Source: Lentisphaerae bacterium GWF2_49_21 (GTDB lineage: Bacteria > Verrucomicrobiota > Lentisphaeria > Victivallales > GWF2-50-93). Taken from it: a stretch of 33,372 bases of DNA. A program made the translations under genes and the position numbers. The stretch is from positions 1-33,372 of the forward strand of contig MHBH01000030.1 in assembly GCA_001804805.1 (NCBI GenBank). Reading direction: 5' to 3'. Shown piece by piece: positions 1-33,372 of the stretch. The notes below the pieces were generated by a model. It searched no databases. It was not told where the DNA came from and saw nothing but the letters and a program-made list of their open reading frames with translations. How positions within the stretch are numbered: position 1 is the first letter of the stretch; every line of letters starts with the position of its first letter.

Positions 1-2435
1 CCAGTTGATGTGGCGGCTGATTGCCACTGATAAGTTGCTGTCGCACCGACTGGTGTCAGTGCGCCGGCTGTCAATACATTTCCTACTTTAGCTGAGCCGG
101 TTATCGCACCCATCGCCGTGATCGGTGCTGTTACGCCTGCTGTCGCCGCACTTGTCACCGTATCACAGTATTTGAGCGTACCTGTCGCTGATACTTTTAT
201 GAACCTAGTTGCATAGGCTACAGTTGGTGTGTATGTCTTTGCTGTTGCTCCGGCAATGTTTGTATATACACCGCCCACTGTGGCAGATGAGGACCACTGG
301 TAAGTTGCCGTACCCGCCGGTGTCAATGTACCGGCTGTCAATACTTGACCTACTGCTGCTGTACCGCTTATTGCACCTATCGCTGTAAGAGGCTCCGCAG
401 GCGTGACTGCCGTGGAGGCCAATGACGCAGGACCTTGACCCATTGCATTAGTCGCCTTTACCGTGAAGGTATAGGCTTTGCCGTTTATCAACCCGTTTAC
501 AGTTATCGGCCTTGTAGTTCCTGTGGCTACTTGTACGCCTGCCGAATACACCGTGTATAATGTGATCGCACTTCCACCGTTGGACTGCGGCGGATTGAAG
601 TTGACAATTGCCAGAGTGTCGCCTCTGATTGCGTTGACACCGGTGGGAGCGCCAGGAACAGTAGCCGTTGGAATTACGGCATTGGAGGCGGCTGATGGAG
701 CACTTGATCCGGCTGCATTCGTCGCCGTTACCGTGAAGGTATAGGATGTTCCGGGCGTAAGGCCATATACAGTTATCGGGGTTGCAGCAAGACCATAACG
801 CGTGACAGAGATACCGGCGTCCGGGGTCACCGAAGTCACAATGTAGGATGTGATCGGACTGCCACCATTGGATGTCGATGCAGTGAATGCGACAATTGCT
901 TTTTCATTTCCTAAAGTTGCTGTTCCAATAGTAGGGGCACTGGGCACTGTTGCAGGTTTAACTGCAGCGGAGGCCGCTGACGCAGGGCCTGTTCCAACCG
1001 CGTTTGTCGCCTTTACAGTAAATGTATAGGCTATGCCATTTGTCAGTCCGGTTACCGTTATCCCGCTTGAAGTAGCTGTTCCTACTTTGGCACCGGGGCT
1101 CGAAGTTGCCGTATACAATGTGATTGCACTGCCACCGTCTTCAACAGGAGCGGTGAAGTTCACAGTTATCTGTCCATTTCCGGGAGTTCCAGTTACTGCT
1201 GTCGGAGCACCGGGAACAGTAGCACCGGCAGTAGAGCATTTTGCCAAATACATTGAAGCCTTGGCACCTGCGGTGGTGAAATTTCCTCCCACGTAGAGGA
1301 TATCTGAAGAATCGATAACAAGGGCGTTGATAATATTATTCGTTCCCGAACCGAGAGCGGTCCATGTGGATCCGTCCCATCTGGCGATATTGCTTGCCAA
1401 GACACCGCCAGCGGTGGTGAACTGTCCACCCACGTAGAGGTTTCCGGAAGAGTCAACAGCAAAGGCGTTGATACTATTATTCGTTCCTGAACCGAGCTCG
1501 CTCCATGCGGCTCCGTCCCATTTGGCGATGTTGTTCACCGAAATACCGTCCGCAGAGGCAAACCAACCTTCAGCGTAGAGGTCTCCGCCTTGGAAAGCCA
1601 GAGCATTCACAGGACCATTCACTCCCGCTCCAAGATCGCTCCATGCGGCTCCGTTCCATTTTGCGATGTTGTTTGTGAACCATCCTCCAGCATAGACGTC
1701 TCCGGCCTGGAGAGCGATGCCGTTGACCTGTTCATCCAATCCCGCTCCGAGAGCGCTCCATGCGGCTCCGTCCCACGTGGCGATGTTGCTTGCCGCGCTA
1801 CCACCTGCGGAGGTAAAGAGCCCTCCAGCATAAAGATCCTGGGTAACAGGATGTACTGCAAGGGCATTGACAATATCAAAGTCCCCGTCCATTCCCGTAC
1901 CGAGAGCGCTCCATGCCGTGCCGTTCCATTTGGCTATGTTGTTTACCGTGACCCCGCCTGCGGTGGTGAACCACCCGCCAGCGTAGAGCTGTCCGGTAAC
2001 AGGATCTACTGCAAGGGCGTATACATCGTTATCCGTTCCCGTTCCTAGAGCGCTCCATGAGGCTGTTAACGTGTCCCATTTTGCGATATTGTTCGCCGGC
2101 ACACCAGCTACTGTAGTGAAGGAACCTGCAGCATAAATGTCTTTGGAGACGTCATTGGAGTAGTAAGCAAGGGCGTATACAATGCCATTGGTACTCGGGT
2201 TCATGCTGACCCAATTGGCATTGCTGATCGTCGGCGGAGCCTGCGCAAAAATCTGACTCGCGCCCAACAGCGTCAACAGGAAAATCAGGAATCCAGTTAC
2301 TAGTTGAAGTCTTTTGGAACTCATGAGCCACCTCTTTTTTTCTTTGTTATTTTCAATATTTTTCATTTTCTGATTCCTTTTGTTGTCAATTAGCCTTGTT
2401 GAAACTTCTCCTCCTGAAATGCGTTCACTGCTCAT
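1..2435 (-). CDS. Secreted propeller / Fn3 / Ig-like repeat protein (3' end outside window)
   Basis: The minus-strand frame is open from 2435 to the window edge, giving about 811 visible codons. A hydrophobic signal segment (LVTGFLIFLLTLLGA, ending near IFAQA) lies near residues 45-66. Seven repeats of about 50 residues follow to about residue 400, built on GGxFTTAGGVxxNNIAKWdG and WSALGSGTN; these suggest a seven-bladed beta-propeller or delta-60/Kelch-like fold. The fourth repeat is short: WFT runs directly into NNIAKW. Three Fn3-like domains begin near residues 406, 495 and 590 (VPGAPT or VPSAPT, then YTFTVKATNAxG). From about residue 678 there are Ig-like repeats (VGQVLTAGTLTPAGTATYQW). 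Three in-frame starts exist at 2435, 2366 and 2324. I chose 2435 because AAAGGAG precedes it at good spacing and a -10 box lies 50 bases upstream. A surface or exported adhesion role is inferred from architecture only. Confidence 0.85.
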   Translation of the reverse strand, partial: MSSERISGGEVSTRLIDNKRNQKMKNIENNKEKKRWLMSSKRLQLVTGFLIFLLTLLGASQIFAQAPPTISNANWVSMNPSTNGIVYALAYYSNDVSKDIYAAGSFTTVAGVPANNIAKWDTLTASWSALGTGTDNDVYALAVDPVTGQLYAGGWFTTAGGVTVNNIAKWNGTAWSALGTGMDGDFDIVNALAVHPVTQDLYAGGLFTSAGGSAASNIATWDGAAWSALGAGLDEQVNGIALQAGDVYAGGWFTNNIAKWNGAAWSDLGAGVNGPVNALAFQGGDLYAEGWFASADGISVNNIAKWDGAAWSELGSGTNNSINAFAVDSSGNLYVGGQFTTAGGVLASNIARWDGSTWTALGSGTNNIINALVIDSSDILYVGGNFTTAGAKASMYLAKCSTAGATVPGAPTAVTGTPGNGQITVNFTAPVEDGGSAITLYTATSSPGAKVGTATSSGITVTGLTNGIAYTFTVKATNAVGTGPASAASAAVKPATVPSAPTIGTATLGNEKAIVAFTASTSNGGSPITSYIVTSVTPDAGISVTRYGLAATPITVYGLTPGTSYTFTVTATNAAGSSAPSAASNAVIPTATVPGAPTGVNAIRGDTLAIVNFNPPQSNGGSAITLYTVYSAGVQVATGTTRPITVNGLINGKAYTFTVKATNAMGQGPASLASTAVTPAEPLTAIGAISGTAAVGQVLTAGTLTPAGTATYQWSSSATVGGVYTNIAGATAKTYTPTVAYATRFIKVSATGTLKYCDTVTSAATAGVTAPITAMGAITGSAKVGNVLTAGALTPVGATATYQWQSAATST

Positions 2436-2486
2436 GTCGCTGCTCCTTTCAATCTATCTGAAATAGTATTGTGTTTTACAATTTAA

Positions 2487-2553
2487 AGTATAAGCCGCGA
2501 CGGAATTACTACTATGGGGTGCTCACCTACTTCTCTGTGGGGTGAACACCCTA
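2487..2553 (-). promoter_or_regulatory. Two-site operator and promoter A (for the propeller/Fn3 gene)
   Basis: Read on the minus strand, 2553-2512 holds two imperfect palindromes. The distal one is TAGGGTGTTCACCCCACAG. The proximal one is TAGGTG, two variable bases (AG), then CACCCCATAG. Their centres are about 23 bp apart, roughly two helical turns. Exactly 19 bases after the final ATAG comes TATACT (2492-2487), a good -10 box. No -35 hexamer is visible, and the proximal site occupies that place, which suggests activator dependence. The predicted transcript would start near 2480, upstream of the start at 2435. The same arrangement occurs at 3002-3068 and 15348-15413. The regulator is unknown. 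Confidence 0.72.
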
Positions 2554-2716
2554 CAGCGAGGCTGATCCCGCTGAAAATCGGCATATGTCGCGCAAAAGCA
2601 ACTCATGGAAAGACGACGGGAAGCAACGCACTTCAATGATTATCATTTCGCAGTTCGATTGTTCGGCATTCGATATTCGTCATTCCCCCTAGGGGGGGGT
2701 ACCCCTGTCTACTATA

Positions 2717-2990
2717 CGCATATTTGCATATAAGAAATATCTCTGCAGGCTTGAGTCCCAGAGGGACGAAATGGAAATAGGCAGGGGCTTCAGCCCCTGT
2801 TGAATGGATTATATGTATTTAGGCGTACCGTAGGCACGCCATGAAAACCATAGAACCGAGACATTAACATCGCGTACCTATGGCACGCGAACACAACCAC
2901 GGCAATAAACAGGGGCTGAAGCCCCTGCCTATTCTCATCCTGTCCCAGCCGGGACAGTCAGCACACATCAACTTATTGTATTCCAAAATG
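2717..2990. repeat. 274-bp palindromic repeat, copy A, with flipped core
   Basis: The second copy is at 15453-15720. The flanks of copy A (2717-2775 and 2934-2990) match those of the other copy in inverted orientation, with about one mismatch. The core (2802-2907) matches in the same orientation, with a 6-base indel and about two substitutions. Core and flanks meet at two perfect 26-bp inverted arms, 2776-2801 and 2908-2933 (AATAGGCAGGGG, then CTTCAGCCCCTGTT, and its complement), each nearly palindromic itself. The outer ends are imperfectly inverted (CGCATATTTG at the left; TTCCAAAATG, continued by CG, at the right), which is MITE-like. No transposase is encoded. Confidence 0.9.
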
Positions 2991-3001
2991 CGTCTAGCAG
3001 A

Positions 3002-3068
3002 TAGGTGTTTGCCCCATGGCAAGTGGGGCATACACCCCATAGCAAAAAAACGTCTTACATCCTATGCT
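3002..3068 (+). promoter_or_regulatory. Two-site operator and promoter C (for the hybrid kinase)
   Basis: On the plus strand, 3002-3042 reads TAGGTGTTTGCCCCATGGC followed by AAGTGGGGCATA and CACCCCATAG. It aligns along its length with promoters A and B with two or three single-base gaps. Twenty bases after the final ATAG is TATGCT (3063-3068), a plausible -10 box, against 19 bases in A and B. Transcription would begin near 3075, a few bases before the GGAGGGGAG ribosome binding site of the kinase gene. This excludes the nominal upstream ATG at 3064 and supports the start at 3097. Confidence 0.68.
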
Positions 3069-3096
3069 ACTGTATATGCGAATAGGAGGGGAGAGT

Positions 3097-5895
3097 ATGC
3101 TCGGTAACAATACAAATGAAAACTCTGTTTCTACAGTAAAATACGTGTCAGTCTACATAAGTTTCTATTTCGGACTCTTTACCTTGATGGCTGGACTCTT
3201 TGTACTTGCCGGCTGGATGTTTGACATCCCCAGCCTAAAAAGCGTACTGCCGTGGTTCGTGACCATGAAAGCAAACACTGCCGTTGCTTTTGCCCTTGCC
3301 GGATTATCGCTTATGCTACTGGCACTTAAGAATCCCTCTTTGCTTGTACAACGTCTGTCACAGGTGTTCGCCGCTTTTGTGGCATTAATTGGATTCCTCA
3401 CCATCTGCGAGTATTTATTCGGCGTGCAATTGGGGATTGATCAGTTGTTCTTCCGCGAGTCAGTCGATGCCGTAGGCACACTGTCACCAGGCCGTATGGC
3501 TCCTAATACCGCAATCACCTTCATCCTTCTGGGGTGCACCTTGATTCTAGTCAATTTCCGCAGAAGTATTCCGTCCGCGCAGAGATTGGCTCTGCTGATT
3601 GGAATCATGGGGGTAGTACCTTTGATTGGCTACCTCTACGGGGCGACTGTATTTATCGGCATTGGCTATTACACGCAGATGGCAGTCCACACGGCCGTTC
3701 TTTTCATAATCGTGGGCTCAGGGGTAATTATGCTTCATCCGGCGGATGGATTCATGCGGACAGTTACAAGTGATAAAATGGGCGGCTGGCTACTGCGTCA
3801 TCTGCTGCCATTGCTGTTAGGCATTCCCTTCATAATCGGATGGTTTTGGGGTCAGGGTGAAAAATATGGTTACTTTGAAAACGCACTCGGGGTGTCCCTT
3901 ATGATAGTTTTCATGATGCTTATTCTGACTGGTCTTGCCTGGGGATGGGCCAAGACATTGAATGGAATTGATGCGGATCGGAAACAATCCGAAGACAGTT
4001 TGCGGGAGAGTGAAGAGAGCTACCGCAGGTTGTTCGAGGCGGCAAAAGACGGGATACTCCTGCTCGATTTCGACACAGGGGTGATCACGGATGCCAACCA
4101 GTTCTTGAAGGATCGTCTGGGCTATCCCAATGAAGAATTATTGGATAAGCATCTGTGGGAGGTTGGACTTTTCAAGGATATCGTGTCGTCAAAGGATGCT
4201 TTCCTGCAGCTGCAGACCCAGAAATATATCCGTTACGAGGACCTTCCGCTTGAGACCAAGGACGGGAAGAAGCTGGATGTTGAATTCATAAGCAACGTCT
4301 ATCAGGCGGGCGGCAAGAAGGTAATCCAATGCAATATCCGCGACATCACCGAGCGCAAGAAGGTGACTATTGCACTGAGGGAAAGCGAAAAACGGTTCAT
4401 AGATCTCCTATATGCCTCCCGGGACGCCATTCTCCTGATAGACGGCGAGACGTTCGTGGACTGTAACGAAGCCACCGCTAAAATGCTCGGATATTCCAAC
4501 CGGAATCAGTTTCTGATGACTCACCCCTCGAAACTTTCGCCACCCACACAGCCCGATGGAAGAAACTCCTTTGAAAAGGCAAATGAGATGATGAGAACCG
4601 CCCTTGAGTCAGGATTCCATCGCTTCGAATGGATGCACCGAAGGGCCAATGGGGAAGATTTTCCGGTTGAAGTCTCACTTACCCCCATCGCGATTAAAGG
4701 AAAGAACATACTCCATTGCGTCTGGCGCGACATTACCGAACACAAGAAACTGGAGATCCAGCTCCGCCAGTCGCAGAAGATGGAGGCGGTCGGACAGCTG
4801 GCCGGTGGAGTCGCCCATGATTTCAACAATATGCTTTCTGTGATCAACGGGTATTCGGAAATGCTGCTTAGGGAAATCACCCCCGCCGATCCAAAGTACG
4901 ATCGTATCAAGGAAATCCATAAGGCAGGAGAACGCTCTGCGGAGCTTACCCGGCAGCTGCTTGCATTCGCACGCAAGCAGACTATAGCTCCGAAGATATT
5001 GGATGTGAATGACAGTGTCACAGGCATGCTCAAGATGCTCCAGCGCCTCATCGGTGAAAGCAGCGAACTGCTATGGAAACCCGCCGCCAACCCTTGGAAA
5101 GTAAAAATGGATCCATCCCAGCTTAACCAGATCCTGACCAACCTGCTTGTCAATGCCCGCGATGCGATCTCAGGCGCCGGGAAGATAGTAATTGAGACCT
5201 GCAAGATGGAGATGGATGAGGCTTTCTGCAGGATTCATCCAGATGCCGTCCCGGGAAAATATGTTGTGTTGGAAGTCAGCGACAATGGCTGCGGCATGAA
5301 CAAAGAGACACTTGAACGCATCTTTGAACCTTTCTTCACGACCAAGAAAGTCGGAGAGGGGACCGGGCTTGGCCTCGCAACCGTCTTCGGAATTGTGAAG
5401 CAGAACAATGGGGTCATCAATGTCTACAGCGAAATCGGAAAAGGCACGATATTCAAGATATATCTGCCACGGCATGAATCTGAGAATGAGGAGAAAGATG
5501 AAATTATTGATATGCCTGTAATAATCAAGGGAACTGAAACTGTCCTTCTTGTCGAAGACGACAAGTCACTTCTTCTGTTTGCCAGAACACTGCTCGAACG
5601 ATTTGGCTATACCGTGCTGGATGCCGGCACTCCTGTCAAGGCAATCAAGCTTGCCGCGGAATACACCGGGGGCATTCATCTTCTGATGACCGATGTGGTA
5701 ATGCCGGAAATGAGCGGACGAGATCTCAGGGATAAAATCATGGCAGCACGTCCCGGAATCAAGTGCCTGTTCATGTCCGGATACACAGCATCCGTAATGT
5801 CAAAAAATGGCATCCTTGATGAAGGCATCAATTTCCTTCAGAAACCTTTTACTGCGATAGACCTTTCAACTAAACTCCGCGAGGCGCTGGCATAG
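3097..5895 (+). CDS. Membrane hybrid histidine kinase, two PAS domains and receiver
   Basis: 932 residues. The start at 3097 is preceded by GGAGGGGAG; the nominal ATG at 3064 lies inside the predicted -10 box. The first ~290 residues hold about eight hydrophobic segments and form a membrane sensor that I cannot assign to a named family. Two PAS domains follow (about 310-425 and 437-555), each ending in a RDITE motif. A HisKA domain has the phosphoacceptor His574 in GGVAHDFNN. The HATPase domain shows NLLVNARDA, DNGCGM and GTGLGLATVFGIV. A C-terminal receiver has Asp866 in MTDVVMPEMSG and the conserved QKPF lysine. There is no DNA-binding output domain, so the signal must pass to a separate protein, which is not in the window. 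Autophosphorylation and phosphotransfer are family knowledge. The gene stands alone on the plus strand, and its promoter shares an operator with two other transcription units here. Confidence 0.95.
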   Translation: MLGNNTNENSVSTVKYVSVYISFYFGLFTLMAGLFVLAGWMFDIPSLKSVLPWFVTMKANTAVAFALAGLSLMLLALKNPSLLVQRLSQVFAAFVALIGFLTICEYLFGVQLGIDQLFFRESVDAVGTLSPGRMAPNTAITFILLGCTLILVNFRRSIPSAQRLALLIGIMGVVPLIGYLYGATVFIGIGYYTQMAVHTAVLFIIVGSGVIMLHPADGFMRTVTSDKMGGWLLRHLLPLLLGIPFIIGWFWGQGEKYGYFENALGVSLMIVFMMLILTGLAWGWAKTLNGIDADRKQSEDSLRESEESYRRLFEAAKDGILLLDFDTGVITDANQFLKDRLGYPNEELLDKHLWEVGLFKDIVSSKDAFLQLQTQKYIRYEDLPLETKDGKKLDVEFISNVYQAGGKKVIQCNIRDITERKKVTIALRESEKRFIDLLYASRDAILLIDGETFVDCNEATAKMLGYSNRNQFLMTHPSKLSPPTQPDGRNSFEKANEMMRTALESGFHRFEWMHRRANGEDFPVEVSLTPIAIKGKNILHCVWRDITEHKKLEIQLRQSQKMEAVGQLAGGVAHDFNNMLSVINGYSEMLLREITPADPKYDRIKEIHKAGERSAELTRQLLAFARKQTIAPKILDVNDSVTGMLKMLQRLIGESSELLWKPAANPWKVKMDPSQLNQILTNLLVNARDAISGAGKIVIETCKMEMDEAFCRIHPDAVPGKYVVLEVSDNGCGMNKETLERIFEPFFTTKKVGEGTGLGLATVFGIVKQNNGVINVYSEIGKGTIFKIYLPRHESENEEKDEIIDMPVIIKGTETVLLVEDDKSLLLFARTLLERFGYTVLDAGTPVKAIKLAAEYTGGIHLLMTDVVMPEMSGRDLRDKIMAARPGIKCLFMSGYTASVMSKNGILDEGINFLQKPFTAIDLSTKLREALA

Positions 5896-5994
5896 CCAGG
5901 GGGAATGAATCCGCCGTCCTTGAGAAGCTACGCCGAGGCAGGCAGAGGTCGGTAATCTGCGGCCAGTGTCAGGAAGAAAAGCGGGTAACGAAGA

Positions 5995-6120
5995 CACGCT
6001 AAAGCTGTGAACTCCAACTTTAGAAATCAGTTCACCGCTGGCAAGTGGCAATTCGAATTAGAAAAAGCCTCGGGTCTGTGTATTGATTTGAAATTCGTTG
6101 GAGTTCACAGCTTTAGCGTG
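5995..6120. repeat. Palindromic repeat with perfect 24-bp inverted arms
   Basis: The arm at 5995-6018 (CACGCTAAAGCTG, then TGAACTCCAAC) is the exact reverse complement of 6097-6120, around a 78-bp core. The motif CTAAAGCTnGnACTCCAAC recurs, degenerate, as the outer arms of the element at 7793-8027. An 18-base stretch (6013-6030, TCCAACTTTAGAAATCAG) occurs inverted inside the alpha-toroid gene at 21256-21273. It lies in the 309-bp gap between the convergent kinase and SecD-like genes (5896-6204), where I see nothing else. It could act as a bidirectional terminator, though no T-run was noted. Confidence 0.85.
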
Positions 6121-6204
6121 CGTATTGTTGTTTTATATACGAGCGTAGCAACGTTCCATGAGGAGAAAATCCGCGACTGATCCGGGAAAAACTGAGGGAT
6201 TACA

Positions 6205-7743
6205 TCAGTACTTGCCTAAAGCTTCCAGATTTGTCTTGATCTGAGACTTCAACTTGCCGTCAGGATTGAGTTCAAGAGCTTTTGACCATTCAACCTTGGC
6301 CTTGTCCTTTTCCCCCAGCTTCAGATATGCACAGGCAAGATGATCCATTACAGCTGCATCTTTCGGGGAAATTTCAGAAGCCTTTTCAAATTGCTTTATG
6401 GCTTCAGTGTAATGCCCTTGTTTGTATAGTACCCATCCCAGGGTATCCAAACATGCGCTTTCCCCAGGTTTTTCCTGAACGGCCTCCTCTGCAAGTTTCT
6501 TCGCCTTATCAAGATTGATCCCTTGCTCTGCCCAGAGGTAGGCCAGTTCATTCTTTACATCCTTGTATCCGTTATCTATAGCTTTCAGATACCATTTCCC
6601 GGCTTCCTTGTAATTGATTGGAACACCCTCAAATCCGCTTTGATAGATGTATCCAAGATTGCCTGATGCCTTGGCATTCCCCTGTTCTGCGGCCTTGCGG
6701 AACCATTCAACCGATTTGACATAGTCCCGGGTGACTCCCTTACCCTCGTAGAACATTGTCCCAATCGCATATTGTGCCAGAGGATGTTCTTGCCCAGCCG
6801 CTTTTCCAAACCATTCAACAGCCTTGGAATAGTCCTGCGAAAACCCCATGCCTCCGGAATAATACATGAACCCAAGCGTATATTGTGCTTCGGAATTTCC
6901 TTTCCGGGCATCTTCCTGCAATAATTCACTGTCGCTTCGCTTGTCTTCAGGGATGCAATTCGACTTATCCCCTTTTATCTCCTTGATCTCCAGTTTACTG
7001 GACAATGCGCCGGCAACCAGACAGGCGGCAATCTCCTTAGATTCTTCTTTGGTGAAAATTCCTGTGATCATTGCCTGTCCGCCATTTATGGCCGTACGAA
7101 TTATCGGAGCCGAATAAAGTTTTCCATCAATGACGATGGCAAGTTGGCGGTTCACATTCTTCCCTGTGATTCCAGCAAACTTGGAAGCCCCTTCGGAATT
7201 GAAGGAGACATGGATGTATCTCTGGCCGAACTGGTCAATGGAGGAACTGGCATTAATTATGTTCCCCCCGTCCATTTCAGGGATGACTTTGACAAAATAG
7301 GATATCCTGCCGTTCTTCTTATCAAGGGGGGACATCTTTTCATACCCGTCCGGGACTTTGAATTTATCCGGATCTTTTAACATGGAGTCAACAAGCTTGG
7401 TACTGTCTTCATGGACCAGACGGAATTGGATGACTCCCTGTCTTTTAATGATGTCAGCAAATGTCTCGGAATCCTTTTCCGGTATTTTAGATACCTTTAC
7501 CGACAAATGATCATCTTCAGTCCTGGAAACTTCATGCTTGATATTCGGATATATCGTATCGAGCCGTTTATTCATGGCTTCAGCCAGCTTGTTCCAGTCA
7601 ATATCCTTCTCAGAAACTTCCGGAGAGGAAGGCAGGACATTGAAGATGATTTCATTCCCGTGCTCATTAAACACAGAAACACATCCGGTAAATATGCATA
7701 GGAAGGCAAAGATAAACAGATAAAAGCTTAGTTTGATCTTCAT
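6205..7743 (-). CDS. Lipoprotein with SecD periplasmic P1-like domain and Sel1/TPR repeats
   Basis: 512 residues from ATG 7743, which follows GGGAGGAGAC; an upstream ATG at 7776 is less likely because the lipoprotein signal begins at 7743. The signal peptide (MKIKLSF...CIFTGC) ends in a lipobox with Cys21. Residues ~40-260 resemble the periplasmic P1 region of SecD: a base part (RQGVIQFRLV) and a head part (INASSSIDQFGQRYIHVSF, RQLAIVIDGKLYSAP, AACLVAGALSSKLEI). The SecD transmembrane channel domain that would normally follow is absent. Instead there are three Sel1-like repeats (AQYTLGFMYYSG, AQYAIGTMFYEG, ASGNLGYIYQSG) and then TPR-like repeats to the C terminus. It is probably anchored to a membrane facing the periplasm. 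The function is unknown; a role in protein export or envelope quality control is an inference from the P1 domain. Confidence 0.88.
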   Translation of the reverse strand: MKIKLSFYLFIFAFLCIFTGCVSVFNEHGNEIIFNVLPSSPEVSEKDIDWNKLAEAMNKRLDTIYPNIKHEVSRTEDDHLSVKVSKIPEKDSETFADIIKRQGVIQFRLVHEDSTKLVDSMLKDPDKFKVPDGYEKMSPLDKKNGRISYFVKVIPEMDGGNIINASSSIDQFGQRYIHVSFNSEGASKFAGITGKNVNRQLAIVIDGKLYSAPIIRTAINGGQAMITGIFTKEESKEIAACLVAGALSSKLEIKEIKGDKSNCIPEDKRSDSELLQEDARKGNSEAQYTLGFMYYSGGMGFSQDYSKAVEWFGKAAGQEHPLAQYAIGTMFYEGKGVTRDYVKSVEWFRKAAEQGNAKASGNLGYIYQSGFEGVPINYKEAGKWYLKAIDNGYKDVKNELAYLWAEQGINLDKAKKLAEEAVQEKPGESACLDTLGWVLYKQGHYTEAIKQFEKASEISPKDAAVMDHLACAYLKLGEKDKAKVEWSKALELNPDGKLKSQIKTNLEALGKY

Positions 7744-7792
7744 GTCTCCTCCCAAAAGGCTTCCCTTAAAATACATTTCGGCAATTTCTTAA

Positions 7793-8027
7793 GTTGGAGT
7801 ACAAGCTTTAGCTTGCGTATTTTGTTTGTAGTAGGCGAATTTATTCGCCGTTATTCCAAGTAGGTACGTGCTTCCCGTGTCCGCCATAGCTTCTTTGCGA
7901 CGGCGGAAGCATGTACCATCTTGACCATAAGAATGGGACAGGCTAAAGCCCGTCCCTACTTTAAGAACGCGCAATTAATTGCGCTACTACCAACAAATTC
8001 AAGACAAACTAAAGTTTGTACTCCAAC
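7793..8027. repeat. Nested palindromic repeat mosaic
   Basis: Several inverted pairs are nested. The outer arms are GTTGGAGTACAAGCTTTAGC (7793) and ACTAAAGTTTGTACTCCAAC (to 8027). Inside lie GTAGTAGGCGAATTTATTCG and AATTAATTGCGCTACTAC. Further in are GGTACGTGCTTCC and GGAAGCATGTACC around a CCGCC/GGCGG hairpin. A module covering 7883-7960 (GCCATAGCTTCTTTGCGACG through GGGACAGGCTAAAGCCCGTC) recurs at 30951-31023. The element fills most of the 315-bp gap between the SecD-like and DnaJ-like genes; I see no gene there. Confidence 0.85.
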
Positions 8028-8058
8028 GGACACACATCCGTCGCCTCCACCCCCAGAT

Positions 8059-9081
8059 CTATTCTCCATTCCGCGGATTGAATGCGGATTTATCCTCTAG
8101 TTGTTTCCACAGGCGCTTTTCCTCTTCGCTGGCTTGTGGCGGAACTTGAATTGATATCCCGACATAGAGGTCTCCCCTCTTTGCATTTCCAGCCGGCAAA
8201 CCCTTGCTGCGGGCGCGAAGCTGGTTCCCCTGCTGGGTGCCTGCGGGAACTTTCAATGAAACCGTGCCTTCCAAAGTCTGCACTGGAACCGTCGCGCCCA
8301 GTACCGCCTCCCAAGGAGCCAGTTCCAGACTGCCGATCAGATCGGCTCCGCGCGTCTCAAAATCAGGATGCTGGGCATAACGCACACGCAGATACATGTC
8401 CCCGGCGCTGCCTCCGGCAAATCCGGCATCGCCCTTGCCCCTCAGCCGGATGGACTGGCCTGCACGTACTCCCGCAGGAATGCGGACCTGATAGGTTTGA
8501 GACTCTTCCTGGCCCGTATGGGCATTGGTGCGCCGGACCGTGATTGCACGCATGGCGCCCTTGAGCACCTCTTCAAGCGTAATGAGGATATCCCCTCGGA
8601 TATCCTGCCCCCTCTGAGCCTCTGCATACTGTTCCTGTGTCTCATAGTCTTGGCCTCTGGCCTGCCGGGATCCGAATGGAGAGAAACCGCCGGAACGGCC
8701 GGCCCGTCCACCAAAGAACTGTTCAAAGAAATCGCTGAAGCCAGTTCCCTCAAATTCAAAATTAAACTCTTCTCCACCCGTCCCTCGCCCGTAAGTCTGG
8801 CGGAAAGCGCCTTCCCTGCCCGGAGGAGGCTGTCGGAATCCAGCGCCCTGCTGCTTCCAATCTGCACCAAGCTGGTCGTATTTCCTGCGGTTCTCAGGAT
8901 CACCTAGAACCTCATAGGCCTCATTGATATCCTTGAATTTGGTCTCCGCCGTCTTCTTGTCCTGGGCGACATCGGGATGATATTTCCGTGCAAGCGTGCG
9001 AAACGACTTCTTGACATCTTCAGCCGAAGCGTTCCTTGGCACACCGAGGATCTGGTAATAGTCTTTGAATTCAAGCGGCAT
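8059..9081 (-). CDS. cbpA: CbpA-like DnaJ-family co-chaperone
   Basis: 340 residues with GGAG six bases before the ATG. Residues 1-70 are a J domain with the HPD motif at 35-37 (ARKYHPDVAQ), which stimulates DnaK ATPase activity. A Gly/Phe-rich linker spans about 75-155 (GGRAGRSGGFSPFG). Two C-terminal substrate-binding beta domains follow (about 160-335; ITLEEVLKGA, VRIPAGVRAGQSIRLRGKG, GDLYVGISIQVPP). The CxxCxGxG zinc-finger repeats of classical DnaJ are absent and the linker joins the C-terminal domains directly, as in CbpA. It is cytoplasmic. The eRF1-like gene ends 56 bases upstream on the same strand, so the two may be co-transcribed. The gene symbol is by architecture, not by a search. 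Confidence 0.93.
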   Translation of the reverse strand: MPLEFKDYYQILGVPRNASAEDVKKSFRTLARKYHPDVAQDKKTAETKFKDINEAYEVLGDPENRRKYDQLGADWKQQGAGFRQPPPGREGAFRQTYGRGTGGEEFNFEFEGTGFSDFFEQFFGGRAGRSGGFSPFGSRQARGQDYETQEQYAEAQRGQDIRGDILITLEEVLKGAMRAITVRRTNAHTGQEESQTYQVRIPAGVRAGQSIRLRGKGDAGFAGGSAGDMYLRVRYAQHPDFETRGADLIGSLELAPWEAVLGATVPVQTLEGTVSLKVPAGTQQGNQLRARSKGLPAGNAKRGDLYVGISIQVPPQASEEEKRLWKQLEDKSAFNPRNGE

Positions 9082-9137
9082 ATTGGACTCCTGCTGTGTA
9101 AGTTAGCTCAGAAACTTTCCTCCACAAGCGGAAGAAT

Positions 9138-9563
9138 TCATTTGCCGTTCACAACATGCTGCTTCAGAAAGTGATTTCGGACTTTTGCCGCGATCTGGGG
9201 ATCCGTCATCTTGTCTACAGTTTCAACAACTACACAGCATCCACTGTGATTGTTTTTTTCAAGACGATCTTTCAGTTCATCCTTTGCTGAGCCAGGACCA
9301 AATATCAGAATGGAATCGGCATTGCGAATGCTCGCAATGACCTCATCATAATAAATATTGAGATGTCCCTTGAGAGCTCTCGTGCGGCTATCATCCGCAG
9401 GTACCTGGCTTGGTTCATATGAACCCTTGAGAGGTGAATCACCGGAGCGTCGGAGCTGTTTTTCCACCTCCGATGTTACCACTGCCATCTTTTCCTCCTT
9501 GCCGGTGACAGTCACCACGACAGCCTTCCTATGGTCGATCCACAGCCCTGCTTTTGTCTTCAT
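9138..9563 (-). CDS. Small eRF1-domain-3-like protein
   Basis: 141 residues with GGAGG upstream of the ATG. The sequence starts AGLWIDHRKAVVVTV and ends in a compact alpha/beta domain: YYDEVIASIRNADSILIFGP, GSAKDELKDRL, then VVVETVDKMTDPQIAAKVRNHF. This layout resembles the domain-3-like fold of archaeo-eukaryotic release factors found in bacterial baeRF or 'translational machinery' proteins. There is no signal peptide. It lies just upstream of the CbpA-like gene on the same strand. A link to ribosome or stress functions is suggested only by the fold resemblance and the chaperone neighbour; no catalytic residues can be named. Confidence 0.6.
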   Translation of the reverse strand: MKTKAGLWIDHRKAVVVTVTGKEEKMAVVTSEVEKQLRRSGDSPLKGSYEPSQVPADDSRTRALKGHLNIYYDEVIASIRNADSILIFGPGSAKDELKDRLEKNNHSGCCVVVETVDKMTDPQIAAKVRNHFLKQHVVNGK

Positions 9564-9653
9564 TTACGCTTCCTCCTCATTTGGTTTAATGATCCTAGTT
9601 ATCCATTGTCCTTATACAGGTCGAATTCAGGGTATAGGATTCTTAATGTCTCG

Positions 9654-9791
9654 CATGTTATATCCTGATAATGAATCCTGAAGGGATTGAGTAATACAGC
9701 CTGTGGTTTCAACCACAGGACATATATGGAAAAATGATTCGTCCTGTAGGGACGGAGTATACTCTGCCCCTTCAGGGCAAAACATTTTTGG
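9654..9791. repeat. Dispersed palindromic repeat, family 2, short copy
   Basis: It contains the hairpin GCCTGTGGTTTCAACCACAG followed by CGTCCTGTAGGGACGGA and a CCCCTTCAGGGC-type hairpin. The inverted homologue at 19968-20166 shares the order from CATGTTATATCC through the CCACAG hairpin to ATTTTTGG. This copy lacks the last hairpin of the longer one. It sits in the 271-bp gap 9564-9834. Confidence 0.82.
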
Positions 9792-9834
9792 GGATCCAGT
9801 TAGTATTTTAACCTCGGCCTCCTTCCTCCTCAGT

Positions 9835-10389
9835 TCATTTCCCTCCAAGAATCAGTTTGGGTATCTTTAAAGGTTCACTGCAGATCTGTGCCAGGGATTT
9901 CCTCCAGCAGACCCCGAGTACAATCGACAGGGAGGCGAGAAAAAACACCCCGAATGCAAAGACCTTGCATACAAGTTTTGCCTGCTTCAACTGTTCCTTC
10001 CCCAGAAGCAGTTCCAGCCTGCCTGCATCAAGCCGCTTTTCTCCGGCGTCAATATCGTCCTGTCCTTTGGCAATCTGCCTGTCTCCTTCGTCAATCTTTT
10101 CTTTAGCCTCCCTGAAGCCCTTTCCTGATTGCAGCAAGTCGTCAAACAGAACCAAGAACAGATTTTCTCCAGATCTTTCATACTCCTTCTTCCCATCAGA
10201 CAACTCTATCTTGCCGATCTTCAACCTGAATATACCCTCATCGATCTCGGGCTGTCCTTTGTCAATCTCTTTTTGGCCTTCGGATATCCGCCCTTCTCCG
10301 AAAGCAATCTTTTCGGCGATAAACAGGTAGCAGAGCATCGTCGCAAGAGCCGATAGAATTATGCTCAGCAGAATAATCACCTTGCCCAT
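9835..10389 (-). CDS. Two-TM protein with heptad-glycine helical repeats
   Basis: 184 residues from ATG 10389, preceded by GGAGGG. A first membrane segment (VIILLSIILSALATMLCYLF) and a second near residues 140-165 (VFAFGVFFLASLSIVLGVCW) bracket about 110 charged residues. In that part glycine recurs every seventh residue: QKEIDKG, QPEIDEG, IFRLKIG, KIELSDG, and again DRQIAKG, QDDIDAG, EKRLDAG, RLELLLG. A short break (ENLFLVLFDDLL) separates the two blocks. Similar glycine heptads are known in YhgE/Pip-type and related membrane proteins. The middle part probably forms long extracytoplasmic or cytoplasmic helices; the topology is undecided. It lies 52 bases after the FAD oxidoreductase gene on the same strand. 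The function is unknown. Confidence 0.8.
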   Translation of the reverse strand: MGKVIILLSIILSALATMLCYLFIAEKIAFGEGRISEGQKEIDKGQPEIDEGIFRLKIGKIELSDGKKEYERSGENLFLVLFDDLLQSGKGFREAKEKIDEGDRQIAKGQDDIDAGEKRLDAGRLELLLGKEQLKQAKLVCKVFAFGVFFLASLSIVLGVCWRKSLAQICSEPLKIPKLILGGK

Positions 10390-10441
10390 GATGTTACCCT
10401 CCGTGTCTTGACCTAACACACTTTGTCAAAATAAATGCCCA

Positions 10442-11452
10442 TTACCAAAAACAAAGATAAAACATGCACCCGCATAAAATGAGAAGGGACCAAAATATAA
10501 AATCAATAATATGGGGGGCTTTAATTGAATACAGGATATCATCTGTTTTTGCTATGGTTTTAATCCATACGGGACGATACTGGTCTATGACTTCAACTCG
10601 GCCGTCAATCGCTTTCGCGGCCCTTCTGCCACTTTCAACTGCACCTTCAATGCTCCATACTTGAGCCTGGGTCTTTGTATGTGCTCCATCAAATTCTAAT
10701 TTTGTCAAAGATTTCTTCCAAAAGAATCTTACGCCTTTTTCTTCGAGATATCTTACCCAGGGATTAAACCAGTATTCACTGCTGGGGCCTTTAAACAGCA
10801 ACCAGCCAATCCCGGCGCCCTGCGCCCACGCTGGACCATCCTCATCAGCTTCATGCCGGTGAACAGGCTTCGTAATCAGCTGTTTTCTGAAGAACTCACC
10901 GGCTGTGTGCAATGAAACTTTTGACCAGTCCGAGCCGATCCACGGACCAAAACAAGAACGCCAAGTCCTATTGGCCTTGTCTTTCAACAGAGGTTTCCAT
11001 GCCTGCGCCGCATTGAGCCTGTCATATTCTATTTTGCTTCTATTATTGGAAGTCCAAGTCTTAAGCATCAAATAGGCCCATTTAATGAATTCCCAATTGT
11101 CCATGCTGAACATTCTTGGAATACTTTTTAGTCCCTTGTCATAAAATTGAGCTTTGCCTGAATCCGGAAAAATTCCAAAATCAAGAGGGCGGGACAGTGC
11201 TAAATCATAGATGTTCCCTTTTTCATTGAAAGGAATTTCATGCATTAAATCAAAAGTATTGTGATACCAGGGCCCCATGCCGTGCCAGGAATACTCCGCG
11301 GGCATATTACTTTGACCGATCCGGGAACTCCTGAAGAATCCACCCGCCTGATCGAGAGCTTCATACACCGAAACAGCATATCCCAACCGGACTAATTCAT
11401 GTGCGGCGCTCAATCCGGATATGCCAGCCCCGAATATGACGACAGATTTCAT
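10442..11452 (-). CDS. FAD-dependent amine-oxidase-type oxidoreductase, probably internally deleted
   Basis: 336 residues. The N terminus is a clear FAD-binding Rossmann fold (VVIFGAGISGLSAAHELVR, then VSVYEALDQAGG). The family, related to phytoene-desaturase or squalene-dehydroxylase-type enzymes, usually has around 500 residues. Here the sequence passes from KSLTKLEFDGA straight into HTKTQAQVWSIEGAVESG, the last conserved motif of the family, so most of the second half of the enzyme is missing. The junction is near 10684-10690 and in frame. A hydrophobic tail (FIFWSLLILCGCMFYLCFW) follows. The ATG directly follows the TAA of the upstream FAD reductase gene, so the pair is translationally coupled. 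It may be a decayed enzyme or a short functional variant. Confidence 0.8.
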   Translation of the reverse strand: MKSVVIFGAGISGLSAAHELVRLGYAVSVYEALDQAGGFFRSSRIGQSNMPAEYSWHGMGPWYHNTFDLMHEIPFNEKGNIYDLALSRPLDFGIFPDSGKAQFYDKGLKSIPRMFSMDNWEFIKWAYLMLKTWTSNNRSKIEYDRLNAAQAWKPLLKDKANRTWRSCFGPWIGSDWSKVSLHTAGEFFRKQLITKPVHRHEADEDGPAWAQGAGIGWLLFKGPSSEYWFNPWVRYLEEKGVRFFWKKSLTKLEFDGAHTKTQAQVWSIEGAVESGRRAAKAIDGRVEVIDQYRPVWIKTIAKTDDILYSIKAPHIIDFIFWSLLILCGCMFYLCFW

Positions 11453-12124
11453 TTAGAATGCTTCCTTGACAATTGTTTTCTTATCAACATGCAAATTGGC
11501 CAGGAATTTTTCTATCGCATCCATCATCGGAGGTGGACCGCATACATAAATATTCTTATGGACCTCGGTCATATTTGCCTTGAGACATCCTTCAGTGATA
11601 AACCCGTGGGAATATCCTCTCACCTTTTCATCCGATAGAATATTTATGAAGTTCCTGCCTAATAATTTATTAATTTCACTTTTTAATATGATGTCATCTT
11701 TTGTCCTGTTGGCGAAAATCAACTTGTTGCCGCCAATTTTATTCTTCGACCGGAGATACCTTAAAATGGCAATAAAAGGGGTTACTCCTGCGCCTCCAGC
11801 AATAAAAAGACCCTCTTTCCTGTAGGCAATTGCTCCAAAGACACCATGTAAAATCAATTCATCATTCTTTTTCAGCTTCAGGAGTTCATTGGTAACACCT
11901 TTATGAGAGGGATATGTCTTGATGATGAACTGGAGATAATCCTCATGCGGCAGACTTGTAAAGGTAAATGGTCTTTTTTCGTTCTGCCAGCCTTCTTTGT
12001 CTATGGATATTTCCGTGGCCTGCCCGGGCACGAAGCGGAACTGCTTAGGTTTTTCAACATCTATCTGCAGCACGTCGTGGGTAATGTGCCTGATTGATTT
12101 AATTATAACATGTTGTTTTTTCAT
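11453..12124 (-). CDS. Flavodoxin/ferredoxin-reductase-type FAD/NAD(P)H oxidoreductase
   Basis: 223 residues with AAGGAG ten bases before the ATG. The FAD-binding barrel has RPFTFTS at 51-57. The NAD(P)-binding domain has GGAGVTPF at 110-117 and CGPPPMMD near 195. There is no ferredoxin domain, so it probably passes electrons between a pyridine nucleotide and a separate carrier. Its stop codon TAA abuts the ATG of the FAD oxidoreductase gene, which suggests it serves that partner. The alpha/beta hydrolase gene ends 32 bases upstream. Soluble, no signal peptide. Confidence 0.9.
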   Translation of the reverse strand: MKKQHVIIKSIRHITHDVLQIDVEKPKQFRFVPGQATEISIDKEGWQNEKRPFTFTSLPHEDYLQFIIKTYPSHKGVTNELLKLKKNDELILHGVFGAIAYRKEGLFIAGGAGVTPFIAILRYLRSKNKIGGNKLIFANRTKDDIILKSEINKLLGRNFINILSDEKVRGYSHGFITEGCLKANMTEVHKNIYVCGPPPMMDAIEKFLANLHVDKKTIVKEAF

Positions 12125-12156
12125 GGTAAATATTCTCCTTGTCCTTTAAACCATCA

Positions 12157-12981
12157 TTATGTCTTAAGAAATGCCAGCAGGTCGGCGTTGAGCTGGTCCT
12201 TATGTGTGTAAGCAATGCCGTGTGGTGCGCCCGCATAGATCTTCAGGATTGAATTCCTGGCCAGTTTGGATGAGCGTAGGGCAGCGGCACCGATCGGCAC
12301 GATCTGGTCGTCATCGCCATGGATGATCAGCGTAGACACGTCGAACTTCTTGAGGTCTTCGGTGAAATCCGTCTCTGAGAACGCCTTGATGCAGTCAAAA
12401 GTGTTCTTGTGCCCGGCCTGCATACCCTGCAGCCAGAACGAATCGATCATGCCCTGCGAGACTTTCGAGCCGGCCCTGTTGGCACCGAAGAACGGTCCAC
12501 CGGCAAGATCCCTGTAGAGTTGTGAACGGTCGTTGATCGAACCGACGCGGATCTTGTCGAATACCTCTATAGGCAAGCCCCCGGGATTGGCCGACGTTTT
12601 CAGCATCAAGGGGGGAACGGCGGAGATCAGTGCGGCCTTGGCCACCCGGTTCGTCCCATGTCTCCCAATATAGCGTGCAACTTCGCCGCCGCCCGCAGAA
12701 AAACCGATTAGTATGCCAGTCTTCAGGTCAAGTGTTTCAATGAGTTCCGAGAGGTCATCGGCATAGGTGTCCATATCATTTCCAAACCAGGGCTGGCTAG
12801 ACCGGCCATGGCCACGACGGTCATGGGCAATACAGCGATAGCCTTTGGAGGCCAGGAACAACATCTGAGACTCCCAGCTATCGGAACTAAGCGGCCAGCC
12901 GTGGCTGAACACCACAGGCTGTCCCGCACCCCAGTCCTTATAATAGATTTGTGTACCATCTTTCGTAGTGATAGTGCTCAT
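12157..12981 (-). CDS. Alpha/beta hydrolase, non-heme chloroperoxidase type
   Basis: 274 residues from ATG 12981 (AAAGG upstream); a longer TTG start is possible but less likely. It has the oxyanion motif [11 protein letters not shown] near residue 26 and a nucleophile elbow GFSAGGG with Ser95. The later acid segment is [10 protein letters not shown] and the catalytic His lies in APHGIAY. Sequence and length match the cofactor-free chloroperoxidase/esterase group. It is cytoplasmic. A weak TAAAAT-like element lies upstream and a terminator of the preceding operon ends just before, so it probably starts a unit with the next two oxidoreductase genes. The natural substrate is unknown. Confidence 0.92.
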
Positions 12982-13040
12982 ATTACCTTTCAAATTTTAC
13001 ATGTCCGTATACGTAACCAAGACACGCACAAACAACATAT

Positions 13041-13062
13041 CCCGAGCACTTTCATGCTCGGG
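13041..13062 (-). terminator. Hairpin terminator after the BON/surface-repeat operon
   Basis: CCCGAGCA and TGCTCGGG form a perfect 8-bp stem with a 6-base loop. On the minus strand it is followed by ATATGTTGTTTG, a weak T-rich tail. It lies 19 bases after the stop of the surface-repeat gene. Confidence 0.65.
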
Positions 13063-13080
13063 AATATGACGGATCCTTTC

Positions 13081-13653
13081 TCAGAACCGCCAGTTGACGA
13101 AAATCATCACCGGCGCCACCTCGCTTGGCATATTACCGAACCAGCTTTTGTTCTGGTTGATGATATTGATGAGCCCGATCTGAACACCGGAATCAGCATT
13201 CTCAGCATAGTTGATGAGTCCGAGTTCCAGCCCTGTCAGATTGCCTGCGTAGTTGAACACGGCGGTATAAAAACCCGTCATGTTGCCCCCGACATAGTTC
13301 ACGCCACTGGCAAGAAATCCAAAAATAAAACCACCTTGAAAGCCGGCGGAATTATGTTTCGTGTAGTTGACCAGCCCCCATTGAAGGCCCTTGTAGTTCT
13401 CACCGTAGTTCAAACAGCCCAGACTCACACCAGCACTGTCTCCGGCGGAGCCGTTGACAATTCCCAGGGCCAGCCCCGACTGCTGGTTTTCACCCCAGAT
13501 GCTGAGGGTCAGCCCCTCGATCGTATCGGTCCGGGGGTAGATGGCGATATCCGGTGTAAGACTGAGGTTGAATGCTCTTGTTCCTGCCATTGCACCGGTC
13601 GAAACCAGCACCGTGGCAAGACATGCGATTAGGATTTTCATTGTTTTTTTCAT
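13081..13653 (-). CDS. Secreted surface-repeat (LA_2272-like) protein
   Basis: 190 residues with GGAG upstream. A signal peptide (MKILIACLATVLVSTGAMA) is followed by short beta-like repeats with the pattern GLxLGxxN or GLxxGxxNY (SGLALGIVNGS, KGLQWGLVNYT, TGLELGLINYA, SGVQIGLINII) and a terminal aromatic residue (NWRF) as in outer-membrane proteins. This resembles the LA_2272 surface-repeat proteins. It lies 68 bases after the cytoplasmic BON gene and is followed by a hairpin terminator, so it closes the three-gene unit. An outer-membrane location is likely but not proven. Confidence 0.75.
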   Translation of the reverse strand: MKKTMKILIACLATVLVSTGAMAGTRAFNLSLTPDIAIYPRTDTIEGLTLSIWGENQQSGLALGIVNGSAGDSAGVSLGCLNYGENYKGLQWGLVNYTKHNSAGFQGGFIFGFLASGVNYVGGNMTGFYTAVFNYAGNLTGLELGLINYAENADSGVQIGLINIINQNKSWFGNMPSEVAPVMIFVNWRF

Positions 13654-13721
13654 TGCTTGTTTCTCCTTTTATCCTAATTAAGTTTATTCCATTCACATAC
13701 CAGTAGCTGACAATCCGCAAA

Positions 13722-14414
13722 CTACTTGGTTCTAACTTCTCCAACCGTCATATGGTTCTTCACGCTTGTCACTCCCTGGATGCCTGTGACGAGTTTTGTA
13801 ACCAGTACCTTTTCGGCCGCGTTCCTGGCTATGCCGGTCAACGTGACCTCTCCATCCCGCGTCTCGACCTTCGTGCGGATTGAGCTGGTCGAGTGATGAG
13901 TCATCAGGGCAGTCTTGACCTGGGCGGTGACGGACGCATCATCAATTTTCTGACCCTCCGTCCGCTCCGCCGGTTCCGGAACCGACACCACAGTCATCTC
14001 ATTCTTCACCCCTTTCACTCCTTCAATATCCAGGGCGTATTCGGCGGTCAGTTCCTTCTGTGCCATGCTTGAAGCACCACCTTTCAGCGTCACGATTCCA
14101 TCTTTCACCTCGACGGTAGTCTTGCTAAAGTTGACGTTGCGATAGAACAGCAAGGAGAGCATCACCTTTCTGCCGATCCACGTATCCGCATTATCAGCGG
14201 CGACTTCGGCTTTTGTCGCTAATTGATTATCGACACGGGTGACCCCGGGCAGATTTGTCATGGTCTCCAGAGCCAATGCCTTGTAGGATTCGTCGGGCAC
14301 AGTCCCTTTCAGCGTAACGACACCGTCTTTGTCCTCAGCGCTTAACGAAAAGTTTTTGAGATACGTCTTGTAGACATAAGTCTGCTTGAAAGACGTTTCT
14401 ATATCGATATTCAT
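13722..14414 (-). CDS. Three-BON-domain protein without signal peptide
   Basis: 230 residues from ATG 14414 (AAGGGA upstream). There are three BON domains of about 65-70 residues, each with the pattern DGVVTLKGTV or GEVTLTGIA followed by GVxxVxN. BON domains are thought to bind phospholipids or solutes and are known from OsmY-type periplasmic stress proteins. This copy starts directly with MNIDIETSFKQTYVYK and has no leader, whereas the 14492-15274 paralogue has one. The two align throughout (KQTYVYKTYLKN and KKTYVYKNVLKN), so this is a tandem duplication with loss or gain of export. It probably shares the operon driven by promoter B. Confidence 0.88.
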   Translation of the reverse strand: MNIDIETSFKQTYVYKTYLKNFSLSAEDKDGVVTLKGTVPDESYKALALETMTNLPGVTRVDNQLATKAEVAADNADTWIGRKVMLSLLFYRNVNFSKTTVEVKDGIVTLKGGASSMAQKELTAEYALDIEGVKGVKNEMTVVSVPEPAERTEGQKIDDASVTAQVKTALMTHHSTSSIRTKVETRDGEVTLTGIARNAAEKVLVTKLVTGIQGVTSVKNHMTVGEVRTK

Positions 14415-14491
14415 GGTGTTTTCCCTTTTAACTTGTCTGGTTTGCCACCAGATGGTGCGGTGACGCACCACCAAGGCAGCAATCCGCCAAA

Positions 14492-15274
14492 CTACTTTGT
14501 TTTGGCCTCTTCTATCGTCATCTTGTTCCTCACGCTTGTCACTCCCTGGATGTCTGTGACGAGCTTGGTAACAAGCGATTTTTCTGCTTCATTCCTGGCT
14601 ATGCCGGTCAACGTAACGTCGCCATCCCTCACTTCGATCTTTGTCCTGACAGCACTTGTCGAACGATGGGTTGATAACGCTGTCTTGACCTGGGCGGCGA
14701 CGGAAGCGTCATCAATTTTCTGTCCCTCTGTCCGCTCCGCCGGTTCCGCTATCACTGCCAACGTCATCTCATTCTTCACATCTTTGACGCCATCGATGTC
14801 TTTGGCGTATTCAGCGGTCAGTTCCTTCTGGGCCAGGTTTGACGCCTCGCCTTTCAGCGTAACGACCCCATCTTTCACCTCGACGACAGTCTTGCTTAAG
14901 TTGACACTGCGATGGACCAGCAAGGCGAGATTAATCTTTCTGCGAATCAGAGTATCACCGCTTTCAGGGGAAACCCCGTCCTTGATCGCCAGCTTATTGT
15001 CCACGCGGCTGACACCGGGCAGGCATTCAACGGTCTCCTGAGCCAATACCTTGTAGGTTTCATCGGACACAGTCCCGGTCAACGTAACAACACCGTCTTT
15101 TGCCTCACACTTGACCGCATCGTTCTTGAGAACATTCTTATATACGTAGGTTTTCTTGAACAACGACTCGATCATCCCGTCATCAGCCTCTGACGCGAAC
15201 AGAGGTACGCTGGTTACGAACATTGCTGCCATAACCGCTGCAGATACCAGATGACATATTGTCCTCTGTTTCAT
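14492..15274 (-). CDS. Periplasmic three-BON-domain protein (OsmY-like)
   Basis: 260 residues, with GAGGTAGTGAA before the ATG. A Sec signal peptide (HLVSAAVMAAMFVTSVPLFA) is followed by three BON domains (about 35-100, 108-175 and 190-258) with motifs DGVVTLTGTV, DGVVTLKGEA and GDVTLTGIA. It is a likely soluble envelope stress protein. It is the first gene of a three-gene unit, with a 77-bp gap to its cytoplasmic paralogue. Its upstream region carries promoter B with the shared two-site operator, so induction together with the hybrid kinase and propeller protein is likely. Confidence 0.9.
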   Translation of the reverse strand: MKQRTICHLVSAAVMAAMFVTSVPLFASEADDGMIESLFKKTYVYKNVLKNDAVKCEAKDGVVTLTGTVSDETYKVLAQETVECLPGVSRVDNKLAIKDGVSPESGDTLIRRKINLALLVHRSVNLSKTVVEVKDGVVTLKGEASNLAQKELTAEYAKDIDGVKDVKNEMTLAVIAEPAERTEGQKIDDASVAAQVKTALSTHRSTSAVRTKIEVRDGDVTLTGIARNEAEKSLVTKLVTDIQGVTSVRNKMTIEEAKTK

Positions 15275-15347
15275 TTCACTACCTCGTTTTCATCATTTTG
15301 TATTTTAAATCCACCCTTCAAACTGCCTTCTCTTTCTCTCTAGAAAT

Positions 15348-15413
15348 ACTATAGGACATGACTGCTCGTCTGCTATGGGGTGGACACCTACTTCGTTATG
15401 GGGTAAAACCCTA
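15348..15413 (-). promoter_or_regulatory. Two-site operator and promoter B (for the BON operon)
   Basis: On the minus strand, 15413-15373 reads TAGGGTTTTACCCCATAACG followed by AAGTAGGTG, TC, CACCCCATAG. The proximal half is identical to promoter A except for one base in the two-base centre. Exactly 19 bases downstream is TATAGT (15353-15348), in the same place as TATACT of promoter A. No -35 hexamer is visible. The predicted leader is about 67 bases. Confidence 0.72.
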
Positions 15414-15452
15414 TTTCGGGAAAGAGGGAGGGATTAACTAGACGTTTATACC

Positions 15453-15720
15453 CATTTTGGAATACAATAAGTTGATGTGTGCTGACTGTCCCGGCTGGGA
15501 CAGGATGAGAATAGGCAGGGGCTTCAGCCCCTGTTGAATGGTGTATTTAGGCGTACCGCAGGCACGCCATGAAAACTATAGAACCGAGACATTAACATCG
15601 CGTACCTATGGCACGCGAACACAACCACGGCAATAAACAGGGGCTGAAGCCCCTGCCTATTTCCATTTCGTCCCTTTGGGACTCAAGCCTGCAGAGATAT
15701 TTCTTATATGCAAATATGCG
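15453..15720. repeat. 268-bp palindromic repeat, copy B
   Basis: The flanks (15453-15509 and 15662-15720) are the inverted counterparts of the copy A flanks. The core (15536-15635, 100 bp) has the same orientation as the copy A core (106 bp). The 26-bp arms are 15510-15535 and 15636-15661, identical to those of copy A. Inside the core are weaker hairpins (GGCGTACC and GGCACGCC). The 518-bp gap 15275-15792 holds only this repeat and promoter B. Confidence 0.9.
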
Positions 15721-15792
15721 TGTAGATAGGGCGAAAGTCCTGGGAAATCAATTTTGAACCTTATTTCCCATTCAATTTGAGATACCCCTTCA

Positions 15793-17010
15793 CTACTTTT
15801 GTGCGCGCGCAATCATCAGGATTGCTGAGGCGCTTTCCATTGACATCGTATGAATCATCATGCTCGAGGCTCCAGATGGGGCTTTTTCGAAATGGGCGCT
15901 CCAGTCCCACCCGTTCTCCTCGAAGATATCAATACAGTCCTTGAGATACTGGTCGGCCTGGGGCGCCCATTTCGCCACACCGAACTCACCGACGTAAACA
16001 GCAACTTTGTATTTCTTCTGGAAATCGATTGCCGGCTTGAGCTCTACCCTGATGCGCTCCTTGTCCCATAGTCCTCCGCCATGATCACCATAGACACCGG
16101 GCCATTTCTGGTTGGTCTCAAGATAGGCCTTTGCAAGATCGGTGTTCCGAATATCCGAAATTCCCTGATGCGTGTAGGCCTGCGGCTGATACAGATGTAT
16201 GGAGTAGATGATGCCCTCCCCTTTGAGCGGCTGGAAGGACTTGTACCCCCAGCACAGGCTTCCAGGGCCAGCTTCCACGATAATCGGATGTGTCGGATCC
16301 ACCTCCCTTATGGCATTGATGATTTTCTGGGACCATTCAGGCCATATCTTGGGATAGGATGGGAACGCGCCCCAGTCAAGCGGCTCGTTGAGTATGTCAT
16401 AGTAGATCTCCTGCTTGCGGTCTTTGCAGAACGAGGCCATTTCCTTCCAGAATTCCATCATCACATTCAGGTTTGTCTCATCGGTCCAGAAGTTGTATTT
16501 CTCCCCTGCCTTGGGTTTTGCCTTGTTCCTGTTTGGCACATCATGCAGATCCAGGACGACAGAAATGTCCAGCTGGGCAGCCTTGTCCAGCCATTCTGCA
16601 AGTTTCGGATGCTTGCCGCTTTTCGCTTCATCCATGAAATTGAACGTATTATCATTTCCCCAGGTGACCATCATGAGCCTTACAATGTTGACGTTCCAAT
16701 CCTTCTTAAGGTCTTCAAGATTCTTCAAGCTCAAACCGCTGACCGTAAAGCCGCGGTGCCTTTTGGTGGCTTGCGCAGTGTTTTCTGAAGGCGCAGGCTG
16801 TTTTACATCTGTTCTTGGTACGGTCTGAGCTACGTTTTCTAAAGGCATATTTGTTTTTAATTCTGATTTCTTTTCGCTTTCCACCGTATCGCCAGAAGAC
16901 ACAGCTTGTCCTGCATCAGGCCGCTGGGTACAAGCATATCCGAAAAGCAGAAGAACACTGGCTGAAAGAACGACAAGAGCTGAATTTATCGACAGGAATT
17001 TATTCTTCAT
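15793..17010 (-). CDS. GH5-family glycoside hydrolase lipoprotein (cellulase-like)
   Basis: 405 residues with GAGGG before the ATG. A lipoprotein signal ends LLFGYAC with Cys27, then a Ser/Thr/Glu/Pro-rich linker runs to about residue 80. The catalytic barrel shows VNIVRLMMVTWG, DLHD, the acid/base Glu209 in YYDILNEP, IHLYQPQAYTHQG, and the nucleophile Glu342 in VYVGEFGVAKW. These are the two GH5 retaining-mechanism glutamates. It should act on a beta-linked polysaccharide at the cell surface; which one cannot be told. It is followed after 40 bases by a small secreted protein gene, read after it if the spacing reflects an operon in the order secreted protein then GH5. Confidence 0.9.
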   Translation of the reverse strand: MKNKFLSINSALVVLSASVLLLFGYACTQRPDAGQAVSSGDTVESEKKSELKTNMPLENVAQTVPRTDVKQPAPSENTAQATKRHRGFTVSGLSLKNLEDLKKDWNVNIVRLMMVTWGNDNTFNFMDEAKSGKHPKLAEWLDKAAQLDISVVLDLHDVPNRNKAKPKAGEKYNFWTDETNLNVMMEFWKEMASFCKDRKQEIYYDILNEPLDWGAFPSYPKIWPEWSQKIINAIREVDPTHPIIVEAGPGSLCWGYKSFQPLKGEGIIYSIHLYQPQAYTHQGISDIRNTDLAKAYLETNQKWPGVYGDHGGGLWDKERIRVELKPAIDFQKKYKVAVYVGEFGVAKWAPQADQYLKDCIDIFEENGWDWSAHFEKAPSGASSMMIHTMSMESASAILMIARAQK

Positions 17011-17050
17011 ATATAAAACCCTCTAAAAGATTATTGTTTAACAGTTGACT

Positions 17051-17551
17051 TCACTTGCCATTTTCGACAACTTCAATCCTCAGCTTCTCGATGCGAATAG
17101 CTCCGCCGAATTGGACGCCTAAGATAAGGCGGTAGTCGGCGTCTTTGAGCAAGGCGGTGAACTCCTTATGTCCTTTAGCTCCGGCGGCATCGCTCCAGAA
17201 CTCCAGTCCTTTATCCTTTTTCGCATCGCCTCCTGTCCGGAGCAGATGGTAGAACTTCGTCTTCCCGTCTTTGACATTCTTTATGACGTAGTCGTATGAG
17301 ATCTTGTAGCTTTTGCCAGCTTCCAGCACGAGATTTGCAGGAACACTGACGATGAACTCATGCCACTCGACATTGTCTTTCGTGGTGTCGACCTCGACGC
17401 CTCCTGCGACCGCTACCGCATCATTCTGCAGCAAAAAGCGTTCATCTCCATTGGTAAGCGGACCATCCAAGAGTGCGGCGGCCTCAGTACTCAACGCTAT
17501 TCCTGCGGCAACAGCGACTGAGATTGAGAGCAAAAGCAGTTTCTTGTGCAT
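17051..17551 (-). CDS. Small secreted beta-sandwich protein, possibly carbohydrate-binding
   Basis: 166 residues from ATG 17551, which has GAGG at good spacing; the ATG at 17557 would abut that site. A signal peptide (LLLLSISVAVAAGIALS) is followed by a ~140-residue domain with VEWHEFIVSVP, KSYKISYDYVIKN and IRIEKLRIEVVENGK. The last segment is typical of the final strand of jelly-roll carbohydrate-binding modules, but I cannot name the family. It lies 40 bases upstream of the GH5 gene on the same strand, consistent with a glycan-related role. Confidence 0.7.
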   Translation of the reverse strand: MHKKLLLLSISVAVAAGIALSTEAAALLDGPLTNGDERFLLQNDAVAVAGGVEVDTTKDNVEWHEFIVSVPANLVLEAGKSYKISYDYVIKNVKDGKTKFYHLLRTGGDAKKDKGLEFWSDAAGAKGHKEFTALLKDADYRLILGVQFGGAIRIEKLRIEVVENGK

Positions 17552-17621
17552 AAACATCCTCTTCTGTTATTATAATAATCATCCCTAAAACTATTTTTTT
17601 AAAAGCTCTTTCATGGCCAGG

Positions 17622-18368
17622 TCAATGATGCCTGTACTCAAATTCAGGAGCGGAAGGCAGAACCTGCGTCCCCCAATGATAGACGGTCTTTGATTCCTCG
17701 TAACCCACCCAGTTGGCGTGTCCGTCGGCAAATACCACATTGAATCCTTTGGGGAAGCAATAGAAATACGTCTTGAATGAAGGATTGTCGGGATATGGCT
17801 GGTAGAATTTCCCTTTCCCGAATTTTGTATGATTCGCCCTCCAGCTGTCTGAAAAGGAATAGATGAGATCCTGCATCATGACGTCGTTGGGGGTCCAGCG
17901 CTTGATCGAGGGCGGCAGATAGAACCTGCCAGATACAAGTGGACCTCCAGCCCAATATTCATATTGGGAGGTACACCAGTCTTTTGTGTTATTCGGATCG
18001 TCGATCCTCGTTGATTCCTCTACGGCCGGACACATCCAGATATTCAAGTTGATATAGGTGTTGAAGGATATCCTGAGATCAAATGGGAAGGGATATACAG
18101 CGACGCGATTCATGTATATCGCCGGATACGCCCCGTCCTCCTGCATACCCCCCATCGGCACGTTGCTGTCAAAATCCGAAGCGTATGACAGGATTCCAAT
18201 TCCGCATTGCCTGAGATTTGACATGCAGGCTCCCTGCTTGGCTGCAATTTTGGCATTTGCCAGCGCCGGCAGGATCAGTGCCGCGAGTATTGCGATGATC
18301 GCAATAACCACCAACAGTTCGATAAGCGTAAAAGACATGCTACATGTCGGACGGCGTATGTTTTTCAT
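17622..18368 (-). CDS. Type II pseudopilin-like protein (prepilin leader, H-X9-DG-like C terminus)
   Basis: 248 residues with GGAGATGCTCGC before the ATG. A prepilin leader has the cleavage/methylation signature [20 protein letters not shown], then the helix [20 protein letters not shown] and a globular domain. The C-terminal part has [17 protein letters not shown], the DGH motif common in the large pseudopilin-like families of Lentisphaerae and Planctomycetes. The ATG overlaps the TGA of the GntR gene (ATGA), so the two are translationally coupled. Its role, pilus component or secreted sugar-related protein, is not known for this family. Confidence 0.9.
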
Positions 18369-19828
18369 GCGAGCATCTCCTTTTTCAAGCTGTTTTGCGA
18401 CGTGAAGTGCGACAGGATGCCGGAGGCAAATGACAGATATTCCTCCGCTGCGGAGGCATCAAGGCGCATCTTGTTGCTGTCCAGGCGACGCTTGAAAATC
18501 TCGTTCAACTTGTTGGTGAGTGCTTCATCCTCCATGCAATGCGGCTCAAGGCTTGTAAATAGGGCATCGTAAAACGGCTCCATCCCAGGATTCGTCTGGA
18601 GAAATCTCCGGGAGAGCTGAGGATCGGCAGGAAGACACCCGAAACGCCAGGCCAATTGTTCGCATATGGCCGGACTGAAAAGCGCATCCAGTAAACGTAT
18701 AACTTCCATGCCTGCCTTTTTTTTATCATCAGGCAGCATCAGGGAGAGCAACTCGGTACCGCACGCTGAGAACCTGGGACGTCTGGCTGATGGAACCGGA
18801 AACGGGAGGAAACGACAACGCATTTCCGGACGGAACTTACTGATGTCGCGCGGATACCAGGAGCCTGCCTGCAGGCTGAAGAGATATTTGCAGGAAACAA
18901 ATGGGTCCGGAGCCTGATTTGCAACAGTCTCCATCATCCCGCCGTCAAGCAGTCCTTCAACAAAGGCAAAGAATTCATTGAGCCCGCGCCGAAACTCTTC
19001 GTCCTGGACAGCCCATGGTTCGCCATCCATCGCCATGAAATAAAAGGCTTCGACGCTACTTATGAAATCCCGATGATAACCATAAAATGCTGAAAGATCA
19101 TGGTATCCCTTTGAATCGCGCCATTCGGTGAAAATGCGTCCCCAGTGAAATAGTTCCGACCAAAGCCGTGGAGGATGTGCTACATCAAGCCCGGCCTTTT
19201 CTGCAAGATCCACATTTATTGCAAAACAGGTGCTAGTGTATAGATATGGGCATCCAAAATATTTCATCTCTCCATGCAGGCCATTGAAGAGCCACTTGAG
19301 GTTATCCGGCATCCGGTCAACACGCTCATCCATGTGTGCAATGGACTCCAGAGGGGCAAGCAGTCCTTCTTTCGCCATTTCCGCGGTCTGGTTCCTGGAG
19401 TTGAGTATCACAAACGGTTTTCTATAGTATTCTATCAGACGACGCGCCTGCTCAGGTTCAAGCGATGGCTTGTCCAAAACTAAAATCTTGATTTTCAAAC
19501 CAGGCAGTTCCAGAGAGAGACTTCTACGCAATTCCGAAAGACCTATGTTGATTCCAAAGTGGCTGGGCACGACGAAAACAATGTCCGGGTTGCCCTCAGA
19601 ACTATCAGCGGTAACTTTGCCACAGACATAATTCCCGCTGCCATGACGCTTGACTATATATCCCTGTTCGACAAGCATTGCCAGTGCGCGACGAACGCTT
19701 GTATCACTCGCATTGTATTGTTTTATCAGCTGCCTTTCAGGGGGTAGTTTTGCGCCGGGCCGAAAATGCATTACATTTATCTTTGATAAGATGTCTTCGT
19801 ATATCTGCTGATAGACTTGCTTAGCCAT
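18365..19828 (-). CDS. GntR-type regulator fused to a solute-binding-protein-like domain
   Basis: 487 residues from ATG 19828 (AAAGGTG upstream); longer in-frame starts cross the promoter. Residues 1-72 are a GntR winged helix ([53 protein letters not shown]). The remaining ~400 residues look like an extracellular solute-binding protein of the sugar ABC type without a leader ([46 protein letters not shown]-like [11 protein letters not shown]). The second domain probably senses a small ligand, likely a sugar, in the cytoplasm. It is coupled to the pseudopilin gene and probably controls it and perhaps itself, given the dyad in its own promoter. Confidence 0.9.
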
Positions 19829-19852
19829 AACAATCACCTTTATTTGTGAATC

Positions 19853-19891
19853 ATTATAACATAAGCAAACACTTATGTCAATAGTGCTTGC
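19853..19891 (-). promoter_or_regulatory. Consensus sigma-70 promoter with dyad operator in the spacer
   Basis: On the minus strand TTGACA (19881-19876), a 17-bp spacer and TATAAT (19858-19853) form a near-perfect vegetative promoter for the GntR/pseudopilin unit. The spacer is filled by the dyad ATAAG, six bases, CTTAT (19861-19876). A partial inverted copy (GCAAGCACTAT read on the minus strand) lies at 19881-19891. Repression by the encoded GntR protein at this dyad is an inference. Confidence 0.75.
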
Positions 19892-19967
19892 TAATAAACA
19901 ATCAATTATTTTGTCAAACAGGCGCAACAACTTAATAATACAGTGTTTATATTGTTTTTATCTTTAC

Positions 19968-20166
19968 GCATGGAATGCGTTGAATAACATAGCCTATGGT
20001 TTCAACCATAGGGATCGAATCCAAAAATATTCGCCCTGTAGGGGCGAAATATATTCCGTCCCTACAGGACGTATAATTTTCCCATATATATCCTGTGGTT
20101 GAAACCACAGGCTGTATTATTCAATCCCTTCAGGATTCATCAGGACAGATATCTGGATATAACATG
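19968..20166. repeat. Dispersed palindromic repeat, family 2, long copy
   Basis: An inverted homologue of 9654-9791. It contains two imperfect copies of the hairpin type CCTGTGGTTGAAACCACAGG (at about 19995-20013 as CCTATGGTTTCAACCATAGG and at 20092-20113) with GCCCTGTAGGGGCG and GTCCCTACAGGAC hairpins between them. The outer ends are GCATGGAATGCGTTGAATAA and CAGGATTCATCAGG. Together with the promoter above it fills the 356-bp gap 19829-20184. Confidence 0.82.
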
Positions 20167-20184
20167 GTAAACATTGCAGAAACA

Positions 20185-21327
20185 CTATCTCTGGTATATG
20201 GGCAGCTGGTGGTATGTGACGCTTAGCGCCAGGACAGCCATCGCCGTTGCATAGCATGGCCCCGGCTGTGTCTCATGCTGTCCGATCGGCGGCCAGGAAC
20301 CGTCCTCCTTCTGAAGCTTCAGGAGAGTCCCGTAGATCTTCGGAGCAAACTTCTCCCACTGGTCATCTCCGAGCTGGAACATGCCTTGTGCAAAATAATA
20401 ATGCGCATAGTAGAAGAACGGTATCTCATGTGTCTTGTTCACGTCATATTTTGAGGAAATGTATTCTCCTGCCTTGATCGTTGCATCTTCGCGATGACGG
20501 CTGCAAAGTTCGAGGCAGAGAAGCGCCACTCCGGTCTGCGCTATGGTCGCCCCTCCTCCGGGCTGATATGCAAATCCGCCGTCCTGCGCCCGGCACTTCA
20601 TGATGAAACGGACCGCATCCTCAATCGCCTCCTTTGGAACCGGCGCACCGTTGTTTCGGGCAGACCGCAGCGCCATCAACGCCCAGCCTGAATGCGACAG
20701 ATCACTGTCGTTGCTGTTCCGTTCATAACGCCATCCGCCGCGGTGCGCGTCCTGTTTCTGCACCCGCTGCGCGTCCAGGATGATCCTAAGGGCCTTGCCA
20801 AGGGCCGCATCAACCTTTTTCTGGCGCTCGGGATTCAGCATTCCGGAAACTTCCGAAAGCATCAGCGTTGAAATGTTGTGGCTGTACATCTGTCCGCCGC
20901 CATGCCCGATCAAACTGCCGTCTGGCGACTGCGACGCCAGTACAAAGTCTATCCCCCTGTCTATCGTTTCGCCGTATGGAGCAAGGCCCGGACTGTATCC
21001 ACGGGCAAGATAAGCCATTACACAAAGAGAAGTGATCGCCGTATTCTTCGCCATTCCTCCGGGGAACGAACCGTCTGGCAGCTGGGATTTTGCGAGATAC
21101 GCAAGCGCCCTGTCAACAGAGTCGTCAAAGGACTTCTGGTACTGCGGATCCTGCTTGAACACCTTTTCCGCCGCGGAACTGCTGTTTCCTGAAGCAAAGA
21201 GTACGGCAAAGGCTAATAGGATTGAGGAGGCAATTTCAAAATTTCCTCTCTTGAGCTGATTTCTAAAGTTGGAAATTGGAAATTGAGTGTTGGATATTGG
21301 GTGTTCGCAGATTTTATTCATAATCAT
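20185..21327 (-). CDS. Prenyltransferase/squalene-cyclase-like alpha-toroid repeat protein
   Basis: 380 residues. A hydrophobic signal segment (IASSILLAFAVLFASG) is preceded by an unusual 30-residue extension. The mature part has (alpha/alpha)-toroid repeats of the terpene-cyclase/prenyltransferase type: SQLPDGSFPGGMAKNTAITS, SQSPDGSLIGHGGGQMYSHN, GGWRYERNSNDSDLSHSGWA, AQDGGFAYQPGGGATIAQTG, QKEDGSWPPIGQ. No DxDD cyclase motif is seen, so enzymatic cyclisation is unlikely. It is an exported protein that closes the MoxR operon, overlapping the previous gene by ATGA. Similar proteins accompany such operons in Planctomycetes and Lentisphaerae; the function is unknown. Confidence 0.88.
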   Translation of the reverse strand: MIMNKICEHPISNTQFPISNFRNQLKRGNFEIASSILLAFAVLFASGNSSSAAEKVFKQDPQYQKSFDDSVDRALAYLAKSQLPDGSFPGGMAKNTAITSLCVMAYLARGYSPGLAPYGETIDRGIDFVLASQSPDGSLIGHGGGQMYSHNISTLMLSEVSGMLNPERQKKVDAALGKALRIILDAQRVQKQDAHRGGWRYERNSNDSDLSHSGWALMALRSARNNGAPVPKEAIEDAVRFIMKCRAQDGGFAYQPGGGATIAQTGVALLCLELCSRHREDATIKAGEYISSKYDVNKTHEIPFFYYAHYYFAQGMFQLGDDQWEKFAPKIYGTLLKLQKEDGSWPPIGQHETQPGPCYATAMAVLALSVTYHQLPIYQR

Positions 21328-24300
21328 CTTCCCTCCATGCCGCGTTTAGAGAGCTCCTCGAAATATCTTCTGATTATCTCCCTGTATTCCTCGGGCCCTT
21401 CGCTCGCCGACGACTGCAGTATCTCGCTCCGGAGGTTTCCCGGAAGCCTGAGCCAGTCATCATACTTTATCCCCATGCGCCTGGCGATCTCATCGAATCC
21501 CGGAGGCGCCTTTTTCGCGTTGTCGTTCCTGCCGCCTGAGGAGACCGATGACATCTTGCCCGGTGTCGTATTGATCCCAGCCTTCGCCGCCATGGCCATC
21601 GCCTCCTGCGCGGCAGAGTTCAATGATTCCGCAGACTGTATCGCGTCGATCGCGTCCTGCCCGACGGCCGCCTTCCTCGCAAGTGCTGACGCGGCCGGAA
21701 GATCAGGTTCGCCTTCCTTTGACTGCGCCTGCTGTGCTGGAAGATTTTTCGCGGCATCGTCAATCGCCTTCTGCGCCTCCGCCATCTTAGCGGCCGCCTG
21801 ATCTAGTGATTTCGCGGAAGAATCCTGGGCCTGCTTCAATTCGTTCGGAAGATTACCGGAAGGATTTTTCTTCGGATCCAGTTTCATCTGCCGTGACTCC
21901 TCCGCCATTTTCCCAAGTGATTTTCCGGCGTTGTCGGCGTTCTGCAGCGCGCCCTGCAGATTGTTTTCACCTTCGGCGGCAAGCTGCTGGCTTTTCTGCG
22001 GGAGATTCAGCTCCCTTGCATTCATCTGGAACGCCTGGGCATCCTTCTTGAGCTCTTCAGCCCTCTTCTCAATGTTCTCCTGCTGCGCGACGAGATTTTC
22101 GAGCGGTGTCCCGTTGGCAAGCGCACCTATCTCCTTCTGGAGCATCTCCTGGGCCTGGGCAACATCACCCGCTTTTTTCGCAAGCTGGGAGACAGGCGAA
22201 TGCGCCGGAGAGTTTTTACCTGAATCATCCTTGCCCCCGTCGATCTGCGACGCAGCTGCTGCTTCAAGCCTGTCTGTCAATGTATTCAATTCCTTTGCCG
22301 CTTCGGCAGCATTCTTCACGGCTGAACCCAGATCCGAATTATGCAGCGAATCCTTCGCCTTGCCGGTGGAATCCTTCGCTTCGCCTGCGATCTTGCTTTC
22401 AGACGGAAGCTCCTTGGCAACCTGCGCCGCAATGGACTTCGCCTCCTCTGCCACAGCAGCCTGGCGCTTCTCAAGTTCCGCTGTCTGCGCACGCATCTGC
22501 GCTTCCATGCTCTCGCCCTTCTCCTTCAGCAGTCCGGCCGTCTTTTCCTTCAGCATATTTGATTTTGCGAGTTCCGCAGCCGTGTTCTGCTGTTCCGCGA
22601 GTTCACCCAGTTTCTTGTCAAGCTTCTGCATTTCGGAAATCTTCTGTGCGCTTTCGGCAAGACGTTTCTGGTCTTCGTTGAGCTTGCGCGTCTCCTCTGC
22701 GATCCTGCCTGCCTCCTGCAGCTCCGCAGAATTCTTCAGCGCCGAAAGTGGAGCCTGCTCCCTTGCGAGTTTCGCAAGCGTGTCGGCCAGATTGTCCTGC
22801 CGTTTCTTCCATTCTTCGAGCTTCTTCTTTAGTTCAGGATCCATGTTCGCGGCATTTTCCGCGGCGGCCTGGAGCTTGTCGATATCCAGTTTCTGCTTTG
22901 CAAGATCCTCCTGCCTGTTCGCAAGATTTTCAATTTCAACGGCATGCTCCATCGCCTTCGAGGCGGTCTCGGATTTCTTCAGCATGTCATCGATCGCGGC
23001 GATTGCCTTGTCAATATTCTTCGTTATGTCCTCAAGAAGCTTATTGCGCTCCTCCGGACTCTCGGCAAGAGTCAGCTGGTCGGTAAGCCCTTTCGCCTTT
23101 GAAAGCTCCGCATCATGCAGCTCGTTGATCTTCTTCGAGACATCGTCGAAGAATCCGTCGGAAAGCTTTTCAGACAGATTCCTGAGCGTGGCATCTCCAT
23201 TCGCCAGGTTCTCCCTGAGAACTCCTGTCCGTTCAGACAATTGTTCCGGCTTCTTCTCGTTCTTCGATGCGACCTCCTTCACAAATGGAACCTTCTGCTT
23301 CGACTCCTCGAGCTCCCTCTTCGCCTGCTGGAGCTGGTTCTTCAACGCCTCCTCCTGCGACTGCAGGGCCTGCTCCTTGAACGATTTCGCGTTGTCGTCG
23401 ATCACAAGCACGTACTGTTCGGAAAAACCTTTCTGGGCCCCCTTGAGATTCTCCGGAAGATTGTCCGAAACCACGAGCTGGAACATCAGGCGCCTGACGC
23501 CGCGCAGATCCGAATCCGTCAGGTTTATCACCGGATTTCCTTCAAATTTCCTGAGCGGCTCCTTCTCCGAGGGATTCTTCGGAAGCGCTACGTTTCTCGG
23601 CATGAGCTTCACGGAATCCTTCTCATATAATATTTCAACAGACTTCAGCCCTACGTCATCAGTCGCGAAAAAATAAAACGGGAAATGATCGTCCGGCCTG
23701 AGACGGATTTCCTTCTGCGGGAGATTCGTTATCACAATAACCGGGGGAATGTCCGCCAGCGCCTGCACTGCACGTTCAAACTTCGTATTCTTAAGGCCGT
23801 GATCATCTGTAAGCTGTATGGAATAGATCCCCGCCAGACCGGAAGTCAGCGGCAGGCGGAACACGATCCGGCATTCACCGCTGCGGCTCATGTCCGGTTC
23901 TCCCTGTATCGACACCGGTTTCGCAGCCTCTATCTTCATGACAGCGGATGAACATGGCTTGTTGACCTTTATTGAAATTGTCGCGACGGATCCGGCAAGA
24001 GCGGATACTGTTCCGGTTGAATTAGCCTCCACCTTCTGCGGCAGGCATGAATATTCCGGATAGTCGATCTTCAGATCAAGGCTTTCAACTACTGGAGGAG
24101 TAACAGCGGTCACCCTGTAATATTTCGTAATCGCGTCATCCGCCTGTACGCGGTATGTGAAATTCCTTTCGACGGATGTCACTGCAAATGTGAAGCACTG
24201 GGCCTTGTCCTTTTCAAGCTGCTGGGTCCGTCTCATGTCATCGTCAGATACGCGACCATCGTCCAGAGTCCTCTGGATTTTCGCCGACCTGATTCCTCCT

Positions 24301-24989
24301 CTGGCGGACGAGAGGTTGATCTCAAGGCGTTCCCCGCGCGGCACGAAGACGTCGCCAGGCCTGACCTCAAGGTCGAGTGCCATGATGTTCGGAAGGTTTG
24401 CGAACGGCGCAGTCGCACGCGCCAGGAGGAACGAGGCCTTCCTCGGGAAAACTGCGAATATCGCAGCCATGATCAGGATGAAAGCGGCGGCGGCGGCGAA
24501 GAACGGGAGGGCGGCCTTCATTGAGATTTCGTTCTTGGGCTTGAGGCTTTCCGCGTCGGCGGTGGCTGCCTCCGTGAGAGCGTCGATCAATTTCTGCGAA
24601 CCTCGCACGTTCGCATCATCCGAAGTGGTCAGGAGCTCCACTGCGGAACTGAGGCGTTCCTGCATTTCCGGATGGTGCGCCTCGATCATGTGTGCGAGAC
24701 CCGCAAGGGTGAATGAACGCGCAAAAGGAGCAACAAGGAACACATATATCGCGGCTGCGGTGCCGATGTATATCACCGCCGAAATCATCCAGCGCGTGAT
24801 CGGCGACACTATCAGGATTCCCGCGTCCAGTCCCATAGCAATCAATGTCATTCCGACAAAAACCGCGATGACAGCGCATATTCCGCGGATCAGGATCACC
24901 TTCCTCGTCCTGCCCAGCAGCTGCCGAAGCGCCTTGGCAATCGGTAGGGGTATGGATTCAAGCCGTGTTTGAAGCTTATGTTTTTTCAT
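21324..24989 (-). CDS. Large membrane coiled-coil protein (DUF4175-like)
   Basis: 1221 residues from ATG 24989, which overlaps the TGA of the gene before; an ATG at 25019 lies deeper in that gene. Two membrane segments near residues 35-85 (VILIRGICAVIAVFVGMTLI) and a third near 165 (ALPFFAAAAAFILIMAAIFA) are followed by Ig-like beta regions to about residue 530 (VVESLDLKIDYPEYSCLPQK). About 550 residues of Ala/Lys/Glu/Gln-rich coiled coil follow to about residue 1110 (EEALKNQLQQAKRELEESKQ). The C terminus is short and globular (RRMGIKYDDWLRLPGNLRSE). DUF4175-type proteins are known neighbours of MoxR/vWA operons. It probably spans the periplasm as a scaffold; this is inferred. Confidence 0.85.
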   Translation of the reverse strand: MKKHKLQTRLESIPLPIAKALRQLLGRTRKVILIRGICAVIAVFVGMTLIAMGLDAGILIVSPITRWMISAVIYIGTAAAIYVFLVAPFARSFTLAGLAHMIEAHHPEMQERLSSAVELLTTSDDANVRGSQKLIDALTEAATADAESLKPKNEISMKAALPFFAAAAAFILIMAAIFAVFPRKASFLLARATAPFANLPNIMALDLEVRPGDVFVPRGERLEINLSSARGGIRSAKIQRTLDDGRVSDDDMRRTQQLEKDKAQCFTFAVTSVERNFTYRVQADDAITKYYRVTAVTPPVVESLDLKIDYPEYSCLPQKVEANSTGTVSALAGSVATISIKVNKPCSSAVMKIEAAKPVSIQGEPDMSRSGECRIVFRLPLTSGLAGIYSIQLTDDHGLKNTKFERAVQALADIPPVIVITNLPQKEIRLRPDDHFPFYFFATDDVGLKSVEILYEKDSVKLMPRNVALPKNPSEKEPLRKFEGNPVINLTDSDLRGVRRLMFQLVVSDNLPENLKGAQKGFSEQYVLVIDDNAKSFKEQALQSQEEALKNQLQQAKRELEESKQKVPFVKEVASKNEKKPEQLSERTGVLRENLANGDATLRNLSEKLSDGFFDDVSKKINELHDAELSKAKGLTDQLTLAESPEERNKLLEDITKNIDKAIAAIDDMLKKSETASKAMEHAVEIENLANRQEDLAKQKLDIDKLQAAAENAANMDPELKKKLEEWKKRQDNLADTLAKLAREQAPLSALKNSAELQEAGRIAEETRKLNEDQKRLAESAQKISEMQKLDKKLGELAEQQNTAAELAKSNMLKEKTAGLLKEKGESMEAQMRAQTAELEKRQAAVAEEAKSIAAQVAKELPSESKIAGEAKDSTGKAKDSLHNSDLGSAVKNAAEAAKELNTLTDRLEAAAASQIDGGKDDSGKNSPAHSPVSQLAKKAGDVAQAQEMLQKEIGALANGTPLENLVAQQENIEKRAEELKKDAQAFQMNARELNLPQKSQQLAAEGENNLQGALQNADNAGKSLGKMAEESRQMKLDPKKNPSGNLPNELKQAQDSSAKSLDQAAAKMAEAQKAIDDAAKNLPAQQAQSKEGEPDLPAASALARKAAVGQDAIDAIQSAESLNSAAQEAMAMAAKAGINTTPGKMSSVSSGGRNDNAKKAPPGFDEIARRMGIKYDDWLRLPGNLRSEILQSSASEGPEEYREIIRRYFEELSKRGMEGR

Positions 24990-27900
24990 GGCAGATTCAC
25001 CCTTTTTCTTAATAACCATTCACCCACTGCAAGCCCTATGAGCAGGAGCATGAACGGCCAGGAATTCCAAATGGAGACCTGTCGCCGTTCCGTCTGTATC
25101 AATGATGGAGGACCGAACTTTTCCATGGCCGTCCGCGCCATCGGAGGTTCAACTACGGCTCCGCCGGTGAGAGTTGCGAGCCTGTTCAAAGCACCCATGT
25201 CGGCGGTAAGTTCGACAAGTTCCGCAGGAGAGGATGCGGCTACCCCGAATTCGGCGCGTGCGGCGGCAAGTTCCGGAGCCATGTCCTCAGGAAGCCCCGG
25301 ACATTCAAGTATAAGCTTGTATCCGCCTTCGGGAAGCCTGCCGATGTCGCCGGAATAGATTCCCGCGGAATTTGTTTCAAATTTCAGCTTCTTCCTGCTG
25401 ACCTCCTTTTCACCGTTCATCACGCGTATCGACGGGGACAATCCGGTGACAGGAGAAAAATCGCGGCGCGTGATCTTGGCGCGAACCCTTACATTCTCAT
25501 CGGGACTGTAACGGCTCTTGTCGGCGGCGATCTTGATGCATGAAGAACCGAACAGGATCTTGTCGGCCGTGGCCCAGCGAAGAAGCTGTCCCCAGAACTT
25601 ATGATGATAGGTGTCCCCTTCCCTGTAGCGGAGTCGCCAGGATTCGTCGAACGTAAGCATCGCAACTCTGCCAAGCGCGTAGTTCTGGCAGACGATCAGA
25701 GCGTTCTCAAGTTCGAACTGGCGTCTCATCTTCAATGTCTCCTCGTCGGGAACTTCATTTGAGGCCCTTGGCTTCAGGAACGCAGGCGCCTCGAACGGCA
25801 TTGCATATGCGAGCACTGCGGCTCCGGGCTTTGCGCTCGAGATCGGATGCCTCCAGTAGAGCGACGGCAGCTCGTTCCAGACCTTTGCATTTTCATTGGG
25901 CATCTGGGAAAGCCTGGTGATGACATGTTCGCGCCCCTCCTGCGTCAGGGCGATCCTGTAAGATTCCTCAGGCGCCTTGATGAACGGCACATCGCTTGCC
26001 TTGAAGCTCACAGGAATGATTTCCTCGAGCTGAGTTCCAGAAAACGAACGCGGCATTTTCCCTGATCCTGCCACCATTATCAGCGCGCCTCCTCTTTCAG
26101 CTACGAACTTCTTCAGCGATTTAATTCCTTCGGCGCCGATCGCGGCAGGATCCACATCCCCGAGGATGATCACATCGAACTTCATCCATTCCTCGTCGTT
26201 CGCCGGAAGCCTGGTCGCCTCCGGTTCTTCGACAGGTCTTGACGCCGAAGCCGACACTGCCTGCTTTGCCGGAATATTGTCGATCGTATCAGGTTTCAGG
26301 ATCACGTACTGCAGGCGGACAGACTGGTCGCGGCTGACAAACAGGTTCTTGAGATATCTGAACTCCCAGCGCGGATAAGATTCCACATATAACACTTTTA
26401 TGCGATCGTCGGTGACGTTCGCCGGAATTGAAAGCTCGTTGTTCCCCTTCTCCACTTCGCCTTCAACCGCGTCTATCTGCACCTTGTAGGAATGATAGCC
26501 CACGGTCTTCGGCTTGTCGGAAAGCAGGATGCGTTCCCTGAGGGAATCGGCCTTCACATCGATGTTCCTGGTATCGACGATGTTTGCGCCGTCAAGCAGC
26601 TTGACCGAGATCTTCTTCCCGGAAAGATTGTCTAGCTTCACGTCGACATCGGCCTTGAAGCTGTCGTTGATGAACAGCATGTCCGGCGCATCCGCAGACA
26701 CTACCGCCGCATCCTTCGGTGGACGCTGATCATTTCCAAACGCGAGCGAGCATACCGGTATCCTGGCCTGTCCGAGACGTGCCGCTATCGTCTCAAGCGG
26801 TTCTGAAGCGTTGTGCCTTCCATCGGAAAGCAGGAGGATTCCCGCGAGCTGTCCTGCCGGAATGTCCGACATCGCCTTTCCCAGGACTCCCGAGATATTG
26901 GTGCCCATCGACGACTGGCTGTGGCCAGTTTCATCAGCGGAATTCATTTTGCCTGACAAGAGCTTCTGCTGGTCGAGTTCGGTGGGTTTGACCGCAAATG
27001 CATACGCCTTCATGCCATAGCTGTCTGAGATCCTCTGGATGATGCTGCCAGATTTCTTTGCATCAGTTCCCGAGCCAGGAGGAGTGGTCAGGATCTTCGC
27101 GGCAAGATCGCTGCGCTTGAGAGCGGTCAAGGCATCAATAGCGGTGCGTTCCGCCTCCGGAATGGACTTGTAGAGCGCCTGGTCGATCTCGTCGCCGAAA
27201 ACAGCGATCTCCTTTTCCCCGACCTGCAATGAATCGATCGCCCTCTTGCCTGTATCAAGTATTTTGTTATAGTCAACAACGATCTTATCCTTGTCCCCGC
27301 TTTTTTTGCCCAACGACTGGATGGCCGCTTCAAGAAGCTTGATCCTTTCGTCGAGGACATTCATTGTTTCCGAGCTGATGCGTTTGGAGGCGGAATCAAT
27401 CCTGCCCTTGACCTGATCGGCGAGAACAAGGCTTTTCAAGGCCAGGACTTCATTTAGCTTTGCCGGCTGAGCGGCGACATTTTTCCTGATGCTGCGCGAG
27501 GATCCAAGTATAGGTTTAAGTTTTTCAACAGTCTGATCTCCGGAACCCGCCGATATCTGGCTGAGCGTCACCAGTCCATCCATCTGGGCGGAGAGCTCCT
27601 GCCGGGCCTGGTCCAGGACTGAAACAGTTTCCTCGGATCGGAAAGGGCGTTTTGTCTTCAGGACCGAGAGATATTCTGCAAGCCTTATCCTTTCGCCAAG
27701 GCCCATTCCCGTGTCAGCGATGTCCATGGAGGCGCTGTTGTCGACGGCCACCACGACATAACGGTCTATCTTGCGTGAAACTTCAAAGCTCCTGACCGGC
27801 TGGCACAATGCGAAGGTCACGAGAAGCACCAGCAATGCACGCAGCACCCTGATTATCTTCCCCTCGCGTTTGCGGACAGTCTGGCATTCGAACGCATAAA

Positions 27901-28186
27901 GGACAAGGACAATCTCGGTGGAGATCGCTCCGACGAGAAGTATCAGCCATATCGCCCAGGTGGTTGCAAAGATCAGGTGCCGCTGGAACGCCTGTGCAGC
28001 GACAAGAAGGGCGATGAAGCAGACGAGGGCACGGACTGCAGGCGAAACAAAAGTCATCCATCCCGTACCATGGACACTCCAGGGACGCAGCCGGATCCAC
28101 GCGGCGAAAAGCAGGATCGTCCCAATCCACAGGATCAGCGTTGGCACGCTCTGGGAAAGCAGGAAATGCTGTGTCATTTCATTCAT
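24986..28186 (-). CDS. Membrane protein with split vWA domain and glutamine-amidotransferase-like fold
   Basis: 1066 residues; the ATG overlaps the TGA of the previous gene. Four N-terminal membrane segments lie within residues 10-130 and one is at the C terminus (WPFMLLLIGLAVGEWLL). A vWA domain begins with MIDAS residues DNSAS at 149-153. Its other metal-binding residues appear only at Thr429 (SSMGTN) and Asp455 (LLLSDGRHN), so about 230 helical residues are inserted after the first strand. Residues ~595-720 are a class I glutamine-amidotransferase-like fold (IKVLYVESYPRWEFRYLKNL, VIILGDVDP) without the catalytic Cys. Such proteins are recognised in MoxR-associated operons. A role in metal-dependent protein-protein contacts in the periplasm is inferred. 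Confidence 0.9.
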   Translation of the reverse strand: MNEMTQHFLLSQSVPTLILWIGTILLFAAWIRLRPWSVHGTGWMTFVSPAVRALVCFIALLVAAQAFQRHLIFATTWAIWLILLVGAISTEIVLVLYAFECQTVRKREGKIIRVLRALLVLLVTFALCQPVRSFEVSRKIDRYVVVAVDNSASMDIADTGMGLGERIRLAEYLSVLKTKRPFRSEETVSVLDQARQELSAQMDGLVTLSQISAGSGDQTVEKLKPILGSSRSIRKNVAAQPAKLNEVLALKSLVLADQVKGRIDSASKRISSETMNVLDERIKLLEAAIQSLGKKSGDKDKIVVDYNKILDTGKRAIDSLQVGEKEIAVFGDEIDQALYKSIPEAERTAIDALTALKRSDLAAKILTTPPGSGTDAKKSGSIIQRISDSYGMKAYAFAVKPTELDQQKLLSGKMNSADETGHSQSSMGTNISGVLGKAMSDIPAGQLAGILLLSDGRHNASEPLETIAARLGQARIPVCSLAFGNDQRPPKDAAVVSADAPDMLFINDSFKADVDVKLDNLSGKKISVKLLDGANIVDTRNIDVKADSLRERILLSDKPKTVGYHSYKVQIDAVEGEVEKGNNELSIPANVTDDRIKVLYVESYPRWEFRYLKNLFVSRDQSVRLQYVILKPDTIDNIPAKQAVSASASRPVEEPEATRLPANDEEWMKFDVIILGDVDPAAIGAEGIKSLKKFVAERGGALIMVAGSGKMPRSFSGTQLEEIIPVSFKASDVPFIKAPEESYRIALTQEGREHVITRLSQMPNENAKVWNELPSLYWRHPISSAKPGAAVLAYAMPFEAPAFLKPRASNEVPDEETLKMRRQFELENALIVCQNYALGRVAMLTFDESWRLRYREGDTYHHKFWGQLLRWATADKILFGSSCIKIAADKSRYSPDENVRVRAKITRRDFSPVTGLSPSIRVMNGEKEVSRKKLKFETNSAGIYSGDIGRLPEGGYKLILECPGLPEDMAPELAAARAEFGVAASSPAELVELTADMGALNRLATLTGGAVVEPPMARTAMEKFGPPSLIQTERRQVSIWNSWPFMLLLIGLAVGEWLLRKRVNLP

Positions 28187-30696
28187 GATTTAAAATTATA
28201 ACTTTCAGGTGAATGGTTTGTCTGGCCATGGAACTCGACGGCCTCAACCAAGTGAATGCGGCGGTTCGAGGCTATCCAGCGTTCAAGCACAACTTCAGCG
28301 ACGAGTATCACAAGCGCCAGCGCCATCAGATATTTCCAAATCTCCCTGCCGGGAACACCTCCGGTCGTGGCGGTCATCAGCTCCTCGATGTTCTTCGGGG
28401 AAAACAAATCGATGCGGTCGCGCAGGGTCATTAATTCCTCTTCGGAGAGTTTTCCAAGACTGCTCTCCTCCGGGTTCGCAAGGACAACGAACGGCATTTC
28501 TGTCAAAGGCTGTCCGTCCGCACCCTTCGGAGAATCCTTGATCGACGCCACCATTATCCTATAGAGCCCGGGCCATCTGGTGTCGGAGCACCTGACAAGA
28601 CGGCGCCCGTCCACTTTCAGGAGTTCGGCCTTTCCCGGACGTCCTATCGGCGCCATGACAGGAAGTTCCTGCACCTTGCCCGACACATCGGCCCTGGCGG
28701 AAGTCTTTGTTGATACTGCGCTAGGAGAAGATCCGTCATTCAGCTCGAATATGACCTCCGTCCCGGCTTTTATGTTTGCATCGACACCGCCTGCGGAAGA
28801 CAGATGATAGACAATTTCATGCATTGCCGGCACGAAGATTTTCAGGGAAGGGAGCGTACTGTCATTCCGGTCCATCGCGAATGAGGTCATGGCTACGAAC
28901 CCGTGCCCGAATTTCCTTTCCGCCATGAACGGATCGCCTGTATCGAGGAGTCCGCATACGTCGACAGACACATCTGCCTTGTCGATATTGAAGCGCCAGT
29001 ACGAATTTATCAGCGCGAGCGAAGCGTCGGAACGCGTTGTCTCCGCGCATAGCCTGAGGGCCGGATGCGTAAAGCTCTTCAGCGCGAAATGCGCAGGAGA
29101 GTCCGGCAGATTCTTCCTGGCAATGATTTCAGCGGGAAGGAATCTTTCCCCCGACTGCGAGCGGAACGAATTGAGCATCTTCGGATCCGTCCGGTCGCCC
29201 GGCGCGATAAAAAGCCCTCCTCCGGACCTGACCCGCGCGATGAGCTTCTCACCGAGCTGCTGAGGAATGAAAGGAGGATTGGCAAGGATTATGACACGGA
29301 ACTTGTCCAGATCCATCTTCATGGCCACATCGACGCCGACGACTTCCGGTTTGATCGGGAATGCCAGGCCGGCCTTGTTCTCAGGCGAATTCACATTCCC
29401 CGGACAGAGCGCAAGTCGCATGAATTCAGCCGCACCGTCGATCGGGCGCTTTGAAGGGGCCCCGTCGATTATCAGCACAGGGAGGGTGTCGATCACGTCA
29501 ATGATCCTGGTCTGGGTATTGTCCACCTCCTGATCGTCGTTGCAGGCGATCTCACATGTCACCACCGCGCGTCCGGCCTTCTTGAAGCGGTGCTCGAAGG
29601 TGACGGTTTCGGAAGCGCCGGGAGGAAGTTCCTTGAGGAATGTCTCGCGGGTAATCGTCTCTCCGTTGATCAGCAGTCTCACAGCGGCAGGCTGGATCGG
29701 CAGATCTCCGCCGTTGACAACCTTGACTTCGATCTTGACGGGCTGACCTATTCCAGGACAGGCGCGAGGGAACGTGATGTCCGCGATGGCCGCGTTCCTG
29801 AACGGCTGCGGGAATGTAAATCTTCGGACTACAACCTTTGGACGTATGGCGGAGGTGTTGAGGTTCCCTGCAAGATAGTTCCATCTCGCCTGGCTTTGGA
29901 TGTCCCAACCGACCGCCTGCTTGTCGGTGAAGAGAACTATCTTCTTGACGGGATTCCGTCCTTCCACGAGCATCGCGGCGGCGGCGTTGAAAGCCTCCAG
30001 CGCGCCGAAGGATCCGCCTGCCGGTTGGAAATCCCTGTGGTTTATCATGTCGATTATTTCCCTGTGGTTCGAAGTCGGCGCCTTGACAAGTGCGTATGGA
30101 ATTGGACCGGCCAGTATGAGACCGACAGAATCGCCGGAGGAGCAGTTCTTCACGATCTGGATCGCCTCATCCTTTGCGCGGTTGAAATTAGGACGCCCGT
30201 CGGCGAGAATCCTCATGGAGTCGGAACCGTCAATGATAATGATGATGTCGCGGTCGCCGCTCGCGGAAAGCCAGGAGCGTTTCTGGAGCCATCGTTCCGA
30301 TGCCGCCGCGGCAATTGCGAATATCGCAGAAAGTCCCGCCACAAGAAGGAGGCGCTTCCTTGTCTTTACGGATTTCCACACAACCGAAGAAACTCCGATG
30401 CAGATCGAAGCGATTGCGAGAAGTGGAAGGGTCACGAGCCAGGAAACGGAAGGCTGGCTCGAGAGGAACGGCCTCGCCATAGCCATTACGATCGCCGCGA
30501 CAAGAAGACAACGGAGCACAAGCAGGATCATCTCCTCAAGGAGAAGCCGGCGCCTCTCGGTCTCGAGCGAAGCCGCGAGGAAACGCATCGCGCCCCATTT
30601 GACAGGACGCGCCTTGTTCCGGTTCAGAAGATGTATCACCACCGGCATTGAAACCAGGACAAGACCAATCAGCATTGGAAATTCTAAAAAAGTCAT
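28183..30696 (-). CDS. BatA-type membrane vWA protein
   Basis: 837 residues. The N terminus matches the BatA family (FEFPMLIGL-like LEFPMLIGLVLVSMPVVIHL, then WGAMRFLAASLETERRRLLL). Membrane helices lie near residues 10-24, 55-75, 85-107 and 116-132, with one near 785 at the C terminus. The vWA MIDAS is DGSDS at 156-160. A Rossmann-like amidotransferase-type segment starts near residue 395 (LPVLIIDGAPSKRPIDGAAE). The GAGGA ribosome binding site is rather far (12 bases) from the ATG. It is the third gene of the MoxR operon and is joined by ATGA to the next vWA gene. In Bacteroides, Bat proteins were linked to aerotolerance; the role here is unproven. Confidence 0.92.
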   Translation of the reverse strand: MTFLEFPMLIGLVLVSMPVVIHLLNRNKARPVKWGAMRFLAASLETERRRLLLEEMILLVLRCLLVAAIVMAMARPFLSSQPSVSWLVTLPLLAIASICIGVSSVVWKSVKTRKRLLLVAGLSAIFAIAAAASERWLQKRSWLSASGDRDIIIIIDGSDSMRILADGRPNFNRAKDEAIQIVKNCSSGDSVGLILAGPIPYALVKAPTSNHREIIDMINHRDFQPAGGSFGALEAFNAAAAMLVEGRNPVKKIVLFTDKQAVGWDIQSQARWNYLAGNLNTSAIRPKVVVRRFTFPQPFRNAAIADITFPRACPGIGQPVKIEVKVVNGGDLPIQPAAVRLLINGETITRETFLKELPPGASETVTFEHRFKKAGRAVVTCEIACNDDQEVDNTQTRIIDVIDTLPVLIIDGAPSKRPIDGAAEFMRLALCPGNVNSPENKAGLAFPIKPEVVGVDVAMKMDLDKFRVIILANPPFIPQQLGEKLIARVRSGGGLFIAPGDRTDPKMLNSFRSQSGERFLPAEIIARKNLPDSPAHFALKSFTHPALRLCAETTRSDASLALINSYWRFNIDKADVSVDVCGLLDTGDPFMAERKFGHGFVAMTSFAMDRNDSTLPSLKIFVPAMHEIVYHLSSAGGVDANIKAGTEVIFELNDGSSPSAVSTKTSARADVSGKVQELPVMAPIGRPGKAELLKVDGRRLVRCSDTRWPGLYRIMVASIKDSPKGADGQPLTEMPFVVLANPEESSLGKLSEEELMTLRDRIDLFSPKNIEELMTATTGGVPGREIWKYLMALALVILVAEVVLERWIASNRRIHLVEAVEFHGQTNHSPESYNFKS

Positions 30697-31018
30697 TCGA
30701 ACTGCGATTCCTCTTTAAATGTAACACAGGCACTTGTCCCGTCGTATGACTGGGATCTTGCCTGTGGTCTAAGTATTTCCTGTACGTTTAAATTTATGTC
30801 GCCTCCCTGCGGGGGCTTTGACATTTTCCCTTATTATCATATCCCCCACGCTTTCGCATGGGGCTACAAGATTACGCCATCCTGCGGAGGCTAATTCAAA
30901 TTTTCATTCTTCACCCACTCACCCATTCATCCAACCATCCAGCTTTCCGCGCCATAGCTTCTTTGCGACGGCATGTACCATCTTAATATTCAAGAATGGG
31001 ACAGGCTAAAGCCCGTCC
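30697..31018. repeat. Repeat mosaic between DUF58 and BatA genes
   Basis: This 322-bp gap holds no gene. It has a hairpin at 30725-30766 (CACAGGCA and TGCCTGTG), CCCCACGCTTTCGCATGGGG at 30844-30863, CATCCTGCGGAGGC, and the module at 30951-31023 shared with 7883-7960. That last module runs into the stop codon of the DUF58 gene: the CTACTT ending its GTCCCTACT motif is the stop and final Lys codon. The repeats may change the expression ratio along the operon. Confidence 0.8.
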
Positions 31019-31969
31019 CTACTTGCTCAACCTCATCCTGCCTGCCAGATACTCCAGCAGAGCGTCATCGAAATCCTTGCGCGTGCTGACGGGGACATAT
31101 TCTATGCGCATCTCGCCGCACCCTTTGCGGATCGCCTTCACGAACTTGCGGATCTCGTCGAGATAAGCCGCACGTGTCGCCCTCGGATCGAGCTCGATGC
31201 GGTTCGTGGAAACTTCCAGGTCTTCGAATTCGCTCCACTTCTCGAATGGGAAGCTGAGTTCCTCCTCTGCCATCACGTGCATGAGGACGACTTCGTGCTT
31301 CCTGAACCGGAAATGATGCAGTGCCTTCAATATCTCTTCGGGATCATCAAAGAGATCCGAGATCAGGATCACAAGACCGCGCCGCTTGATCCGTTCCGCG
31401 ATGTCATGGAGTATCGGTGCAATGGACGTCTCACCGCCGGGCTCGGTGTTGTTCAGCTCCTCAAGAAGTGCACGGAGATGGCTGACACGTCCGCGCGACG
31501 GCAGGTAACGACGGACGGCGGTGTCGAAGGTGACAAGCCCCACAGCGTCCTGCTGATGGATCATCAGATGCAGAAGCGAAGCCGCAAGATAACGGCCATA
31601 GTCGAATTTGCTCAGACGCCTGCTCCTGCGGACGGAGGACATGGTTCCGGCATAGCCCATTGATCCGGACGCGTCGAGGAGGATCGTCGCACGGAGATTG
31701 GTCTCGTCCTCGTATTGCTTGACGTAGTAGCGGTCGGATTTTCCGTAGACGCGCCAGTCGAGGGCCCGGATGTCGTCGCCGTTCGCATATTCACGGTGCT
31801 CCGCAAATTCAACGGAGGATCCGCGGAACGGACTGCGGTGACGTCCTGTCACCGAACCTTCCATCACGCCGCGCGCCAGAAAATCCAGCCGGTGGATCTT
31901 CGCAAGGGCTTCGGGATCGAGAAGCCACATGTACGGCGGAGAATTGTTTGTCGCGAAAAGGGAATCCAT
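31019..31969 (-). CDS. DUF58-family vWA-like protein
   Basis: 316 residues with AAAGG before the ATG. It has the DUF58 signature RSPFRGSSVEFAEHREYANG followed by DDIRALDWRVYGKSDRYYVK, then a vWA-like core with DASGS at 99-103 and the later segment LVILISDLFDDPEE. It is soluble with no membrane helix. DUF58 proteins almost always sit beside MoxR ATPases, as here. It is separated from moxR by 275 bases that include a hairpin with a T-run, so it may have its own promoter; a TTGACA lies near 32022 but I see no good -10. Its role is probably as an adaptor or client of the MoxR ATPase. Confidence 0.93.
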   Translation of the reverse strand: MDSLFATNNSPPYMWLLDPEALAKIHRLDFLARGVMEGSVTGRHRSPFRGSSVEFAEHREYANGDDIRALDWRVYGKSDRYYVKQYEDETNLRATILLDASGSMGYAGTMSSVRRSRRLSKFDYGRYLAASLLHLMIHQQDAVGLVTFDTAVRRYLPSRGRVSHLRALLEELNNTEPGGETSIAPILHDIAERIKRRGLVILISDLFDDPEEILKALHHFRFRKHEVVLMHVMAEEELSFPFEKWSEFEDLEVSTNRIELDPRATRAAYLDEIRKFVKAIRKGCGEMRIEYVPVSTRKDFDDALLEYLAGRMRLSK

Positions 31970-32147
31970 AGAACCTTTATTTGATAGTTATGCCCATCTC
32001 TGATTTCAATTTGAGTCTTAATTTGTCAAAATCTTATATCCTGTCTTTTCTGTTTTTACGTCAGGCGCTTGGGCCTGACCCTGGAGTGCGTGTGACAAAG
32101 TCACCGCTCAGTCTTTTCGTCATTCATGGCTTCGATAAACAGCAAAA

Positions 32148-32176
32148 GCGCAGACTGCATCGAATTCCGTCTGCGC
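32148..32176 (-). terminator. Hairpin with T-run between moxR and DUF58 gene
   Basis: GCGCAGAC and GTCTGCGC form an 8-bp GC-rich stem with a 13-base loop. On the minus strand it is followed by TTTTGCTGTT. It lies about 70 bases after the moxR stop. It may attenuate read-through into the rest of the operon. Two weaker hairpins (GTCAGGC/GCCTGAC and GTGAC/GTCAC) lie nearby in the gene-free stretch 31970-32244. Confidence 0.55.
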
Positions 32177-32244
32177 ACTCCAACGGATTCGTTTCACTCA
32201 TCGTAAAACTTCAAAACAGATTCAAAAATGCGTATACCATCGAA

Positions 32245-33309
32245 TCAGACGGCGGATGTTCCCGAAAGGAGATCTTCCTTCTTGGGCTTGACAGTCTCCA
32301 GGAGGCGTTTGACGACCTTGTCGGAACTGATGCCTGCGGCTTCCGCATTAAATGTCGTCACAAGACGGTGCCTGAGGACCGGGAGCGCCATTTCCCTGAC
32401 ATCTTCAGTGATCGCATGGTATCTTCCGCGCAGGATTGCGCGTGCCTTTGCCGCAAGCATGAGGTTGATGGCTGCACGGGGTCCGGCGCCCCACTGGACA
32501 AGCTCCTTGATGAAATCAGGCGATTTCGGATCCGAAGGACGCGTCGACCTGACAATCTCCCTCGCATATTCAAAGACATGTTCGGCGGCCGGAACACGTC
32601 GCACGATCCCCTGCAGACGGATTATGTCCTCGGCATGAAGAATCGGTTTGAGATCGGACTTGGTCTGGCCGCTGACCATTTTCATGATCTGCAGTTCCTC
32701 GGCCTCAGTGGGATAATCGACATATATCATGAAGATGAACCGGTCAAGCTGGGCTTCCGGAAGCGGATACGTTCCTTCCTGTTCGATGGGATTCTGTGTC
32801 GCAAGAACAAAGAACGGATCAGGCAGATGATAGTCCTTCTCTCCGACCGTAACTATCCTTTCCTGCATCGCCTCCAGCAGAGCGGCCTGCGTTTTCGGAG
32901 GTGTACGGTTGATCTCGTCGGCAAGAAGCATGTTCGCAAAGATAGGCCCGTGGACGAATCTGAAAACACGTTTTCCGGTCGTACGGTCCTCCTCGAGGAC
33001 GTCCGTTCCCGTTATGTCAGAAGGCATCAGGTCGGGAGTGAACTGCACGCGCTTGAAGCTCAGGGAAACGGCCCGGGAGATAGTGCTCACGAGCAATGTC
33101 TTTGCAAGTCCCGGAACACCGACAAGAAGCGCATGACCGCGGCAGAATATCGCCACGAGCACCTGTTCCACGACATCAGTCTGGCCGACAATGACCTGGC
33201 CGATCTGCGCCGACATGTCCCTGTAGGCGTCGTGCAGGCTTTTTACAGCGTTCAGATCGTCGTTCTCGTCCGCAGCTTCCGGCGCATGCTTCACCTTTTC
33301 CTTGGTCAT
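32245..33309 (-). CDS. moxR: MoxR-family AAA+ ATPase
   Basis: 354 residues with AGGAGG before the ATG. It has Walker A GVPGLAKT at 64-71, Walker B LLADEIN at 128-134, sensor-1 Asn173 in ATQNPIEQEG, then the arginine-finger region PEAQLDRFIF. MoxR proteins are cytoplasmic chaperone-like ATPases that help assemble or activate partner proteins with vWA domains. Three vWA-type partners are encoded downstream here (DUF58, BatA type, split vWA), which fits that role. It is the first gene of the operon in the window; the 63 bases to the right edge hold no clear promoter. Confidence 0.96.
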   Translation of the reverse strand: MTKEKVKHAPEAADENDDLNAVKSLHDAYRDMSAQIGQVIVGQTDVVEQVLVAIFCRGHALLVGVPGLAKTLLVSTISRAVSLSFKRVQFTPDLMPSDITGTDVLEEDRTTGKRVFRFVHGPIFANMLLADEINRTPPKTQAALLEAMQERIVTVGEKDYHLPDPFFVLATQNPIEQEGTYPLPEAQLDRFIFMIYVDYPTEAEELQIMKMVSGQTKSDLKPILHAEDIIRLQGIVRRVPAAEHVFEYAREIVRSTRPSDPKSPDFIKELVQWGAGPRAAINLMLAAKARAILRGRYHAITEDVREMALPVLRHRLVTTFNAEAAGISSDKVVKRLLETVKPKKEDLLSGTSAV

Positions 33310-33372
33310 TGAAATCCTCCTGTCAAGTCCTGATTTCGATTTGACACTTTAAATTAAAATTACTTTGATTAG

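Follow-up and report, generated by a model that had tools for sequence, protein, structure and literature searches.

A complete SecD P1 domain joined to Sel1/TPR repeats in a Lentisphaerae genome, and detached P1-head lipoproteins across the Lentisphaeria

Introduction

In SecDF, pulling is a proton-driven motion of the P1 domain, the base of which rearranges together with P4 (PMC8669966). The P1 head is reported to bind substrate and is also crosslinked by PpiD (PMC7793623), and it is the predicted docking site of SurA (PMC9987972). A question that SecDF poses is whether this head could work as a chaperone when the motor driven by protons is taken away. A gene of Lentisphaerae bacterium GWF2_49_21 (draft genome of 5.9 Mb in 91 contigs, 95% complete) raises the question of what a P1 domain may do once it has been separated from the membrane channel. 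The gene is carried on contig C30, and the whole of this contig is the window (the stretch of 33,372 nucleotides analyzed here). An earlier note, made from the sequence alone, had described a P1-like region behind a lipobox, joined to Sel1 and TPR repeats without a channel, and apparently re-used as a tethered periplasmic binder.

Gene model and domain architecture

The gene and its parts, all on the minus strand, are as follows:
6205..7743, minus strand, gene of the P1-Sel1/TPR putative lipoprotein, 512 aa (open reading frame and ribosome-binding site, domain matches, AlphaFold model)
7681..7743, minus strand, signal peptide ending in a lipobox-like FTG-Cys21, residues 1-21 (direct sequence reading; helix 4-19 in the model)
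6970..7659, minus strand, complete SecD P1 domain, residues ~29-258 (TIGR01129, profile match to 3aqo, Foldseek)
7417..7659, minus strand, base subdomain of P1, residues ~29-109, with its last strand at residues 249-257 (elements of the AlphaFold model)
7000..7308, minus strand, head subdomain of P1, Pfam PF22599, residues 146-248 (98.4 bits)
6220..6933, minus strand, Sel1 repeats followed by TPR repeats, a 14-helix solenoid, residues ~271-508 (Pfam matches; helices of the model)

Translation runs from an ATG at 7743, preceded by the ribosome-binding site GGGAGGAG, to a stop at 6205; the mechanical open reading frame starts 11 codons earlier, at 7776. The lipobox-like FTGC (residues 18-21) was found by inspection and has a Phe at -3 that departs from the strict consensus, and the protein is probably lipid-anchored via Cys21. 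The signal with this cysteine is followed by the base and head of P1 and then by the Sel1/TPR solenoid, and a membrane channel is absent. The arrangement read in the earlier note is borne out by Pfam, NCBIfam, AlphaFold and Foldseek, and both of the motifs it quoted (including RQGVIQFRLV) are present in the protein.

For the P1 half, Pfam, NCBIfam, the PDB sequence search and the AlphaFold model are concordant. SecDF_P1_head matches with an E-value of 3e-28 (the score in the list above stands against a cut-off of 27). The NCBIfam secD profile covers residues 52-255, ending where TM2 would begin, but its score (103.9 bits, positions 40-234 of 397) falls below the cut-off of 244.4 because the channel half is absent. 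The PDB sequence search retrieved the P1 domain of Thermus SecDF (3aqo, E 6.5e-24), and a profile built from this P1 and 22 rows of Lentisphaeria SecDF P1 matched the same structure at E 3.5e-49, values that exclude a chance match. The AlphaFold model, made with a 37-row alignment, is confident nearly throughout (mean pLDDT 90.6), although, with an overall pTM of 0.61, the placement of the P1 and solenoid halves relative to each other is uncertain. In the model the base consists of strands 30-38, 70-74, 80-84 and 105-110 and helices 50-64 and 89-100; the head comes next, and strand 249-257 closes the base. Foldseek matched the P1 half to 3aqo with probability 1.00 and a TM-score on the target of 0.78-0.80 (0.77 for chain B). 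The protein holds a whole P1, base included, and "P1-like region" was in this respect right but understated. It shares with the P1 of SecD/SecDF (Thermus 3aqo and 3aqp, Deinococcus 5xan) the base and head fold and the conserved head motifs, and differs from SecDF in having neither TM1-6 nor a proton path and in the erosion of its base positions; the lipobox-like signal takes the place of TM1, and Sel1/TPR repeats that of the channel. As to membership in SecD itself, the six-helix RND membrane domain with the proton-path Asp is absent, and residues 271-508 are soluble Sel1/TPR helices. A canonical SecDF of 866 aa is kept on contig C3 of the same genome, so that the P1 described here is an extra copy, about 37-40% identical to that of its own SecDF.

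For the second half, Pfam finds Sel1 (PF08238) above the cut-off with 91 bits over three stretches and TPR_2 with 64.9 bits over two, and Foldseek matched solved Sel1/TPR structures. A search of a viral structure library gave, among the matches listed, no SecD and almost exclusively Sel1/TPR proteins. Paralogues of this half with other N-termini are found in the same genome (44% identity on C61; 53%, over a shorter stretch, on C18), which makes it look like a swappable cassette and suggests that it has recombined with various N-termini. The C61 paralogue (L045:3201-4766) is itself a secreted Sel1/TPR protein with a different N-terminal domain; a BamE-like identity for that domain was considered and is unsupported by Pfam. 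A secreted solenoid of Sel1 and then TPR repeats is also what is shared with SLR proteins such as HcpC and with AlgK, neither of which has a P1 domain; the N-terminus of the C61 paralogue is likewise unrelated.

Uneven divergence of head and base

A way to approach the meaning of this extra P1 is to compare the conservation of its two subdomains. The comparison covered the 55 sites at which 85% or more of the SecDF rows agree; 33 of them belong to the head and 22 to the base, with the border set at residue 110 from the AlphaFold model. The P1-Sel1/TPR protein keeps 28 of the 33 head positions and only 8 of the 22 in the base (Fisher p 0.0004), and little remains of the opening G(I/L)D-x-x-GG motif of P1. 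D206, Y210 and P213 are examples of kept head residues. In almost every SecDF row both subdomains are conserved at nearly all of these positions (in one, G081, a stretch of the base is frameshifted). The detached heads beside yajC-secDF in two sister genomes of one genus (G010 and G125) keep 30 of 32 head positions each and not the base, and in other short detached versions the head alone is retained. The figures for the P1-Sel1/TPR protein point to a binding function that may have been retained while coupling to the motor was lost.

In a tree of 46 P1 rows, the branch of the P1-Sel1/TPR protein measures 2.29 changes per column, against a median of 0.2 for the end branches. An AU test rejected neither a grouping with the SecDF of the family (p 0.29) nor one with that of the genus (p 0.24) and, together with the long branch, this picks no single donor for the P1 copy. 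A branch of this length also makes a change of ligand possible. A "W.IF" motif that appeared to be shared with the SecDF of the same genome was dropped as an alignment artefact across TM1.

Distribution and genomic context

The earlier note had proposed looking for the same architecture in other PVC genomes, and the idea of recurrence found no support there: the architecture was found in one genome only. No second protein with P1 and Sel1 was found by searching the full protein against 198 Lentisphaeria and 388 phylum genomes, nor by searching PF22599 in 60 relatives and the 198 class genomes; in class and phylum the best protein matches were to SecDF P1 or to Sel1/TPR proteins, separately. 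When the full-length protein was used in a pattern scan, none of 84,980 named genomes yielded a relative; a plasmid tblastn with the P1 head matched secD genes and unannotated places, and the open-licence literature yielded nothing on detached P1 domains or P1-Sel1 fusions. With a single genome, conservation gives no support for function. The gene is a lineage-specific domain rearrangement and probably arose by joining a copied SecD P1 to a Sel1/TPR cassette of the same genome.

The neighbors of the gene are a histidine kinase gene and a DnaJ gene, and no secF/yajC linkage was found there. Three features flank it:
8059..9081, minus strand, DnaJ/CbpA-type co-chaperone, upstream neighbor (conserved in the genus; the P1-Sel1 gene is absent beside the relatives' copies)
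5995..6120, no strand, inverted-repeat element downstream of the gene (24-nt perfect arms, similar in sequence to the upstream arms)
7793..8027, no strand, inverted-repeat element upstream of the gene (23-nt arms)

DnaJ is normally a cytoplasmic protein. For this reason, and because a gap of 315 bp with a terminator-like hairpin separates the two genes and the pairing is not kept in close relatives (where DnaJ is 82-85% identical but the P1-Sel1/TPR gene does not adjoin it), a functional link to DnaJ was dropped, and there is no chaperone operon at this locus. The 23-nt arm GTTGGAGTNCANNNTTTAGNNTG has 178 copies in the genome with at most one mismatch (reversed control, 0), and these often form close inverted pairs about 20-200 bp apart. 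Elsewhere in the window (20185-30696, minus strand), four long open reading frames of 380, 1231, 1066 and 837 aa overlap or abut and look like one operon.

Possible role and alternative explanations

The reading that we favor, with a confidence just short of even, is that the protein is secreted, probably carries a lipid anchor and serves in the periplasm as an adaptor or holdase, with the solenoid as a docking arm. The P1 head would still bind unfolded chains fresh from export, or else the chaperones that encounter SecDF at that place, and the Sel1/TPR solenoid would dock a partner protein. Lacking the six-helix RND half, the protein could not use the proton gradient and might hold its client or hand it over but not pull it. 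Lipidation, membrane side, ligand, partner and the hold-and-hand-over role are what we infer. The preferential retention of the head fits binding without pulling, and the same asymmetry in the G010 and G125 heads is counted in support. The occurrence in a single genome, the lack of a chaperone operon and the long branch weigh against this reading. The periplasmic binder of the earlier note is plausible, given the binding reported for the SecDF head (PMC7793623) and the way in which the head has been preferentially retained. A comparable pairing at the Sec translocon is that of PpiD with the TPR protein YfgM (PMC9643414), a periplasmic substrate binder and a TPR scaffold at the SecYEG exit. However, these are two proteins anchored in the inner membrane, and the binder is a parvulin-type chaperone and not a P1, so that the likeness is one of function only.

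The head might instead have been retargeted to a lipid, glycan or signaling partner, and not to preproteins, making the protein an envelope sensor or scaffold. The very long branch would suit such a change, and the class-wide head lipoproteins that lie beside kinase-domain, NtrC-type and GreA-like genes in several genomes (see below) could fit sensing; nevertheless, 28 of the 33 most conserved head positions are unchanged, which is what continued use of the same surface would predict, and we regard this alternative as unlikely. We give a little less credit still to the idea that a copied piece of P1 was recently fused by chance to a Sel1/TPR gene and that the product has little function, if any, and is decaying. 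It would account for the single genome, the long P1 branch, the inverted-repeat elements on both flanks (at least one of the abundant kind) and the lack of the gene beside the orthologous DnaJ of relatives. It accommodates less easily 512 open codons behind a good ribosome-binding site and a model confident nearly throughout, and neutral decay would not give a divergence that falls mostly in the base and spares the head (p 0.0004).

A free P1 could also compete with that of SecDF for SecF P4, YidC, BAM or chaperones and in this way tune export. The base is still folded in the AlphaFold model, and in SecDF it is the base that rearranges with P4 (PMC8669966). Yet with most of its conserved base positions lost (8 of 22 kept), and most of G(I/L)D-x-x-GG with them, contact with the motor looks abandoned, and a regulator of SecDF appears improbable. 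Least credible by far is an assembly or binning artefact joining two genes, in spite of the draft state of the genome (91 contigs) and of an architecture seen once: the junction is in-frame and well within a 33 kb contig, the adjoining DnaJ is 84-85% identical to that of the same genus, the P1 resembles Lentisphaeria SecDF and the repeats match paralogues of the same genome. Compared with these alternatives, the adaptor or holdase remains our preferred reading.

Detached P1 heads across the Lentisphaeria

What does recur in the class differs from the fusion and consists of small head-only lipoproteins. Besides GWF2_49_21, 27 of the genomes in which PF22599 matched more than once have a match in a short frame that is not SecDF. 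In 15 of these the proteins are an assorted set of short head-only versions, mostly secreted and several with a clear lipobox, of which a few are fragment-like (e.g., L073, and a match with a stop in L075). The remaining 12 belong to one divergent lipoprotein family of ~190 aa (alignment A2), whose profile matches SecDF P1 with an hhalign probability of 97. This profile has matches in 191 of the 198 class genomes and 80 of the 82 high-quality ones, including GWF2_49_21 (on C40), although a handful at the weak end (about 1e-4 to 1e-7) probably represent SecDF itself.

Other members found with A2, not picked by PF22599, make up a second alignment (A5). It matches P1 at an hhalign E-value of 2e-7, and PF22599 is detected weakly, below the cut-off, in 9 of its 18 rows. 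When the PDB was searched with its AlphaFold model (pLDDT 83.5), the first ten matches were Sec translocon entries, the first eight of them SecDF at probability 1.00, and among the matches listed all others had a probability of 0.15 or less. In the 388 phylum genomes the A5 family is confined to the class, except for one weak match (G308, E 1.2e-7). The ~190-aa family is near-universal in Lentisphaeria and has a SecD P1-head fold, as judged from profiles and the predicted structure, and it is not modelled as a family of its own in Pfam or NCBIfam. Its member in GWF2_49_21 (L119:4573-5178, i.e., C40:68126-68662, plus strand) gives no blastp match with the P1 of the P1-Sel1/TPR protein; the two are related at the level of profile and fold only. 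Channel-free, secreted and mostly with a lipobox, the head-only proteins of the class (e.g., those of L041, L067 and L068, and the class-wide A2/A5 family) differ from the fusion in their length (about 160-280 aa) and in having neither base nor repeats.

Their neighborhoods vary. In L119, L120, L121, L122 and L124 a conserved order is seen: a protein-kinase-domain gene, an NtrC-type sigma-54 response regulator, the P1-head lipoprotein and a protein of ~700 aa that ends in a GreA/GreB domain. The family to which GWF2_49_21 belongs has this setting, with the regulator and the GreA-domain protein on either side of the lipoprotein and the kinase-domain gene upstream. Polyphosphate kinase and Ppx/GppA-type genes are instead its neighbors in L126, L136 and L138. 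Elsewhere in the class, in other families, the P1-head lipoprotein is encoded on the strand opposite to secDF and no more than ~3 kb away from it (L077, L079, L080, L084, L086, L131, L132 and L133). In two genomes of one genus a detached lipoprotein-like head sits just upstream of yajC-secDF (L040:2402-3055 and L065:2674-3351) and looks like a partial duplication of secD.

The fusion is one example of a wider habit of the Lentisphaeria, that of having SecD-like binding heads as separate lipoproteins, and the class-wide family is a more promising lead than the single gene. Together they offer natural versions of a motor-free test: one genome has an entire P1 mounted on a scaffold, and almost all members of the class have heads that stand free. 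If the free heads do bind exported proteins, binding and pulling by SecDF would be separable and would have been separated repeatedly in evolution. More tentatively, and with doubt prevailing, the class might operate an additional complement of SecD heads without a motor (its own P1-head lipoproteins, with elaborations such as the P1-Sel1/TPR fusion) that would take up exported proteins away from SecDF and pass them along in the envelope. As a separate observation, two full-length SecDF genes are apparent in several genomes of one family (G016, G023, G033, G047, G051, G141, G142, G143, G156 and others).
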